Below are positions 1-64,000 of a stretch of 64,000 nt of DNA, in pieces. The number at the start of each line of letters is the position of its first letter. Within the stretch, counting starts at the first letter, position 1. Origin of the DNA: Olivibacter jilunii. GTDB taxonomy: Bacteria > Bacteroidota > Bacteroidia > Sphingobacteriales > Sphingobacteriaceae. Made by a program: the position numbers and the translations under genes. The notes under the pieces were generated by a model. It ran no database searches and had not been told where the DNA came from. It saw only the letters and a list, made by a program, of their open reading frames with translations. Location of the stretch: the NCBI RefSeq assembly GCF_900607235.1, contig NZ_LR027853.1, positions 131,428 to 195,427 of the forward strand, in the 5' to 3' direction.

Positions 1-86
1 TTCGATATCGTTTCTATTTTTGCAAATAAAGATAAAAAATATAATATCCGACATATCAAAGACGCCTTTTGGCCTAGGTATTCTTA

Positions 87-176
87 GTTATTGGTTATTG
101 GTTATTTGTTATTCGTTATTTGTTATTAGTTATTGGTTATTAGTTATTAGTTATTCGTTATTAGTTGTTGTTATTC
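87..176. repeat. Heptamer tandem array GTTATTN
   Basis: Eleven consecutive 7-base units GTTATTN run without a break from 87 to 163, followed by GTTGTT and a last GTTATTC. The first six positions are invariant in the eleven units; the seventh reads G,G,T,C,T,A,G,A,A,C,A. The array lies about 50 bases after the stop codon of the minus-strand ferredoxin-NADP reductase gene. The reading frame across it (20-211) encodes only a repetitive hydrophobic string and is not counted as a gene. Confidence 0.93.
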
Positions 177-225
177 GCTTTGTTTTTTTGCTGTGGTACT
201 ATTTGAGTTAACCCATTAACCAAAA

Positions 226-1230
226 CTAAAATGCGTGAATACCGTTGACCGTCGTATATTTAAAGTTCAGCTTTTGATCAGGGTACACGTATTTGAAAGC
301 ACCTTGCGCCATTAAAGCAGCTTCATGATAACCGCATAGGATCAGTTTTAGTTTGCCCGGATACGTGTTAATATCGCCAATAGCATATATGCGTTCTATA
401 CTGGTAGAATAATCAGTCGTATTCACTTCTATGGCCGACTTATCGATTGCCAAGCCCCATTGAGCGATTGGTCCTAATTTTGGACTTAAACCAAAAAGTG
501 GTATAAGTGCATCTGTTTCTAAAGAAATCTCTTCCTTTTGTTTGTTAATCATGGCAACTTTTGTTAAGTGGCCCCTTCCTTCTACCCGAATTAAATTATG
601 TGATAACAACAAGTTGATCTTACCACTGTTAGCAAGATTGAAAACCTTTTCCGCTGAATCGGGTGCACCTCTAAAACTTTCGCTCCGATGCACGAGGGTG
701 ACTTTTTCTGCAATTTCACTTAAAAATATAGTCCAATCCAAAGCTGAATCACCTCCGCCGGCAATAGCAACCTTTCTATCTCTAAATTGCTCCGGATTTT
801 TAATCATATAATAGATGCCTTTGCCTTCAAAGTCGGCCAAACCTTCTATTTCAGGTTTACGCGGTTCAAAAGAACCCAACCCTCCCGCAATTACTACCAC
901 TTGCGCATGGATGTTGGTCCCCTCATTGCCTTTGACCATATAGGAGCCATCGTGTTGTTTTTCAAGTGCTTCCACACGTTCTCCCAAAGTAAAAGTTGGA
1001 TGAAAAGGAGCGATTTGTTCCATCTGTTTATCGATAAGCTCTTGCGCATTGATGGCGGGATAACCGGGAATGTCGTAAATGGGTTTATGTGGATAAATTT
1101 CAGCCAGCTGTCCACCAACCTGAGGTAAGGCATCTATCAGGTGGCAACGCATTTTCAATAAACCTGCCTCAAAAACGGCAAACAAACCAACAGGTCCTGC
1201 ACCTATTATACATATATCTGTAGTAATCAT
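226..1230 (-). CDS. Ferredoxin-NADP(+) reductase, thioredoxin reductase-like type
   Basis: A 334-residue FAD/NAD(P)-binding flavoprotein that should move electrons between NADPH and ferredoxin or flavodoxin in the cytoplasm. The N-terminal FAD motif GAGPVG is at residues 10-15 and the NADPH-binding GGGDSALDW near 157-165. The redox CxxC of true thioredoxin reductases is absent at the expected place after the NADPH motif, which fits the YumC-type ferredoxin-NADP reductases of similar length. It starts at ATG 18 bases after the MarR regulator upstream, so the two probably share a transcript. The family call is strong; the physiological partner is inferred. The ferredoxin at 35653 is one candidate. 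Confidence 0.9.
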   Translation of the reverse strand: MITTDICIIGAGPVGLFAVFEAGLLKMRCHLIDALPQVGGQLAEIYPHKPIYDIPGYPAINAQELIDKQMEQIAPFHPTFTLGERVEALEKQHDGSYMVKGNEGTNIHAQVVVIAGGLGSFEPRKPEIEGLADFEGKGIYYMIKNPEQFRDRKVAIAGGGDSALDWTIFLSEIAEKVTLVHRSESFRGAPDSAEKVFNLANSGKINLLLSHNLIRVEGRGHLTKVAMINKQKEEISLETDALIPLFGLSPKLGPIAQWGLAIDKSAIEVNTTDYSTSIERIYAIGDINTYPGKLKLILCGYHEAALMAQGAFKYVYPDQKLNFKYTTVNGIHAF

Positions 1231-1248
1231 ATCTGTTAATTTTAAGGG

Positions 1249-1686
1249 CTACTTGAGCTCTAAGTTATTATAAATGCTATTTAATATCCGCTCTAGCTGT
1301 CGAAAATCATCTTCGTTAAGGTTTTCCCATGCTTTAGTTCGTATTTCTTTAATTTGCGGCGATAATTCTTCCACTTTCGAAATCCCTTTATCTGTTAGAT
1401 GCACGATAAAACTTCTTCTGTCATTTGGATGAACTTTACGTTCTGCCAGTTCCTTCTTTGCTAAGAGATCAACGATGCGGGTCAAAGTGGGTTGATCTTT
1501 ACCACAACGTTCTGCTAATTCTTTCTGTGTCAGATCTGCATATTCATAGAGATTTTTTAAAACCATCCATTGATCTAAAGTTATATCGAAGCCTTTATTG
1601 CTGAACGTTGCCTGTGCATATTGCTTTACCCGGCGCGCTGTACGATCGAGTAAAAATGAATACATGTTGTATGGTTCTTTTTGCAT
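1249..1686 (-). CDS. MarR-family transcriptional regulator
   Basis: A 145-residue winged-helix regulator. Residues about 50-100 form the HTH and wing, with the typical segment LTQKELAERCGKDQPTLTRIVDLL followed by charged wing residues NDRRSFIVHLTDKG. It is the first gene of a two-gene minus-strand unit with the ferredoxin-NADP reductase. A near-palindrome just upstream of its ATG overlaps a promoter -7 box, suggesting that it represses itself and the reductase. MarR proteins commonly respond to phenolic compounds or oxidants; the ligand here cannot be told from sequence. The cysteine in the recognition-helix region (AERCGKDQ) could be a redox sensor, but this is speculative. Confidence 0.92.
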   Translation of the reverse strand: MQKEPYNMYSFLLDRTARRVKQYAQATFSNKGFDITLDQWMVLKNLYEYADLTQKELAERCGKDQPTLTRIVDLLAKKELAERKVHPNDRRSFIVHLTDKGISKVEELSPQIKEIRTKAWENLNEDDFRQLERILNSIYNNLELK

Positions 1687-1688
1687 AA

Positions 1689-1714
1689 CAATATTTAGTG
1701 TGACAAATATATTG
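1689..1714. promoter_or_regulatory. Candidate MarR operator over a -7 box
   Basis: The near-palindrome CAATATTT-N8-AAATATATTG lies 2 bases upstream of the minus-strand MarR start codon. Within it, 1704-1711 reads TATATTTG on the minus strand, matching the Bacteroidota -7 consensus TAnnTTTG. An operator over the -7 box would give autorepression. The dyad and box are visible; binding is inferred. Confidence 0.5.
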
Positions 1715-1721
1715 TGTTAAA

Positions 1722-1743
1722 TTAAAAATTAAAAAGTAAAAAA
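1722..1743. repeat. Short heptamer run TTAAAAA / GTAAAAA
   Basis: Two TTAAAAA units followed by GTAAAAAA, spaced 7 bases apart. The same units occur after gdhA at 16304-16324. It sits between the MarR promoter region and the secDF terminator. Confidence 0.6.
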
Positions 1744-1790
1744 TCGAAAATGACGTAGGAGTGAGGGAGGTAGGGATGATAGCAAAAAAA

Positions 1791-1817
1791 GGGAGGTGTT
1801 TTTATTAAACACCTCCC
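1791..1817. terminator. Intrinsic terminator after secDF
   Basis: A perfect 11-bp stem (GGGAGGTGTTT / AAACACCTCCC) with a 5-base loop is flanked by seven A on the left and eight T on the right. It can therefore terminate in both directions. It lies 24 bases after the stop codon of the minus-strand secDF gene. Confidence 0.93.
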
Positions 1818-1840
1818 TTTTTTTATAATACAGCTGGGGT

Positions 1841-4800
1841 TTATGCTTTCGCTGGCTTTAAGTTTCCTCGCTCTGTCGAAGCGATTTCTTTTGTGTTTTT
1901 TTCTTCACCGTCTCCCTGCAAGTCGGCAAAAATTGGTGCCGCTAAGAAGATAGAAGAATAGGTCCCAAAAATGATACCGATTAAAATAGCAAATGAGAAA
2001 CCACGGATTACTTCACCACCGAACACAAAAAGTACTGCCAAAACAAATATTACCGTTAACGACGTAATGATGGTGCGGCTAAGCGTTTTATTAATTGCCG
2101 TATTAACGACATGTGACAATGGCTCATTTTTAGCTCGGTGCTCACGCAAGTATTCACGGATACGGTCGAACACGACCACTGTATCATTAATAGAATAAGC
2201 TAATACCGTTAATACAGCAGCGATAAAGTGCTGATCTAAATCGAGCGAGAACGGTAGGATTCCATCGAATATGGAAAATATACCAAGCAAGATAATCGCA
2301 TCATGGGCTAATGATATAGCTGCGGATACACTATATTGCCACTTCCTGAACCGGATCAATATATACAATGCGATTACAATGATTGAAAAGATGACGGAAT
2401 AAATTGCAGAAATTTTAATGTCATTGGCGATAGTAGGGCCAACCTTTTGTGAACTTACAATTTGGTAAGAGTTATTCTGCACTTTTGCAAGTCCTTCGTT
2501 CAACTTATCTAAAACTTGTTTGTCCGCTGCATCATCCGTTTGATCAATCAGATAAGGTGTGGTTACCCGTAATTGATTATCGCCACCGAAAGTTTTAACT
2601 TCACTGGTAACGCCAAATGTACCGTTTACATGATCCCGAACCTCTTCCAGATTTACCGCTTTTTCATATTTAACCGTATAAGTACGACCACCTGAGAAAT
2701 CCACACCCAGGCTGAAACCCTTCGTGAAAACAGAGATTAAGCTGATAACGGTTAATGCAATTGATATAGCATAGAACTTCTTGCGATTCTTTACAAATCC
2801 GAAATTCGCATTCTTCATGGTATGATCACTCCATGGATAAGAAACAGAAATTTTCATATCCTTCTTGATCATCCATTCGAAAATGATACGCGTAATGAAG
2901 ATGGCTGTAAATAAAGAAGTGATAATACCGATCAATAAAGTGGTCGCAAAGCCTAAGATTGGACCGGTTCCAAAGATATATAGAATAAGACCGACTAGGA
3001 AAGTAGTTATCTGTGAGTCTAAGATAGAAGGCATTGCGTGTTTATAACCATCGGAAATTGCCTGTCTAACGCCCTTACCTAATGCATACTCTTCACGGAT
3101 ACGCTCGTAGATAAGAACGTTCGCGTCTACGGCAGTTCCCATAGTCAATACGATACCTGCGATACCGGGAAGCGTTAGCACTGCCCCCAACGAGGCAAGG
3201 ATTCCCATGATGAAAAATACGTTGAAGATTACGGCAATGTTAGCAACTAAGCCAGCGCGGTTGTAATAGAAAATCATAAAGATAAGTACTACTACTAAGC
3301 CGATAACAGACGAATTGATACCAGCATCAATTGCCGCTTGTCCTAAGGTAGGGCCAACAATAGCTTCTTCCACGATTTTAGCTGGGGCCGGTAAACGTCC
3401 TGCTTTCAAAACATTGGCTAAGTCCTGTGTGTCTTCGAAGGTGAAGTTTCCGGTAATGGAAGAAACACCATTAGGAATTTCATCCTGTACGGTAGGTGCC
3501 GAATAAACTGTATTGTCTAATACAATTGCGATTGCTTTTTTTGGATTTGCTGCGGCTGCTGCTGCACTGATTTTTCTCCACTCACGAGCGCCCTCGCTGT
3601 TCATCACCATTTCTACTTGCGGATTATTGGTGCGCTGATCAACATCGGCGCGTGCATCTGCAATCACGTTTCCGGTAAGTACCGGACCGGCATTAAGCCC
3701 CGTTGGTTTCACTGCAAAAAGCTGAAACATCTTCGTTTCTTTAGAAACGGGTTTCACACTCCACAATAATTTTACATTACCTGGTATAATCGCTTTTATT
3801 TCAGCACTATTAAAATAAGAATTAACCAAAGCGGTGTCTTTCTGTAACACATAGCCAATTACAGGTCCTTGACCCAACATTTGTTGCCCTTGTGGGCCCT
3901 GGCCGATATTTGGACTCAATACAGCGAATAAAGGGTTTTGGTTTTTCGCTTGCTCTAAAGCTACTGTACTGCTGTCTTTTTTGGTCGAATCGCTTCCTGC
4001 TGCCTTATTGCCGCCTAATGAAGCCAAACGACCCCCTGTAGTATCCTTCGCACTTGTGTCAGCCGCAGTCACCGAAGAAGTAGACTTAGTGTCTGCTTTT
4101 AATGTTGACGCCAATGTTCGGTTAATGTTCTCCAATAATGGGAAAATTTCGGAGTTGTCATAAGTTTCCCAGAATTCCAATTTCGCAGATCCTTGTAAAA
4201 GTTTACGTACGCGATCTTCATCGCTTACACCGGGGAGCTCGATTAAAATTCTATTCGTGCCTTGCTGCCTTTGAATATTAGGAGAAGTAACCCCAAACTT
4301 ATCAATACGTGTACGTAAAATATTAAAAGAACGGTCAATTGCGCTACCGGACTCTTTTTGTAGGAAAGCCAAGATATCGCCGTCACTTGAATTGGAGGTG
4401 ATGTTATTAACGGCATTGTCTTTATTAGCAAAAAAAGTAGCTAATTTTCCATTTGGATTTAACTTTTTAAACTCTTCTCCAAATAAGCTGACAAAGTCTT
4501 TTTGACTGTCTTTGCTCCGAGCTTCGGCGTTGTCCAAAGCCTTTTTAAAATTCTCGTCTTTTGGATTGTCCGCTAAATTACTGATCAATTCCTTCAGAGA
4601 GATTTCCATTGTAACATTCATCCCGCCCTTTAAATCCAATCCCAATGCCAATTCACGCTCTTTGCAGTATTGGTAAGAGAACTTGGCAAAACCGAGGTTA
4701 TATACATCTACGGTAGCCATTGAATCTAAATAAGCCCGTTCCTTTACGGGGTCACCTTTTGCATAAGCAACTGCGTCGCGCTCAACCTTGTGGGTTACAA

Positions 4801-4876
4801 AAGTAAATGAAAGTGAATACAGGCACGCAATCGATATCAGTATTACAAAAAAGTTAATTAGGCCTTTACCTTGCAT
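1841..4876 (-). CDS. secDF: Protein translocase SecDF fusion
   Basis: A 1011-residue fusion of SecD and SecF, the membrane RND-type motor that uses the proton gradient to pull proteins across the inner membrane after SecYEG. A first membrane helix covers residues 8-28. The SecD motif DLKGG is at 81-85. The periplasmic part contains a low-complexity Ser/Thr/Lys linker (about 260-310), followed by six SecD helices. The SecF half begins near residue 700, with its own DFSGGR motif near 725. The fused form and length around 1000 are normal in Bacteroidota. It is a single-gene unit with a strong terminator behind it and about 290 bases of leader and promoter region in front. Confidence 0.97.
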   Translation of the reverse strand: MQGKGLINFFVILISIACLYSLSFTFVTHKVERDAVAYAKGDPVKERAYLDSMATVDVYNLGFAKFSYQYCKERELALGLDLKGGMNVTMEISLKELISNLADNPKDENFKKALDNAEARSKDSQKDFVSLFGEEFKKLNPNGKLATFFANKDNAVNNITSNSSDGDILAFLQKESGSAIDRSFNILRTRIDKFGVTSPNIQRQQGTNRILIELPGVSDEDRVRKLLQGSAKLEFWETYDNSEIFPLLENINRTLASTLKADTKSTSSVTAADTSAKDTTGGRLASLGGNKAAGSDSTKKDSSTVALEQAKNQNPLFAVLSPNIGQGPQGQQMLGQGPVIGYVLQKDTALVNSYFNSAEIKAIIPGNVKLLWSVKPVSKETKMFQLFAVKPTGLNAGPVLTGNVIADARADVDQRTNNPQVEMVMNSEGAREWRKISAAAAAANPKKAIAIVLDNTVYSAPTVQDEIPNGVSSITGNFTFEDTQDLANVLKAGRLPAPAKIVEEAIVGPTLGQAAIDAGINSSVIGLVVVLIFMIFYYNRAGLVANIAVIFNVFFIMGILASLGAVLTLPGIAGIVLTMGTAVDANVLIYERIREEYALGKGVRQAISDGYKHAMPSILDSQITTFLVGLILYIFGTGPILGFATTLLIGIITSLFTAIFITRIIFEWMIKKDMKISVSYPWSDHTMKNANFGFVKNRKKFYAISIALTVISLISVFTKGFSLGVDFSGGRTYTVKYEKAVNLEEVRDHVNGTFGVTSEVKTFGGDNQLRVTTPYLIDQTDDAADKQVLDKLNEGLAKVQNNSYQIVSSQKVGPTIANDIKISAIYSVIFSIIVIALYILIRFRKWQYSVSAAISLAHDAIILLGIFSIFDGILPFSLDLDQHFIAAVLTVLAYSINDTVVVFDRIREYLREHRAKNEPLSHVVNTAINKTLSRTIITSLTVIFVLAVLFVFGGEVIRGFSFAILIGIIFGTYSSIFLAAPIFADLQGDGEEKNTKEIASTERGNLKPAKA

Positions 4877-5035
4877 CTTTGTTTAGTGTTGTAATTTATG
4901 TAATAATTGTTGTATACATTCCCATCTGTTAACCCCGATCCTCATTGACTGATGAAAGACCGGTAAACACCTTTTTAATATGCTATTCTTTTTTGCATAT
5001 AATAAGGCAATTTATCTAAGTTTTCTTAAGAACGG

Positions 5036-5043
5036 CAAAGCTA
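5036..5043 (-). promoter_or_regulatory. Candidate secDF promoter -7 box
   Basis: The minus strand reads TAGCTTTG here (TAnnTTTG), with TTTG at 5061-5064 on the minus strand, 17 bases away. Transcription from it would give secDF a leader of roughly 150 bases. The -33 spacing is shorter than usual, so this is moderate evidence. Confidence 0.4.
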
Positions 5044-5103
5044 TGAAATTTTTAAATAAACAAAGGGTTTATTGCGAGAAAATTGTTCGCTGCTTAACTC
5101 TTA

Positions 5104-5131
5104 GCATTTAGCTATTAGGAGTTAGGGAAAA
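5104..5131. repeat. Heptamer array GCATTTA-GCTATTA-GGAGTTA-GGGAAAA
   Basis: Four consecutive 7-base units all begin with G and three end in TTA. The array starts about 35 bases beyond the stop codon of the minus-strand folA gene, between folA and the secDF promoter region. It belongs to the dispersed 7/8-base array family of this window. Confidence 0.6.
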
Positions 5132-5165
5132 AGGGCGGTAATCTCTTCTTGAAAGAGGGCTAAAA

Positions 5166-5663
5166 CTAGTTTTTGACTTTAGAATATAGATAAAAACTGT
5201 AATCGTACGGATTCTTTTCATCACTTTCATGATGTTCGACTTCCTCCAATTGCCATTCTTCATCATTTATTTCAGGAAAAAAAGTGTCCGCGTCTTGAAA
5301 ATCGTGATTAATCCGAGTAAGGTAAATCCTATCGGTTAGCGACATCGCCTGCTCATATATTTGAGCTCCACCTACGATGAATATCTCTTCCTTTTCATGT
5401 TCGCATGCAGCCAAGGCTTCTTCAAGTGAGTTTACTACTTCGATATTGTCAGCCTGGAAGTTTGCTTGACGAGTAATAACAATATTACGGCGCTTGGGAA
5501 GGGCTTCCCCGACAGATTCGAAGGTTTTTCTTCCCATGATGACGGTATGGCCCGACGTAGTTTTACGGAAAAACTTTAAATCAGCGGGCATGTGCCAAAG
5601 AAGCTCATTATTTTTTCCGATTGCGTTATTTTTTGATGCTGCAACAATAATGGATGTAATCAT
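5166..5663 (-). CDS. folA: Dihydrofolate reductase
   Basis: A 165-residue NADPH-dependent enzyme reducing dihydrofolate to tetrahydrofolate. The substrate-binding signature W23-xx-P26-x-D28-L is present, with D28 as the catalytic acid. The dinucleotide-binding motif GRKTFES (about 44-50) and IVGGAQIY (about 95-102) also match. The gene lies 11 bases downstream of thyA on the minus strand. This pairing is functionally logical because thymidylate synthase produces the dihydrofolate that this enzyme recycles. Length and motifs are standard. Confidence 0.97.
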   Translation of the reverse strand: MITSIIVAASKNNAIGKNNELLWHMPADLKFFRKTTSGHTVIMGRKTFESVGEALPKRRNIVITRQANFQADNIEVVNSLEEALAACEHEKEEIFIVGGAQIYEQAMSLTDRIYLTRINHDFQDADTFFPEINDEEWQLEEVEHHESDEKNPYDYSFYLYSKVKN

Positions 5664-5674
5664 GGTTCAATTGG

Positions 5675-6496
5675 TTAAACCGCCACTTCTGCCTTAATAT
5701 GCGGATGGGGGTCATAATCTACTAATGTAAAATCTTCATACCTAAAGTCAAAGATACTTTTTATCTCAGGATTAATCTTCAACTTGGGTAGACTTTTAGG
5801 GGTACGGGTTAATTGTAGTGTTGCTTGCTCTAGGTGGTTACTATAAAGGTGTGCGTCACCTAAAGTATGTATAAAGTCGGCCGCTTCCATATCACAAACT
5901 TGTGCTACCATCATAGTCAATAAGGCATAGGAGGCGATATTAAAAGGTACGCCCAAAAATATATCTGCGCTGCGTTGATAAAGCTGACAGGATAACTGTG
6001 CTTTGGTTTGACCCTTTTCCTTATTAGGTGGAGCAACATAGAATTGAAAAAATGCATGGCAAGGAGGCAATGCCATTTTTTCAATTTCTGCAACATTCCA
6101 GGCTGAAACAATGATTCGACGCGAATCGGGGTTATTTTTCAGTTGATGAATAACTTGCGCAATTTGATCAATATGCTTGCCGTCAGGAGTAGGCCAAGAG
6201 CGCCATTGTGAGCCGTACACCGGGCCGAGGTTGCCATTTTCATCTGCCCATTCATCCCAGATGCTCACTTTATTTTCTTTCAAATAGGAAATATTAGTCT
6301 CGCCTTTCAAAAACCAAATCAGCTCATGAATAATGGACCGAAGATGAAGTTTTTTGGTGGTAACCAAAGGAAAGCCTTCTTGCAGATTGAAACGCATTTG
6401 ATAACCAAATACACTTCGTGTTCCCGTTCCGGTACGGTCCTGTTTATCGACACCATGCTCATATACATGGCGCATTAAATCGAGATATTGCTGCAT
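5675..6496 (-). CDS. thyA: Thymidylate synthase
   Basis: A 273-residue enzyme that methylates dUMP to dTMP with methylene-tetrahydrofolate. The catalytic cysteine is C146 in [12 protein letters not shown], at the same number as in E. coli ThyA. The phosphate-binding [17 protein letters not shown] segment and the DRTGTGT loop (20-26) are intact. It is the first gene of the minus-strand thyA-folA pair. Upstream lie the heptamer and octamer arrays at 6550-6746. Its promoter is not clear: the minus strand near 6526-6533 has TATCTTTA, one base off the -7 consensus. Confidence 0.97.
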
Positions 6497-6549
6497 TGTT
6501 TTATATGAAATGTTATGGCGGTAAAGATAGGGGTTTTTTGTTTCAATTA

Positions 6550-6636
6550 GCTATTGGCTGTCAGCTTTCAGCAATCGGCCAGTGTGCCATTGTTGCTTAA
6601 GGCTTTAGGCTATAAGGAATAAGCTTTAAGCTTGCC
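6550..6636. repeat. Two heptamer arrays GCTNNNN
   Basis: Units at 6550-6584 are GCTATTG, GCTGTCA, GCTTTCA, GCAATCG, GCCAGTG. After 10 bases, units at 6595-6636 are GCTTAAG, GCTTTAG, GCTATAA, GGAATAA, GCTTTAA, GCTTGCC. Both blocks keep an exact 7-base period. G is fixed at position 1 and mostly C at position 2, while the rest varies. Confidence 0.8.
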
Positions 6637-6690
6637 TCCCTAACCCACTGCCTAGAACTCCGCTCAGTGTGCCCCTGCTGCTGTCACTGC

Positions 6691-6746
6691 CACTATTTCC
6701 CTATTTAACTATTTCCCTACTCAACTATTCAGCTAAATCACAAATC
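6691..6746. repeat. Octamer array, complement (A/G)AATAGTT-like
   Basis: Seven 8-base units: CACTATTT, CCCTATTT, AACTATTT, CCCTACTC, AACTATTC, AGCTAAAT, CACAAATC. The complements (for example GAATAGTT and GAGTAGGG) resemble the octamers after ispE and after the 9330 gene. Confidence 0.75.
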
Positions 6747-6873
6747 CTGCACAAACTGAACGACCTAAGTGAAAAGTCTTTTTACGTCTTTTGTCACACG
6801 TAGGAGACATTGCCTTAAAGAAACTTAAACCCATTTTTAGAATTTTCAACTTAAACAAACGCCTATAGCCCAC

Positions 6874-8478
6874 ATGTACTCAATCCTTTTCCGTTCCTCG
6901 ATTTTTAAAGCACTTGCTTTGTGTTTACTCTTGTTATTTGGAGTAAGAGGGGAGGGGTATGGGCAAAGGGTGTATGCGGATGCTCAAAGGAATGGAACTA
7001 CTGGAACGGTTGGAAGCGGATCCGTCACAAATCCTACATTTTCGATTGATGCAAGTAACTTGTCAAATTTCACACGATTGTCGGCTTCGTCAGCAGTACT
7101 TGCTTCTGGTGGAGCTTGGCAACAATTGATTTTTGATAGGACGTTTGCAGGGAACACGACTATTTATATTAAACTTAACGTAGCGAGCTCATTATTAGGA
7201 GGAAGTGTTACTCTTAAAACTTACAGTGGAAGTACAGCAAACACTGATGGAAATGAAGTTGCGTCATCATCAAATTCTTTTACTGCTATTGACGGAACGA
7301 CTTATTTGGCGGTTACTGGAAATATATCGTTTAACGCTGTTCGCGTTACCTTGAGCGCACCTGCACTTCTTGGGTCCAGCACCGCAGATATTTACTATGC
7401 GTTTTATGAACCTGTTAATAAACGTTGCGCTGATGTTTTGGGTGTTTCAGTAGGAGGTACTGGAATTTCTTTAGGGGGAGGGGTAAGCAACCCACTTAAC
7501 GCAGTTGACAACAACTTAACAACATATTCTTCATTGACTGGAGGGCTCTTGGGGCTGGGTTATACAATTACACAAACTGCCTACTTTTCGAATTTATCAA
7601 ACCCAGGGGATGCCGCGACCATCACATTCTCTCTTCCATCCTCCCTTTTACAATTGAGTCTTTTTAACAATGTAACAATTAATCTATATAGCGGAAACAC
7701 ACTTGTCAATACAGGAACGATTGGTAGTCTGTTGTCGCTAGATCTTTTGGGGTTGCTTCGTTCCGGACAGCGATATACAGTGTCTTTATCGTCAACTCCT
7801 GTTTTCGATAGAATTGAAATCGCTGTTGCAACCGGCGTATCTTTACTTACAGATTTTCGGATTCATGAAATCCAACGCACTCCTGCAAAACCAACTGTAC
7901 CGATTGCTTATCCGCAGGCGCAGGCTGTATGTTATGGGCAGACAGCGACTTTAACTGCTGCGCCAACAAGCTCAGGTAGTGTTTTAAGGTGGTATAACCA
8001 AGTAAATGATGGTACATTATTACAAGAAGGTAGTCCGTATATTACGCCTCCAATAACGGTTGCAGAAGGCGATACAGCCTTTTTTTATGTAGCTGCCGCC
8101 TGGAATAGTGCTTGTCCTGCAGAATCAGAGCGGGTAAAGGTTGCCGTAGTAGCTAATTCCTTGCCAAGCATTACATTATCTCCCCTAGCCAGCATGTGTC
8201 AAGGCGAGACTAGTGTGTCTATAGCCTATACTACCACCACTAATAGTCCAACAAGTTATAGTATCACTTGGACTGATTCGCCGACAGATTTTATCAATGT
8301 GGTTAATCAAATGCTGACACCCAATAGTATCAATTTGAGCATTCCTGGAAGCGCAGCTATTGGAACGTATTCGGGTATACTGAAAGTAAAAAGCGCTAAC
8401 GGATGTGTAAGTTCAGAAATAAGTTTCTCTGTTGAAATACACCCTAAACCATCACCACCACATATAACAGCAAACTAA
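6874..8478 (+). CDS. Secreted Ig-like surface protein, first of three
   Basis: A 534-residue exported protein of unknown function. Residues 1-31 are a signal peptide ending near GYGQ. Two similar beta-rich blocks follow (about 32-185 and 186-335). Each opens with a Gly/Ser/Val stretch leading to a T-Y-S or F-T-R segment and contains a line of the form ATITFSLP or TIYIKLN, which suggests an internal duplication. Two Ig-like modules follow (about 340-430 and 430-525) with the cysteine spacing seen in Bacteroidota adhesin repeats. It ends abruptly at a PKPSPPHIT linker, which normally joins two Ig modules, and has no type IX sorting domain. The next gene starts 33 bases on, so it is probably in an operon with 8512 and 9330. 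Confidence 0.8.
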   Translation: MYSILFRSSIFKALALCLLLLFGVRGEGYGQRVYADAQRNGTTGTVGSGSVTNPTFSIDASNLSNFTRLSASSAVLASGGAWQQLIFDRTFAGNTTIYIKLNVASSLLGGSVTLKTYSGSTANTDGNEVASSSNSFTAIDGTTYLAVTGNISFNAVRVTLSAPALLGSSTADIYYAFYEPVNKRCADVLGVSVGGTGISLGGGVSNPLNAVDNNLTTYSSLTGGLLGLGYTITQTAYFSNLSNPGDAATITFSLPSSLLQLSLFNNVTINLYSGNTLVNTGTIGSLLSLDLLGLLRSGQRYTVSLSSTPVFDRIEIAVATGVSLLTDFRIHEIQRTPAKPTVPIAYPQAQAVCYGQTATLTAAPTSSGSVLRWYNQVNDGTLLQEGSPYITPPITVAEGDTAFFYVAAAWNSACPAESERVKVAVVANSLPSITLSPLASMCQGETSVSIAYTTTTNSPTSYSITWTDSPTDFINVVNQMLTPNSINLSIPGSAAIGTYSGILKVKSANGCVSSEISFSVEIHPKPSPPHITAN

Positions 8479-8511
8479 ATAAACATCAAATAAAATTAAA
8501 TAAATAGAGTT

Positions 8512-9300
8512 ATGAAAAAAGCGAATTTTTTTGCAAAGTTAAGCGTCATCGTAGGCCTTATCTGTGGATTACCATTATTATCTATTGCAGACGTTAACAT
8601 TTATATCTGTAGCACAGCGTCTGCAACGTTGAACTACGTCGGTGGCCATACGTTGGTGGCGGGCGACCGTGTCATATGGCAGGAATTTGATGGAGCCGAT
8701 AATCCTATTGGAGCTGGCCCTGTTGAATTGACTTACACGTCTTCACTGACCGATGTTGCTTTGACTTTGAGTGCAGCAAGTGATATTACGACTTTGGGAT
8801 CGCACTTTTATAAGGCATACGTGCTATCTGCTAACCCTGCAAACTGTAGTGGTGATCTTTCTGATGAAGTCGAAATTTATAGATTACCTGATTTGATTCT
8901 AGATTTAACACCTTTAATTTCTTCATATTGTGCTGAAGCTTCGGGTACCACAGCAGAATCAGTCATTACAGCCTCGACAACCACCCAAGAGAGTCACGTG
9001 TTACCTACTGATGTATTATTAGCTTATAATTGGAGCGCCACCAAAGACGGCATTGCCGTCACTCCTATTAGTAGTATAGGCACCGCCCAAACTAATAATA
9101 CAGGGGGACTGTCCTTAACAAATACCTTTACCATGAACGCCACTGGAGTTGGCGAATATTCTTTCTCGGCTACGGTAGCCTATCCAAGTCAATCAGCAAG
9201 TGGAATCACTATTAAGGGGGGGTGTTCTGCCAATTCTAACACACCGGCTGTAGTTACGGTAACTCCGAAACCAGGTAAACCGACTATTACAGTGGATTAG
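8512..9300 (+). CDS. Secreted beta-rich protein, second of three
   Basis: A 262-residue exported protein that I cannot assign to a named family. A signal peptide covers residues 1-26 (Lys-rich start, hydrophobic core, ending near SIADV). The mature part is rich in Thr, Ser and beta-branched residues with three or four widely spaced cysteines, as in Ig-like modules of Bacteroidota surface proteins. The C-terminus, VTPKPGKPTIT, is again an inter-module linker and matches the end of the preceding protein (PKPSPPHIT). There is no sorting domain. It starts 33 bases after gene 6874 and ends 29 bases before gene 9330. Confidence 0.75.
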   Translation: MKKANFFAKLSVIVGLICGLPLLSIADVNIYICSTASATLNYVGGHTLVAGDRVIWQEFDGADNPIGAGPVELTYTSSLTDVALTLSAASDITTLGSHFYKAYVLSANPANCSGDLSDEVEIYRLPDLILDLTPLISSYCAEASGTTAESVITASTTTQESHVLPTDVLLAYNWSATKDGIAVTPISSIGTAQTNNTGGLSLTNTFTMNATGVGEYSFSATVAYPSQSASGITIKGGCSANSNTPAVVTVTPKPGKPTITVD

Positions 9301-9329
9301 TTGGGGATCTTAATAAGGTACTTTTTTGC

Positions 9330-10274
9330 ATGAAGAAAGCATTTCTCATATTGCTGTTATTTGTCGACCTAGCCTTTAACAGTCATGGGCAAAGCCGGCC
9401 TACCGCGCACTTGGTGCAAGGTGGGTCGGTAACGCTCCATGCACATGCCGAAGGCGCTCTAAGCTTTCTTTGGTTTAAGGACAATGAGCCGATCAATGGA
9501 TTTTATGAGGAAAAATTAGTCGTTCAGGAAGCGGGTATTTATACGGTTATTGCACTTAATGGTGGTTGTGAGTCGGAAATATCCGATGCTGTGGAAGTGA
9601 TTATTGAACCCCATGGACCGGATAAACAGGTCGATATGCAGATCGCTAAATCGGCATCTCGTTCCGTTGCTTTATTAGGATCTACCATTGATTATCAATT
9701 GGTGATTGTTAATAAGGGGCCGCATACAGCGACGGATCTAAGCGTGCGGGATATACTGCCTCCTTCACTGGAATTTAATGAAATCCTTGGTCCTTACAGC
9801 GGAGCTGTTTCCTATTCGCCTTCGACGCACGAACTAACCTGGAAACCGGATAGTTTATCCTCAGGGAAAAGTGCAGAACTTCGTATCCGTACGCAAACGA
9901 AACGGGAAGGGACGGTGGAAAATTATGCGGAAGTGGAGGCCACACAACCGGATCCCGATATCGGTAATAATGCAGCTACTGCTTCAACTAATGTGGTGGC
10001 ACTTCGTATACCGAACGCTTTCTCTCCAAATGGAGACGGTCTGAATGATGTGTTCGAAATTACCGGTTTGGAGCTCTTCGAAGAAAATGAGCTTTTTATT
10101 TTTAACCGCTGGGGTGCCGAAGTTTATCAAATGAAAAATTACCGTAATACCTGGAATGGTGGAACGCTGAATGAAGGTACCTATTATTATGTCCTCCGCA
10201 TCAAAATGGAAACCGGTAAAATGGAAACCTTTAAGGGCTATGTTACCCTTATTAAACAACGACGTTTTTTTTAG
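9330..10274 (+). CDS. Type IX secretion substrate with DUF11 and type B sorting domain
   Basis: A 314-residue protein. A signal peptide covers residues 1-20 (ending NSHGQ). An Ig-like module follows (about 22-92), then a DUF11 repeat (about 98-220, with LVIVNKGPHTATDLSVRDILP). The C-terminal 85 residues are a gliding-motility-associated (CHU_C, type B) sorting domain: IPNAFSPNGDGLNDVF, then FNRWGAEVY, W-N-G, GTYYYVL and a final GYVTLIK. Such domains direct substrates through the type IX secretion system to the cell surface. It is the only one of the three neighbouring secreted proteins with this signal, so it may anchor or escort the other two. That role is inference. Confidence 0.9.
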   Translation: MKKAFLILLLFVDLAFNSHGQSRPTAHLVQGGSVTLHAHAEGALSFLWFKDNEPINGFYEEKLVVQEAGIYTVIALNGGCESEISDAVEVIIEPHGPDKQVDMQIAKSASRSVALLGSTIDYQLVIVNKGPHTATDLSVRDILPPSLEFNEILGPYSGAVSYSPSTHELTWKPDSLSSGKSAELRIRTQTKREGTVENYAEVEATQPDPDIGNNAATASTNVVALRIPNAFSPNGDGLNDVFEITGLELFEENELFIFNRWGAEVYQMKNYRNTWNGGTLNEGTYYYVLRIKMETGKMETFKGYVTLIKQRRFF

Positions 10275-10281
10275 TGTATTT

Positions 10282-10420
10282 GTTAGGTAGTTAAGTCGTT
10301 GAATAGTTGACGGTAAATTAATTAGCCAATGTTATAATTAGCCAATGTGGTAATGGTTGGGGCCTATGCGAGCTTAAAGCTTATAGCCTACTGCTTATAG
10401 CCTATGGCCTACAGCTAATA
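10282..10420. repeat. Compound octamer then heptamer array
   Basis: Starting 8 bases after the stop of gene 9330 are the octamers GTTAGGTA, GTTAAGTC, GTTGAATA, GTTGACGG. A 7-base unit follows, then ATTAGCCA, ATGTTATA, ATTAGCCA, ATGTGGTA, ATGGTTGG (to 10360). After 11 bases come seven heptamers at 10372-10420: GCTTAAA, GCTTATA, GCCTACT, GCTTATA, GCCTATG, GCCTACA, GCTAATA. The change of period within one intergenic region is notable. Confidence 0.88.
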
Positions 10421-10423
10421 AAA

Positions 10424-10455
10424 TTTGCAATCCCCCTTTTTTATTGTTAATTCTG
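10424..10455 (+). promoter_or_regulatory. ispE promoter, near-leaderless
   Basis: TTTG at 10424-10427, 20 bases, then TAATTCTG at 10448-10455 (one mismatch to TAnnTTTG). The spacing is as expected for the Bacteroidota -33/-7 pair. The ATG at 10460 begins only 4 bases after the -7 box, so the transcript would start at or next to the start codon. Confidence 0.6.
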
Positions 10456-10459
10456 TGGC

Positions 10460-11284
10460 ATGATTACATTTGCAAATGCCAAGATAAATATAGGTTTGCA
10501 GGTGCTGGACAGAAGACCTGATGGCTACCACAATTTGGAAACTGTTTTTTATCCTGTTAAACTATTTGATATTCTAGAAATAGTGCCTTCCTCCTCATTG
10601 AAATTGGAGGTTTCGGGTATCGGTATACCTAATAACGATGAGGATAATCTTTGTATTCGTGCCTATAGAGCACTTGCTGTGGATTTTGATTTAGAACCTG
10701 TTTGTATCTATTTACACAAACAAATACCCATTGGAGCTGGTTTAGGGGGAGGCTCAGCGGATGCCGCTTTCTTGATTAAATTGCTGTCCCGGTATTTTCG
10801 ACTGAATTTAAGTATCGAACAGATGGAGTCCTATGCCAGCGCATTGGGTGCCGATTGTAGCTTTTTTATCAGAAATAAGCCTGTTTTTGCGACTGGGATT
10901 GGCGATGTGTTTACCGAAATATCAATTGATTTATCAGCATACAAACTTGTTTTGGTTAAGCCTCCTATTCACGTTTCTACAGGAGAAGCCTATGGAAGTG
11001 TACGCTCCTCAAGGGAAAGTAAAAACCTTCGTGAACGAATTACATTGCCAGTCGAACAATGGAAAGAGCACCTTTTCAATGATTTTGAAACGGGAATCTT
11101 TCATCGATACCCGGAAATAAGAGGGATAAAATCCATGCTATACGAAAGAGGCGCGATATACGCTGCCATGAGCGGATCGGGTTCCACTGTTTATGGTCTT
11201 TTTAGAGAGGAGCTTGATCTAAAGGAATTGAAAGCTTGGTGTGAAGTGTATTGGATGGATGGTGGTGAGCGGAGGAGTAGTTGA
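10460..11284 (+). CDS. ispE: 4-diphosphocytidyl-2-C-methyl-D-erythritol kinase
   Basis: A 274-residue GHMP-family kinase of the non-mevalonate isoprenoid pathway that phosphorylates CDP-ME on its 2-hydroxyl. The N-terminal ANAKINIGL (substrate-binding K8) and the ATP-binding glycine loop GLGGGSAD (94-101) are intact, and MSGSGSTVYGLF near 236-247 is the third GHMP motif. The stop codon TGA (11282-11284) and the last codons, giving a GGERRSS tail, lie inside an octamer repeat array. The extreme C-terminus has therefore probably been reshaped by that array. Confidence 0.96.
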   Translation: MITFANAKINIGLQVLDRRPDGYHNLETVFYPVKLFDILEIVPSSSLKLEVSGIGIPNNDEDNLCIRAYRALAVDFDLEPVCIYLHKQIPIGAGLGGGSADAAFLIKLLSRYFRLNLSIEQMESYASALGADCSFFIRNKPVFATGIGDVFTEISIDLSAYKLVLVKPPIHVSTGEAYGSVRSSRESKNLRERITLPVEQWKEHLFNDFETGIFHRYPEIRGIKSMLYERGAIYAAMSGSGSTVYGLFREELDLKELKAWCEVYWMDGGERRSS

Positions 11285-11313
11285 GTCGTGAAGTAGTTAA
11301 GTTGTTGAGTCGT
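11274..11313. repeat. Octamer array overlapping the ispE stop codon
   Basis: Five 8-base units: GGAGTAGT, TGAGTCGT, GAAGTAGT, TAAGTTGT, TGAGTCGT. Positions 3-5 (AGT) and 8 (T) are constant, with G or A at position 2. The second unit contains the ispE stop TGA at 11282-11284. The third base of one unit thus fixes the end of an essential enzyme. Confidence 0.85.
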
Positions 11314-11428
11314 GTTTTGTTGGGTTGGAAAATCACTACTAACAGGTTCACTTTTCACAAAATAAAATCGATCGCCAGCCGACTAGCGACAATTTGTATA
11401 AAATATTTAATTTTAATAATATATCAAG

Positions 11429-12565
11429 ATGAACAATTTAAATAACCCGATATGGTTGATGAGCTCTGCTTTTGACAAGCTCGGTATAGATGAACTCATT
11501 GAAAAAGCAGTGACCGTTGGTGCACAGGGAATCGACCTATGCGTATTCAGAAAAGATGGCACTCGAAAGGACCACACAGCCACGCACCTTGAATACGAGA
11601 CCTTTGATTTAGACGCAGCAAAGAATCTCATCGATAAATTCAATGCGGCAGGTCTACAACTTTCACTGGGTGCTTTTGAAAATATGATTGGCGGCGATCC
11701 TACAGAGCGGGTAAAGAACCAGAATCACCTATTAAAGTTGATCCGGATAGCCTATTTACTAGGTGGAAATGCCAACAATGTTAAAGTGGGAACATTTGTT
11801 GGCTATAACCATGAATTAGGAGTGCAGAAAAATGGTTTCCAAAAAAATCTTGACGAATATAAACGCGTTTTTGAACCAATTGTTCGTTATGCAGAAAGCC
11901 TAGGTGTAACAATTTTATATGAAAATTGCCCGATGGAAGGATGGCGTTCGGCAGCCTATACCTCCACTTACAATAATTTACCGGGGGTATTAGCGGCTCG
12001 TAAATTAATGTATACCTTAATCCCGAGTAAAGCGCACGGCGAAATTTACGACCCTTCTCATGATATTTGGCAACATACCGACCCGGTTGATGTTATTGCA
12101 GCGAGCGATATTACGCGTATTCACAGAATACATGTAAAGACAACTAGAAACCTCTTAACGAAAGGGCGGATCGAATGGGGCGGCATGTATCCTATGCACC
12201 AGGTGGAGGCTTCTTTGGCAACCAGAGCGGGAGTATCACAGCCGGTAAGTGATTGGGATCGCCATCATTACGAAGCGATGCTTCCAGGTTTTGGCGGTAC
12301 AGACCATATGGATTGGCGGGCATTTGTTGATATATTACGCGAAAAGGGCTTCGAGGGACCTTTCGAAATTGAAAATGAAGCAAAGAATTCCAAAGATACC
12401 GGTAATCTCGCTGCCACCATACAGGGATACGAAGCGGCTATCCGTTTCCTGAGTCCCATGTTATGGAACTTAGGTAATAAAGGATACCAGTTTCAAAGCG
12501 GGGAGCCTTTACATGAACCAACTGCTCAAAAGGATATACCGGTTAAAACAATAAACGATTTGTAG
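11429..12565 (+). CDS. Sugar phosphate isomerase/epimerase, TIM barrel
   Basis: A 378-residue protein of the xylose isomerase-like TIM-barrel superfamily. Putative metal-binding acids and histidines occur in order: YENCPMEG (about 170), YDPSHD (about 205), RIHRIHVKTTR (about 232) and PFEIENEAKN (about 312). No signal peptide is present, so it is probably cytoplasmic. Substrates in this superfamily range from sugars to inositols, and the neighbourhood (ispE before, YtxH after) gives no clue. The AT-rich stretch before it (11314-11428) contains no clear -7 box. Confidence 0.8.
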   Translation: MNNLNNPIWLMSSAFDKLGIDELIEKAVTVGAQGIDLCVFRKDGTRKDHTATHLEYETFDLDAAKNLIDKFNAAGLQLSLGAFENMIGGDPTERVKNQNHLLKLIRIAYLLGGNANNVKVGTFVGYNHELGVQKNGFQKNLDEYKRVFEPIVRYAESLGVTILYENCPMEGWRSAAYTSTYNNLPGVLAARKLMYTLIPSKAHGEIYDPSHDIWQHTDPVDVIAASDITRIHRIHVKTTRNLLTKGRIEWGGMYPMHQVEASLATRAGVSQPVSDWDRHHYEAMLPGFGGTDHMDWRAFVDILREKGFEGPFEIENEAKNSKDTGNLAATIQGYEAAIRFLSPMLWNLGNKGYQFQSGEPLHEPTAQKDIPVKTINDL

Positions 12566-12604
12566 GCACTTCAAACTTTTTTTTTATCAAGTTGTTGTTG
12601 GGAT

Positions 12605-13000
12605 ATGACTATGAAAGAAGAAATGAAAGAAAAAAAAGGAAGCAAAACAGCTAAGTTCGTTGCTTTTGCATTAGCAGGATTAGCTGCCGGAGCGGCAGTT
12701 TACTATTTGTTTGGGACAACGGAAGGTCGTAAAACGCTAAACAAGGCCGTAGATGGCGTAAATGGATTAAGTAAAACATTGAAAGCCCAGGCTGAAGAAG
12801 GTTTGCATCGGGCTTCCCACCTGGCAAATCGCGCAAAGGAAGAATATCAACGAGTATTAACAATGGCGGACGACGCTCGACATGATGCGATGGAGAAAGC
12901 TGATAAGTATAAAGAAGAGGCGAAGAAATTAACAAAGAAGGGCTTAAAATATGCCGAGGGATTGAGTCACGAAGCTCGGTCGAAAGTGGATAAAGCATAA
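12605..13000 (+). CDS. YtxH domain protein
   Basis: A 131-residue small protein. One hydrophobic helix (about 19-37, FVAFALAGLAAGAAVYYLF) is followed by a GTTEGRK motif, the usual start of the YtxH family. The rest is a long Lys/Glu/Ala-rich amphipathic or coiled-coil helix. It is a predicted membrane-anchored, general-stress-type protein with no known enzymatic role. The start could also be the ATG at 12611. A repeat array begins three bases after its stop codon. Confidence 0.8.
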   Translation: MTMKEEMKEKKGSKTAKFVAFALAGLAAGAAVYYLFGTTEGRKTLNKAVDGVNGLSKTLKAQAEEGLHRASHLANRAKEEYQRVLTMADDARHDAMEKADKYKEEAKKLTKKGLKYAEGLSHEARSKVDKA

Positions 13001-13002
13001 TA

Positions 13003-13059
13003 GTTGTGAGTTGAGCGATGAGCTTTTTAAGATTCGCTAACAACTAATAACTGACAACT
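13003..13059. repeat. Inverted heptamer array after YtxH gene
   Basis: Forward units GTTGTGA, GTTGAGC, GATGAGC (13003-13023) are followed, after 15 bases, by AACAACT, AATAACT, GACAACT (13039-13059). The complements of these are GTTGTC/GTTATT/GTTGTT units. The two halves can partly pair, so the array may act as a weak terminator-like stem. Confidence 0.75.
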
Positions 13060-13065
13060 AAATAG

Positions 13066-13073
13066 TATCTTTG
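13066..13073 (+). promoter_or_regulatory. ccmB -7 box six bases before ATG
   Basis: TATCTTTG matches TAnnTTTG exactly and ends 6 bases before the ccmB ATG at 13080. The TTG within the box is in frame with ccmB and could be mistaken for the start. No matching -33 TTTG was found; the repeat array occupies that position. Confidence 0.55.
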
Positions 13074-13079
13074 CCCGAA

Positions 13080-13739
13080 ATGAATCTATTCAGGCAAGTA
13101 AATGTACTTCTGCAAAAGGAAATCAGATTAGAATGGCGATCTAAATACGCACTAAATGGTATCCTGCTTTATGTGGTTTCGACTGTATTTGTTTGTTATC
13201 AGGCGTTTAAATCAGTTCATCCGGTTATCTGGAATGCACTTTTTTGGATCATATTACTTTTTACAGCTATCAATGCTATAGCTAAAAGTTTTACCCAAGA
13301 AAGCAAAGGAAGGCACCTCTACTATTATACTTTGGTAAGTGCTCAAGCGGTGATTTTATCAAAAATCATTTATAATATGCTATTAATGCTACTGCTAGCA
13401 GCGGTAGCATTTTTTTCTTATAGTACCATATTTAAAAATGAAATAGGAGATCCCACCCTTTATTTCATTACGATTTTGATCGGAAGTATCAGTTTCGGTA
13501 CCACGCTTACCATGGTTTCGGGTATAAGCGCAAAAGCAGGAAGTAACGGTACGTTGATGGCTATTCTTAGTTTTCCTGTTTTAATTCCCGTTATTATTGT
13601 GTTGATTAAATTGTCGAAAAATGCCATGGATGGCTTGGAAAGAAGTGTCAGCTATGATGAGATTGGGGTGCTATTGGCTATAAACTTAATCGTCATTACG
13701 GTATCTTTATTGTTATTTCCTTACATTTGGAAAGACTAA
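13080..13739 (+). CDS. ccmB: Heme exporter protein CcmB
   Basis: A 219-residue integral membrane protein with six predicted helices (for example LNGILLYVVSTVFVCYQAF near 24-42 and IGVLLAINLIVITVSLLLF near the end). It is the membrane subunit of the CcmAB ABC complex of System I cytochrome c maturation. I chose ATG 13080 because the in-frame TTG at 13071 is part of the -7 box. It ends just before ccmC (ATG 13772), with only 32 bases between them. The ATPase ccmA is not in the window. Confidence 0.9.
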   Translation: MNLFRQVNVLLQKEIRLEWRSKYALNGILLYVVSTVFVCYQAFKSVHPVIWNALFWIILLFTAINAIAKSFTQESKGRHLYYYTLVSAQAVILSKIIYNMLLMLLLAAVAFFSYSTIFKNEIGDPTLYFITILIGSISFGTTLTMVSGISAKAGSNGTLMAILSFPVLIPVIIVLIKLSKNAMDGLERSVSYDEIGVLLAINLIVITVSLLLFPYIWKD

Positions 13740-13771
13740 ACAACGCTTGTATTCAAATATATATATTCAAC

Positions 13772-14425
13772 ATGAAGGCTTATTGGTGGAAAATTTTAGG
13801 AGCAGTACTTGTATTTTACTCGGTTCTTGCTGGTTTTTTGATTCCGGTGCCTAAGCTGCCCATTCTCCACGAAACGATCCGTAATACTTATTTTCATATT
13901 CCAATGTGGTTTGCGATGATATTACTCTATCTCATCTCGGTTATCTACAGTATTAAATACCTCTCATCCGGAAAGGTTAAGCATGACCTGTTAGCCGTTG
14001 AAAGCGTGAATGTGGGAATTGTGTTTTGCGGATTTGGCTTGATCACCGGTATGTTTTGGGCAAATGTTACTTGGGGCGAACCCTGGCCGAATGATCCAAA
14101 ATTAAATGGAAGCGCAATAGCGACCTTAATGTACCTGGCCTACCTGGTGTTGAGAAATGCATTAGATGAGGAACAGAAGCGCGCAAAGATTTCGGCGATT
14201 TACAATATTTTCGCCTTTCCTGTTATGATCGTGTTGCTTTTTATCCTTCCACGTCTTACCGATTCATTACATCCGGGGAATGGGGGGAACCCCGCCTTTA
14301 GTAATTTAGATATGGATGGTACGATGCGTGCGGTTTTCTACCCCGCTGTTTTGGGCTGGATGCTTATTGGTCTATGGATTACCTCGTTAAGGTATCGTTA
14401 CCGTTTAATTGAACACGAGGCGTAA
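13772..14425 (+). CDS. ccmC: Heme-handling protein CcmC (cytochrome c assembly)
   Basis: A 217-residue membrane protein of the heme-handling (HHP, CcmC/CcsA) family with six helices. It carries the periplasmic Trp-rich segment, here VTWGEPWPNDPKL (about 105-117). Conserved histidines include one near residue 44 (YFHIPMWF). It loads heme onto CcmE in System I. An in-frame ATG at 13727 overlaps ccmB but would add 15 residues of no CcmC character, so ATG 13772 is preferred. It sits between ccmB and ccmD. Confidence 0.9.
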   Translation: MKAYWWKILGAVLVFYSVLAGFLIPVPKLPILHETIRNTYFHIPMWFAMILLYLISVIYSIKYLSSGKVKHDLLAVESVNVGIVFCGFGLITGMFWANVTWGEPWPNDPKLNGSAIATLMYLAYLVLRNALDEEQKRAKISAIYNIFAFPVMIVLLFILPRLTDSLHPGNGGNPAFSNLDMDGTMRAVFYPAVLGWMLIGLWITSLRYRYRLIEHEA

Positions 14426-14592
14426 TACAAATGAGCTTTTCTTGATGAAACATGACAAAATTCTGATGTATTGTGCTCGACGAGAAGGTTTTTTATGTTT
14501 TATGGACGCCGGTAAAAAGCGTTTAAAAGTATACGGAATATAGGATTTTGATATTTTTATTTAAAATAAAATAATAATTTGTATTAAAAGAT

Positions 14593-14817
14593 ATGAAGAA
14601 GCTAATTCTTTTGTTTCTATTAGGGTTGACATCCTTTTTTCATAGTTTTGCACAGTCGTCAAACGACGTAGAGATGGCTGATGTTATGCGGAGCTCGGGC
14701 AAGATTTATGTAGTGGTTGCGGTGGTTTGTGTGATATTTTTCGGATTTATTATATATCTCTTCACGATTGATCGTAAAATTAGCCGATTGGAAAATAAGA
14801 AAAATAAAATAGGCTAG
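14593..14817 (+). CDS. CcmD family protein
   Basis: A 74-residue protein with an N-terminal signal peptide (residues 1-20, ending SFAQ), one membrane helix (about 36-58) and a short basic cytoplasmic tail. This matches the small CcmD-like proteins that follow ccmC in Bacteroidota and stabilise the CcmABC-heme complex. It is separated from ccmC by 167 bases that contain no other gene. Position after ccmBC supports the name more than sequence similarity alone would. Confidence 0.8.
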   Translation: MKKLILLFLLGLTSFFHSFAQSSNDVEMADVMRSSGKIYVVVAVVCVIFFGFIIYLFTIDRKISRLENKKNKIG

Positions 14818-14866
14818 CACGTTTAGGTGCTTCTTAAGGGAGAAACCAATTATTAATTATTACATT

Positions 14867-16300
14867 ATGGCTACAAGTAAGTCACAGGGAGAGTTTAGTT
14901 TCTTTAACGATGTTTGCGAATTCTTTGATCATGCCGCTCAATTTACCAACCATGATAGAGGCTTGTTGGATCAGATTAAAGCCTGTAACAGTGTTTATCG
15001 TTTCCGCTTTCCGATCCGTAGAGCGAATGGTAAATTGGAAGTTATTGATGCCTGGCGCGTAGAACATTCTCATCATAAATCTCCTACCAAAGGAGGGATT
15101 CGTTACAGTGATATGGTGAACGAAGATGAAGTGATGGCGCTCGCGGCGTTAATGACTTATAAATGCGCAATTGTTAACGTGCCTTTTGGAGGAGCGAAAG
15201 GGGGAATTTGCATCAATCCGAGAGACTATTCGGTACCCGAGTTAGAAACAATCACCAGGCGATACACGGTAGAATTAGTAAAGAAGAATTTTATCGGACC
15301 TGCTATTGATGTACCGGCACCGGATTATGGTACCGGCGAACGTGAAATGAGCTGGATTGCCGATACTTATTTAACCATGAATCCCGGGCAGCTGGACGCA
15401 CTGGGAAGTGTTACCGGTAAACCTCTTTCCCTGAGCGGTATTGACGGTAGAAAAGCGGCAACCGGTAGAGGTGTTGCCATTGCGATTCGGGAATGTGTGG
15501 ATGTAGCGGAGGATATGAAGGCGCTGGGTTTAACGCCGGGCATAGCCGGTAAACGAGTTATTGTGCAGGGACTTGGTAATGTAGGATATAACACAGCGAA
15601 GGTGTTGGAGGAGTACGGTGCTATTATTGTTGGAATATGTGAGTACGACGGTGCCTTGTATAATGAAGATGGATTGGACGTTGACGCCATATTAGAGCAT
15701 AGAAGGAATACCGGTACAGTTTTGGGCTACAAAAAAGCGAAGAAGGAGTTTGCTAATCCAAGCGAAGGTCTTGAACAAGCTTGTGACATATTAGTGCCGG
15801 CTGCTTTAGAAAAGCAGATTACCGAAGATAACATCGGCAAAATTAAAGCAAAAATAATTGCTGAAGGGGCTAATGGCCCTACCACGCCTAAAGCGGAAGA
15901 AATATTTACAAAAAACGGTGGCATTATTATTCCCGATATGTACTGCAATGCAGGGGGAGTGACCGTTTCCTACTTTGAATGGTTGAAGAACCTTTCGCAT
16001 GTTGCTTTTGGACGTATGGATAAACGTTATGAAGAAACCGCTAATAGAAATATTGTAAATATGGTAGAGGCTGTTACAGGCGTTACACTAACAGCGGATC
16101 AACGAAGTGTGATTGTAAAAGGTGCATCTGAGCTGGAGTTGGTAAACTCAGGTCTTGAAGATACCATGATCCGGTCATACCATGAAATAAGAAGAATACG
16201 AAATGCGAACAATAAAATTGATACTTTACGGACAGCTGCTTTTGTAAGTTCGATTGATAAAATCGCTACCTCGTACCTTAATATGGGAATTTGGCCGTAG
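14867..16300 (+). CDS. gdhA: Glutamate dehydrogenase (Glu/Leu/Phe/Val family)
   Basis: A 477-residue enzyme interconverting glutamate and 2-oxoglutarate plus ammonia with NAD(P)H. PTKGGIR (K75) and PFGGAKGG (K111 region) mark the substrate and catalytic lysines. The Rossmann motif is VQGLGNVGYNTAKVL near 230-244, and GANGPTTPKA near 334 is typical. The gene follows ccmD by 49 bases, but a functional link is not apparent. Coenzyme preference cannot be settled by eye. A bidirectional terminator lies downstream. Confidence 0.95.
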   Translation: MATSKSQGEFSFFNDVCEFFDHAAQFTNHDRGLLDQIKACNSVYRFRFPIRRANGKLEVIDAWRVEHSHHKSPTKGGIRYSDMVNEDEVMALAALMTYKCAIVNVPFGGAKGGICINPRDYSVPELETITRRYTVELVKKNFIGPAIDVPAPDYGTGEREMSWIADTYLTMNPGQLDALGSVTGKPLSLSGIDGRKAATGRGVAIAIRECVDVAEDMKALGLTPGIAGKRVIVQGLGNVGYNTAKVLEEYGAIIVGICEYDGALYNEDGLDVDAILEHRRNTGTVLGYKKAKKEFANPSEGLEQACDILVPAALEKQITEDNIGKIKAKIIAEGANGPTTPKAEEIFTKNGGIIIPDMYCNAGGVTVSYFEWLKNLSHVAFGRMDKRYEETANRNIVNMVEAVTGVTLTADQRSVIVKGASELELVNSGLEDTMIRSYHEIRRIRNANNKIDTLRTAAFVSSIDKIATSYLNMGIWP

Positions 16301-16303
16301 AAA

Positions 16304-16389
16304 GTAAAAATTAAAAAGTAAAAAAAGCTATCGGATATTGAATTCGATAGCTTTTTTGCTGTATAGAATTTTGACTTTTGACTTTTGAC
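16304..16389. repeat. Heptamer runs flanking the gdhA/lon terminator
   Basis: On the gdhA side are GTAAAAA, TTAAAAA, GTAAAAA (16304-16324), starting four bases after the stop. On the lon side are three exact TTTTGAC units (16369-16389), ending five bases before the lon stop. Read in the sense of each gene, both sides give an AAGTnAAAA-type run, so the two form an inverted pair around the terminator hairpin. Confidence 0.8.
16321..16357. terminator. Bidirectional terminator between gdhA and lon
   Basis: A perfect 13-bp stem (AAAAAAGCTATCG / CGATAGCTTTTTT) with an 11-base loop serves the convergent genes gdhA (plus) and lon (minus). The A and T tracts at the stem ends provide U-runs in both directions. 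Confidence 0.92.
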
Positions 16390-16394
16390 TTCTC

Positions 16395-18851
16395 TTATCT
16401 ATTAATACTAAAATCCAAAGGTTTTTTTACTTTCTCTTTCAAGAGAGCGAGATCTACCACCTCCTTCATTTCGTTAACATAATGAAAGTTCAGATCCTTT
16501 ATATAATCTTCTTTAATTTCCAGGATGTCCTTTCTGTTAGATTTGCAAAGTATAATATCTTTAATATTAGCTCTCTTAGCAGCTAAAATCTTTTCCTTGA
16601 TACCTCCAACCGGTAAGACCTTTCCGCGCAAGGTAATTTCACCGGTCATCGCTAAGTTGGCGCGCACCTTGCGTTGCGTAAAGGACGAAGCCAAAGCAGT
16701 GAGCATGGTTATGCCCGCAGAAGGACCGTCTTTGGGAGTCGCTCCGGCAGGTACGTGAATATGCACGTCCCATTTATCAAATAGATCAAAGTCTATTTTA
16801 AAATCTGCCGCATGTGCTCGTAGATAAGCCATCGCTATGCCTGCTGACTCCTTCATTACGTCTCCGAGATTTCCAGTCAGTGTAAGTTTTCCCTTACCGG
16901 GGCTCAGACTTGATTCGATGAAAAGAATATCGCCGCCTACCTGAGTCCATGCTAGTCCTGTTACAACGCCTGCTACATCGTTACTTTCGTATAAATCCTT
17001 GTCATAAATAGGAGCACCTAAAATATCAACAACTTCCTGCTGACTGATGCTAGGGCCTATAGGCGTTTCCATAACAATATTGGTTGCCGCACCGCGCACC
17101 AGAGCGCCTATTTTTTTCTCAAGGCCGCGCACGCCGGACTCACGGGTATATTCATCTATTACCTTTTCTATTACACTACCTTTCAAAGAAATATCCTTTG
17201 CCGTTAGGCCATGCTGTTCACGTTGTTTAGGTAAAAGGTGTTTTTTTGCGATCTCAATCTTTTCTTCAATTGTGTAACCATTTACCTCAATGATTTCCAT
17301 TCTATCTAATAAAGCTGGCTGAACAGTACTTAAAGAGTTAGCAGTAGCAATAAACATGACATTGGAAAGATCAAAGTCCATCTCTACATAATGATCGTAA
17401 AAAGCGCTGTTCTGTTCCGGATCCAAGACTTCCAATAGTGCCGAAGAGGGATCGCCTCGAAAATCATTTCCGACTTTATCGATTTCATCCAAGACGAAAA
17501 CGGGATTTGAAGTGCCGGCTTTTTTAAGTGATTGGATTACTCGGCCCGGCATTGCTCCTATGTAGGTTTTTCGATGCCCTCTGATTTCTGCTTCATCACG
17601 AACACCCCCCAACGCCATTCTAACGTATTTTCGGTTTAAGGCCTTAGCAATAGATTTCCCTAATGAAGTTTTACCAACGCCGGGAGGGCCCACGAGGCAC
17701 AGGATTGGCGCTTTCATGTCTCTTTTAAGCTTCAAGACGGCTAAGTACTCAATAATACGTCTTTTTACTTTTTCTAACCCGTAATGATCTTTATCTAAAA
17801 TCTTCTCGGCACGTTTTAAATCGAAGTTGTCTTTACTGAACTCATTCCAAGGTAAATCGATCAGGAGCTCGAGATAGTTGAGCTGAACGGAATAATCGGC
17901 CGCTGCTGGATTGATCCTGCTTAATTTATCCAATTCTTTTTTGAAATGGGTTGCGACTTCTCTACTCCACTTTTTCTCCAGGGATTTTTTCCTTAACTCC
18001 TCGATTTCCAAATCAGGCGTTGAGCCACCCAGTTCTTCTTGAATCGTTTTTAATTGTTGATTCAAAAAATAATCACGTTGCTGTTTGTCGAGGTCAACCC
18101 GAACTTTGTTTTGGATCTGATTTTTTAGTTCTAACAATTGTAATTCGGCGGTAAGCTGTTCAAGCACTTTATTTGCCCGATCCTTAACATCCTTCATTTC
18201 CAATAGTTGCTGCTTTAATGTTAAATCAGCATTCATATTGGAAGAGATAAAATTGATTAGAAAAGAAGAGCTTTCAATATTTTTAATGGCTATTCCTGTT
18301 TCGCTTGGTATGTTCGGCGAGATGTTGATGATTTGTAAAGCTAATTCCTTAATAGAAGAAATTAGTGCATTGAATTCTTTTTCCTTCTTCGCTTTTTCCT
18401 CTATAAAACGCTCGATGGAAGCTTTGATATACGGTTCCGATTGTATTTCCTCTTTGAGTCTAAAACGTTGCTTACCTTGAATGATCACTGTCGTGTTACC
18501 ATCAGGCATCTGCAGCATTTTTATGATCATAGCCACAGTTCCAACCGTGTGCAATTGATCGAATGAAGGGTCTTCAATTGACATATCCCTTTGGGCAACT
18601 ACACCAATGGCGCGATCACCTTTATAGGCTTCTTTTATTAGTTTGATGGATTTGTCTCGCCCTACGGTTATCGGTATAACCACTCCCGGAAATAATACCG
18701 TGTTTCTTAAAGGTAATATGGATAGAACTTCGGGTAACTCTTCACTACTCATATCGTCCTCATCTTGCTGTGTAAATAGTGGAAAAAATTCCGTGTCCTC
18801 ATTTATGATTGGTAATGCTTGGTTAAAATCAAATAGATCAAACTTGCTCAT
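16395..18851 (-). CDS. lon: ATP-dependent protease Lon
   Basis: An 818-residue cytoplasmic AAA+ serine protease that degrades misfolded and regulatory proteins. An N-terminal substrate-binding LON domain (about 40-240) is followed by a coiled-coil region. The AAA+ module has Walker A GPPGVGKT at 388-395, and the protease domain has the Ser/Lys dyad S711 (DGPSAG) and K754 (IKEK). Length is typical. It is a single-gene unit on the minus strand, with a shared terminator downstream and a long non-coding region upstream. Confidence 0.97.
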
Positions 18852-19225
18852 TTGTATGTTTTATATTTATGTTGTAACAGGTTTTGGGTCAAAATGACAG
18901 TCTGCCTGCTTATTTTATTCTGTAAACAACTGAATAGGTATTGTTGCAAGCGCTATGCCAATATCTATTTATGCAATCTTTTTTAGCATTTGTGTCATAT
19001 TTTCAGGTCATGCCCTTTGTTATCTTTTATAAATGCAATGATACTACAATAAAATTTAAAAGCCTGTAAATGAATAATATTTAATGCGATACAATAAAAT
19101 ACACATTTTTTAGTTTATTTTTGTGTCGAAATGGCAATGAGATTGCTATCTTAGAGAGGGATAAACCTTTAGGCTTTATGCAAGGTGTCATAATAGCCTC
19201 CCAAGGAATAAAAGAAATTTAATTA
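18852..19225. other. 374-base divergent promoter region lon / TPR gene
   Basis: This is AT-rich with no coding frame. A plus-strand TATTTTTG at 19116-19123 matches the -7 consensus and would start a transcript about 95 bases before the TPR gene. That leader holds a bulged 10-bp hairpin (19171-19180 with 19189-19199). No lon promoter was recognised with confidence. Confidence 0.45.
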
Positions 19226-19897
19226 ATGAACATTAGACGCTATCAATTTATGAATTTTGGTAAATCAATGAAACAGTTGGTGTTACTGGGAGTTTTTATT
19301 TTTTCCGTAAGCGCTGTAGCCGCTCAGTCACAATCGTCATCCAGTAATCCCTACGTTCGTTTGGGAAATAAGGCGATTATGGATGGGGATTTTAAAGCGG
19401 CAGTAAATGCTTTAGAAAAAGTGAAAAATCCGGATACACTTGTTACTTACATGTTGGGATATTCGCAGATCAGATGTGCGGATTATAATAAGGCCATTAC
19501 TTCTTTTACAAAACTTCTTAGCCAGAGCCCAAATAACTTTTCAGCTTATTATTGGAGAGGCAAAGCACGGAACACCTTAGCTGTTCAAAGTGAGAGTAAA
19601 TTGAATGAAACTGAGCGCAGCAAAATGTTACAAGCAAGTATCGATGATTTTACCAATGCTATAAGACTTAATCCGGATGATTTGTCTTATTACCAAAGTA
19701 GAGGAATGGCCTATCGCGACTTAGGGATATTGCAAGGAACTAATTCTACCGCTGTTTACGACAAAGATCAAGCTGCTGAAGCTTATCAAAAAAGTATAGA
19801 CGATTTACAGCACGTGTTGAGCGCAAATGCTAAAAGAGAAGATTTAGCAAAAGAAATTAAGAAGGTGAAGATTTACAAGAGTAACCTGTCTAAATAG
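19226..19897 (+). CDS. Secreted tetratricopeptide repeat protein
   Basis: A 223-residue protein. An N-terminal signal peptide ends near AVAAQS (residues 34-35), and about three TPR units follow (roughly 45-80, 82-115, 140-170), for example NAIRLNPDDLSYYQSRGMAYRDLG. It is probably periplasmic and works as a protein-protein scaffold; the partner is unknown. The start could be the ATG at 19226, 19250 or 19268. The last gives the most typical signal peptide (MKQLVLLG). It is monocistronic, with a strong terminator right after it. Confidence 0.85.
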   Translation: MNIRRYQFMNFGKSMKQLVLLGVFIFSVSAVAAQSQSSSSNPYVRLGNKAIMDGDFKAAVNALEKVKNPDTLVTYMLGYSQIRCADYNKAITSFTKLLSQSPNNFSAYYWRGKARNTLAVQSESKLNETERSKMLQASIDDFTNAIRLNPDDLSYYQSRGMAYRDLGILQGTNSTAVYDKDQAAEAYQKSIDDLQHVLSANAKREDLAKEIKKVKIYKSNLSK

Positions 19898-19913
19898 CTA
19901 ATTAACAGGCTTT

Positions 19914-19947
19914 AAAAGGCCTTAGCACAACAGTGCTAAGGCCTTTT
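19914..19947. terminator. Bidirectional terminator, 15-bp stem
   Basis: A perfect 15-bp stem (AAAAGGCCTTAGCAC / GTGCTAAGGCCTTTT) with the loop AACA lies between the convergent TPR gene (plus) and the lipoprotein gene (minus). T and A tracts are on both outer sides. Confidence 0.95.
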
Positions 19948-19959
19948 GCTTTTTGGTAA

Positions 19960-20502
19960 TTATAAGATTCTTCCGGTAATGATATAATTGTTGCGACCTA
20001 TTATTCGGATAGACTGTTCTTTCTCTATCTCATAAAGGGAATCTGGAAAATAATCAAGTCGTTCAGACGATTCATACAGCCAATTTTTTTCTCCGTTGAG
20101 GATTTGAATGTGTCTAACCGTACCTTTAGGATCCTTGTAAATGGTTATTTGCTTTGTTCGAAGCCGGGGCGCCTTCGCACGGTAACTTAACTTTCCGTCT
20201 GCCGAATCGATCCGATAACTTTGCAGCCAATCCGGCTTGTTGATATCAGATGAGGAAAAGAGCTCAAATTCTCTTTGCCAGTCGCCTAGCCTTAGCTTCA
20301 TTTGTTCGCGCTGCTCATTTTTACCTACGGTTTTAAGGATCAAAGGATTTTTTTTCTGCAAAAATTGTGCTTCTTGCTTAAAATAGGAAATCAAGTCGAA
20401 GTAGGGGGGATGAGTGACCTTCATTTCTCCATTGTCCGACGAACAAGATATGCCCATAAAGAGCGCAAGCATAGGTAGTGTGAGGGAAGGGAAATATTTC
20501 AT
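19960..20502 (-). CDS. Hypothetical lipoprotein
   Basis: A 180-residue protein with a lipoprotein signal peptide: MKYFPSLTLPMLALFMGISCSS, with the lipid-attachment cysteine near residue 20. The mature part is Lys/Arg/Glu-rich with mixed beta content (YRIDSADGKLSYRAKAPRLRTKQITIY). I do not recognise the family. A longer reading from GTG at 20517 is possible. However, the bases TATCTTTC just before ATG 20502 resemble a -7 box, so the shorter start is preferred. It follows gpmI on the same strand, with a possible terminator between them. Confidence 0.75.
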   Translation of the reverse strand: MKYFPSLTLPMLALFMGISCSSDNGEMKVTHPPYFDLISYFKQEAQFLQKKNPLILKTVGKNEQREQMKLRLGDWQREFELFSSSDINKPDWLQSYRIDSADGKLSYRAKAPRLRTKQITIYKDPKGTVRHIQILNGEKNWLYESSERLDYFPDSLYEIEKEQSIRIIGRNNYIITGRIL

Positions 20503-20551
20503 GCGAAAGATAAACACCTGAGATTCTCCAATACAGGGGCGAAGTTAATAA

Positions 20552-20609
20552 AAAATTGCACAGCTGAGGTCACTGCTTTCGCTTTTTCATCGCTCGTCTG
20601 TGCAATTTT
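20552..20609 (-). terminator. Possible gpmI terminator with long loop
   Basis: A 12-bp stem (AAAATTGCACAG / CTGTGCAATTTT) encloses a 34-base loop and begins 8 bases after the gpmI stop codon. The A/T ends give short U-runs. The long loop makes this less certain than the other terminators. Confidence 0.5.
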
Positions 20610-20616
20610 AGTTTTA

Positions 20617-22137
20617 TTAGGAAACGAGTACTTCACCCGTCATCTTTTGAGGAACCGAAATATTTAACAGCGTCAGGATAGTCGGAGCTATATCACCCAA
20701 TTTACCATCTTTTATGTGCCGGTAATCTTTGTCAATTAGAATACAAGGTACTAAGTTGGTTGTATGTGCGGTATTAGGTGAACCATCTTCATTTATCATA
20801 TATTCTGAATTTCCATGGTCAGCAATGATTATAAAAGAATAACCTTCTTGTAAACCTTTTTCCACTACTTGTTTGGTGCAATTATCCACCGTTTCAACAG
20901 CTTTTACAACCGCACTAAAGACACCCGTATGGCCAACCATATCGGGGTTTGCAAAGTTTAAGCAAACGAAATCCGGATGATTGCTTTCCATTTCTTTACA
21001 AATAGCGTCCGCAATACCTTGTGCACTCATCTCCGGTTGCAAATCGTAGGTTGCTACTTTTGGAGAAGGGATCAATATTCTTGATTCACCAACAAACTCC
21101 GTTTCTCTGCCGCCTGAAAAAAAGAAAGTTACGTGCGGATACTTTTCTGTTTCGGCTATACGTACTTGCGTCTTACCATTTTTTTCCAGTACTTCTCCCA
21201 AAGTTTCGGTAATATCGTCTTTTTGAAAGATCACATCCACATTTTTAAAGGTCTCATCATACGACGTCATTGTAATATACTTTAAATTCAAAGGCGTCAT
21301 ATTGTACTCAGGAAAGGCCTTTTGAGTTAGCGCTATCGTAATTTCACGCCCACGATCTGTTCGGAAATTAAAACAGATAACTACATCTCCCTCTTGAATA
21401 GTTGCTAATGGTTTGCCTGTTTCATCGACTTTGACAATTGGCTTTACAAACTCGTCAGTCACGCCGTCCGCATAAGAAGCATGAATTGCATCAATCAGAT
21501 TTTTGCTTGCCGTTCCCTGTCCGTGAACCAGGAGATCATAGGCTTCTTTCACCCTTTCCCATCGGTTATCTCTATCCATTGCATAATAACGCCCGATTGC
21601 AGAGGCAAGCTTTGCCCGGCGACCTGCCAAATATTTTTCTAATTCGGCAATATAATTTACACCCGAGTGTGGATCAGTATCTCTACCGTCTAAAAAGGCG
21701 TGGATAAAGACATTTTCCGTTAAGCCTGCGTTTTCAGCTGCATCGCATAAACCGCGAAGATGTTTGGTATGTGCGTGAACTCCGCCGTCAGAAACCAAGC
21801 CGATAAAATGTACCGATTTGCCTTCAGTGTTGGCGTAGGCAAATGCCTGTTGAAGAATAGTATTTTGATTTAGTTCGCCATCTTCTACCGCTTTATGAAT
21901 ACGGCCAAGCTCTTGATATACAATACGGCCAGCACCTAAGTTCATATGTCCTACTTCTGAATTTCCCATCTGTCCGTTCGGTAAACCAACAGCTTCACCG
22001 GACGCCTCCAGTTTGGAGTGCGGGTATGAACTTAATAAATGATCTAAAAAGGGTGTATTGGCGGCTTTTACCGCATTGGAATCATCATTCTTGCCGTAAC
22101 CAAGACCGTCAAGAATTATGAGCATTGCTTTCTTCAT
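20617..22137 (-). CDS. gpmI: 2,3-bisphosphoglycerate-independent phosphoglycerate mutase
   Basis: A 506-residue, two-Mn enzyme converting 3-phosphoglycerate to 2-phosphoglycerate in glycolysis. The alkaline-phosphatase-like metal site begins with D10 (LILDGLG). The phosphoserine nucleophile is S60 in MGNSEVGHMNLGAGR. The second metal site includes IIADHGNSEYM and NTAHTTN near the C-terminus. Length is typical. It is transcribed from a recognisable promoter at 22177-22184. Confidence 0.97.
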   Translation of the reverse strand: MKKAMLIILDGLGYGKNDDSNAVKAANTPFLDHLLSSYPHSKLEASGEAVGLPNGQMGNSEVGHMNLGAGRIVYQELGRIHKAVEDGELNQNTILQQAFAYANTEGKSVHFIGLVSDGGVHAHTKHLRGLCDAAENAGLTENVFIHAFLDGRDTDPHSGVNYIAELEKYLAGRRAKLASAIGRYYAMDRDNRWERVKEAYDLLVHGQGTASKNLIDAIHASYADGVTDEFVKPIVKVDETGKPLATIQEGDVVICFNFRTDRGREITIALTQKAFPEYNMTPLNLKYITMTSYDETFKNVDVIFQKDDITETLGEVLEKNGKTQVRIAETEKYPHVTFFFSGGRETEFVGESRILIPSPKVATYDLQPEMSAQGIADAICKEMESNHPDFVCLNFANPDMVGHTGVFSAVVKAVETVDNCTKQVVEKGLQEGYSFIIIADHGNSEYMINEDGSPNTAHTTNLVPCILIDKDYRHIKDGKLGDIAPTILTLLNISVPQKMTGEVLVS

Positions 22138-22176
22138 TTTTGCTATTCTTTTATTTTATTTTGTTTTCTCTTTTCA

Positions 22177-22184
22177 CAAACCTA
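22177..22184 (-). promoter_or_regulatory. gpmI promoter -7 box
   Basis: The minus strand reads TAGGTTTG, an exact match to TAnnTTTG. A TTG lies 22 bases further upstream (22207-22209). The ATG is 39 bases downstream. Confidence 0.55.
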
Positions 22185-22362
22185 ATACAAAAAATGATCC
22201 TTTGCTCAATTTTTTTTAAATATTGGTAAATAGGTGTGCCTTGACAAAAAAATAGACAAAATGGCATGCTTTTAGCTGCAATATGCAGCAGAAAGTATCG
22301 TGCTATAAAATGTACATAATTGCAAGTGTTAACGTAATTGAGCTAAATTCTTATCTGTCGGG

Positions 22363-22767
22363 ATGATGAAAAGTGCGTGTATTATATTGCTTCTTTTTTT
22401 TACCAACCTAAAGTCTCATGTTGTTTATTCCCGTATAGACGATTTGATTGATAATATTACAAATTGCTTTAGAACCGGGAACAGTAAGGAGTTATCCTTT
22501 TATTTGTCCAGTACGGTAAGTCTTTCTTTATTGGAAGAAAGTAACACCTATTCAAAAAACCAGGCCGAAATATTACTTCACAATTTTTTTGACAGACATA
22601 CATTTAGAAGTGGAAAAATTCTTCATAGAATGGAAACAAATGCCAGTAACCGTTATGCTGTCGTCGAATTGATCTCCTCCACCGAGAAGTTTAGGGTTTC
22701 CCTGTCTCTCAAAAATTTCAACTCTAAATTTTTAATTACGGACATACGTATTGATGTGGTAAAATAA
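22363..22767 (+). CDS. DUF4783 family protein
   Basis: A 134-residue protein with a signal peptide (about 1-22). The remainder matches the Bacteroidota DUF4783 pattern: an N-terminal amphipathic helix (IDDLIDNITNCFRTGNSKELSFYLSS), a central YSKNQAEILLHNFF segment and a beta-rich end (KFRVSLSLKNFNSKFLITDIRI). The fold resembles SnoaL/NTF2-like proteins. Function is unknown, and it is probably periplasmic. It stands immediately before nadC (about 100 bases). Confidence 0.8.
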   Translation: MMKSACIILLLFFTNLKSHVVYSRIDDLIDNITNCFRTGNSKELSFYLSSTVSLSLLEESNTYSKNQAEILLHNFFDRHTFRSGKILHRMETNASNRYAVVELISSTEKFRVSLSLKNFNSKFLITDIRIDVVK

Positions 22768-22842
22768 TATCGAAACAAATTCATCATTGCATAGGACAGT
22801 CAAAGAGCGTTATAAAACTTTTTCTATTCACGAAATTTTCAC

Positions 22843-22850
22843 TAGGTTTG
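22843..22850 (+). promoter_or_regulatory. nadC -7 box
   Basis: TAGGTTTG matches TAnnTTTG exactly, 15 bases before the nadC ATG at 22866. The in-frame TTG at 22848-22850 is part of the box and should not be used as a start. Confidence 0.55.
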
Positions 22851-22865
22851 GAGCCGATTTACAAT

Positions 22866-23726
22866 ATGAGCACAATAGATAAGAAACAACTTAGTGACTT
22901 TATAAAGCAGGCGCTGCAGGAGGATGTTGGCGATGGCGATCATACTTCTTTGTCTACCATTCCGTCCGGAAAGCAGGGAATTGCCAAGTTAATAATTAAG
23001 GAAGACGGGATTTTAGCAGGGGTAGAGGTAGCTGTTGCTATTTTCCGCGAAGTAGATCCCTCCTTGCAAATCACCATTCAACAGAACGATGGTGGTGAAG
23101 TTGCCGTTGGTGATATTGTCTTATTCGTAGCAGGCAGTATTCATTCCATTTTAATAGCAGAACGTTTAGTACTTAATGTGATGCAGCGGATGAGCGGTAT
23201 TGCAACAACAACTCATAAGGTTGTGAAGCTGTTGGCAGGCACAGAGACAAAAGTGCTTGATACACGAAAAACGACACCGGGAATTCGCTTTTTAGAGAAA
23301 GAGGCGGTGCGTATAGGCGGAGGTGTTAATCACCGTTTTGGCCTATATGATATGATATTGATCAAAGACAATCATGTGGACTATGCAGGGGGAATTGCCG
23401 CTGCTTTATCGGCTGCACATGAATATAAACGATCTTTGAAAAAAGCAATCCAGATAGAGATTGAGGTCCGAAATTTGGAGGAACTTCAAGCTGTACTTGA
23501 TTTTGGTCGTGTTGATCGGATCTTATTGGATAATTTTGATTTCAAAACGTTAAAGCGTGCGGTGAATTTAGTTGACGGAAGGTTTATAACAGAGGCATCT
23601 GGAGGCATTACCCTTGAAAATGCTAAACAATTTGCGGATTGCGGCGTTAACTATATTTCTATAGGCGCTTTAACGCATTCCGTTAAGAGCCTTGATATGA
23701 GTTTGAAAGCTCAGATTGTTAACTAA
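22866..23726 (+). CDS. nadC: Quinolinate phosphoribosyltransferase (carboxylating)
   Basis: A 286-residue enzyme of de novo NAD synthesis that makes nicotinate mononucleotide from quinolinate and PRPP with loss of CO2. Motifs include the N-terminal LQEDVGDGDHTS, LNVMQRMSGIAT, the substrate-binding LDTRKTTPGIR and HRFGLYDMILIKDNH, and EASGGITLENAKQFADCGVNYISIGALTHS near the C-terminus. The ATG at 22866 is preferred because the upstream TTG lies in the -7 box. The next gene, plsY, follows after 51 bases. Confidence 0.96.
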   Translation: MSTIDKKQLSDFIKQALQEDVGDGDHTSLSTIPSGKQGIAKLIIKEDGILAGVEVAVAIFREVDPSLQITIQQNDGGEVAVGDIVLFVAGSIHSILIAERLVLNVMQRMSGIATTTHKVVKLLAGTETKVLDTRKTTPGIRFLEKEAVRIGGGVNHRFGLYDMILIKDNHVDYAGGIAAALSAAHEYKRSLKKAIQIEIEVRNLEELQAVLDFGRVDRILLDNFDFKTLKRAVNLVDGRFITEASGGITLENAKQFADCGVNYISIGALTHSVKSLDMSLKAQIVN

Positions 23727-23763
23727 AGTTAAGATTTTTTACTAATAAGATTTTCCTTTTTAG

Positions 23764-23771
23764 TATCATTG
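23764..23771 (+). promoter_or_regulatory. plsY -7-like box six bases before ATG
   Basis: TATCATTG differs from TAnnTTTG at one base and ends 6 bases before the plsY ATG at 23778. The TTG in the box (23769) is in frame with plsY. Confidence 0.4.
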
Positions 23772-23777
23772 TACCCG

Positions 23778-24425
23778 ATGACATCGATTAATGCCATTAT
23801 TGCACTTCTGGTTGCGTATTTTTTTGGATCCATACCAACAGCCGTTTGGCTCGGACAATCTTTTTATGGCGTAGATGTAAGGGAATATGGCAGCGGAAAC
23901 GCAGGAGCTACTAATACGTTCAGGGTCCTAGGTGCCAAAGCCGGCGTTGCTGTTATGATTATCGATATTCTGAAGGGGTGGACTGCAACAAATTTAGCTT
24001 ACTTTATCGGTGTTTCCATTACCGGACCTACAAGTTCTGTACTCTTTATTAATTACCAACTTGCGTTAGGGGTAATCGCCGTTATGGGACACTTATTCCC
24101 TCTGTTTGCCGGATTTCGGGGCGGGAAAGGGGTTGCGACATTATTTGGAATGGTACTGGCCGTGCATTTACAAGCAGCTTTATTATGTGTAGGTGTTTTT
24201 ATCTGTGTGCTGATGCTTACCCGTTACGTTTCCTTGGGATCTATTTTAGCTGGTTTTACTTTTCCTTTTAGCATCGTTTTTGTTTTTCAAACGCCCTATA
24301 AGTCGTTGTTATTATATGGTATGTGTATCTGCGCGCTTATACTCGTTACACACCAAAAGAATATTGAGCGACTACTGAAAGGCAAGGAATCAAAAATCAC
24401 ATTGTTTAAAAAGAAGAATACGTAA
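23778..24425 (+). CDS. plsY: Acyl-phosphate:glycerol-3-phosphate acyltransferase
   Basis: A 215-residue inner-membrane enzyme that acylates glycerol-3-phosphate from acyl-phosphate, the first step of phospholipid synthesis. Predicted helices are five to seven. PlsY loops are present: GSIPTAVWLG near the N-terminus, YGSGNAGATNTFRVLG (about 37-52) and GHLFPLFAGFRGGKGVAT (about 104-121). The ATG 23778 is used because the longer TTG start is in a promoter box. The partner plsX is not in the window. Confidence 0.95.
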   Translation: MTSINAIIALLVAYFFGSIPTAVWLGQSFYGVDVREYGSGNAGATNTFRVLGAKAGVAVMIIDILKGWTATNLAYFIGVSITGPTSSVLFINYQLALGVIAVMGHLFPLFAGFRGGKGVATLFGMVLAVHLQAALLCVGVFICVLMLTRYVSLGSILAGFTFPFSIVFVFQTPYKSLLLYGMCICALILVTHQKNIERLLKGKESKITLFKKKNT

Positions 24426-24477
24426 AGTCGTCATATCGGCACAACAATTGCTGTATTTTTCAAATATAATCATCATT

Positions 24478-25284
24478 ATGAATTGGAATAAAACTAAATT
24501 ATTTGGTTCATTACTTTTACTCGTTTTTTTTGCAGCATGTTCTACCGTACCCTTAACGGGAAGAAAGCAATTAAGTTTGGTAGACGATAAAACGATGCAA
24601 CAACAGGCGACGCTTGCTTATCGCGAGCTTTTAAGCGACCCGAAAACCAAAGTTATAAAAGGTACAGCTAATGCGCAATTGGTGCAGAATGTGGGCCGTA
24701 AAATAGCACGGGCCGTAGAAACTTACTTACAACAGCAGGGATATGCTGATCAATACCAGTTTAGTTGGGAGTTTAACTTAATTGACGACAAACAAGTGAA
24801 TGCTTGGTGTATGCCGGGCGGTAAAGTAGCTGTATACACAGGAATTTTACCGGTTACGGAAAACGAAGCTGGTTTAGCTACTGTCATGGGGCACGAAATT
24901 GCGCATGCAATTGCAAGGCACTCATCTGAACGGGCCTCTAATGTGATGGCTGCCCAAGGTATTGGCGTCGGGGTGGGATTAGCGACATCCAAAAAATCTC
25001 AATTAACACAAGTCCTTGTCAGCCAGTTATATGGTGTAGGTAGCCAAGTGGCATTACTAAAATACTCGAGAAATCAAGAGGGCGAAGCCGATCGAATGGG
25101 ATTAACCTTTATGGCGATGGCAGGATATAATCCGAATGAAGCGACGGCGTTTTGGCAACGAATGTCTTCCCGGGCAGGCGGACAGAAACCTCCTGAATTT
25201 TTAAGTACACACCCTAGTGATCAAAGGCGTATTGCTGATATTCAAAGACTGATTCCGGAAGCGATGCGGTATTATAAAAAGTAA
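24478..25284 (+). CDS. M48 family metalloprotease lipoprotein
   Basis: A 268-residue zinc protease. The N-terminus is a lipoprotein signal (LLLLVFFAAC, lipid cysteine near 21). The zinc motif HEIAHAIARH is near 140-149, with the third ligand in the ENQEGEAD-like segment (NQEGEADRMG, about 200-209). Similar proteins (BepA/LoiP-like) act in the periplasm on misfolded outer-membrane proteins. The longer reading from TTG 24448 adds ten residues before the signal peptide and is unlikely. It follows plsY by 52 bases. Confidence 0.92.
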   Translation: MNWNKTKLFGSLLLLVFFAACSTVPLTGRKQLSLVDDKTMQQQATLAYRELLSDPKTKVIKGTANAQLVQNVGRKIARAVETYLQQQGYADQYQFSWEFNLIDDKQVNAWCMPGGKVAVYTGILPVTENEAGLATVMGHEIAHAIARHSSERASNVMAAQGIGVGVGLATSKKSQLTQVLVSQLYGVGSQVALLKYSRNQEGEADRMGLTFMAMAGYNPNEATAFWQRMSSRAGGQKPPEFLSTHPSDQRRIADIQRLIPEAMRYYKK

Positions 25285-25345
25285 GGTGTCTTAGCTTGCG
25301 GGAGGGATGAAGAGACGACGGATGCGGCCATGTTTATGATTAAGG

Positions 25346-26629
25346 TTAAATTTGAGTACCTAACAATTCCAGGATAGCCCGCGCTTTTAGCAGGCACTCT
25401 TCGTATTCGGTCAAGGCGTCTGCTCCGGCAGTTATTGCCCCGCCAACGTGGAAGGAAAGCCTTTTCTTATGAGCATTGTATAAAAGGGAACGAATTACGA
25501 CGTTGAAGTCATAATCTCCATCAGGCGCAAAGTAACCAATACTGCCAGCATATAGGCCTCTTCGACTAGACTCATACCTGTCTATTAATCGCATCGCGCT
25601 CACTTTGGGAGCGCCCGTCATTGAACCTGCGGGAAATGTATTCCGAATACCAGTTGTATTCTCTAAATTTTCTCTCCCCACTGCAGTGATCGTAGAAATA
25701 AGTTGATGTACCTGTTTAAAACTATAAACGCCCATCAGCTCCTTTACTTTGACAGAAGCCGGTTCAGCACTTCTCGTTAAATCATTTCGTACCAAATCTA
25801 CGATCATGATATTTTCACTGATTTCTTTTCCATCAGTTTTAAGTTTGTTGATTAATGCAATGTCTTCCTCCTCCGTTTTTCCACGAGGTGCCGTTCCCTT
25901 AATAGGCTGCGAGATTAACAAGCGGTTTCTTTTCGCCAGAAACCTTTCCGGAGAAGCCGATATAATGTGATGCTCCCCCGTTTTGAAATAAGCAGAGAAA
26001 GGGGTGGGGGATAGTTCGCTCAATTGAAGAAAAGCCTCTATTGGTGTAAGGACAACATCTTCGGCAAAAAATTCCTGACAAAGATTCACCTCGTAAATAT
26101 CTCCTTGATGAATATGCCGCAGTAATTTTTGGAATACATTTATGTAATTCTCCTTAGACATTTTAGCCTGTACAGTTCCTGTGAAAACAAAAGAAGGCGG
26201 AACGAATAGGGTATTTACGACTCCATTATAAATCTCGGATGGTGTTTCGCTTTGGATTGTAACTGTATTGCCTTTAATATGTAGCAAATGTTTCGGTACG
26301 AAAAAATAGGCGTTAGGCGTTTCCTGTTCATTTGGGTGGGCGGTATGTAGGGCCTCTATTTCGTTTTTCAGATCATAGGCTAAAAATCCGGGAATCCATT
26401 GCGCGGGATGATCCTTGATGAATGCCTGCAAAGCTTGAAAGCTATCTTCGTGACCATCTTTAAAGTCATGTAATACATCTGCGGCGATCAGTGCGTCAAA
26501 TTTACTATAGGCGTCATCATGCTCGCCCTGGCTGACCAAACAGCAGGCTGTATTAAATAAAGAAGCCCATTGAAGGGCTTTCTTTGTAAAGTTAACAATA
26601 TCATCGATCTGATATTCTGTGGATGTCAT
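25346..26629 (-). CDS. pabB: Aminodeoxychorismate synthase component I
   Basis: A 427-residue chorismate-binding enzyme that forms 4-amino-4-deoxychorismate for folate synthesis. Family motifs PIKGTAPRG, ENIMIVDLVRNDL and FPAGSMTGAPK occur in order in the C-terminal half. The N-terminal third is divergent, as is usual for PabB against TrpE. The PIKG motif (rather than PIAG) is the PabB signature with the reactive lysine. It starts 5 bases after purA, so the two are probably co-transcribed. The amidotransferase partner (PabA/TrpG) is not in the window. Confidence 0.93.
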   Translation of the reverse strand: MTSTEYQIDDIVNFTKKALQWASLFNTACCLVSQGEHDDAYSKFDALIAADVLHDFKDGHEDSFQALQAFIKDHPAQWIPGFLAYDLKNEIEALHTAHPNEQETPNAYFFVPKHLLHIKGNTVTIQSETPSEIYNGVVNTLFVPPSFVFTGTVQAKMSKENYINVFQKLLRHIHQGDIYEVNLCQEFFAEDVVLTPIEAFLQLSELSPTPFSAYFKTGEHHIISASPERFLAKRNRLLISQPIKGTAPRGKTEEEDIALINKLKTDGKEISENIMIVDLVRNDLTRSAEPASVKVKELMGVYSFKQVHQLISTITAVGRENLENTTGIRNTFPAGSMTGAPKVSAMRLIDRYESSRRGLYAGSIGYFAPDGDYDFNVVIRSLLYNAHKKRLSFHVGGAITAGADALTEYEECLLKARAILELLGTQI

Positions 26630-26634
26630 CTCGG

Positions 26635-27912
26635 TTAATCCAAAATAAGCGTTTGCATTCTATCAGGGCCTACTGATAAATATTTTATTTTGACACCTAA
26701 TTGTTTTTCCAGATATTGAATATATTCCTTTAATGCTGTAGGGATTTGACCAACCGAAGTGATACCGGTAATATCCTCATTCCACCCTTTTAGGGTTTCA
26801 TAAACAGGTTCAGGTTTTAACGTATTGATGTCATATGGCATGTAATCAATCTTTTCTCCATTATGTATATAGTGCGTACATACATTCACTTCTTCAAATC
26901 CACTTAATACGTCGGCCTTGGTCATCACCAATTCAGTTACACCATTCAGCTGGATCGCGTAGCGTAATGCAGGAAGGTCAATCCAGCCTGTCCGACGGGA
27001 TCTGCCTGTTGTGGCTCCGAATTCATGTCCGATTTGACGCAACTTTTCGCCGGTTTCATTTTCCAATTCCGTAGGGAAGGGGCCACCACCCACCCGCGTG
27101 CAATAGGCTTTGAAAATTCCAATGACCTGACCAATATTTTTTGGCGCAACACCTAGACCGGTGCATGCCCCGGCAGTTGTAGTATTAGAAGACGTAACGA
27201 AAGGATAGGAACCAAAATCAATATCCAATAGTGTCCCTTGAGCTCCTTCTGCCAATACCGTTTTACCATCCTTTAGATAATTATTGACCAATTGATCACT
27301 ATCAACATGAGGAATAGCTTTCAGGTATTCAATAGCCTCAAAGAAAGCTTGTTCTCTTTCGTCAAAGTTGGGAATCTCACCATAATGTGAAAGGATACTT
27401 TTGTGTTTTTCGACGAGCTTTTGGTAGCGTTCTTCAAAATCGGGTAAGGTAGTATCACCCACACGTATGCCATTGCGCCCGGTTTTATCCATGTAAGTTG
27501 GTCCAATCCCTTTTAAGGTGGATCCAATTTTTCCAGCTCCCATTTTACTTTCGGAAGCGGCATCGAGTAATTGATGCGTAGGCAATATAAGGTGTGCCCT
27601 ACGAGCAATCACCAATTTTCCTTCTGCAAGCGGATCGAACCCGCTTTTTTTTAAATTTTCAAGCTCTCTTTTGAGAATAATGGGGTCGATAACGACGCCA
27701 TTACCGATTAGATTTAACGTGTTTTTATTGAATATGCCGGAGGGAATGGTGTTCAGTACGTATTTTTGCCCGTCAAATTCCAGTGTATGTCCGGCATTCG
27801 GTCCGCCTTGAAAACGGGCAATTAAATCATACTGTGGCGTTAGGACGTCCACAATTTTACCCTTACCTTCGTCGCCCCATTGTAGGCCCAAAAGCACATC
27901 GACTTTCATCAT
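26635..27912 (-). CDS. purA: Adenylosuccinate synthetase
   Basis: A 425-residue GTP-dependent enzyme converting IMP and aspartate to adenylosuccinate, the first committed step to AMP. The GTP-binding loop GDEGKGKIVD is at residues 13-22, with GGPNAGHT (about 36-43), GTTGRSRRTGW-like substrate loop ATTGRSRRTGW and the C-terminal VGPDRMQT. Either of two adjacent ATGs could be the start. It heads the purA-pabB unit. A structured element lies between fur and this gene. Confidence 0.97.
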   Translation of the reverse strand: MMKVDVLLGLQWGDEGKGKIVDVLTPQYDLIARFQGGPNAGHTLEFDGQKYVLNTIPSGIFNKNTLNLIGNGVVIDPIILKRELENLKKSGFDPLAEGKLVIARRAHLILPTHQLLDAASESKMGAGKIGSTLKGIGPTYMDKTGRNGIRVGDTTLPDFEERYQKLVEKHKSILSHYGEIPNFDEREQAFFEAIEYLKAIPHVDSDQLVNNYLKDGKTVLAEGAQGTLLDIDFGSYPFVTSSNTTTAGACTGLGVAPKNIGQVIGIFKAYCTRVGGGPFPTELENETGEKLRQIGHEFGATTGRSRRTGWIDLPALRYAIQLNGVTELVMTKADVLSGFEEVNVCTHYIHNGEKIDYMPYDINTLKPEPVYETLKGWNEDITGITSVGQIPTALKEYIQYLEKQLGVKIKYLSVGPDRMQTLILD

Positions 27913-27964
27913 GATTTGTTATTGTATGTCGTTTAATTAATAATTTATAGGAGAAACAAAAAAA

Positions 27965-28067
27965 AGGTGCTCAAAAAGAATGTTATCTTCGAGCTAATAA
28001 AGCGTTTAATTAATAGCTCACTTCTTTGATAACAGACAGCAATTGAAATGCTTCTTTTTGAACACCT
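27965..28067 (-). terminator. Long branched stem-loop between fur and purA
   Basis: The outer arms 27965-27980 and 28052-28067 pair over 16 bases with one mismatch. Inside are the further pairs TGTTATC/GATAACA (27981-27987 with 28028-28034) and GAGCTA/TAGCTC (27991-27996 with 28014-28019). On the minus strand the structure ends in a T-run, so it can act as the fur terminator. The branched interior is unusual for a plain terminator and could be a regulatory leader of purA. Confidence 0.6.
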
Positions 28068-28094
28068 CGAAATATTGTATTATACAGTACATTG

Positions 28095-28595
28095 CTAAAC
28101 TGAAACAACCTCTTTATTTCGGCTTTGGTTTGCTTCGGTTTTAGGGCAGCTTTCGTTACACTCACTGCAAACCCCATATAGATTTAATGAGTGATGCTTG
28201 ATGTCAAACTTTAAAAGCTCTCCCATCATGCTTTGTATCTGATGAATTCTGGGGTCGCAGAATTCAACAACTTTACCGCATTCGATACAGATAATATGAT
28301 CGTGTTGCTTATACCCATATGATTTTTCAAATTGGGCCATATTTTTACCGAATTGGTGTTTCGTCACCAGGTCGCAAGATACCAAAAGCTCCAATGTATT
28401 GTAAACGGTAGCTCTGCTCACTCGGTATTTTTTATTTTTCATGTGGATATACAGGGATTCCACATCAAAATGGTCGTTTCTTGAGTATATCTCTTCCAAG
28501 ATGGCAAAGCGCTCAGGAGTTTTGCGCAAGCTTTTATTTTCGAGGTATGCCTCGAAAATCTTTCTGACCATACTTGTTGTTTCTGCTGTAGACAT
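28095..28595 (-). CDS. Fur family metal-responsive regulator
   Basis: A 166-residue regulator. The winged helix (about 20-85) contains RKTPERFAILEEIYS and SRATVYNTLELL. The dimerisation and metal domain follows with HDHIICIECGKVVEF (metal-binding His residues and one CxxC) and a second pair VCSECNE near the C-terminus, giving a structural zinc site. The call to Fur rather than PerR or Zur cannot be settled. It is a single-gene unit with an exact -7 box upstream. Confidence 0.93.
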   Translation of the reverse strand: MSTAETTSMVRKIFEAYLENKSLRKTPERFAILEEIYSRNDHFDVESLYIHMKNKKYRVSRATVYNTLELLVSCDLVTKHQFGKNMAQFEKSYGYKQHDHIICIECGKVVEFCDPRIHQIQSMMGELLKFDIKHHSLNLYGVCSECNESCPKTEANQSRNKEVVSV

Positions 28596-28614
28596 AATAA
28601 TCCTTAATTATGTA

Positions 28615-28622
28615 CAAACTTA
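28615..28622 (-). promoter_or_regulatory. fur-family gene -7 box
   Basis: The minus strand reads TAAGTTTG, an exact TAnnTTTG match, 19 bases before the ATG. Confidence 0.6.
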
Positions 28623-28719
28623 GCTAAATTGCTTGTTATATGCAAATAACCCAAAAGTATATAAGAACTTCGCGGTTATCCTTGACATTCAGTTTATAAA
28701 GCTAGCATGTGAGCTCGTA

Positions 28720-28769
28720 GCCGGGAGCTATTAGGTGCTTAGTTACCAGGTGTCAGTTGTCGGTCATTT
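28720..28769. repeat. Heptamer array after RelA/SpoT gene
   Basis: Units GCCGGGA, GCTATTA, GGTGCTTA (8 bases), GTTACCA, GGTGTCA, GTTGTCG, GTCATTT. The array lies 12 bases beyond the stop of the minus-strand RelA/SpoT gene. G is fixed at the first position. The GCTATTA unit also occurs after folA (5111-5117). Confidence 0.75.
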
Positions 28770-28781
28770 AACCCATTACCG

Positions 28782-30995
28782 TTATCCCTCTGAATCAAAA
28801 CGTGTAATACCCGTAATGCCTTTAATCTGCTTTAGTTTTTTGATCAAGCTATCTAAGTGCTCCGTATTATTTACATACACCATGATCGATCCTTCAAAAA
28901 TACCTTGATTACTGGTGATTGTAATCGATCGAATGTTGATTTTAAAATCTTGGGAAATAACCGTAGTAATCCGGTTAACCAATCCGACATCATCAATACC
29001 TACAATGCGTAAACCGGTAAGGAACGCTAATTCCTGTTGAGAGGTCCATTTGGCTTTCACGATGCGGTAACCGTAATTGGCCATTAATTTAGACGCGTTG
29101 GGACAATTCGTGCGGTGAATTTTTATACCATCGTTAACCGTTACAAAACCGAATACATCATCTCCCGGAATAGGATTACAGCAAGCCGAAAGTGTATAAT
29201 CGAGTTTCTGAAAATCATCGCCAATCAATAAGGTTTCTTTATCCTTTTTGTCTACTTTTCTAAGTAAGCCGTCAACATGTTGTTCGATTTTAGTACTGGC
29301 TCCGCTTGAAGTATCCACTGACTTTTCAGCCGTTGCAAATTCCTTCAGTTGTTTTAGGTCAATTTCACCTTTAGCTACTTTATAGAACAATTCCTGTGTA
29401 GATGGCAGCTTTAAAAACGAGCTTAATTTATTGAGATTATCGGTGTTATAGGTAATCTTAATCGATTTAAGTTTCCTTTCCAGGATTTCCTTTCCATCTT
29501 CCGCTATGCGCCGCTTTTCTTCTTTTAATGCAGATTTTATTTTTGACTTAGCCTTTGCCGTAACAACAAAATTCAGCCAATCTTCCTTGGGTGTTTGTTT
29601 ATTGGAGGTGATAATCTCCACTTGATCACCATTGGAAAGCTTATGTGAAAGGGGTACCAGTTTATGGTTTACTTTTGCTCCAATACAACTTGCGCCTAAA
29701 TCGGAATGTATTTCAAAAGCAAAGTCGAGAGCGGTAGCGTCTAAAGGAAGCTGAATAAGGGCTCCTTTCGGGGTAAAAATGAATATTTCATCTGAAAAGA
29801 GATTCATTTTGAAGTCATCAACAAAGTCCAAGGCATTGGATTCAGGGTTACTCAAAATATCTCTTACTTTCTGTATCCATTGATCAAGACCACTATCGGA
29901 GTTTGATTCTTTATACTTCCAATGTGCAGCAAAGCCTTTTTCTGCAATTTCATTCATCCGTTTGGTGCGGATCTGTACTTCAACCCATTGACCTTTGGGT
30001 CCCATAACGGTGGTATGCAAAGATTCATAACCGTTTGCTTTAGGTGAAGAGATCCAGTCACGCAATCGATCAGGATTAGGTCTGTATAGATCCGTGACAA
30101 TGGAATAGGCTTTCCAACATTCTGCCTTTTCCATTTCCTGTGTTGTGTCAATAATAACACGGATTGCAAATAAGTCGTATACCTCCTCAAAAGGTATAGA
30201 TTTTTTCCGCATCTTATTCCAAATAGAATGAATGGATTTAGGACGGCCAAAAACACTGGCTCTAATTCCCTGCTCCGTCAATATTTCCTGAATAGGGCCA
30301 ATAAATTCCTGTATATAACGTTCCCGTTCCGCTTTCTTCTCATTTAATTTTCTTGCAATGAACTTGTATGTATCAGGATCTGTATATTTCATGGAAAGAT
30401 CTTCCAGCTCCGATTTAATAGCATACAAACCTAAACGATGGGCAAGAGGTGCATATAGATAGCTTGTTTCAGAAGCGATTTTCAGCTGCTTATCACGGGC
30501 CATGAATTCCATGGTTCGCATATTGTGCAGTCGGTCCGCTAATTTAATTAGAATCACCCGTACATCATCGGCAAGGGTAAGGAGCATCTTCCTGAAATTC
30601 TCTGCCTGTATAGAGCTATTCGGATCAAAGATTCCTGAGATTTTGGTTAAGCCATCAATAATTTTAGCTACTTTTTTGCCGAATTTGTTTTCAATTTCAT
30701 CTAAAGTAATATCGGTATCTTCCACCACGTCGTGTAATAAAGCACAAACGATGGAAGTAGTACCCAGCCCAATCTCCTCAGCCGCAATTTGGGCAACAGC
30801 GATTGGATGGTAAATGTAGGGCTCTCCGGATTTCCTGCGCATATCTTTATGGTTTTCCAAGGCCATATCAAATGCCCTCCGGATCATCTGCTTGTCACCC
30901 TTTTGCAAGGTGGGCTTACAAGCTCGCAATAACGCCCGATACCGTTTTAAGATCTCTTTTTTCTCAGCCTCTAAATCAATCACTAATTCCTTCAT
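28782..30995 (-). CDS. RelA/SpoT bifunctional (p)ppGpp synthetase/hydrolase
   Basis: A 737-residue stringent-response enzyme. The HD hydrolase domain is near residues 45-190, with HDVVEDTD at 88-95. The synthetase domain is about 230-350, with SPKANGYESLHT near 317-327. A TGS domain (about 400-460), a zinc-finger/helical region with CCNPIPGD, and an ACT domain at the C-terminus (about 660-735) follow. Hydrolase and synthetase motifs both look intact, so it is probably bifunctional. An in-frame TTG nine bases upstream (31004) is possible, but ATG 30995 is preferred. Confidence 0.96.
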   Translation of the reverse strand: MKELVIDLEAEKKEILKRYRALLRACKPTLQKGDKQMIRRAFDMALENHKDMRRKSGEPYIYHPIAVAQIAAEEIGLGTTSIVCALLHDVVEDTDITLDEIENKFGKKVAKIIDGLTKISGIFDPNSSIQAENFRKMLLTLADDVRVILIKLADRLHNMRTMEFMARDKQLKIASETSYLYAPLAHRLGLYAIKSELEDLSMKYTDPDTYKFIARKLNEKKAERERYIQEFIGPIQEILTEQGIRASVFGRPKSIHSIWNKMRKKSIPFEEVYDLFAIRVIIDTTQEMEKAECWKAYSIVTDLYRPNPDRLRDWISSPKANGYESLHTTVMGPKGQWVEVQIRTKRMNEIAEKGFAAHWKYKESNSDSGLDQWIQKVRDILSNPESNALDFVDDFKMNLFSDEIFIFTPKGALIQLPLDATALDFAFEIHSDLGASCIGAKVNHKLVPLSHKLSNGDQVEIITSNKQTPKEDWLNFVVTAKAKSKIKSALKEEKRRIAEDGKEILERKLKSIKITYNTDNLNKLSSFLKLPSTQELFYKVAKGEIDLKQLKEFATAEKSVDTSSGASTKIEQHVDGLLRKVDKKDKETLLIGDDFQKLDYTLSACCNPIPGDDVFGFVTVNDGIKIHRTNCPNASKLMANYGYRIVKAKWTSQQELAFLTGLRIVGIDDVGLVNRITTVISQDFKINIRSITITSNQGIFEGSIMVYVNNTEHLDSLIKKLKQIKGITGITRFDSEG

Positions 30996-31044
30996 GGTCC
31001 TCAATTTCGTAAATATCTATTCTATATGCAAAAAATTTATTTCC

Positions 31045-31052
31045 TACCTTTG
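31045..31052 (+). promoter_or_regulatory. Candidate promoter of the DUF4294-gpx-bshB1 unit
   Basis: TACCTTTG matches TAnnTTTG exactly, 91 bases before the DUF4294 ATG. No clear -33 TTTG was found at the usual spacing. Confidence 0.4.
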
Positions 31053-31143
31053 AGATTGTAAATGTCTCGGAAGGTTTAATAAAAATTGTATTAGTCGTCA
31101 ATTTTTATTTAACTTTATTGGAAGTTTAGTAAGAGCTAAATCT

Positions 31144-31782
31144 ATGAAATTTTTACGTTTAATGTTAATTTATTTACTGCTTTTTTTTGGTAGAGAGGGC
31201 TTGGCACAGCAGGTTAATAAAGATAGTTTAGCTAATACTTCTAACAATGCCTCAAATATCACGCCAATTATGTTGCCAACAACCATTGTTGACGGTGAAC
31301 GGATACCTTGGATTTTATTGAGGGAGGTCGTGATTACCGATTATCGGATTTTTAAAACACCGGCAGACAGAGCTCGATATAATCGCTTAAAGTATAATGT
31401 CTTAAAAGTACTTCCGTATGCCAAATTTGCAGAAGACCGTTATGATAAATTACAGCGCGATCTAGCGGTAACGCCCAAAAAAAAGGATCAAAAAAGGCTT
31501 ATCAAAGATTGCGAGAAAGAGATTAAAGCGATGTTTAACCGAGAGATAAAAAACATGTCGGTATCTCAAGGGGAAATATTAATAAAACTTATCAATAGAC
31601 AAACGGGTAATTCCAGCTACGAGCTAGTGAAAGAGCTAAGGGGTGGAGTATCTGCTTTTTTTTATCAGTCTGTGGCGAAAATATTTGGTCATAATTTAAA
31701 GAATACCTATGACCCTGACGAAGACCGCGAAATAGAAACTATTATCCGGAACTACGCCAACAACAATCGTTACTTCTATTAA
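31144..31782 (+). CDS. DUF4294 domain protein
   Basis: A 212-residue exported protein with a signal peptide (1-21, ending GLAQ). The Bacteroidota DUF4294 core follows: VDGERIPWILLREVVI (about 50-65), KVLPYAKFAEDRYDKL and the C-terminal KLINRQTGNSSYELVKELRGGVSAFFYQSVAKIFGHNLKNTYDP. Function is unknown, and it is probably periplasmic or outer-membrane associated. Its stop overlaps the gpx start in TAATG, so the two are translationally coupled. Confidence 0.88.
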   Translation: MKFLRLMLIYLLLFFGREGLAQQVNKDSLANTSNNASNITPIMLPTTIVDGERIPWILLREVVITDYRIFKTPADRARYNRLKYNVLKVLPYAKFAEDRYDKLQRDLAVTPKKKDQKRLIKDCEKEIKAMFNREIKNMSVSQGEILIKLINRQTGNSSYELVKELRGGVSAFFYQSVAKIFGHNLKNTYDPDEDREIETIIRNYANNNRYFY

Positions 31783-32267
31783 TGGATGCTATATACCAAT
31801 TTTGTGCAATGAAGCCTGATGGCTCCGTGGTTGATTTTAACATTTATCAAGGCAAGGTTTTATTAGTCGTAAATACAGCCAGTGCTTGCGGCTTTACGCC
31901 CCAATATCAACAATTGGAAAAGCTTTATGAACGCTATAAAGATCGAGGCTTTGAAATATTGGCCTTTCCTTCGAATGACTTCGGAAGTCAGGAGCGTTTG
32001 AGTGGTATGGCATTGCAGCATTATTGTAGTATTGAGCAAAAGTTAAGTTTTTCAGTTTATGATCGTATCAAAGTGAAGGGCCCTGATGCCCATCCATTGT
32101 ACAAGTTTCTTGGCGATAAATTGTTGAATGGCAGAATCAATAGCAAGCCGCTGTGGAACTTTCATAAATATCTAATCGATAGAGAGGGGCGTGTTGTTGA
32201 CTATTTTTATAGTTTTACGCAGCCCTTATCGAGACGCTTGATTCGGAAAATAGAACGGTTTCTGTAA
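31782..32267 (+). CDS. Glutathione peroxidase family thiol peroxidase
   Basis: A 161-residue thioredoxin-fold peroxidase that should reduce hydroperoxides. The peroxidatic cysteine is C36 in NTASACGFTPQY. The motif usually reading FPCNQFG is FPSNDFG here (62-68): serine replaces the common resolving cysteine and Asp66 stands where the tetrad glutamine normally is. The W-N pair of the tetrad is present (LWNFHKYLI). The ATG overlaps the stop of DUF4294 by one base. Bacillithiol, via bshB1 just downstream, or thioredoxin may supply electrons; this is inference. Confidence 0.9.
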   Translation: MDAIYQFCAMKPDGSVVDFNIYQGKVLLVVNTASACGFTPQYQQLEKLYERYKDRGFEILAFPSNDFGSQERLSGMALQHYCSIEQKLSFSVYDRIKVKGPDAHPLYKFLGDKLLNGRINSKPLWNFHKYLIDREGRVVDYFYSFTQPLSRRLIRKIERFL

Positions 32268-32301
32268 TAAATGCACATTAGGTAATATAAAATAATAACA
32301 C

Positions 32302-33024
32302 GTGAAATTAGATATATTAGTAATTACTGTACATCCCGATGATGCAGAGCTGGGATGTTCGGGTACTATTTTAAAGCATGTTGCACTAGGAAAAAGGGTG
32401 GGTATAGTTGATCTGACGCGAGGCGAATTAGGTACAAGAGGCACCGTTGAGAGCAGAGCGAAGGAAGCTGCGGATTCAAGTATTATACTTGGACTGAGTG
32501 CTAGAGAGAATTTGGGCCTGCGAGATGGTTTTTTCAAAAATGAAGAGTATGAGCAACTTGAACTCATAAAAGCCATTAGAAAATATCAACCTGAGATTAT
32601 CATTGGAAATGCTTTATATGACAGGCACCCTGATCATGGGAGAGCGGGTGAATTAATAACAGATGCTTGCTTTTTATCGGGACTGCGACGAATCGAAACA
32701 AAGGTAGATGAAACCTATCAGGAACCTCATCGTCCGAGGCTTCTATTGCAGCTCATCCAAGATCATTATATTAAGCCGGATATTGTTGTAGATGTGAGTG
32801 ATTATTGGGATCAGAAGATTGAAAGTATTCGTGCTTTCAAATCGCAGTTTTTTAATGAAGATTATGCTGTTGAAGAGCCGCAAACCTATATATCTAATCC
32901 GGACTTCTTAAATATAATCGAAGCTCGGGCTAGAGAATATGGCAAGTATATCGGAGCTAAATACGCCGAGGGCTTTACTTGTAAGAGATTATTAGGCGTA
33001 GATAACCTCTTTAATCTGCGGTAA
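32302..33024 (+). CDS. bshB1: Bacillithiol biosynthesis deacetylase BshB1
   Basis: A 240-residue zinc-dependent LmbE-like deacetylase removing the acetyl group from GlcNAc-malate in bacillithiol synthesis. The zinc motif HPDDAELG is at 11-18, and RHPDHGRAGELI is near 110. TRGELGTRGT near 39-48 is characteristic of BshB1. It begins with GTG (no ATG nearby) 34 bases after gpx, in the same transcription unit. bshA and bshC are not in the window. Confidence 0.93.
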   Translation: MKLDILVITVHPDDAELGCSGTILKHVALGKRVGIVDLTRGELGTRGTVESRAKEAADSSIILGLSARENLGLRDGFFKNEEYEQLELIKAIRKYQPEIIIGNALYDRHPDHGRAGELITDACFLSGLRRIETKVDETYQEPHRPRLLLQLIQDHYIKPDIVVDVSDYWDQKIESIRAFKSQFFNEDYAVEEPQTYISNPDFLNIIEARAREYGKYIGAKYAEGFTCKRLLGVDNLFNLR

Positions 33025-33100
33025 GCTTTATGAATGGAAAAAAGTGAGATGTTAAACACTTTCTTCTTTATTTTGTTATCATATTCTAAAACCTAAAAAT

Positions 33101-34459
33101 ATGTCAAATACGTTCACTAAAATAAAAGAAGCCTTTCGTTTGCTCAAGCATATTGATTTTGATCAGTTATCAAAAATCTCCCAAAAAGTTGACCTCGTTA
33201 AAGTGATGGATGGTTTTTCAAAATTAGATGATAATCAGTTGAAGGGACTTTTGAAAATGATGGACGGCGACGGGAAAAAGAAAGAGCTACCTCCGATTAA
33301 TGGGGATTTTTATGAGCTAAGCGACCGATTAAGTGCAGAAGATCGTGCTTTGCAACTCCGAATACGCCAATTTATGGAACAAGAAGTAAAACCCTTGGTG
33401 AATAAATACTGGTTGCATGACGAGTTCCCATTTGAGCTGATTCCTAAATTTGGCGAACTTGGTTTGGCGGGCATTACTTATAACGGTTATGGTTGTCCGA
33501 ATAAATCATTTTTAATGGAGGGTGTATTGGCCATGGAAATGGCTCGGGTAGATGCTTCCATAGCAACTTTTTTCGGGGTTCAGAGCGGCTTGGCAATGGG
33601 ATCGATTTATTTGTGTGGCTCTGAAGAGCAAAAGCAAGAGTGGTTGCCGCAGATGAATAAAATGCAGAAGATAGGTGCGTTCGGCTTAACAGAGCCGGAA
33701 GTTGGTTCAGGTGCCGCCGGTGGTTTAACGACAACCTGTAAGCGAACGGCGGAGGGATGGGTGTTGAACGGGCAGAAGAAATGGATTGGAAATGCAACTT
33801 TTGCTGATCTTATTGTTATATGGGCGCGCGATTTGGATGATGGCCAGGTGAAGGGCTTTATTTTGAAAAAAGATACACCAGGCTTTTCTGTCGAAAAAAT
33901 AAAAGGGAAAATGGCATTAAGAATTGTCCAAAATGGGCTAATCACTTTAAAGGACTGTGTAATTGAAGAAAAAGACCGTTTACCTCACGCTAATTCTTTT
34001 AAAGATACGGCCAATGTATTGCGTATGACCCGTGCAGGGGTGGCTTGGATGGCGGTTGGATGTGCACGTGGGGCTTATGAGAGCGCGCTCGATTACACCC
34101 GGAAAAGAAAGCAGTTTGGCAAGCCGATAGCTTCTTTTCAATTAATACAAAATCATTTAGTGGAGATGCTTTCTAATTTAACAGCTATGCAAACGCTGGT
34201 TTTTCGCCTTTCTGAGCTACAGGATGCCGGGCAATTAAAGGATGAGCACGCCTCCTTGGCAAAGGTTTTTTGCTCGTTACGAACACGTGACATCGTAGGA
34301 CAGGCCCGAGAAGTGATGGGCGGGAACGGTATCCTTTTGGAGCATGATGTGGCTCGTTTCGTTGCCGATGCTGAAGCGATCTACTCATATGAAGGGACCA
34401 AAGAAATTAACTCCCTTATTGTTGGGAGGGCGATTACCGGAATGAGCGCGTTCGTATAG
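33101..34459 (+). CDS. Acyl-CoA dehydrogenase
   Basis: A 452-residue FAD enzyme that oxidises acyl-CoA to enoyl-CoA. FAD and substrate motifs are FGLTEPEVGSGAAGGLTT (about 193-210), WVLNGQKKWIGNA (about 222-234) and RKRKQFGKPIASFQL (about 334-348). The C-terminal EVMGGNGILLEHDVAR and YSYEGTKEINSLIVGRAITG hold the catalytic glutamate, in the position of glutaryl-CoA dehydrogenases. The first 60 residues are a helical, Lys/Asp-rich extension not usual for the family. Substrate specificity is not resolved. Confidence 0.92.
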   Translation: MSNTFTKIKEAFRLLKHIDFDQLSKISQKVDLVKVMDGFSKLDDNQLKGLLKMMDGDGKKKELPPINGDFYELSDRLSAEDRALQLRIRQFMEQEVKPLVNKYWLHDEFPFELIPKFGELGLAGITYNGYGCPNKSFLMEGVLAMEMARVDASIATFFGVQSGLAMGSIYLCGSEEQKQEWLPQMNKMQKIGAFGLTEPEVGSGAAGGLTTTCKRTAEGWVLNGQKKWIGNATFADLIVIWARDLDDGQVKGFILKKDTPGFSVEKIKGKMALRIVQNGLITLKDCVIEEKDRLPHANSFKDTANVLRMTRAGVAWMAVGCARGAYESALDYTRKRKQFGKPIASFQLIQNHLVEMLSNLTAMQTLVFRLSELQDAGQLKDEHASLAKVFCSLRTRDIVGQAREVMGGNGILLEHDVARFVADAEAIYSYEGTKEINSLIVGRAITGMSAFV

Positions 34460-34477
34460 TGCTTTATTTTTTCATCC

Positions 34478-35515
34478 CTATTTGTTGCTCAATAAAAAAG
34501 CTAAAGTATTAACACCATCAGCATAATCGTCCAATGCAGGCTCCTGACTTTTACCTAAAGAAAAGGATGGCGCAATGGTGGTCAATTTTCTGTTAGTTAC
34601 AATACATTGGATTTCTTCATTTCTTTCATTTAATTGTGCGGTTAAACTTTCTATATCATTATAGTGTTCGTAATAAGCTACAGCTAATGGAGATGCTAAG
34701 CGTTGATCCTCTTTAAGCAAGAGGAAGCCATTATCGTAATGCCTGTCGCCATTTACCAAATAAATTGACTTATTATAGTCGTAGTTGTTATGGTATTTAT
34801 GATGATTGATAACCGTACTAAAGGTTTCGATAGCTTCAAAGAAGTAACTGATTTCATAATTTTTAGGAAAATAAAGTTTAGAAACATTTCTACACCCTAA
34901 GCCGTAATAGTCGAAGAGATCGTAGCCGATATTTGACAGTTCGGCTTTTGTTTCGTCACCCCAAATAACAGCTACGCTATTTCTGTTTTTTCGAATAATG
35001 TGAGGTACATTCTTGAAATAGTATTCAAAATAGCGAGCGGTATTATTACTTCCTGTTGCAATAATCATGTCAAAACGCTGAAGTCTGTCTACCAAACTAA
35101 TGTGTTGTTTAAATGCCGGTTCAAATTCAATTAACTTGTCCAATAGATGTGGAATCAAGTACTTATCGTCAGAAGACAGTTTTATTTGAACTTTAAAACC
35201 TGCTATTAACGCTGTTAATATATCATGAAAGCCTACCAAAGGTATATTCCCTGCGAGAACCAGTCCCACCGTTTTTCCGGACATGGGATCGATGTCAGGC
35301 AAGTAAGGTTGTATCCAGTCGGCTAAGACCGGTTTAACCAGCGTTTTGGCAATAGCATGGAGTGCCTTTTTTGTATTAGCCGGTGTAAACCAACTGTTAT
35401 GATATCCTGCTTGTTCGATGATTGCGTGTAAGCTATCTGACGCCGTTTCCATATAGTTGCCCAGTGCAGAAAAGGCGGCGATGCGTTGATGGCTTGTCAA
35501 ATTGTGATTCTTCAA
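34478..35515 (-). CDS. LuxC-type acyl-CoA/acyl-protein reductase
   Basis: A 345-residue NAD(P)H-dependent acyl reductase of the LuxC family. The nucleophilic cysteine is C208 in YYGLGCRNV. LVLAGNIPLVGFHDILTAL (86-104) and IATGSNNTARYFEYYF (152-167) form the nucleotide and acyl-CoA sites. Only TTG (35515) is available to include the conserved N-terminal RIAAFSALGNYM; the first ATG is 21 codons later. TTG is therefore the likely start. It is divergent from a dicluster ferredoxin gene 137 bases away. The product, an aldehyde, and its pathway are unknown here. Confidence 0.9.
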   Translation of the reverse strand: MKNHNLTSHQRIAAFSALGNYMETASDSLHAIIEQAGYHNSWFTPANTKKALHAIAKTLVKPVLADWIQPYLPDIDPMSGKTVGLVLAGNIPLVGFHDILTALIAGFKVQIKLSSDDKYLIPHLLDKLIEFEPAFKQHISLVDRLQRFDMIIATGSNNTARYFEYYFKNVPHIIRKNRNSVAVIWGDETKAELSNIGYDLFDYYGLGCRNVSKLYFPKNYEISYFFEAIETFSTVINHHKYHNNYDYNKSIYLVNGDRHYDNGFLLLKEDQRLASPLAVAYYEHYNDIESLTAQLNERNEEIQCIVTNRKLTTIAPSFSLGKSQEPALDDYADGVNTLAFLLSNK

Positions 35516-35652
35516 AGTGGAAAAACTTTTTAAATGTTATATTTGCAATAAAAATACTACCATGTTTGACAAAAAACTACTAAATTTGTAGATTATTGTT
35601 GAAAAAGTAATATTTGCAAAAATAAAGTATAAACGGATTTTTTAAGAAGATA

Positions 35653-36006
35653 ATGGCAATTAAAATTACTGATGAGTGTATTAACTGCGGAGCTTGTGAA
35701 CCGGAATGCCCTAATAATGCGATATACGATGCAGGTATGGCATGGCGTTTTTCTGATGGTACCGAGCTGCACGGAGTAATTGATTTTGGAGATGGGACCA
35801 CATTGGATGCTGATGAAGCTCAGGAAGCTTTATCAGATGAAATCTATTATATAGTATCAGATAAGTGTACGGAATGTGTGGGTTTTCATGATGAGCCGCA
35901 ATGTGCGGCTGTGTGCCCGGTAGATTGTTGTGTAGATGACGAGGATGTTCGTGAAACCCAGGAAGAATTACTGGCTAAAAAGGCTTGGTTGCACGCCGAA
36001 GGCTAG
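35653..36006 (+). CDS. Dicluster 4Fe-4S ferredoxin
   Basis: A 117-residue ferredoxin with two cluster motifs. The first is C9-xx-C12-xx-C15-xxx-C19-P. The second is CxxC, eight residues, then CxxxCP ([23 protein letters not shown]). An acidic insert of about 45 residues lies between them. It is a soluble low-potential electron carrier. It is divergent from the LuxC-type reductase, which could be its electron client, and may accept electrons from the ferredoxin-NADP reductase at 226. The upstream TAATATTTG (35608-35616) is a probable -7 region. Confidence 0.93.
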
Positions 36007-36017
36007 TGACAAGCGAA

Positions 36018-36050
36018 GAAGAGCAGGTAACGATTTGTTAGCTGCTCTTC
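36018..36050. terminator. Terminator between ferredoxin and universal stress protein
   Basis: A 9-bp perfect stem (GAAGAGCAG / CTGCTCTTC) is extended inward by TAAC/GTTA across a single mismatch. It lies between convergent genes. It lacks a strong T-run. Confidence 0.6.
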
Positions 36051-36065
36051 CTCATAAATGAGTTC

Positions 36066-36557
36066 TTAATGATCGTCGTCCTTATAAGGAACGATCACTA
36101 CAGGGCAAATCGCGTGTCTTGCCACTCCTTCAGAGACACTTCCTGAGATAAAATGATCGAATCCTGTTCTTCCATGAGTCCCGAGCACTATTAAGTCTGC
36201 CTGCCACTCATTAGCGGCTTCCAATATCTCCTTTCTCGGTTGACCCAACTTACTAATTTTTGTCACATGCTGTTCGCCATTCGGCCAAAGCGAGGCTAAT
36301 CTATTTAATAAATCTGTTGATGCTTGCTCTTGCACCTCGTTAATTTCAGGTATATAAACCGGGTTGACACCCATGATTGGATCGACAGCCCCATAAGTAC
36401 TGCTTGTTGGCGGATCGATGACATGTACCAAGGCTACCTCACCGTTGAAAGCTTGGGCTAAGTGATAACCATAGCGAACCGCTTTTTCAGAGTATTTACT
36501 GTCTTCAACAGCGATTAAAATACGCTGTGTCCTTATTGTTAATGATGAATCTATCAT
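36066..36557 (-). CDS. Universal stress protein (UspA family)
   Basis: A 163-residue single-domain UspA protein. The start ILIAVEDSKYSEKAVRYGYHLA (13-34) is the family's nucleotide-fold beginning. LIVLGTHGRTGFDHFISGSVSEGVARHAICPVVIV (about 122-157) contains the ATP-binding G-2x-G-9x-G-S pattern. It is probably an ATP-binding cytoplasmic stress protein. It is single-gene and convergent with the ferredoxin gene. Confidence 0.93.
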   Translation of the reverse strand: MIDSSLTIRTQRILIAVEDSKYSEKAVRYGYHLAQAFNGEVALVHVIDPPTSSTYGAVDPIMGVNPVYIPEINEVQEQASTDLLNRLASLWPNGEQHVTKISKLGQPRKEILEAANEWQADLIVLGTHGRTGFDHFISGSVSEGVARHAICPVVIVPYKDDDH

Positions 36558-36629
36558 AATCGCTTTGTGTTGTTAACATATAACATTTGAGATAGATGAA
36601 AGTTTTGGTGTTTATGTGTGCAAAACCGA

Positions 36630-36660
36630 TTGTATTGTAAAGGCATTTTATCTAAGTTTG
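36630..36660 (+). promoter_or_regulatory. Promoter of NlpC/P60 gene
   Basis: TTG at 36630-36632, 20 bases, then TAAGTTTG at 36653-36660 (exact -7 match). The ATG at 36685 is 24 bases beyond. Confidence 0.6.
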
Positions 36661-36684
36661 CATATACAATGATTTGTGTGTACC

Positions 36685-37470
36685 ATGGTGTATGGAATTT
36701 GTAATTTACCCGTCATACCGGTACGGGCTGAAGGCGGCAATAAAAGCGAAATTGTTTCTCAATTACTGTTTGGTGAAGTCTTTGAAGTTTTAGAAAAAAA
36801 AGACGAGTACCTATATGTTAAAATGGGATACGATGATTACGAAGGGTGGATTGACGGGAGGCAGCAAGTTTCGCTGTCAGCGGAAGACTTTAACGCTATA
36901 CAAAATGAAGAACAGCCGATAGCAGACTTATCTACCCATGCGATGCTACTAAAGTTGGGTAAGGAGGAAAGCCTTCACTTGTTGCCTGGCAGCACGTTGC
37001 CTTTTTTGGACAACGATAGCTTCCGTATTAATGATACTGATTACCTCTTTCTGGGGCTATCTCGATTACCCGATTTGGAAGATTTTGAACAAGAAGCAGA
37101 AGATGTGCTTAGATTTTATCTGAACGCACCTTATCTTTGGGGCGGCAGATCCGTCTTTGGAATTGATTGTTCAGGATATGTCCAATTATTTTATAAGCAT
37201 TTTGGTGTTCGCCTAAAAAGAGATGCCTGGCAGCAGGCAGAACAAGGAAAGACTGTCGACTTCCTTCAGGAAGGAAGATTAGGAGATCTGGCTTTTTTTG
37301 ATAATGACGAAGGAAAGATTATCCACGTAGGGATATTATTAAATGAGTCTGAGATTATCCACGCATCCGGAAGAGTAAAAATTGATCAGATTGATAATAC
37401 CGGGATATTTTCAAGAGAATCAAACAAGTATACACATCGACTCAGAATCGTTAAAAGAATTATAAATTAG
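36685..37470 (+). CDS. NlpC/P60 family peptidase with SH3 region
   Basis: A 261-residue C40 peptidase that probably cuts peptidoglycan stem peptides. The N-terminal half holds two SH3-like stretches (about 5-55, PVRAEGGNKSEIVSQLLFGEVFEVLE, and about 75-130). The catalytic cysteine is in GIDCSGYVQLFY (about 164-175), histidine in HVGILL and the third polar residue in IIHASG. No signal peptide is seen, which is unusual for a wall enzyme; many Bacteroidota homologues look the same. The in-frame GTG at 36676 is an alternative start. The stop codon is inside a 16-bp perfect hairpin. Confidence 0.92.
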   Translation: MVYGICNLPVIPVRAEGGNKSEIVSQLLFGEVFEVLEKKDEYLYVKMGYDDYEGWIDGRQQVSLSAEDFNAIQNEEQPIADLSTHAMLLKLGKEESLHLLPGSTLPFLDNDSFRINDTDYLFLGLSRLPDLEDFEQEAEDVLRFYLNAPYLWGGRSVFGIDCSGYVQLFYKHFGVRLKRDAWQQAEQGKTVDFLQEGRLGDLAFFDNDEGKIIHVGILLNESEIIHASGRVKIDQIDNTGIFSRESNKYTHRLRIVKRIIN

Positions 37471-37498
37471 CTGGCTTATTTTCCAGCTAATTTATAAT
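37459..37498. terminator. 16-bp perfect hairpin at convergent stops
   Basis: ATTATAAATTAGCTGG / CCAGCTAATTTATAAT pair perfectly with an 8-base loop. The hairpin contains the stop codon of the NlpC gene and ends 3 bases before the stop of arginine decarboxylase. The AU-rich foot could replace a U-run; there is no separate T-tract. Confidence 0.75.
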
Positions 37499-37500
37499 GA

Positions 37501-38892
37501 TTAATGATAACCTAATATTTTTAGTACTTGCTTAGAGTTTTGTTCTTCTCCAAAGACTTCAAAATTGAACGTTTCATCACGATTGCGACGAATGATCACA
37601 TGTTTGGGAGAAGGGAGCAAACAATGATGTATCCCGCCGTAACCGCTTAATACCTCTTGGTAAGCACCTGTATGAAAGAAGCCCAAATATTGTACTTTTC
37701 GGGTTCTTGGCATAAACACATTATTCATATGTGCTTCCTGATTATAATAGTCCTGTCCGTCACAAGTAATACCACCTAAATTGACGCGTTCGTATTCCGA
37801 ATCCCAATTATTGATCGGCAAAAGAATGTATTTCTGATTTAATGCCCAAACATCAGGCAAGTTTGTAATGAAAGAACCATCGAGCATCAGCCATTTTTCG
37901 CGGTCATTTTGCTGCTTTCTTCCTAACACTTTATAAAGGATGCCTGAGGCTTCGGCCACCGTATACTTGCCAAATTCAGTGATGATATCCGGCTCCATTA
38001 CCTCATGCAATGCGCATATTTCTTTGATCCGATTAACGATTTCGTTAACCATGTATTCATAATCAAAGTCGTGTACCAATGAATCTTTAAAAGGCATACC
38101 GCCTCCAATATCTAAGGTATCTAAATCAGGATTTATTTTCTTAAACTTGCAGTAAAGTGTTACATACTTTTCGAGCTCGTTCCAATAATAAGGCGTGTCA
38201 GAAATACCGGAATTGATAAAGAAATGCAACAACTTGACTTTGAAATTCGGGTTATGAACAATTTTATTGTTGTAAAAATCAAGAATGTCCTCCATCCGGA
38301 CTCCCAATCTAGACGTATAAAATTGCGAGTCGGGCTGTTCTTCGGCTGCAATTCGGATACCAAGGTTACAAGGCTCGTCTAATTCAACTTCGTCATCATA
38401 AAGGTTGAACTCCTCCTTGTTGTCCAACACGGGTATGATGTTTTTAAACCCATCGTGCAACATATCTACAATATATTGCTTATACTGGAAAGTTTTAAAA
38501 CCGTTGCAAATCACTGTAATATCTTTCGATACAACTCCCTTTTTTTCCAAGGCATCGATCATCGGCATATCGAAAGCAGAAGATGTTTCCAGGTGAATGT
38601 CATTTTTAAGGGCTTCTTCCACAACGTGTCTAAAATGCGAGCTCTTTGTACAATAGCAATACTTATAAGATCCTCGATAGTTGTTTTTCAGAATAGCAGT
38701 TTGAAAGAGAATTTTCGCCTGTTGGATTTTTTTACTGATAATGGGAAGGTAGGTAAACCTTAGAGGGGTACCATATGTCTCTATCATTTCCATCAAGTTT
38801 AAATCATGAAAATAGAGCTCATCATCAATGATGTCAAATCCGTCTTGCGGAAAACCAACACTTAGGTCAAGAAATTCCTGATAGCTTTGCAT
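37501..38892 (-). CDS. speA: Arginine decarboxylase-like, PLP fold III
   Basis: A 463-residue PLP enzyme of the alanine-racemase fold, predicted to make agmatine from arginine. The PLP lysine is probably K83 in YCYCTKSSHF. The glycine loop DIGGGMPF (about 263-270) binds phosphate, and the ITEFGKYTVAEASGIL segment (about 305-320) is typical. It is shorter than E. coli SpeA (658) because the inserted domains are missing, as is usual in Bacteroidota. The neighbouring CtlX and arginine deiminase support an arginine substrate. A diaminopimelate or carboxynorspermidine decarboxylase role is less likely. Confidence 0.85.
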   Translation of the reverse strand: MQSYQEFLDLSVGFPQDGFDIIDDELYFHDLNLMEMIETYGTPLRFTYLPIISKKIQQAKILFQTAILKNNYRGSYKYCYCTKSSHFRHVVEEALKNDIHLETSSAFDMPMIDALEKKGVVSKDITVICNGFKTFQYKQYIVDMLHDGFKNIIPVLDNKEEFNLYDDEVELDEPCNLGIRIAAEEQPDSQFYTSRLGVRMEDILDFYNNKIVHNPNFKVKLLHFFINSGISDTPYYWNELEKYVTLYCKFKKINPDLDTLDIGGGMPFKDSLVHDFDYEYMVNEIVNRIKEICALHEVMEPDIITEFGKYTVAEASGILYKVLGRKQQNDREKWLMLDGSFITNLPDVWALNQKYILLPINNWDSEYERVNLGGITCDGQDYYNQEAHMNNVFMPRTRKVQYLGFFHTGAYQEVLSGYGGIHHCLLPSPKHVIIRRNRDETFNFEVFGEEQNSKQVLKILGYH

Positions 38893-38994
38893 TTATCTTA
38901 GTTAAAATTTTTGCAAAAATGTAATTTTAAATCGATATATAGCATCAGATTTTTATAAAATTGATGTCAAGAAAATAAGAAGTCTATTAGTTTG

Positions 38995-39918
38995 TTAAAT
39001 AAGGCTTTTTTTAGGAGGTAAAAATATTTCGGCCATCATGCATCGAGCGCTTCCCCCACCATTCTTTTCAATCACATCAAGGGGGGAATAAAGCAACTGT
39101 GCATATTTTTCCAGACATTTCAACTGTTTTTTATTCAGTGACAAATAAGCTTGTTCAGACATGATTAACAGTGACTCATTGTATTTGTTTTTTATTTGCA
39201 GCATATTACCTGCGAAATGCTCCATTTGGTCGAGCGATATGCCAATAATTTCTTTCTCCGTCTGTGCCAAGCTTTTTATCACCTGAGCCCTTTGATCAAG
39301 CGATTTTATCGCTTCTTCACAAACTACTGCGAAGTTATTGCCTATACACATCATAACATTGGTATGGTAGATAGCGAAGCCGTGTTTATCCACGGCATCG
39401 AATATTAACGGCATGTAATGCATTTGTTTGCAAAATTCATATAAAGCGTCCGTCGAACTTCTTGGAGATGCGCACATATATGCAATATGATGATGCCGAT
39501 CAAGTACCATGCTGCCCGTGCCCTCAAGAAAGAGGTGCTTATGCTCAAAGTGAGTGAGGTCAATCGTATTCTTTATTTCATAACTATTCGAAAGCATGTC
39601 AATAATATCCTGTCTTCTTTCTTTTCTGCGGTTCTCGGCGAACATTGGATAAAGTATAACAGAGCCATCTTCGTGAAAAGATATCCAATTGTTTGGAAAG
39701 ATGGAGTCGGGCGTAAATGTTTCCCGTGTATCTTCAATTACCTGTACGTCCACACCGTTTTTCTCCAATAAGGAAACCATTCTTTCAAATTGAGCTAAGG
39801 CAAGCCTATGTACATCAGCGTTTGGTGTAGCTTGCTGAAACTTGTTGTTTACGGCCGTTTCTTCATTATAATTGAAGTTTACGGGTCTAATCATCATAAT
39901 CTGGCTGGTAAGGCTCAT
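38995..39918 (-). CDS. ctlX: Citrulline/arginine utilisation hydrolase CtlX
   Basis: A 307-residue member of the amidinotransferase/arginine deiminase superfamily. The family site residues are present: PDSIFPNNW (about 70-78), HLFLEGTGSMVLDR (about 129-142), YHTNVMMCIGNNF (about 184-196) and the nucleophile C293 in GGSARCMMAEIFLP. It is annotated in relatives as CtlX, a citrulline-utilisation hydrolase. It lies 11 bases downstream of the arginine deiminase, so both probably share a transcript. Confidence 0.88.
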   Translation of the reverse strand: MSLTSQIMMIRPVNFNYNEETAVNNKFQQATPNADVHRLALAQFERMVSLLEKNGVDVQVIEDTRETFTPDSIFPNNWISFHEDGSVILYPMFAENRRKERRQDIIDMLSNSYEIKNTIDLTHFEHKHLFLEGTGSMVLDRHHHIAYMCASPRSSTDALYEFCKQMHYMPLIFDAVDKHGFAIYHTNVMMCIGNNFAVVCEEAIKSLDQRAQVIKSLAQTEKEIIGISLDQMEHFAGNMLQIKNKYNESLLIMSEQAYLSLNKKQLKCLEKYAQLLYSPLDVIEKNGGGSARCMMAEIFLPPKKSLI

Positions 39919-39929
39919 AGGAAAGTGTT

Positions 39930-41360
39930 TTAGTGGATGTCATCTCGTAGCAAAGGCAGGCTCATGCAGTGAAAGCCGCCGCGGGCCCTTGACAATTCCG
40001 CCGAAGGTAAGAGGATAAGCGTGTTTTCTATCTGATTAATATGGAGGATATCAAGTTCCAACTCTTCTATGACTTTGGCAACCTCCTTAACCTGAAAACC
40101 TTTCTCTAAAAAGGCTTGAATAGTTTTATCATTTCGGTCGTAACCTAATACCACACCTTCCTTCAAAGCAAGTAAATTACAAGAGTCTGTCCATTGTTCG
40201 CGCGCGTCAAAAGGGAAGACGTTGTTTCCACTATAGATAAATTGCGTTTTTTCCGTACTGTTTAAGTCGTTTCTACTTATATCATCCAAAAGTTCTTCCA
40301 ATGATGGAAAACGTCTTGGTTTCAGGGTTTTATCGCTATAAAACTGAATGATTTCCGCTGTTTGCTGTTCAGGTTCCGTAAAGAAATCGAGTGGCTCTTC
40401 GTCCTTACTTGGGGTAGGTTTAGCCACGGATGCCAGAACAGCCCATACATTACGTTTTACTTGTGTGAAAATCGTATCAATATGCATAAAGTCGCGTTTT
40501 GCAGGGATCTTAATGACCGTTACCTTTTCTACTACTTTATGTTTAAAAAACAACTTAATAGCTTCATTGGCACCATGTGGAGATGTCCGTTCGCTACAGC
40601 CAATAAGGACGTGATTAGAACTAACCACCATTACATCGCCGCCCTCCAATGTGGCGCGCTTTTCTTCGTCTTCACCGGGACGAAGAAAATGTTGTATAGG
40701 GTCGGGAATTTCAAGGATAGTCTCCTGAAAGTCTTTAAATATAGGATGGTTGAAGAATATATACCGCATGATCATGCTTTCACGGCCCCGCGCTTTTTTG
40801 GCGGGCTTATTGAGCAAAATAAAACGGTTAATAACGATGCCTAGATCACGGGTGAAGATAAGATTGGGGATGGGAGCAAAAATCATATGTTCGTCGTCTA
40901 GTGATCCGGACAGAATAATTTTGGCTAATTTAATAGGGTCTTTTTTTGACAAGAGTTGCTGCAATCGGTAATTACAGCCTTCGATGGCGCAGACTGCTGC
41001 GACAAGATTAGTTCTAACATTGTGATCTTCCAATATGTCTGCCAACAGTGATTGTACTTCAATCACTTTGTCGGAGCGATGGAATGCTTTCGCATCCGGT
41101 TTAAAGAATGCACGGTCTTGTTCCGGTGTATCAATATGTTTTAGCTTTCCTTTTATTTTTTGAGCGTCTAAAAAGTACAATAATAACTTTATATAATAGT
41201 CGTATTCTCCTTTTCGTAAAGTGTTTAAATGGACAATGTCTTCAAAAAGCCAGTCTTGGGCTTTAGAGGGCACGACTTGTCCCAATCCACTGTCGGGACT
41301 ATGAACAAGTAATTTGCGAAGCGTGCCAATTTCTGAATTGACGTTAATGAGCGGTTTCAT
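39930..41360 (-). CDS. Arginine deiminase family protein
   Basis: A 476-residue guanidine-modifying enzyme of the pentein fold, predicted to hydrolyse arginine to citrulline and ammonia. Active-site elements occur in order: FTRDLGIVINRF (about 169-180), LEGGDVMVV, MHIDTIFTQV (catalytic His near 285) and the nucleophile C465 in ARGGFHCMSLPL. It is longer than classical ArcA (about 410), with an insert around 310-350 (acidic and Gln-rich). ArcB and ArcC are absent nearby, so ATP generation through the ADI pathway is not indicated. It is the first gene of the deiminase-ctlX pair. Confidence 0.87.
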   Translation of the reverse strand: MKPLINVNSEIGTLRKLLVHSPDSGLGQVVPSKAQDWLFEDIVHLNTLRKGEYDYYIKLLLYFLDAQKIKGKLKHIDTPEQDRAFFKPDAKAFHRSDKVIEVQSLLADILEDHNVRTNLVAAVCAIEGCNYRLQQLLSKKDPIKLAKIILSGSLDDEHMIFAPIPNLIFTRDLGIVINRFILLNKPAKKARGRESMIMRYIFFNHPIFKDFQETILEIPDPIQHFLRPGEDEEKRATLEGGDVMVVSSNHVLIGCSERTSPHGANEAIKLFFKHKVVEKVTVIKIPAKRDFMHIDTIFTQVKRNVWAVLASVAKPTPSKDEEPLDFFTEPEQQTAEIIQFYSDKTLKPRRFPSLEELLDDISRNDLNSTEKTQFIYSGNNVFPFDAREQWTDSCNLLALKEGVVLGYDRNDKTIQAFLEKGFQVKEVAKVIEELELDILHINQIENTLILLPSAELSRARGGFHCMSLPLLRDDIH

Positions 41361-41507
41361 GTGTGGTTTATATTACTAGGTATTATAGTTTGACCCGGTG
41401 GGTGTTCATAACCGATAGACTCCAAAATGCATCAGCATATCGGGATATGCTATGCATTGCTGCAAATTAGCGTTTATTTTTTAAATATAAAATTCCGATA
41501 TTTTCTC

Positions 41508-41515
41508 TAAGTTTG
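41508..41515 (+). promoter_or_regulatory. argS -7 box four bases before ATG
   Basis: TAAGTTTG matches TAnnTTTG exactly and the ATG at 41520 follows after 4 bases. Transcription would begin at or next to the start codon. No -33 TTTG at the standard distance was found. Confidence 0.55.
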
Positions 41516-41519
41516 GCGC

Positions 41520-43289
41520 ATGAATTTTATTGCATCATTAACAGTTCAAGCTATAAAAGATTTATATCAAGTAAAAGTTGATGAAAAATCAGTTAACTTA
41601 CAGGAAACCAGAAAAGAATTTGAAGGACAAGTCACTATTGTAACCTTTCCATTCACCAAATATTCGAAAAAGTCACCCGAGCAGACAGGAAGCGAAATCG
41701 GTGATTACTTGGTTGCCCACGCTGCTGAAATAGCTTCATATAACGTGATCAAGGGATTCTTGAATTTAAGTTTGACGGATAGTTTTTGGCTTCAGCTTCT
41801 GGATACAGAAATTTCAAAACCGGATTTTGGAGAAATTCCGAAAAACGGAAAACGTGTAATGGTAGAGTATTCTTCGCCAAACACAAATAAGCCGCTTCAT
41901 TTAGGGCATGTGCGTAATAACTTACTTGGTTTTTCGGTTGCAGCCATTCTTGAGGCGGCCGGCTATGAGGTTATAAAGACTAATTTGGTTAATGATCGGG
42001 GTATTCACATCTGCAAGTCGATGCTTGCCTGGGAGAAGTACGGCAAAGGAGAAACACCTGAATCGGCCGGACTAAAGGGTGACAAGTTGGTTGGCAATTA
42101 TTATGTGCTTTTTGACAAGGAATACAAAAAGGAAGTGGATTTGCTGAAGGCGGCGGGAAAAAGTGAAGAAGAGGCAAAGAGAGAAGCTCCCTTAATGTTG
42201 CAAGCACAAGAGATGCTTCGTCAATGGGAAGCCGGAGATGATGAAGTAATAGATTTGTGGAAACGAATGAACAGCTGGGTTTATGATGGGTTTGAAGAAA
42301 CCTATGAAAAGATGGGGATAACATTTGATAAAGTTTATTATGAATCGAACACATACCTTTTAGGAAAAGATATTATCGAAGAGGGTTTATCTAAAGGTGT
42401 ATTTTTTAGAAAAGAAGATAATTCTGTTTGGATTGATTTAACGGCCGATGGCCTTGATCAAAAACTTGTTTTGCGTGGAGATGGTACCTCCGTTTACATT
42501 ACACAGGATCTGGGTACCGCTCAGTTAAAATACGATGATTATCGTATGGACAACTCCATTTATGTGGTTGGCAACGAGCAAGATTATCATTTTAAAGTGC
42601 TCTTTTTGATTTTGAAGAAGCTAGGTAAATCGTGGGCCGAAGGTCTTTATCATCTTTCGTATGGCATGGTAGATTTGCCTTCAGGAAAGATGAAGTCGAG
42701 AGAAGGGACCGTGGTGGACGCTGATGATTTAATGGCGGAAATGATTGATACGGCGAAGCTAAGGACTGAAGAGCTGGGAAAAGTGGATGATTTCTCGGAG
42801 GAGGAGAAGGGGGGGCTGTATGAAATGATTGGTTTGGGTGCCTTGAAGTACTTTCTTCTAAAGGTGGAGCCAAAAAAGCGCTTGCTATTTGATCCCAATG
42901 AGTCCATCGATTTTCAGGGGCACACCGGACCTTTTATTCAATATACACATGCACGTATAAAATCGGTTTTAACAAAGGGCAACTATGGAACTACTCCTTT
43001 TAGCGTGCAGCCAATGAGTTTGGAAGCATCTGAGCGGGACTTGATTAAAGAATTAGCGAAATTTACGGACATTGTTAAAGGCGCTGCGGCGGATTATAGC
43101 CCTGCAGTGATAGCCAATTATGTCTATGAAGTTGCCAAACTTTATAATAAATTCTATCACGAGGTGTCTATCCTAAAAGCGGAAGAGAAGAGCTTAAAAG
43201 AATTTAGGCTCAACCTATCAGCAGCAACGGCAACCGTCATACAAAAAGCGATGAGGTTACTTGGAATTCAGGTCCCCGAGCGTATGTAG
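41520..43289 (+). CDS. argS: Arginyl-tRNA synthetase
   Basis: A 589-residue class I synthetase charging tRNA-Arg. Class I signatures are SSPNTNKPLHLGHVRNN (HIGH-type HLGH near 127-130). The KMSKS position reads MKSREGT near 391-397, as is common in ArgRS. The N-terminal tRNA-binding domain and the C-terminal DALR domain (about 470-589) are present. Length is normal. It is divergent from the arginine deiminase operon with about 160 bases between, so both could respond to arginine supply. The -7 box next to the ATG suggests a leaderless transcript. Confidence 0.97.
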   Translation: MNFIASLTVQAIKDLYQVKVDEKSVNLQETRKEFEGQVTIVTFPFTKYSKKSPEQTGSEIGDYLVAHAAEIASYNVIKGFLNLSLTDSFWLQLLDTEISKPDFGEIPKNGKRVMVEYSSPNTNKPLHLGHVRNNLLGFSVAAILEAAGYEVIKTNLVNDRGIHICKSMLAWEKYGKGETPESAGLKGDKLVGNYYVLFDKEYKKEVDLLKAAGKSEEEAKREAPLMLQAQEMLRQWEAGDDEVIDLWKRMNSWVYDGFEETYEKMGITFDKVYYESNTYLLGKDIIEEGLSKGVFFRKEDNSVWIDLTADGLDQKLVLRGDGTSVYITQDLGTAQLKYDDYRMDNSIYVVGNEQDYHFKVLFLILKKLGKSWAEGLYHLSYGMVDLPSGKMKSREGTVVDADDLMAEMIDTAKLRTEELGKVDDFSEEEKGGLYEMIGLGALKYFLLKVEPKKRLLFDPNESIDFQGHTGPFIQYTHARIKSVLTKGNYGTTPFSVQPMSLEASERDLIKELAKFTDIVKGAAADYSPAVIANYVYEVAKLYNKFYHEVSILKAEEKSLKEFRLNLSAATATVIQKAMRLLGIQVPERM

Positions 43290-43350
43290 GGACTAATTTG
43301 TGTTTAGGGACTAACAAAATGGCTTGTCTGCTGTTGTTATGTTAGTCCCT
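43287..43350 (+). repeat. Repeated TAGGGACTAA with inverted third copy
   Basis: TAGGGACTAA occurs at 43287-43296, where its first bases are the argS stop codon, and again at 43305-43314. An inverted copy ends at 43350. The second and third copies pair as an 11-bp stem (43306-43316 with 43340-43350) that may terminate argS or shape the mrpA leader. Confidence 0.7.
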
Positions 43351-43360
43351 TATATACAAT

Positions 43361-45655
43361 ATGGCCCTAATTTTATCATTAATCATTGTTTTAAGCTTTA
43401 TATTCTTATTCTTTTATAAGTATCAGCCTGCAATTCCGGGTGCTTTAGGTACATTAGGTGTCTTTGGTGTATTTATTTACCTGTGCACGTATATCCAACC
43501 TGTAATTCAAGGAGAGAAAGTAATTGAGGCAGTTTCTTGGGTGCCTGAATTAAAGGTTGATATAGGTCTTTACTTGGATGGCCTAAGCTTATTCTTTGCT
43601 TTACTCATCAGCCTTTTTGGTGCTTTTATTCTTTTGTATTCCATTGAGTATATGAAAGGGAAGCCCAAAGCCAATCGTTTCTTCTTTTATCTATTCATAT
43701 TCCTGGCATCGATGCTAGGGCTGGTTCTCGCAGATCACGTTATTCTACTTTATGTTTTTTGGGAGATGACGAGTATATCGTCTTATTTTTTAATTAGTTA
43801 TAATAATCATAAAAAAAAAGCAAGAAGAGCCGCTTTACAAGCCTTACTGATTACCAATTTAGGTGGTCTTGCTCTATTTGTCGGGTTGTTACTACTCGGT
43901 CATCAATGCGGAAGTTTTCATTTATCGGCGATTATCCAAAATGGACAGACTTTGGCAGGAATGAGTACGATCATACTGCTTATTCTAATAGGGTGTTTTA
44001 CTAAGTCGGCCCAATTTCCCTTTCATTTTTGGCTCCCTAATGCCATGGCAGCGCCGAGCCCTGTTAGTGCATATCTTCATTCGGCGACCATGGTTAAGGC
44101 TGGGGTTTTTCTTGTAATGCGTCTGAATCCGGTTTTTTCAACCGATATCATGTGGCAAGTCAGTTTGCTGGCCATTGGATCAATTACTATGGTATTGGGA
44201 GCGATCAAGGCAGTGAAAGCCTTTGACCTAAAAAGCATCTTGGCATCTATAACCATCAGTACCCTTGGGGTATTGATGGCCTTGATTGGTGTTGGTAGTG
44301 ACTTAGCCTTGCAAGGGGCTTTACTTTACCTGGCAGTACATGCACTTTACAAAGCCGCTTTATTCCTCGTTGCCGGCAACGTAGATAGGCAAACGGGAAC
44401 AAGAGATTTGAGAAAGCTGTCCGGTTTATATCGAAATATGCCTTTTACCACATGTGCTGCCTTGTTGGCCGGCTTAGCTTTCGCCGGTTTGCCACCGGTC
44501 TTGGGTTTTGTTGTAAAGGAGAAGCTATATGAAGCTTTATTGGGAGGTGAAGAGTATCTGTATTGGTTTCTGATCGTTTTTATTATTACCAATGCGATTT
44601 ATTTTATGTTAGCAGTGAAATTAACCTATGATCTTTTTTTCGGTAAGTCGGTTTTATCGCAAGCTGTTAAAGAAGTATCTGTTATAATGTGGGGTCCTCC
44701 TGTTTTCCTGTCGCTGATGGGACTCTTGTTTGGTATAGGGGGCGCTCATTTTGAGTCGTTTTTTACAGTTGCCGCTGAGACAACCATGAACAAGCGTGGC
44801 GCTCGGGAAATCGATTTGTCATTATGGCACGGATTTAATACCGCTTTTATATTGAGTGGTATAACCTGGTTAATAGGATTGGCCTTTTATGTAGGAGAGA
44901 GCAAGTTTAGGAGATTGGCGGAGATAACAAAATTGTTTTCTTTGGATCATGCATACCGATCTATTTTACATCATTTGCAATCCTTCACCTATGTAGTAAC
45001 TCGTTTTTTTCAGCATGGCTTTTTGACGCGGTATTTAAAGGTGATATTCGTTGTCCCTATTGTCATGCTGAGTTGGATCTACATGGAGGGGAAACTTTTT
45101 TCGGAAATTCATTTCGACAATTGGAAAAGTTCATTCTCAGAGGTTTATGCCTTTTTTCCTTTACTTCTTATTTTTACAGGCACGTTGTTTATTTTAAGAA
45201 CCTCTTCCCGTTTGCGTATCCTGGTTTGTTTGAGCCTCGTGGGATATGGAATCGCTTTATTTTATGCTGTTTTTAGTGCTCCTGATGTCTCCATGACGCA
45301 ATTTTTAGTTGAGACGATCACGTTGGTGATTTTTACGATCGTATTGAACCGAATGCCGAAAAGTGCCAGCTTTCCCTTAGAGCCAAGAAAAGTATTGATT
45401 GCGGGTGTTTCCATTGCTTTTGGCATTATCATAACATGTATACTCATCAGCGTACAGCAATACCCGTTAAATCCTGCACTTAAAGATTTTTATATTCAGC
45501 ATAGTGTTCCCAGAGGCCATGGAGAAAATGTTGTAAATGTCATGCTGGTTGATTTTAGGGCTTTTGATACGTTTGGAGAAATGGTTGTATTGAGTATGAC
45601 TGCGCTTGGTGTTGTTGCACTAATTAATTTAAAATCGAAGGAGGACAAGTTATGA
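43361..45655 (+). CDS. mrpA: Na+/H+ antiporter subunit MrpA
   Basis: A 764-residue multi-helix membrane protein, the largest subunit of the Mrp cation/proton antiporter and a homologue of complex I NuoL. The conserved helix LLYVFWEMTSISSYFLISY holds the key glutamate (near 136), and the proton-path FHFWLPNAMAAPSPVSAYLHSATMVKAG (about 221-248) is intact. The C-terminal part (about 600-760) is the MbhD/MbhE-like extension with SAPDVSMTQFLVETITLVIF. It is the first of seven genes. Its end overlaps mrpB by ATGA. Confidence 0.96.
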   Translation: MALILSLIIVLSFIFLFFYKYQPAIPGALGTLGVFGVFIYLCTYIQPVIQGEKVIEAVSWVPELKVDIGLYLDGLSLFFALLISLFGAFILLYSIEYMKGKPKANRFFFYLFIFLASMLGLVLADHVILLYVFWEMTSISSYFLISYNNHKKKARRAALQALLITNLGGLALFVGLLLLGHQCGSFHLSAIIQNGQTLAGMSTIILLILIGCFTKSAQFPFHFWLPNAMAAPSPVSAYLHSATMVKAGVFLVMRLNPVFSTDIMWQVSLLAIGSITMVLGAIKAVKAFDLKSILASITISTLGVLMALIGVGSDLALQGALLYLAVHALYKAALFLVAGNVDRQTGTRDLRKLSGLYRNMPFTTCAALLAGLAFAGLPPVLGFVVKEKLYEALLGGEEYLYWFLIVFIITNAIYFMLAVKLTYDLFFGKSVLSQAVKEVSVIMWGPPVFLSLMGLLFGIGGAHFESFFTVAAETTMNKRGAREIDLSLWHGFNTAFILSGITWLIGLAFYVGESKFRRLAEITKLFSLDHAYRSILHHLQSFTYVVTRFFQHGFLTRYLKVIFVVPIVMLSWIYMEGKLFSEIHFDNWKSSFSEVYAFFPLLLIFTGTLFILRTSSRLRILVCLSLVGYGIALFYAVFSAPDVSMTQFLVETITLVIFTIVLNRMPKSASFPLEPRKVLIAGVSIAFGIIITCILISVQQYPLNPALKDFYIQHSVPRGHGENVVNVMLVDFRAFDTFGEMVVLSMTALGVVALINLKSKEDKL
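45638..45644 (+). promoter_or_regulatory. Strong Shine-Dalgarno for mrpB
   Basis: AAGGAGG lies 7 bases before the mrpB ATG, inside the last codons of mrpA. Strong Shine-Dalgarno sequences are uncommon in Bacteroidota, and I saw none as clear before other genes of the window. Confidence 0.6.
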
Positions 45656-46059
45656 AGACTGCGATATTGCAAGCTGCCGTTAAAGTACTTATGCCCATCT
45701 TTCTCGTGTATTCGCTATATCTTCTATTCCGAGGGCATGACAGTCCGGGAGGTGGCTTTATTGCGGCTTTGGTATTATCGATCGGATTAATTTTTCATAT
45801 GATTGCTTTTGGCGTGCCGGAAACGCAACAAACCTATAAGATTGATACAATGATTTTAACGGGAATAGGGTTGTTGCTTAGCTTTTCGTCCGCCATTTTG
45901 TCAATGATTTTCGGTGAAGGTTTTTTTTATGCGCTATGGAGCGATATCACTGTAAAGGGGATAGGCACAATAAGTTCAGTTCTTTTATTTGATATTGGCG
46001 TTTATATGGCTGTCACCGGGGCGATATTAAAAATTGCTTTTGCCATTTTTAACAGATAG
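45652..46059 (+). CDS. mrpB: Antiporter subunit MrpB
   Basis: A 135-residue membrane protein with four predicted helices. The family segment FRGHDSPGGGFIAALVLSIGLI (about 26-47) is the hallmark of MrpB. It overlaps mrpA by four bases and stops 4 bases before mrpC. It is an obligate subunit of the Mrp complex. Confidence 0.95.
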   Translation: MKTAILQAAVKVLMPIFLVYSLYLLFRGHDSPGGGFIAALVLSIGLIFHMIAFGVPETQQTYKIDTMILTGIGLLLSFSSAILSMIFGEGFFYALWSDITVKGIGTISSVLLFDIGVYMAVTGAILKIAFAIFNR

Positions 46060-46063
46060 GTTT

Positions 46064-46417
46064 ATGATCATAGGAATCTCAGTTTTGACGGGTTTTTTAT
46101 TTGCGGCCGGAGTTTACCTGTTATTACACAAAAGTTTTATGAAACTGATTGCCGGGGTTATTTTGTTTGGGAATGCCTGTAATCTGTTTTTATTAATTAC
46201 CGGCGGTTTGGTAGACAGCCATCCTGCATTTGTTTCAGGAAATGATGGAGCGGTGCCCTTAGATAATATGGCGGATCCGGTTCCTCAAGCTTTTATTCTA
46301 ACGGCTATTGTTATTAGCCTAGGTGTTCAGGCATTTGTAATCGTTTTACTTAAAAGAATCTACCAAACCAGTCATACCAATAATTTAGATGCTTTAACAG
46401 ATACGGATGATGTTTAA
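46064..46417 (+). CDS. mrpC: Antiporter subunit MrpC (NuoK-like)
   Basis: A 117-residue protein with three helices, homologous to NuoK. FAAGVYLLLHKSFMKLIAGVILFGNACNLFLL is the typical first half, and DPVPQAFILTAIVISLGVQAF the second. ATG 46064, 4 bases after the mrpB stop, is preferred to the in-frame TTG at 46034 that overlaps mrpB. Its end overlaps mrpD. Confidence 0.95.
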   Translation: MIIGISVLTGFLFAAGVYLLLHKSFMKLIAGVILFGNACNLFLLITGGLVDSHPAFVSGNDGAVPLDNMADPVPQAFILTAIVISLGVQAFVIVLLKRIYQTSHTNNLDALTDTDDV

Positions 46418-47933
46418 TGTCAATTCAATTTACCTTACGATAACGCCGCTCTTAATTTTTATGTTGGGTGGAATATTATGCTTGTTGTTTTATAAGCGTG
46501 TCAACATTCAACGGGCGGTTGTTTTGATTTCGACGGTGATTGCACTAATCAGCGGCGTAAAATTGGTAAAGGTATTGGCCCGTGAGGAGTTTTTAACCAT
46601 GCAAGTTGGTGGTTGGGAGGCTCCGTTTGGTATCACACTCTTTGTCGATCGTTTTGCAGGACTAATGATCGCTATGACTGCTTTACTCGCCGTTAGTGCA
46701 TCACTCTTTTCCTTTTCCGATTCCGTAATGCCTACGAGAAAAAAGCAAATCGGTTTTTACCCCGCTTTTATGTTTATGTTGGCAGGTATATCAGGGGCTT
46801 TTTTAACGGGCGATTTGTTCAATCTATATGTTTGGTTCGAGGTTATGTTGATATCATCGTTCGTGCTTATTACACTAGGTAGTAAAAAGGATCAATTACA
46901 AGGAGGAATTAAATATGTAATCATCAATTTTATTGCTTCATCGTTCTTGTTGTTAGCTATCGGTATACTCTATGGTACAACCGGTAATACCAACCTTGCA
47001 GCCTTAGCAGAAAGCTTACGGGACCCTGCTCTTCAAACTGTGACGCAATTAGCAGCGGTTTTGTTATTAGCAAGCTTTGGGATTAAGGCGGCGCTGTTTC
47101 CTTTTTATTTTTGGTTACCGGCTTCTTATCACACGTCGCCTATCGCTGTTATGGCTATTGTAGCGGGTTTACTAACGAAAGTAGGCGTTTATACGATGAT
47201 CCGAACGTTTACTTTATTGTTTCCTCTACAACAATATCATTATTTGCAGGTTTTTATACTTATTATTTCTAGTCTTACTATGTTGATGGGCGTGTTCGGA
47301 GCTATTGCTCAGCGCGATATAAGAAAAGTGCTGGCTTATAATTTAATAAGCAAAATTGGATTTATAGTTTATGGTTTAGCGGTATATACACCCGCCGCGG
47401 TTGCCGGGGCTATTTTTTACACACTGCATCATATGCTGGTTAAGACCAACCTTTTTTTTGTGGTTGGTATCATAGGAAAGGCCAGAGGTTCTTATCGCGT
47501 GAAAGATATTAATGGTTTATACGATCACTTTCCGCGCTTGTCTTTTCTTTTTTTTGTACTCGCACTAACCTTGGTAGGTATACCGCCATTTTCGGGTTTT
47601 TGGGGTAAGTTTATGTTAGTGGATGCCGGCCTCTCTGTATACGATTATCGTTCTGTCGCACTGCTATTAATAGTCAGTTTATTAACCTTATACTCGATGA
47701 TGCGTATCTGGGGAAAATGTTTTTTAACAAAATTCGATACGCGATTGGAACAATTGATCACGGAACGTGTTTTTATGAAAGAATATTACCAAGTATATAT
47801 CGCAAGCGTTTTTTTGTTTCTTGTAACGCTATGGATCAGCTTCAGTCCATCATGGCTGATTGAGTATACACAAAGAGCCGCCGAGCAGGTATTGACACCG
47901 AGTGGCTATATTAACGCGGTTATGCAGCGATAA
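46407..47933 (+). CDS. mrpD: Antiporter subunit MrpD (NuoN/M-like)
   Basis: A 508-residue, roughly 14-helix membrane protein homologous to NuoM/NuoN. FNLYVWFEVMLISSFVLITLG (about 132-152) has the conserved glutamate, and the lysine-bearing segment FGIKAALFPFYFWLPASYHTSPIAVMAIVAGLLTKVGVY (about 225-263) is intact. It starts at one of two adjacent ATGs overlapping the end of mrpC. Confidence 0.96.
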   Translation: MMFNVNSIYLTITPLLIFMLGGILCLLFYKRVNIQRAVVLISTVIALISGVKLVKVLAREEFLTMQVGGWEAPFGITLFVDRFAGLMIAMTALLAVSASLFSFSDSVMPTRKKQIGFYPAFMFMLAGISGAFLTGDLFNLYVWFEVMLISSFVLITLGSKKDQLQGGIKYVIINFIASSFLLLAIGILYGTTGNTNLAALAESLRDPALQTVTQLAAVLLLASFGIKAALFPFYFWLPASYHTSPIAVMAIVAGLLTKVGVYTMIRTFTLLFPLQQYHYLQVFILIISSLTMLMGVFGAIAQRDIRKVLAYNLISKIGFIVYGLAVYTPAAVAGAIFYTLHHMLVKTNLFFVVGIIGKARGSYRVKDINGLYDHFPRLSFLFFVLALTLVGIPPFSGFWGKFMLVDAGLSVYDYRSVALLLIVSLLTLYSMMRIWGKCFLTKFDTRLEQLITERVFMKEYYQVYIASVFLFLVTLWISFSPSWLIEYTQRAAEQVLTPSGYINAVMQR

Positions 47934-47979
47934 TGAATTTTTAATCTGAGTACGCATTCATACTTTGCTAAGAGAAATT

Positions 47980-48561
47980 ATGTTCATTTTATTTATTATA
48001 CATTTATTGGTAAGCTTTTACGCAAGTTATTGGATACTTGAGAAAATAACCTTTGTTCCGGAAACGGCGGGTGGCGCCTTGTTAGCTTTTCTTTTTTTTT
48101 ATACCGTTTTTTGGGGACTGTTATCCGTTTTTCAACGGCGCTATTTTAAACTGGTAATCCAGCTAATGTATCTTTTAAAATACTTCATTAAAGAATTTAT
48201 TCGTTCCAATGTGCGTTTAACAAAAGAGATTATTACGCCAAGGATCAATTTACGACCAGCGGTAGTAAAGGTACCTTTATCGCTTCATTCCGATATGGAA
48301 ATAATGATTCTCACTAATATTTCAAATCTCACGCCCGGCACTTTGATCGTTGGAATTTCGGACGATAAGCGTTACTTTTTTGTGCACACCATTTATCTGG
48401 AGGGAGGATCGTTGCCAAGCTTCAAGCAATATATGCAGGAAGGATTTGAAAAGAGACTGCTTCAGATTGCAGCCCTTTCGAAAGGCGTTAACACGATCCA
48501 AACGTCAGGAAAGGGCGACAATGAAGTCATGAAGAAAATAAACAAAACGAAGAAGCAATGA
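47980..48561 (+). CDS. mrpE: Antiporter subunit MrpE
   Basis: A 193-residue protein with two or three N-terminal helices and a cytoplasmic domain. LYLLKYFIKEFIRSNVRLTKEII and the PLSLHSDMEIMILTNISNLTPGTLIVGISDD segment match MrpE. The in-frame TTG at 47965 is an alternative start, but ATG 47980 is better. The end overlaps mrpF in ATGA. Confidence 0.93.
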   Translation: MFILFIIHLLVSFYASYWILEKITFVPETAGGALLAFLFFYTVFWGLLSVFQRRYFKLVIQLMYLLKYFIKEFIRSNVRLTKEIITPRINLRPAVVKVPLSLHSDMEIMILTNISNLTPGTLIVGISDDKRYFFVHTIYLEGGSLPSFKQYMQEGFEKRLLQIAALSKGVNTIQTSGKGDNEVMKKINKTKKQ

Positions 48562-48827
48562 CTATTTTTTCATATATTTTGTTGTTTTGTGTCTGCTTAC
48601 TTGCTCTTTCAGTTTTACTCGCTTTATATAGATTTATTGTAGGGCCGAGCATAGCAGACCGATTATCTGCTCTCGATTTAATATCTGCCTATTTAATCGG
48701 GTTACTGGTCTTATATGTAATGTTTACGGACAAACTCATTTTTTTTGACGTTGCCTTGGTTTTTTCCCTGATCGCATTTTTGGGGGCCATATCATTCGCC
48801 TATTATCTTGTAAACCAAAGAAAGTAA
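48558..48827 (+). CDS. mrpF: Antiporter subunit MrpF
   Basis: An 89-residue, three-helix protein. YRFIVGPSIADRLSALDLISAYLIGLLVLY is the family signature, with the conserved Asp residues in the first loop. It overlaps mrpE by four bases and mrpG by one (TAATG). Confidence 0.95.
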   Translation: MTIFSYILLFCVCLLALSVLLALYRFIVGPSIADRLSALDLISAYLIGLLVLYVMFTDKLIFFDVALVFSLIAFLGAISFAYYLVNQRK

Positions 48828-49186
48828 TGAACAATTTAACCTTAATTATCAGCGCCATTTTAGCCACGCTTGGTTCTTTTACCATGTTCGTTTCGGCAAT
48901 CGGTTTATTACGGTTGCCCGATTTTTATAGTAGACTGTCCGCTGTTACGAAAAACTCAACTTTAGGCGTGCTCTTGATTATCGCTGCGGCTGTATTTTAT
49001 TTCAATAACATTGAGGTACTATTAAAAGGGCTCGGCATCATGTTTTTCATATGCCTAACCTCACCAACTGCTGCTTATGTAATAGCGAAAGCGGCTATCC
49101 ATATAAATGTTCCATTCTGGTATAAAACGAATCTAAAAGACTTTCAGGATGATCGTAAAAAGGAAAATTTAAATGACAACCATTAA
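48827..49186 (+). CDS. mrpG: Antiporter subunit MrpG
   Basis: A 119-residue, three-helix protein with SAIGLLRLPDFYSRLSAVTKNSTLGVLLIIAAAVF, characteristic of MrpG. It is the last gene of the operon. Its stop is only 4 bases from the stop of the convergent MBL hydrolase, and no terminator lies between. Confidence 0.95.
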   Translation: MNNLTLIISAILATLGSFTMFVSAIGLLRLPDFYSRLSAVTKNSTLGVLLIIAAAVFYFNNIEVLLKGLGIMFFICLTSPTAAYVIAKAAIHINVPFWYKTNLKDFQDDRKKENLNDNH

Positions 49187-49190
49187 AAGT

Positions 49191-50033
49191 TCATCGCCAA
49201 ATGTCTTGCAATTTAAAGGTTTTATCGAGCCTTAATCCTTTTTCTGTTTGTTTAAGTGTACAGCATTCAATCAACGGATCGTGTTCTAAAAACAGAATAT
49301 AGTTATTTACAAAGGCTTCTTCTAGTATCGTTTTTTTCTCTTCCAGTGTTTTTAAGGGAAACATGTCATATGACATGATATAAGGCAACGGAATATGTCC
49401 AATGGAAGGCAATAAATCAGCCATATAGAGAATGGTTTTTCCATTATAGCTAATTTGTGGTAACATCATGGCTTCCGTATGGCCATAGGTGAATCGAATT
49501 TGGATTTCTTTTGTGAAAAAAGTTTTTTCATTTTCTTCGATAAATTGTAGTTTGCCGCTGTCCTGAAGAGGCAAAATATTTTCCTTTAAAAACGACGCTC
49601 GTTCTCTATCGTTGGGATAAATTGCCCATTGCCAGTGTTTTTGGTTTGTCCAGTAAGTAGCGTTTTCAAAGGCCGGGATTAATCTATCAGCTCGTCTTTC
49701 GACAGCGCCTCCGACATGATCAAAATGAAGATGAGTTAGCAGTACGTCGGTAATATCACTTTTTTGAAATCCGTATTTTGCCAATGAGTCATCGAGTTTG
49801 CTCCCATGCGGTTGATAATGACCAAAGAACTTGGCATCTTGCTTATCACCTAAACCTGTATCTATCAAGATTAACCGGTCACCGGTTTCTATCAATAAAA
49901 GTCGAGCAGCCCAAGTACACAAATTGTTTTCATCCGGTGGATTAGTACGTTGCCATATACTTTTCGGTACTACTCCGAACATAGCTCCACCATCCAATTT
50001 AAATAGTCCGGCTTCGATGGTATATAGATTCAT
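49191..50033 (-). CDS. MBL-fold metallo-hydrolase
   Basis: A 280-residue metallo-beta-lactamase-fold hydrolase. The zinc motif LLTHLHFDHVGG (about 97-108) is intact. Further ligands are RFTYGHTEAM (His near 180) and YMADLLPS (Asp near 205). It resembles quorum-quenching lactonases and related hydrolases of the AttM/YtnP type in length and order of motifs, but the substrate is not known. No signal peptide is present. It is convergent with mrpG. Confidence 0.88.
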   Translation of the reverse strand: MNLYTIEAGLFKLDGGAMFGVVPKSIWQRTNPPDENNLCTWAARLLLIETGDRLILIDTGLGDKQDAKFFGHYQPHGSKLDDSLAKYGFQKSDITDVLLTHLHFDHVGGAVERRADRLIPAFENATYWTNQKHWQWAIYPNDRERASFLKENILPLQDSGKLQFIEENEKTFFTKEIQIRFTYGHTEAMMLPQISYNGKTILYMADLLPSIGHIPLPYIMSYDMFPLKTLEEKKTILEEAFVNNYILFLEHDPLIECCTLKQTEKGLRLDKTFKLQDIWR

Positions 50034-50387
50034 GATCTTTCAACTTGTTTCTTTAATTGCTGAATATAATAAAAAAAATTAAATGAAAAGTTAAAAGCAT
50101 GTTTTGGTGTATTTGGTTCATATGGCATTATTTGTTTTAATGACATTTATTGTTGTATAATTTTTAGGATTTATTAAATACATTGTTTGTTTAGCTGATA
50201 TTTTTAATAAAATGATAAAAAAAATAAATAGGTGTTCTTTTTGTATAAGTGCTTATGTATTAAGGAGCTATAGTACTTGAATTGAAAGTGTATTTTGTAC
50301 AATGTGTTGATTATTAGCTATTTTTGAATTTTTTTAATCTTTTTTAATGCTTAGTTTTGACCTGGAATTTCAACAAAACAAATTTAT
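50034..50387. other. 354-base divergent promoter region MBL / pckA
   Basis: A very AT-rich stretch without coding frames. TAGTTTTG at 50352-50359 matches the -7 consensus and lies 28 bases before the pckA ATG. A TTTG at 50323-50326 is somewhat far for the -33 element (25 bases). No promoter was recognised for the MBL gene, and no repeat array is present. Confidence 0.45.
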
Positions 50388-51998
50388 ATGAACTCTACTA
50401 TTTCTGAACCACTAGATTTAGGGAATCAAAAATTTTATCCGAAAGGAAAAATATTTTATCAATTATCTGTTCCTGCTTTAGTTGAACATGCTATATTGAA
50501 TCGCGAAGGTGTGCTGACAGAATGCGGTGCTCTGGTTGCGGACACGGGGAAATTTACAGGTAGATCACCTAAAGACCGTTACATTGTGCATGATGATAAA
50601 ACGAAGAGCACCGTTTGGTGGGGAGATATCAATCAACCGTTGGAGGCGAAGTATTACGGGCAGTTATTAACTAAAATGATGCATTATATGAAGGACATCG
50701 ACCTTTACGTGCGCGACGGATATGTCTGCGCAGAGAAAAACCATCGTTTAACACTGCGAGTGATTACGGAGTCGGCTTACCAGAATATTTTTGCTCACCA
50801 TTTGTTTATGCGGCCATCTCGAAATGAACCATTATCATCCATTAACTGGACCATCTTGGCAATTCCCGGTTTTGAAGCAATTCCACTGGTGGATGGTGTA
50901 AGAAGTGCGAATTTTGTTATTATTAATTTTACGGAGCAAGTGGTGCTCATCGGTGGAACAGGTTATACCGGAGAAATTAAAAAAAGTATCTTTTCAGTCC
51001 TAAATTATTTGCTGCCAACAGAAAAGGGTATTTTGTCTATGCATTGTTCGGCAAATGTAGGTAAGGAAAGAGGCGACACTGCCTTGTTTTTTGGTTTATC
51101 AGGAACCGGTAAAACAACCTTGTCTGCTGATGAGGCGCGAATGTTAGTCGGAGATGATGAACATGGATGGAGTGAAGAGGGGGTGTTCAACTTTGAGGGT
51201 GGCTGTTATGCCAAATGTGTTGGACTTGCCGAAGAAAAAGAACCACAAATTTTTAATGCCATAAGATTTGGCACATTGCTGGAGAATGTTTGCATGCTAG
51301 GGGAGTCGCGCATACCCGATTATAACAACATTAGCAAAACGGAAAATACGCGGGCGGCTTATCCGGTTCATTTTATTAAAGGGGCCGTTGAACCGGCAAT
51401 AGCTGAACACCCAAAACATATATTCTTCCTCACGGCGGATGCCTTTGGCGTTTTGCCACCAATCTCGAAATTGAGCGTTGAGCAAGCGATGTATCACTTT
51501 ATTTCCGGTTATACCGCTAAAGTGGCCGGTACTGAGTCTGGCATCATTGAACCAACCGCTACGTTTTCCGCCTGTTTTGGAAAGGCCTTTTTACCCCTAC
51601 ATCCTGCAAAATACGCAGCTATACTTGGCAAAAAACTAAAAACGCATCAAGTTCAAGTTTGGCTAGTTAATACGGGATGGATAGGAGGCGCCTATGGCGT
51701 CGGTAAACGTATTCCTTTGGTTCACACACGTAATTTGATTCAGGCAGCTCTACGGGGTGACTTGGATGAGGTTGATTACCAAACGCATTTGATTTTTGGA
51801 CTTGCCTATCCAAGAAGCTGTCCGAATATACCGAGTGATATATTAAGCCCAAGAGACAGTTGGAGGGATAAGGAGGCTTATTTTGCTCAAGCCAATAAGT
51901 TAGCAGAAGCTTTTGCAGAAAATTTTAAACAGTATGAAGCAGAGATGGATATAAAGATTCTCGAAGCTGCCCCCAAGGTACAAATTGTTAGTTTATAA
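50388..51998 (+). CDS. pckA: Phosphoenolpyruvate carboxykinase (ATP)
   Basis: A 536-residue enzyme converting oxaloacetate and ATP to PEP and CO2 in gluconeogenesis. The ATP-binding P-loop GLSGTGKTT is at 236-244. Substrate motifs include FTGRSPKDRYIV (about 59-70), MHCSANVGKERGD (about 218-230), LVGDDEHGWSEEGVFNFEGGCYAKC (about 252-276) and TRAAYPVHFI. Length is standard. It is a single gene with a hairpin downstream. Confidence 0.97.
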   Translation: MNSTISEPLDLGNQKFYPKGKIFYQLSVPALVEHAILNREGVLTECGALVADTGKFTGRSPKDRYIVHDDKTKSTVWWGDINQPLEAKYYGQLLTKMMHYMKDIDLYVRDGYVCAEKNHRLTLRVITESAYQNIFAHHLFMRPSRNEPLSSINWTILAIPGFEAIPLVDGVRSANFVIINFTEQVVLIGGTGYTGEIKKSIFSVLNYLLPTEKGILSMHCSANVGKERGDTALFFGLSGTGKTTLSADEARMLVGDDEHGWSEEGVFNFEGGCYAKCVGLAEEKEPQIFNAIRFGTLLENVCMLGESRIPDYNNISKTENTRAAYPVHFIKGAVEPAIAEHPKHIFFLTADAFGVLPPISKLSVEQAMYHFISGYTAKVAGTESGIIEPTATFSACFGKAFLPLHPAKYAAILGKKLKTHQVQVWLVNTGWIGGAYGVGKRIPLVHTRNLIQAALRGDLDEVDYQTHLIFGLAYPRSCPNIPSDILSPRDSWRDKEAYFAQANKLAEAFAENFKQYEAEMDIKILEAAPKVQIVSL

Positions 51999-52002
51999 GA
52001 AA

Positions 52003-52029
52003 GTGGGGCGCTGTGTAATAGCGTCCCAC
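52003..52029 (+). terminator. Hairpin after pckA
   Basis: GTGGGGCGCT / AGCGTCCCAC form a 10-bp stem with one G-U pair and a 7-base loop, 5 bases after the pckA stop. There is no T-run. Confidence 0.55.
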
Positions 52030-52086
52030 CTTAACCTTACCTCTTGGAGAATGACTCGATGACGTTGGAGAGAGTTGCTGTTTAGC

Positions 52087-54903
52087 TTAATCGACCAGAT
52101 CAAAGCCCCAATCAATACCCTTTAAGGTAGCAGGTATTCCCTTTTCCAACCAAACAGGTGCTGGTTTTCCTTTCAGGAAATGATCAAAAAACTGTTGTTC
52201 TCTGATTTGAATATCCTTTCTGTTTTGTCTTTTAACCAAATTATGTTCTTCTCCGTTATAATTAAGTAGCCAAACCGGTTTATTGAGACGGCGAAGCGCA
52301 GTGAACATTTCTATTCCCTGATACCATGGAACGGCACCGTCGTTATCATTAGCCATAATTACAACGGGGGTTTTAACGGCCTTAAGATGAAAGAGTGGCG
52401 AATTTTCTATGTAGAGATCATAACCCTCCCACAAATCTTTTCCTATGCGACTTTGCGTTTTTTCGTATTGAAATTGCCTGTTAAGGCCAGTAGACCATCG
52501 GATACCCCCATAAGCGGACGTCATATTAACTACAGGAGCGCCTGCCCAAGCTGCAGCGTACATATCGGTGCGTGTAATCAAATGCGCTACCTGATAACCA
52601 CCCCAACTTTGTCCTTGTATTCCCAAATGCTTTTCATCTACCCAGGAGAATTTAGCCAGTTCTTTGACGCCGGAGTTAATATACTCCTCGGCGGATTTTC
52701 CGGGATGCCCAATTTCATAGCTAATATCCGGAGCAAACACTAGATACCCATTGCTCACAAAATAGCTTATATTTAGCCGTGAAGGAGTCGGAGCTGGAGG
52801 GATGTAGGTGTGTAAACCATCTGATAATTTCTCATAGAAATAGGTAATCATTGGGTATTTTTTCGCTTCGCTGAAATCTTCCGGTTTATATAGAATGCCG
52901 GTCGCTTCATGCCCCCCAGGCGTTGTCCACTTTACCAATTCGGCAGTGCCCCAATTGTATTGTTTTTGTTGCAGATTGATTGCACTTAACTTCGTTTCAT
53001 TTTTAAATAGCGAAGCGGTCGCGTATAGATCGGGCGACTCTTCGTAATTTTCCTTCGTATAGATAATCAGTTTTTTATCGGTAGCCGCCAATATATTTTT
53101 ATATGTGTAAGGAGCCATAATGAGCTCTTTTGGATCCCTTTTGTTGCGAGGGTTAGTTTCAAACCAGCCTCCATTTTTATTGATGTGATTGAAGGCACTT
53201 ACCAAGAACGCTTCCTTTGTATTGATGATAATAGATTTATCGTGTTTTCTTGCTCCGGTTTTTGGAACAATATCTTCATATCTAAACGTAGTTTTCGTGC
53301 TTCTTCCTGCACCATTTGTCAATAGTCGTCTATCATCTCCCTGCGGATCGAAGCTCCAGATGTCATACTTATCGTAAATCAATACCTCTTTATCTTCTGC
53401 TGTCCAGCCGGCGATACCATAAGGTCGGGCAAAAGTAGGTGAGTCATTATCTTCGTCTGCAAAGCTTACCGGTAAATCGGTATTCAATATCTTCAAAAAA
53501 CGCGTACCCACATCGTATGCGTTCCATTGCTGGGTGGCCATATCGTACCAAACGACATATTTTCCCAGCGGCGATAAATGGGCTTGTCCGTATATATCGG
53601 ATGCGATTTTTACCTTGCTTCCGTCTACTGTAGAGATTAAATAAAAATCCTGCTTCGTATTGCCCTCCCATTGCGCAGCAATCCTTTTTCCGGCGTTGGT
53701 ACTTCCAAAGGCATAAATATTGTCGGCGTCATCCGTTAAATCTATATCGGGGATGTCTAAAGACGCAAGGGGTATTACAATATTGTTTCTTTTTGGATAG
53801 ATTACACTCAAATAGCTTTTAGCTAAATCTTTCTTTAGATTTACCAATTGCTGCGGTTGCAGGTAATCATCTTTCCAGTTCCAAATGTCCACGTTGGCTA
53901 CTTCAAAATCGACAATTGTGGTATCTTTTACTCGGGGGATTGGCGCAATACCAAAGAAGAGCTTCTCGCCGTTATTGCTAAAGCGTAAATTGCCATCTCC
54001 GCTGACATTCCAGTTGGTGGGCATCCCAGCACTATTGATACTGGCAATTACATTGGCAGTATCCCGCTCAGATGTGTAATAATAAAGACTGTATGGTTTC
54101 TGAAGCGCTTTTTCAGGACTTTTTTCTGCAGCAAAGGCTAGTTGCGTACCGCTTTGGTCAAAGGTTATTTGCCGATAAGTCCCCCGTCCTTTGCTTATTT
54201 GTTTGAGCTTTTTCTCTTTGATCTCGTAAAGAAATAGACCGGCATTATTTACCGGAGCTTCTTTTTTTTCTGATCGAACAAAAACTAAGAAATTAGCAAT
54301 GTTATCAAAAAAATAATCAGTTACTTGTTCAAAAATTTCTTCCTGCCCGGTAACCATGTTGCGCAAATGCAATATTCCTGCTTCGTCAGCCTTTTTGTCT
54401 TTGCTTTTATTGTCTTTCTCTGCGCTATCTGCTTTTAAAGCTTCTTTTTCTTCCAAATACGCTATATATTCAGATGACTCATCCGCTAATTTAAAAGATT
54501 TCACATTACCGGTTTTGTAGATGCTTTTGTCAAGAAGGGAGATAATTGCCAACGAATCTTTAGGCATTTCTTTTTCCTTTTTCTTCTTTATTTTAGCTTG
54601 TCTCGTTTCGGCAAACGATGGTTTGATCGCTGCAACCGCATATTGCGAATTATTAGTGAATACCCCATTTTCGCCCCTTGGCACATTCAAAATTACTTCT
54701 CCTGATGGGGTTGTGATAAAAAGATGAGCATCTCCTTCTTGAGGAGTAACACTATATAAGACATACTGTCCGTCAAGGCTTACTTTTGGTGATTTTATAC
54801 TTTGCCAGCTATCATAGACACTATGGTCTAACGGTCTTTTCTGGGCGAATGAGCAAAGACAGATAAAGTTTAGGATAATTGTTAAATACACTCTATACAC
54901 CAT
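52087..54903 (-). CDS. S9 family prolyl oligopeptidase-like peptidase
   Basis: A 938-residue exported serine peptidase. A signal peptide (about 1-20, ending CSFAQ) supports ATG 54903; an in-frame ATG 60 bases earlier (54963) would place 20 hydrophilic residues before it. A long N-terminal beta-propeller (about 40-640) carries repeated DGQYVLY / DQSGTQLAF / GKYVVWYD blades. The catalytic alpha/beta-hydrolase domain has S766 in GQSWGGY, an Asp in DNDGAVP and a His in GEEHNLVK. It probably digests peptides in the periplasm or at the surface. It is larger than typical DPP IV-type S9 enzymes because of the propeller inserts. Confidence 0.93.
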   Translation of the reverse strand: MVYRVYLTIILNFICLCSFAQKRPLDHSVYDSWQSIKSPKVSLDGQYVLYSVTPQEGDAHLFITTPSGEVILNVPRGENGVFTNNSQYAVAAIKPSFAETRQAKIKKKKEKEMPKDSLAIISLLDKSIYKTGNVKSFKLADESSEYIAYLEEKEALKADSAEKDNKSKDKKADEAGILHLRNMVTGQEEIFEQVTDYFFDNIANFLVFVRSEKKEAPVNNAGLFLYEIKEKKLKQISKGRGTYRQITFDQSGTQLAFAAEKSPEKALQKPYSLYYYTSERDTANVIASINSAGMPTNWNVSGDGNLRFSNNGEKLFFGIAPIPRVKDTTIVDFEVANVDIWNWKDDYLQPQQLVNLKKDLAKSYLSVIYPKRNNIVIPLASLDIPDIDLTDDADNIYAFGSTNAGKRIAAQWEGNTKQDFYLISTVDGSKVKIASDIYGQAHLSPLGKYVVWYDMATQQWNAYDVGTRFLKILNTDLPVSFADEDNDSPTFARPYGIAGWTAEDKEVLIYDKYDIWSFDPQGDDRRLLTNGAGRSTKTTFRYEDIVPKTGARKHDKSIIINTKEAFLVSAFNHINKNGGWFETNPRNKRDPKELIMAPYTYKNILAATDKKLIIYTKENYEESPDLYATASLFKNETKLSAINLQQKQYNWGTAELVKWTTPGGHEATGILYKPEDFSEAKKYPMITYFYEKLSDGLHTYIPPAPTPSRLNISYFVSNGYLVFAPDISYEIGHPGKSAEEYINSGVKELAKFSWVDEKHLGIQGQSWGGYQVAHLITRTDMYAAAWAGAPVVNMTSAYGGIRWSTGLNRQFQYEKTQSRIGKDLWEGYDLYIENSPLFHLKAVKTPVVIMANDNDGAVPWYQGIEMFTALRRLNKPVWLLNYNGEEHNLVKRQNRKDIQIREQQFFDHFLKGKPAPVWLEKGIPATLKGIDWGFDLVD

Positions 54904-55109
54904 GTTGGATTGATTTGTCGGTAAATATCCGAAAAATATAAAATTCCATCGAGAAATCACCATTATTTTACATTGCCGATGATCGTATTAGTTTATTAAC
55001 AAAGGCTTAGCTGATGTCTAATCCCTGTCATTTTCCGTTCGCCTTGGGCAATCGGTTTTTTATTTTATGGGGGATTCGCGATATTTGATGAAATATTTAT
55101 TTTAATGAT

Positions 55110-55436
55110 ATGATAACTGTTACAGATAAGGCAAAAGATAGGATCAATGAGATTCTTCGTGAGGAAAAGTATGATGCATCATATTTTGTGCGGGTTGCTG
55201 TGGAAAGTGGTGGTTGTTCAGGACTTACCTATAAGCTTGATTTTGATAATGAGGAACGCACGGGCGATCAAGCTTTCGAGGATAAGGGCGTTAAAATTGT
55301 ATTGGATATTAAGTCTTTTCTTTATCTGGCCGGTACAAAGTTGGACTATAGCGATGGGTTAACAGGTAAAGGTTTTAATTTTATTAATCCGAATGCCTCG
55401 CGCACCTGTGCTTGTGGTGAGAGCTTTTCAGTCTAA
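55110..55436 (+). CDS. Iron-sulfur cluster assembly accessory protein (IscA/ErpA type)
   Basis: A 108-residue A-type Fe-S carrier. The three conserved cysteines are C36 (SGGCSGLTY) and C100/C102 (RTCACGESF). It passes clusters to target proteins. It is convergent with cysteine desulfurase, 16 bases between stops, an arrangement that fits a shared role in Fe-S assembly. No scaffold (IscU/SufBCD) is in the window. Confidence 0.95.
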   Translation: MITVTDKAKDRINEILREEKYDASYFVRVAVESGGCSGLTYKLDFDNEERTGDQAFEDKGVKIVLDIKSFLYLAGTKLDYSDGLTGKGFNFINPNASRTCACGESFSV

Positions 55437-55452
55437 TTGATAATATATTTTC

Positions 55453-56649
55453 TTATATTAAACCTGCTTCATGCATATTCCAAATCGGCGAAGCAGTTCT
55501 CAATTTGCTTACAGTGCTTCGTACAGAGTCGATCGTATAATCGATCTGTTGTTTTGTTGTGAATCTTCCCAAGCTGAAACGGAGAGCACTTTCCGCTTCT
55601 TCTTTCTTCAGTCCCATGGACAGGAGTACATGAGAAGGTTCTCTACTTCCGCTGGCACAAGCGGCGCCTGCCGACAATGCGAGCTGCGGTAGTTGCGCCA
55701 TGATTTCGGTGCCTTTTATATAGCGAAAGCAGATATTAGAGACATGGGGCAACCGGTTCAAGCTATCACCATTTATTGATGTTTCCGGTAGTGTAAGCAA
55801 GGAAGTTTCCAAGTAATCCCGAAGTTGTTTTAATTTTTCAGATTCCTCTCTTTGGGTGCGGTCTGCCATTTCGGCTGCGGCACCCAATCCAACGATGCCT
55901 GGAACATTTAAGGTGCCCGCACGGAGATTGTTCTCCTGCTTTCCGCCCTGGAGAAGAGCCCCTACTTGGATCGGGTTATTTCGCCGCTTAATATACAAAG
56001 CCCCGACCCCTTTAGGGCCGTAGATTTTGTGTGCACTTAGTGCCAACATATCTATACCTTGATCCACAACGTTAACCGGCACTTTGCCCACTGCTTGCGT
56101 GGCGTCGCAAAAAAATAGAATGTTATGTTTTCTTGCAATGGTACCAATCTGTTCTATCGGGTGAATTACGCCTGTTTCATTGTTTGCAAACATTAGGCAT
56201 ATTAAGATCGTATCTCGTCTTATGGCTTGATGCAGCTCATCTATTGAAATGTTACCAAGATGATCGGTTTTCAACTTCGTAATTTCGGCACCTTGATTGC
56301 TTAAAAAAGTACAGGTATCTAAAACGGCAGGATGTTCCGTGGAACATGTAATAATATGCTTACCAATGTGTTGATAATAATATAAGATTCCCTTAAGCGC
56401 CTGATTAATTGCTTCCGTAGCGCCCGATGTGAAAACGATTTCTTTAGGAGATGCGTGGATCAGCTTTGCAACCTGTTCTCGGGCAATTTCAACCGCTTCG
56501 GCAGATCTTCTTCCTAGGCGATGATATATGCTGGAGGCATTCCCGTAGGTTTCACTGAAATAAGGCAGCATTAACTGTAGGACAGAGGGGTCAACCGGTG
56601 TGGTTGCGCAATAGTCAAGGTAGATGAAATCCGAGCTTATATTAAACAT
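55453..56649 (-). CDS. Cysteine desulfurase (NifS/IscS type)
   Basis: A 398-residue class V PLP enzyme that releases sulfur from cysteine for Fe-S clusters or tRNA thiolation. The PLP lysine is in LSAHKIYGPKGVGALY (near 207). The mobile active cysteine is in LSAGAACASGSREPSHVL (near 340), in the short-loop arrangement of group I enzymes. The start is ATG 56649. It lies convergent to the IscA-like carrier. Confidence 0.94.
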   Translation of the reverse strand: MFNISSDFIYLDYCATTPVDPSVLQLMLPYFSETYGNASSIYHRLGRRSAEAVEIAREQVAKLIHASPKEIVFTSGATEAINQALKGILYYYQHIGKHIITCSTEHPAVLDTCTFLSNQGAEITKLKTDHLGNISIDELHQAIRRDTILICLMFANNETGVIHPIEQIGTIARKHNILFFCDATQAVGKVPVNVVDQGIDMLALSAHKIYGPKGVGALYIKRRNNPIQVGALLQGGKQENNLRAGTLNVPGIVGLGAAAEMADRTQREESEKLKQLRDYLETSLLTLPETSINGDSLNRLPHVSNICFRYIKGTEIMAQLPQLALSAGAACASGSREPSHVLLSMGLKKEEAESALRFSLGRFTTKQQIDYTIDSVRSTVSKLRTASPIWNMHEAGLI

Positions 56650-56822
56650 AAGTAAGGTACTGTAATCGAATATTCTTAAAACTTTTTTTATAAGGACTTG
56701 TATTGATAGAAGCTCTTTGATTTGTAGAGCAGATTTTCAATACGAGCGCTTGCTAGTCTCAATAATGCTATTCAACGCTACATTGAAATCAATGCTAAAC
56801 AAAGTTAACAAATTTTGATGGG

Positions 56823-56853
56823 TTTGATTGTACATGAATTTTACTTAGGTTTG
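56823..56853 (+). promoter_or_regulatory. Strong promoter of glycosidase-ClC unit
   Basis: TTTG at 56823-56826, 19 bases, TAGGTTTG at 56846-56853. Both the -7 box and the spacing match the Bacteroidota consensus. The leader would be about 80 bases. Confidence 0.7.
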
Positions 56854-56938
56854 CAGCAAATTTTTGAGATCTGCTTACCTACGCTGGCATTCTTCGTTAG
56901 AGCCATCATCTCTTGGGTAATCAAGCTATTATAATAAA

Positions 56939-59641
56939 ATGAATAGAAGATCTAAGTATCTTACCTTTATTGTTGCCACCGTATCTGCCTTACTATCATG
57001 TGGTAAAAATTTCAATAAAAACGAAATTTTCCAATCGGAGGCTTTTGCACTGTATGGAGATCGAGTTGTCCAGGGTTCGTTTGAAGCGAAGGCGATATCT
57101 CCGACAGAACTGGTAAGTAACTACAAAAGCCTGTACTACGATACGCTTAGTCCGCGCATAAATTTTAAGTTTAGTATAAACGGAAAAGATAATGAGCTTC
57201 CTTCGGGGATTTATCATTCCGTTGTTGTTCTACCTGAAGAAACAGGAGAGAAGATTGTTTCAGTTAAATTTGGTAAACCCTATAAGGATGAAACGAGTAT
57301 ACCTCCACGAACCTACCTTGCTCCGGGGACAAAAGTGAAAATCAAGCTCGACCTAACGGAAATTTTTGCAGCATTTGAAAAAGAGGGATTTTATACAAAT
57401 TTTAACGGGCTAAAAATTTATGAAGAAGATTTCAACCGCGTTTATGTTGCTGGCAATATCAAACCTCTTCTATGGGATTTTGATAATTTGGTCAATCATC
57501 CTGAATTGGAAATGAAAGACCATGACGGAGATCATATCTATGAAATCACTTTGACCTTTAACCACTCTAATAGAAAAAGTAATCAGAATACTTGGAAATT
57601 AACTCGAGATATCAGCTCATTTCCGATTTACTCATCGCCTTACCCACTGTTAGATGCGCTCCATAATATGGCGATAGAAGAGCTTCTGGAGAAAGTGCAA
57701 GGAGATAGCACTTTGCAACTGAAAAAGAAGGGGAGCACAAATAATTGGAATCATGTTAATTATAGCATCATTCTTTCATTGGCAGCAATTGCACCGGAAC
57801 TGGCAAAGAAGAATTTAATGCAACAGATTCATGATGGGCAGTTAGCACAAAGTGAGGGAACGGGCGGTGCATACCCTATTTCAACAGACCGAGCTTTGTG
57901 GGTAATTGCGGCTTGGGAAGTTTACAAAGTCACCGGTGATATAAGCTGGTTGAAAAATTGCTATCGAATTGCAAAAAATATCGTTGAAGAAGACCGTTTG
58001 TTGGTTTTCGACGCCAATAGCGGACTTATGCACGGCGAGTCTAGTTTTTTAAACCAGCGCGAGCAGAGTTATCCGAAATGGATGCAACCGACCGATATTT
58101 ATGAGTCTATGGCCATAAGCACGAATGCAATACACTACGGCGCTTTAAGTAGTCTTTCTGCTATGGCTAGACAGATGTCGAAAAACAAAGAGGGTAGTAA
58201 ATATAAAATTTGGGCGGACAGCTTAAAAACCAATATAAATAGGCACCTTTGGATAGATGATAAATCGCGTTATGCACAATACCTGTATGGCAGCGTAAAC
58301 AAACTCCCTTCGGAACGATCGGATGCATTAGGGAATGCCTTGGCTATTTTATTCAATGTTGCTGATGTTGAACGACAGAAAGTCCTGGTGGAAAATATGC
58401 CTATTCTGCCATTTGGGGCAGCTTGCATTTATCCGCAGACAACTTTTATCCCAACTTATCAGAATAATGCTATTTGGCCATTTGTACAAAGTTATGTCGC
58501 TATGGCTGCTGCGAAGGTATACAATGAACAATCCGCCTTAGCCAGTTTAGCGGCTATATATAGAGCGGCAGCGATGTATCTTACGAATAAGGCAAACTTC
58601 AGAGCTGATAACGGGAATTATGAACCGACTTTAGCCAACGAGGACGGAGCCTTAAGTAGTCTAGCGGGAAATCTGGGATTGATCTATCAAGTCTTCTTCG
58701 GATTTCAATTTGAACCCGACGGACTTCGATTACGTCCGTATATACCTAAAAAGCTACGGGGAGAAAGAAAGCTAACAGGATTTAAATATCGGAATGCAAG
58801 CTTAGATATTACATTAAGTGGTTACGGTAATGTCATTACGTCTATCAAACTTGATGACGATGAATTAAAAGAAGCCTTTCTTCCAGGAAATATCAAAGGA
58901 AAACATAAGCTAACAATTGTATTGGGAGACAATCAAATACCGCAGGGAAAAATTCATACAACACCCAATTACTTTGCAATAGATATGCCTGCCCTTCGTT
59001 ATGATAACGGTAAGCTAAAATGGCGTATCGTTGAAGATGCTGTCAATTATAAAGTGCTCAAAAACGGAAGAGTACAAACATTAATTGATCAAAACGAGAT
59101 TAACATCAACCAAAACGAGTTTGCAGAATATCAAATAATCGCAGTCGATTCCGCAGGTGTTGAATCATTTGCAAGCGCTCCCTATACCGTATATTCACCT
59201 GAAGCAGCACAAATAATTGAAATAGAAAGTTTTGGAAAAATATCAAAAGAAAAAAAGGTAAAGGGATATTCGGGTAAAGGCTTCATCGATTTGGCGCTCC
59301 CTGCAAACGATTCGTTAACCTTTATCGTTAATGTTGCGGATACCGGCCTTTACGCTATTGACTTTCGTTATGCGAATGGAAATGGAGACATAGGAACAGG
59401 TGAAGCGTGTGCGCTAGCAAGTCTGGAGAGTGTAAAACAGTCGTTAGGAGGGGTGGTTTTCCCCCAAAGGGGAGGTGGAGAGCGGTCTGATTGGGGTTTT
59501 AGCAATAAAGTGATTGCCAGGTTAAATAAAGGAGAACAGCCGCTAAAACTTATTGTGCCAAGCAATGACGCTGCTAATGTTAAAAGAATACATAAAAGAA
59601 GTGCATTCATTGACTATATTAGAGTAATAAAAACAAAGTAG
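56939..59641 (+). CDS. Glycosidase-like lipoprotein with (alpha/alpha)6 barrel and CBM
   Basis: A 900-residue exported protein with a lipoprotein signal (lipid cysteine near 21, ALLSC). An N-terminal beta domain (about 45-230) precedes a helical region (about 235-640) resembling MGH1-like / trehalase-type (alpha/alpha)6 glycosidases: STDRALWVIAAWEVYKVTGD, WMQPTDIYESMAISTNAIHYG, YQNNAIWPFVQSY and NYEPTLANEDGALSS. The last 130 residues form a CBM6/35-like beta-sandwich (RYANGNGDIGTG..., FPQRGGGERSDWGFSN). No characterised substrate can be assigned. ClC follows after 4 bases. Confidence 0.82.
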   Translation: MNRRSKYLTFIVATVSALLSCGKNFNKNEIFQSEAFALYGDRVVQGSFEAKAISPTELVSNYKSLYYDTLSPRINFKFSINGKDNELPSGIYHSVVVLPEETGEKIVSVKFGKPYKDETSIPPRTYLAPGTKVKIKLDLTEIFAAFEKEGFYTNFNGLKIYEEDFNRVYVAGNIKPLLWDFDNLVNHPELEMKDHDGDHIYEITLTFNHSNRKSNQNTWKLTRDISSFPIYSSPYPLLDALHNMAIEELLEKVQGDSTLQLKKKGSTNNWNHVNYSIILSLAAIAPELAKKNLMQQIHDGQLAQSEGTGGAYPISTDRALWVIAAWEVYKVTGDISWLKNCYRIAKNIVEEDRLLVFDANSGLMHGESSFLNQREQSYPKWMQPTDIYESMAISTNAIHYGALSSLSAMARQMSKNKEGSKYKIWADSLKTNINRHLWIDDKSRYAQYLYGSVNKLPSERSDALGNALAILFNVADVERQKVLVENMPILPFGAACIYPQTTFIPTYQNNAIWPFVQSYVAMAAAKVYNEQSALASLAAIYRAAAMYLTNKANFRADNGNYEPTLANEDGALSSLAGNLGLIYQVFFGFQFEPDGLRLRPYIPKKLRGERKLTGFKYRNASLDITLSGYGNVITSIKLDDDELKEAFLPGNIKGKHKLTIVLGDNQIPQGKIHTTPNYFAIDMPALRYDNGKLKWRIVEDAVNYKVLKNGRVQTLIDQNEININQNEFAEYQIIAVDSAGVESFASAPYTVYSPEAAQIIEIESFGKISKEKKVKGYSGKGFIDLALPANDSLTFIVNVADTGLYAIDFRYANGNGDIGTGEACALASLESVKQSLGGVVFPQRGGGERSDWGFSNKVIARLNKGEQPLKLIVPSNDAANVKRIHKRSAFIDYIRVIKTK

Positions 59642-59645
59642 TATT

Positions 59646-61430
59646 TTGGAAGCAAGGAAGGGTATTATTTACAAAATCAACCAATGGCGTATTCAAAAAA
59701 TTTCCAATCGGAATTTTTTGGTGATTTTAGCGGTCGTTGTCGGCCTAATTGGTGGTTTAGCCGCCTCTGGTTTGAAAGCGCTCACTCACGGAATTGCTGC
59801 ATTTCTACAGAATGATGTACAGTCGGAATATAAATACTATCTATACCTGTTTTTCCCCCTCATTGGGATATTACTAACCGTTATTTACGTTCGTCGCTTT
59901 ATTCGTAGAGGAAAATTTGAGCATGGCATTACACCGATCCTGTATGCCATTTCCAGAAAATCGAGTCGGATTGAAAACCATAATGTGTACTCTCAAATCA
60001 TCACATCTGCTCTTACCGTGGGATTTGGCGGATCGGCAGGATTGGAGGCTCCTATTGCTTATAGTGGTTCGGCCATTGGATCCAATGTTGCACGGTTTTT
60101 TGGACTTAATTATCGTGAAGTAACGATGTTGTTGGCCTGCGGTGCTGCAGCAGGTATAGCCGGGGCTTTTAACAGTCCTGTTGCAGGTATGGTGTTCGCA
60201 ATAGAAATTCTATTGCCTGAGTTTTCAATTCCCGCCTTTATCCCCTTACTTATGGCTGCCGCAACAGCATCGGTAGTATCGAGAGTGTTATATAGTGAGC
60301 CATTATTTTACTTGGTATCCGATGAGTGGGTTCTGCCTGCCTTATTTTTTTATGTAGTTTTAGGCGGGCTGGTTGGATTGTTTTCCATTTATTTTACCAA
60401 AGTTGATGGTTGGGTTAAAACTTGGTTCTCCGCTGTAAAGAATCCCTATCATAAAGTTTGGTTGGGAGGACTTAGTTTAGGGGTGTTAATATTTGTCTTC
60501 CCCGCTTTATATGGAGAAGGATACATCGCCATTCAGCAGCTTTTACTTGGTAAAGCCAATTCATTGCTGGCCAACAGTATCTTTTCTGATTATAAGCATG
60601 TGGGCTGGATGGTAATTGTTTATAGTCTTATAACTGTTTTTGCTAAATCTTTCGGTACACTTATTACGCTAAATAGTGGAGGAAATGGCGGAACTTTTGG
60701 ACCTAGTTTGGTTATGGGAGGACTTCTGGGTTTTGTTTTTGCCCACGGTATCAATCTTACGGGGTTAACTTATCTTACAGAGGCCAATTTTATTGTTGCC
60801 GGTATGGCCGCCGCCTTAAGTGGCATTATGCATGCACCGTTGACGGCTATCTTCTTGATCGCTGAAATAACGGGAGGCTATACATTAATGGTACCTCTTA
60901 TGATTGTATCGGCTATTTCTTATTTTATTAATCGTGCCACAGTTAAGTATTCGATCTATACAAAAAATTTAGCCATACACGGTGATTGGCTTTCTCATGA
61001 AGATAAAGATAAAACGGTTTTGAGAATGATGAAACTACGCTATGTCTTGGAAACGAACTTCACTGTATTACATCCCGATGAAAAACCGGTAGATCGGCGG
61101 TCAGATATCATTCATACCAAAAGAAATATTTTTCCTGTAGTAGATGAAAATCGGAAATTACTGGGCGTCATATACAGCGAACGCTTATTTAGCATCCTGA
61201 TGGGAGAGGAGGTAACGGATAAAACGATGAAAGAGCTGGCTCAAGCTCCTCTAGATGTGGTAAGAATGAACGCCAATATGTATGATGTTATGAGGAAAAT
61301 GGACCGGGAGGATATTTGGATCCTACCTGTCTTGGATGATAATGATCGTTATATGGGATTTGTTTCTAAATCTGCTATTTTTAATAAGTACAGAGCTTTG
61401 CTGGTGAGGCAAGGAGCCTATTTAGATTAG
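59646..61430 (+). CDS. ClC-family chloride channel/transporter with CBS domains
   Basis: A 594-residue ClC protein with about ten to twelve helices (1-460) and two CBS domains (about 470-525 and 535-590). The gating-glutamate motif is GSAGLEAP (near 131), and the chloride-binding SGGNGGTFGPSLVMGG motif is near 344-359. The reading frame starts at TTG 59646; no ATG occurs before the first membrane helix. Initiation at TTG coupled to the stop of the preceding gene (4 bases away) is therefore the simplest explanation. It may balance charge or chloride; why it is paired with a glycosidase-like lipoprotein is unclear. Confidence 0.92.
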   Translation: MEARKGIIYKINQWRIQKISNRNFLVILAVVVGLIGGLAASGLKALTHGIAAFLQNDVQSEYKYYLYLFFPLIGILLTVIYVRRFIRRGKFEHGITPILYAISRKSSRIENHNVYSQIITSALTVGFGGSAGLEAPIAYSGSAIGSNVARFFGLNYREVTMLLACGAAAGIAGAFNSPVAGMVFAIEILLPEFSIPAFIPLLMAAATASVVSRVLYSEPLFYLVSDEWVLPALFFYVVLGGLVGLFSIYFTKVDGWVKTWFSAVKNPYHKVWLGGLSLGVLIFVFPALYGEGYIAIQQLLLGKANSLLANSIFSDYKHVGWMVIVYSLITVFAKSFGTLITLNSGGNGGTFGPSLVMGGLLGFVFAHGINLTGLTYLTEANFIVAGMAAALSGIMHAPLTAIFLIAEITGGYTLMVPLMIVSAISYFINRATVKYSIYTKNLAIHGDWLSHEDKDKTVLRMMKLRYVLETNFTVLHPDEKPVDRRSDIIHTKRNIFPVVDENRKLLGVIYSERLFSILMGEEVTDKTMKELAQAPLDVVRMNANMYDVMRKMDREDIWILPVLDDNDRYMGFVSKSAIFNKYRALLVRQGAYLD

Positions 61431-61493
61431 CCCTTTAAGTCTTTCTACGATCCCGTTTAACAAATATTAACCTTAATTGTCATCCCAATAACT

Positions 61494-61501
61494 TACTTTT
61501 G
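61494..61501 (+). promoter_or_regulatory. -7 box before lipoprotein gene
   Basis: TACTTTTG matches TAnnTTTG exactly. It includes the in-frame TTG (61499) that would wrongly extend the lipoprotein by ten residues. The ATG at 61529 is 27 bases downstream. Confidence 0.55.
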
Positions 61502-61528
61502 CTGTTAGGTGACACAAGAAATTTTATA

Positions 61529-62119
61529 ATGAACAAGTTATTTTTAGCGATACTGCTTCCAATATTCGTTTCATGTGGTATTAATCAACAGGCCAAGCAA
61601 ATTAAGGCTTTGGAAAAATGTAAATATGAAGTGAAAAGCGTAGATAGTGTCTTTCTGGCAGGTGCAGATATAGTTAAAATGCTTCAGTCGGGAAATATTG
61701 ATACCCGCAGTATGGGCGGCGTGGCGATGGGTATGTTACGGAAAGAAATACCTTTGAAGGGAATATTGCATTTGAAAATCACTAATCCTACCACTAATTT
61801 AGCCGGGATTAATCAGTTTCAATATCAACTCCTTATGAAGGACAAAGAATTAGCTACCGGACTGGTTAATCAACAAATAAAAGTGAAACCCGGTGAATCA
61901 GTGGAGGTTCCGGTTTTAATTGATGCCAATGTTTATGGCTTGCTTTCCAACGGATCGGTATTGCAGGAAATATCAGATTTCATTTCAGGGAAAAATGCCA
62001 AGCAAGAAAGCGTGTTAACCATAAAATTAAAACCAACTATTGCTATTGGGAATAAAACAATAAATTATCCCGGTTGGATAACGTTCGATAGAAAAGTTAC
62101 CCGCAGCTTGTTGTTGTAG
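61529..62119 (+). CDS. LEA14-like lipoprotein, hypothetical
   Basis: A 196-residue protein with a lipoprotein signal (MNKLFLAILLPIFVSCG, lipid cysteine near 16). The mature part looks like one or two LEA/WHy beta-sandwich modules (LKGILHLKITNPTTNLAGINQFQYQLLMKDKELATGL, then KVKPGESVEVPVLI). It is a predicted periplasmic or outer-membrane lipoprotein of unknown role. The ATG at 61529 gives a clean signal peptide; the earlier TTG lies in a promoter box. The AraC regulator follows 42 bases later. Confidence 0.8.
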   Translation: MNKLFLAILLPIFVSCGINQQAKQIKALEKCKYEVKSVDSVFLAGADIVKMLQSGNIDTRSMGGVAMGMLRKEIPLKGILHLKITNPTTNLAGINQFQYQLLMKDKELATGLVNQQIKVKPGESVEVPVLIDANVYGLLSNGSVLQEISDFISGKNAKQESVLTIKLKPTIAIGNKTINYPGWITFDRKVTRSLLL

Positions 62120-62161
62120 TTTTTTTCGGAAAAGACGAGATGCCTAACTTACGCTGTATAT

Positions 62162-63052
62162 ATGAAAAAGAAATCACCTCAGATCACTTCGCACCATCTT
62201 TCTGAAGATGATTCTAGAGAATTTATTGTTTTTCATATCAATAAACGCCTGTTAAGTTCAAAGGAGTTTAAGCCTTATGATATTTTTAATCCTTTTAAGT
62301 CTGATTTCTTTGCTGTATTAATGGTCCATGAAGGATCTATAGATATTAATTTGAACTTGCAGCACTTTCGATTGGAAAAAAACAATCTGTTGGCATTTGC
62401 TCCCAATATGATCAAACGGTTGATTTCTATTAGTGATGACTGCAAATTTTATGCTATTCTGTATAAATCGTCTTTTTTGGTTAATGCAAATATTAGAGAG
62501 TTCCATCAGGATGTATACGACCTATCCGTTTCAGGTATGCCCTTATATAACCTGGCATTACATGAGATCAAAATCCTAAATAACTTAATTGAAGTTATGT
62601 TATTGCGCAATCATGCGGAAGATGCGAATATGAACGATGCCGTCGTGAAGCACAGTTTTTTAACCTTTATGTATGAGTATGCTTTTTTGTACAGGAAATA
62701 CATAAGAGAGAAGAACCGAAAGGTGTCACGAAAGGAAGACATTATGCTTCGCTTTACCAAGTTGGTAGCCGATAACTTTAAGGAAGAACGAAGTGTTGAT
62801 TTTTATGCAAAAAAGCTTTTTATAACACCCAAGTACCTATCGGAAGTTACTAAAGATGTTTCGGGCAAAACTGCCAGCGCTATTATCGCGGAAATGGTAA
62901 TCATGGAAGCGAAGAGCTTATTGAGCATACCCTCTCTAACTGTCATAGAAGTAGCTGATTTTCTGAATTTCAGTGATATGTCTTTTTTCGGAAAATATTT
63001 TAAAAGGTACACAGGTGTCAATCCAACAAGCTACAGGAAGACGATCGCTTAA
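62162..63052 (+). CDS. AraC-family transcriptional regulator
   Basis: A 296-residue regulator. The N-terminal domain (about 15-180) is cupin-like (FFAVLMVHEGSIDINLNLQHFRLEKNNLLAFAPNMI). The C-terminal domain (about 195-295) has two HTH motifs: FYAKKLFITPKYLSEVTKDVSGKTAS and VADFLNFSDMSFFGKYFKRYTGVNPTSYRK, the AraC signature. The ligand is unknown. It lies just downstream of the lipoprotein and may share its transcript or act on neighbours. Confidence 0.94.
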   Translation: MKKKSPQITSHHLSEDDSREFIVFHINKRLLSSKEFKPYDIFNPFKSDFFAVLMVHEGSIDINLNLQHFRLEKNNLLAFAPNMIKRLISISDDCKFYAILYKSSFLVNANIREFHQDVYDLSVSGMPLYNLALHEIKILNNLIEVMLLRNHAEDANMNDAVVKHSFLTFMYEYAFLYRKYIREKNRKVSRKEDIMLRFTKLVADNFKEERSVDFYAKKLFITPKYLSEVTKDVSGKTASAIIAEMVIMEAKSLLSIPSLTVIEVADFLNFSDMSFFGKYFKRYTGVNPTSYRKTIA

Positions 63053-63548
63053 TGTAGAATACTCATGTTAATGTCAAATTTGTTGGTAACGCAACGATTA
63101 TTTTTGTTGATAACTTTTTCCTATCTCTATACTCTTTATCTTAGTCTTTTATATTGCTTTGGTCTGTAATTGGTTGAAAATAAGCGAATAATAGTGTGTA
63201 TTATATTAACGTTTAAGGAATATTTCGTTGATATAAAATAAATTTTTATGCAGTTTCGAAGATTTTGTTAATTTTATATTAACAAAACAATGTACATAAC
63301 CTAATCTTACAGCGAAATAAAATACAGAATTTTAGACGTGTTGCTGTATGAAGAATAGCTGTAAAATGTTGGTTTAACCTAAAAATAGGCAGGATTTTTA
63401 AATAAATTTCATCTTTAAGATTGAGATGAGAGCAGATTTTATACAGAAAAAATGACCAATTTTGGCGACATATGTACCTTTTTTAAATTTAATATTGAAT
63501 TGATATTTGTGGCGTTATTAGTTGACATACAAACGATTTTTATAATAG
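63053..63548. other. 496-base intergenic region AraC / MarR
   Basis: Very AT-rich and non-coding in all frames. A 10-bp perfect hairpin (TTTTGTTAAT / ATTAACAAAA, 63263-63287) lies about 210 bases after the AraC stop, perhaps a terminator. No tandem array, tRNA or recognised riboswitch was seen. GATATTTG near 63501 is a weak -7 candidate for the MarR gene. Confidence 0.5.
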
Positions 63549-63998
63549 ATGAATCAGGTGAAAAATAATGATGATTTAGCCATATTCCACCTCGATAACC
63601 TGAGTAAGTTGTTGCGAAACAAAGCCAATCAATATTTGTCAGCTCAAGGAATCGAAGTGAGGATAGAACAGCTGCCTGTTTTGTTTAGTATACCGGAGGA
63701 GGGGCTTCCGCAGCAGCAAATTGCAGATGAGATCGGGAGAGATAAATCGTCGGTACTTCGGACTATTTCCAATTTAGAAAAGGAAGATTTGGTCCGAGTA
63801 ACTACAGATGTAGCTGATAAAAGAAAAAATTGCGTCATGCTTACACCCAAGGGGCGTGCTTTGGCAAGACTTATCAAAGACAAAATAGTGAATCTTGAAA
63901 AAGTTTTGTTCAATAGCTTGAAGAGCCCGGAGCATGATCGATTTATGCAGGTAATAAAATCGATTGGGAATAACCTGCAAAATATACATATAATATAA
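63549..63998 (+). CDS. MarR-family transcriptional regulator
   Basis: A 149-residue winged-helix regulator, complete within the window (stop at 63996-63998). The HTH is LPQQQIADEIGRDKSSVLRTISNLEKEDLVRV (about 53-84), followed by the wing D-K-R-K-N-C-V-M-LTPKG. The gene it controls probably lies beyond the window end. It is unrelated in detail to the MarR at 1249 apart from the shared fold. Confidence 0.93.
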   Translation: MNQVKNNDDLAIFHLDNLSKLLRNKANQYLSAQGIEVRIEQLPVLFSIPEEGLPQQQIADEIGRDKSSVLRTISNLEKEDLVRVTTDVADKRKNCVMLTPKGRALARLIKDKIVNLEKVLFNSLKSPEHDRFMQVIKSIGNNLQNIHII

Positions 63999-64000
63999 CT

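Follow-up and report, generated by a model that had tools for sequence, protein, structure and literature searches.

How can a tandem repeat keep six of its bases constant while the seventh changes from one unit to the next? The question is raised by an array near the left end of the stretch of Olivibacter jilunii DNA analysed here (the window; 64,000 nucleotides, C6:131428-195427 of the 6.70 Mb assembly). A direct scan finds eleven perfect GTTATTN heptamers, in which GTTATT starts at positions 87, 94, 101, 108, 115, 122, 129, 136, 143, 150 and 157, and the seventh bases of units 1-11 read, in order, G G T C T A G A A C A (GGTCTAGAACA). TRF calls the array at 84-175/177 with a period of 7 or 21. 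The first-pass annotation of this DNA had described uninterrupted heptamers over 87-176; eleven perfect units do follow one another without a gap, but a six-base GTTGTT then breaks the run. The features of the locus, together with other word arrays of the window, are collected in Table 1.

Table 1. Features at and around the window array (window positions unless another locus is named)
Feature	Position	Strand	Description	Basis
Probably foreign left flank	1-83	+	3' end of YraN/UPF0102 ORF (ends ...WPRYS, stop)	identity to C10
Perfect GTTATTN units	87-163	+	eleven heptamers	direct scan
Probable true join	122-151	+	30-nt overlap with the final bases left of the N	suffix match
Degenerate array end	164-176	+	GTTGTT (164-169, 6 bases), then GTTATTC (170-176)	sequence
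Ferredoxin-NADP reductase-like gene	226-1230	-	stop codon faces the array	ORF and Pfam Pyr_redox_2
Ferredoxin gene (Fer2)	L041:9596-9916		beyond the N, outside the window	Pfam
Other word arrays	6692-6729, 10319-10416, 11280-11311		ACTATTTCCCTACTCA and TAATTAGCCAATGTGA (16-mers), AGCTTAAAGCCTATAGCCTAC (21-mer) and a GTTRAGTN octamer array

A probable assembly joint within the window array

Window positions 1-139 are 100% identical (139 nt) to the reverse strand of C10:150424-150562, where an intact 122-aa UPF0102 ORF (PF02021, 5.5e-28) is followed by that gene's own array; the match covers the 3' end of YraN/UPF0102 and seven and a half units. A single N (C6:131427) stands directly before window base 1 and is the sole N within the 1.49 Mb of this genome examined. 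The identity to C10, the lone N and the recurrence of 30 nt on both of its sides indicate that units 1-7 are probably foreign to the fpr-fdx locus, i.e. the spacer between the reductase and ferredoxin genes. Judged from these sequence matches, units 1-7, part of unit 8 and the YraN flank are most likely C10 sequence misplaced by the assembly. The native fpr-fdx spacer would then probably hold eight perfect units with the seventh bases G G A G A A C A, T being absent, and units 8-11 of the window array are probably native while units 1-7 stem from the C10 array. The statement that the seventh base takes all four bases is thus true of the array as assembled, but both T's sit in units 1-7 and are probably an assembly artefact. 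A coding role for the ORF across window 2-211 was set aside, since that ORF spans the probable joint. Contig C1 terminates within an octamer array. Such arrays can mislead assemblies, and since the window array is probably in part an artefact, single arrays should not be over-read.

The closest named match of the reductase is found in O. domesticus (83% identity). A ferredoxin-like gene follows the reductase orthologues of O. domesticus and of a further genome, G004, and comparison of these orthologous loci shows no array in their short fpr-fdx spacers (~75-90 bp). Either this lineage has therefore gained the native array, or O. domesticus and G004 have lost theirs.

A dispersed family of heptamer arrays

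Arrays of GTTRTTN occupy dozens of spacers in O. jilunii (G000) and O. domesticus (G001). A three-unit pattern gives 76 matches in the O. jilunii genome (36+40) compared to nine (3+6) for a reversed-pattern control, so that the window array belongs to a pattern beyond chance. For four consecutive GTTRTTN units the matches number 226 (control 19) in O. jilunii, 61 (control 0) in O. domesticus and 14 (control 0) in G003, and zero in G002 and G004. None of 65 heptamer arrays in O. jilunii and O. domesticus lies inside an ORF. Five consecutive GTTATTN units are present in 7 of the 399 genomes of the family that were searched. Besides the two Olivibacter species these are G045, with a mixed seventh base, G150, G194 and G271, where G is the sole seventh base in perfect runs, and G244, which has A in all units but one. 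The uniform or nearly uniform units of the last four genomes are the pattern expected from plain slippage.

A motif-free scan of 1.224 Mb of O. jilunii, a set that includes the window and some stretches with known arrays, identified period 7 as the commonest period with 18 stretches, part of which are accounted for by GTTRTTN. Three stretches each were found at periods 14 and 21, four at period 8, 11 at period 16, eight at period 24, one at period 10 and two at period 22; the remaining periods from 4 to 25 gave zero stretches, as did block shuffles at all periods. The 8/16-period class is largely made up of a second word, GTTRAGTN, whose fourth base is A or G and whose last base is mixed (A50 C13 T4 G3 in 70 units); two alternative units recur alongside it. 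Some heptamer units read GTTRCTN in place of GTTRTTN.

Several loci in O. jilunii carry other repeated words. The window holds a GTTRAGTN octamer array that overlaps an ORF end. One long spacer at C4:390794-392610 (L296) contains octamer arrays, three of which repeat every 531 bp (391270, 391801, 392332). At L154:12500-13400 (C3, ~112.5-113.4 kb) four tandem intergenic copies follow each other at a spacing of 210-213 bp, the unit being composed of several short words, namely GAGTGAT heptamers and octamers. Five copies of CCCGAAGGGCTCATTGA, spaced by 48-49 bp, lie beside a GTTRTTN-type array at L046:5583-5830 (C10, ~153.0-153.2 kb). Long uniform GTTGTTA runs are found at C1:943572 and C10:7789, each with a TTTTTAC-type heptamer array directly after it; the run at C10:7789 is preceded by four GTTATTN units, and the flanks of the two loci are 97% identical over 59 bp.

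Variable positions of the unit

The combination of a fixed core with a hypervariable seventh base, first noticed at this one locus, recurs in both species. Among 341 units from 33 arrays of O. jilunii, position 7 reads G143 A123 C49 T26, and 207 units from 32 arrays of O. domesticus give A69 C62 G51 T25. The seventh base is not as free as had been claimed, as T is scarce in both sets. Nor is it the single variable position: in O. jilunii position 4 is free as well (A205 G126 T10) and position 5 partly so, while positions 1-3 and 6 carry at most 16 non-consensus letters each, and the other positions in O. domesticus show the same profile. Since arrays were called and extended on a match to most of the core, positions 1-3 and 6 vary little in part by construction; the sets that depend less on the core (motif-free scan, lag-7 identity) are smaller. 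One such set of 10 arrays and 95 O. jilunii units, chosen by lag-7 identity and then by consensus score, has 53% non-consensus letters at position 7, 27% at position 4, 9.5% at position 5 and 2-3% elsewhere.

A rival account of these arrays is plain polymerase slippage with point mutation, i.e. a neutral microsatellite in which whole units are copied and mutations are filtered by chance and detection. Neighbouring units should then tend to share their seventh base. Equal seventh bases at lag 1 are not in excess: they occur in 76 of 220 neighbours in the smaller O. jilunii set (80.9 in shuffles), in 134 of 308 in the larger one (136.6), and in O. domesticus there is a deficit (38 of 175 compared to 50.1). 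Without a lag-1 excess, recent slippage of single units is ruled out as the main source of the units. Equal seventh bases at lag 2, in contrast, exceed the shuffles in the smaller O. jilunii set (84 of 195 versus 72.3), with smaller excesses in the larger sets of both species. Furthermore, O. jilunii arrays are unequal in their seventh-base content, with none of 2000 shuffles reaching the observed value (93 of 2000 in O. domesticus). This heterogeneity suggests that local amplification also shapes position 7 and, like the lag-2 excess and the uniform arrays of other Sphingobacteriaceae, speaks for slippage. Taking these observations together with those on orientation and related arrays below, we regard plain slippage as an unlikely account of the family, albeit one to be taken seriously.

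Orientation of the arrays relative to gene edges

The arrays are strongly oriented within their spacers. Of 33 O. jilunii arrays, 27 have their GTT (5') side closer to a gene edge, as have 29 of 32 in O. domesticus (56/65 in total, two-sided p 2e-9), leaving nine of the 65 without this polarity; most arrays thus point 5' to 3' into the spacer, away from the nearer gene. The gene edge lies at a median of 22 bp (O. jilunii) and 12 bp (O. domesticus) from the 5' side, whereas for the 3' side the medians are 147 and 197 bp. For O. domesticus the set rests on all 61 of the 61 matches to four consecutive GTTRTTN units, and for O. jilunii the arrays in the stretches examined, among them the probable chimera (a misfit) and one array split in two. 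Stop and start codons form the near edge of the 56 polar arrays equally often (28 cases each), although start edges are uncertain since genes are taken as mechanical ORFs of at least 80 aa. Octamer arrays are polar likewise in 21 of 25 cases, three of the four exceptions lying in one cluster at C4:391.8-392.6 kb. Slippage leaves this polarity unexplained.

The opposite side of the spacer often carries a facing word. Downstream of the array, 60 heptamer-array spacers contain the octamer word (GTTRAGT) inverted in 21 cases and in the same direction in three; array-free spacers contain it in 75/628 and 20/228 cases. Of 50 array spacers, 32 have more inward GTT than AAC at the far edge and 12 show the opposite. 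The GTT/AAC ratio is 3.8-6.5 in array spacers. At array-free stop edges it is 1.13 in O. jilunii (371 edges) and 1.05 in O. domesticus (243), while array-free start edges already have some GTT excess (1.46 at 485 edges and 1.58 at 295, respectively); stop edges give 2.45 in G004 (17 edges) and 0.82 in loci of other genera (232). A general base skew of spacers was rejected as the source of the polarity, as array-free stop edges show little GTT bias in either Olivibacter species.

Related arrays and spacers shared between species

Arrays with homologous flanks were compared as related arrays; five copies at C1:106-114 kb that are nearly identical were left out, as was the probable chimera. This gave 77 pairs, which are not independent, among 42 of 82 arrays, with a median flank identity of 78%. 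Aligned on positions 1-6, related pairs differ at positions 1-7 by 3.9, 3.6, 1.1, 18.7, 14.2, 5.0 and 66.3%; unrelated pairs, subjected to the same register search, differ by 3.2, 5.2, 1.5, 28.1, 15.1, 6.9 and 70.8%, the standard deviation of the last value being 2.2 points. Related arrays thus have nearly no memory of the seventh base, and the core is as uniform between unrelated arrays as between related ones. An even scatter over all seven positions, the outcome named by the first-pass annotation as reducing the effect to chance, was not seen, since arrays with homologous flanks differ by 66% at position 7 and by 1-5% at positions 1-3 and 6. That the core differs so little when the flanks differ by ~22% argues against slippage, with the reservation that detection bias applies to the core. 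One further comparison, of the array at C10:202156 with its O. domesticus counterpart, agreed by eye in a one-to-one register at position 4 in 8/8 units and at position 7 in 2/8; the script preferred another register and the comparison was not relied on.

Exact copies occur as well. At C1:798.5 kb two 84-bp copies of 12 units are exactly identical, seventh bases included, and the orthologous arrays at C4:26648 of O. jilunii and C2:81907 of O. domesticus are identical in the same sense. Both observations favour slippage and show that copying was templated at least in these cases. The first-pass annotation had offered two origins, repeated slippage plus biased mutation or a process that leaves the seventh base untemplated; this interpretation is supported in part, by the recurrence of a fixed core with a hypervariable seventh base, but the 84-bp duplication does copy that base.

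In the comparison of O. jilunii with O. domesticus, 171 spacers have orthologous genes on their flanks, and 124 of them are at least 25 bp long in one species. Arrays are present in both species in seven of the 124, in O. jilunii only in nine, in O. domesticus only in eight and in neither in 100. The seven shared cases exceed the ~1.9 expected (one-sided Fisher p 5.5e-4) and correspond to 7 of the 16 O. jilunii array spacers. In five of the seven the arrays are oriented alike; in the other two they lie at opposite edges and run in opposite directions. A consensus word scan and the spacer lengths at one-sided loci revealed no clear insert size, the length gain ranging from -372 to 333 bp with a median of 23 bp.

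Some arrays head composite elements of 150-400 bp. In O. domesticus many arrays lead a composite whose body is shared (GTAGCAAGAC..., GTTRYGA words and an octamer-like tail), and such bodies are related over ~130-205 bp at 61-69% identity. Palindromes (CCTGCCTGCCGGCAGGCAGG) are present in some composites. These related bodies, the palindromes and the two shared spacers with arrays at opposite edges would fit a REP-like or MITE-like mobile element that is moved by a dedicated transposase and has the heptamers as its ends. Clustering of the bodies, however, left 43 of 87 arrays in no cluster, and inspection by eye recognised neither a target duplication nor a fixed terminus. A search limited to PF01797 (Y1_Tnp) gave zero matches in O. 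jilunii, with 5 of 14 control genomes positive, and REP/RAYT mobilisation was set aside for that reason. We consider a mobile element improbable as the explanation of the arrays.

RNA structure and reverse transcriptases

Arrays might alternatively act in transcripts as hairpins or terminators, comparable to stem P6b of the cyanobacterial tRNA-Leu intron. Arrays that face each other across a spacer are partly complementary, the A/G choice at position 4 fits wobble pairing, and three of 12 composites (L045b, L046a, L032) fold well below shuffles, with z between -3.0 and -6.1 for one strand or both. In contrast, neither strand of the other nine composites reaches a z of -3, and array spacers as a whole fold like others (median z of -1.12 for 44 spacers compared to -1.16 for 70 controls). 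An alignment of 13 elements contains 0 consensus pairs, and no Rfam match was obtained in the six loci searched. A structured RNA is therefore very unlikely to explain the arrays, and hairpins or terminators were rejected as a general feature on the basis of the folding, alignment and Rfam results.

In a telomerase-like process an enzyme would extend 3' ends at spacer breaks by short words that contain one untemplated base, and the extended ends would then be joined. Such a process would account for the polarity at two edges, the convergent pairs, the loss of memory at the seventh base and the appearance of arrays in spacers that had none. Synthesis of tandem repeats has a bacterial precedent in DRT10, as described in a preprint (PMC12632851). 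The templated 84-bp duplication speaks against such a process, as does the spread of RVT_1 matches, which does not track the arrays: G003 has none despite 14 array matches and G004 has several despite zero array matches. O. jilunii has one RVT_1 match (Drt2-like) and O. domesticus one (retron-like). The O. jilunii match is a Drt2-like defence reverse transcriptase gene at L321:580-2250 (C9, ~57 kb). Writing by a reverse transcriptase was set aside since the distribution of RVT_1 matches is out of step with that of the arrays, and we regard a telomerase-like addition as very unlikely.

A proposed reader of the core that ignores the seventh base

The reading that we favour, and hold to be probable with moderate confidence, is that the window array is one copy of a family of dispersed, polar intergenic heptamer arrays in Olivibacter, enlarged by an assembly joint, that its core is kept by a putative reader ignoring the seventh base, and that array length changes by templated duplication. 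The core would be conserved because it is read, while position 7 would be an unread spacer that drifts. The putative reader of the GTTRTT core could be a protein that binds it as DNA or as RNA, or else an enzyme that acts on it, and templated duplication would alter both the length and the unit content of an array. In order of likelihood, recognition of the core is followed by plain slippage with drift and detection bias, then by a mobile element and finally by a biased writing process.

Comparison with known repeats

A search of the open-licence literature, in which few queries named the genus or family, found no paper on such arrays in Olivibacter. Degenerate heptanucleotide units are known from stem P6b of the Nostoc tRNA-Leu intron, where copy number is reported to vary and the units to pair into a hairpin within one intron (PMC3488679). 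The Olivibacter arrays share the degenerate 7-nt unit and the variation in copy number and, unlike the P6b hairpin so described, show no general structure, as they fold like control spacers and yield 0 consensus pairs.

The TAACTGA direct repeats of Beggiatoaceae, Cyanobacteria and five Bacteroidetes are likewise intergenic. The accessible text on these repeats describes an exact unit with one-base relatives that are rare as repeats, suggests a role as translational sites because many just precede start codons, and notes that contigs of Elizabethkingia relatives often terminate in TAACTGA-type repeats (PMC4679880). In the register of the Olivibacter arrays the unit reads GTTATCA, one base off GTTATTA, and as far as described there it lies near start codons in some species, in an orientation matching that of our arrays. 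GTTRTTN differs from the exact TAACTGA in its mixed seventh base and in stop edges being as common as start edges.

The closest resemblance is to the intergenic heptamer repeats GGGAATC/(GGGANTN)n of Xanthomonas and GGGGA(C/T)T of Nostoc (PMC4692102), found in a different phylum. In the available portion of that work the GGGANTN repeats are mostly intergenic, degenerate at positions 5 and 7, and closer to the 5' ORF whatever its direction (average 28 nt versus 160 nt). In Xanthomonas they form convergent pairs in one spacer and recur in the same spacers of related species with varying length and sequence, 83% being shared between two species; its authors consider G-quadruplexes. As far as these descriptions go, GTTRTTN is alike in being a 7-nt intergenic unit with a fixed core and set free positions, in lying closer to the 5' ORF irrespective of direction (in 56/65 arrays), in its convergent pairs and in its recurrence in the same spacers. 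It differs in which positions are free (7, 4 as A/G and partly 5, instead of 5 and 7), in the facing word, which in Olivibacter is often an octamer, and in a lower sharing between species (the 7/16 spacers above compared to 83%). Judged from its sequence, a GTTRTTN unit contributes at most GG, and only if base 7 is G, in contrast to the GGGA core.

Without G-runs the quadruplex idea does not carry over to GTTRTTN, and the same layout built on a very different core implies that G-quadruplexes, the explanation considered for Xanthomonas, cannot account for the layout in full. G-quadruplex or hairpin formation is unlikely as a general cause of the GTTRTTN arrays; a shared layout with a core lacking G-runs and with no detectable general hairpin separates the layout itself from both ideas. 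We infer that the Olivibacter arrays are the same kind of polar intergenic array as those of Xanthomonas and Nostoc, without G-runs, and read by something that ignores the seventh base. A bolder and distinctly doubtful extension would treat polar heptamer arrays as one cross-phylum phenomenon independent of sequence, in which a writing process would start from the gene edges on either side and extend 7- or 8-nt words 5' to 3' into the spacer, leaving one position per word untemplated, so that GTTRTTN, GGGANTN of Xanthomonas and TAACTGA of Beggiatoaceae would be words of the same machinery. With an Olivibacter family to set beside those of Xanthomonas and Nostoc, an unexplained class of bacterial repeats becomes a comparative, testable problem.
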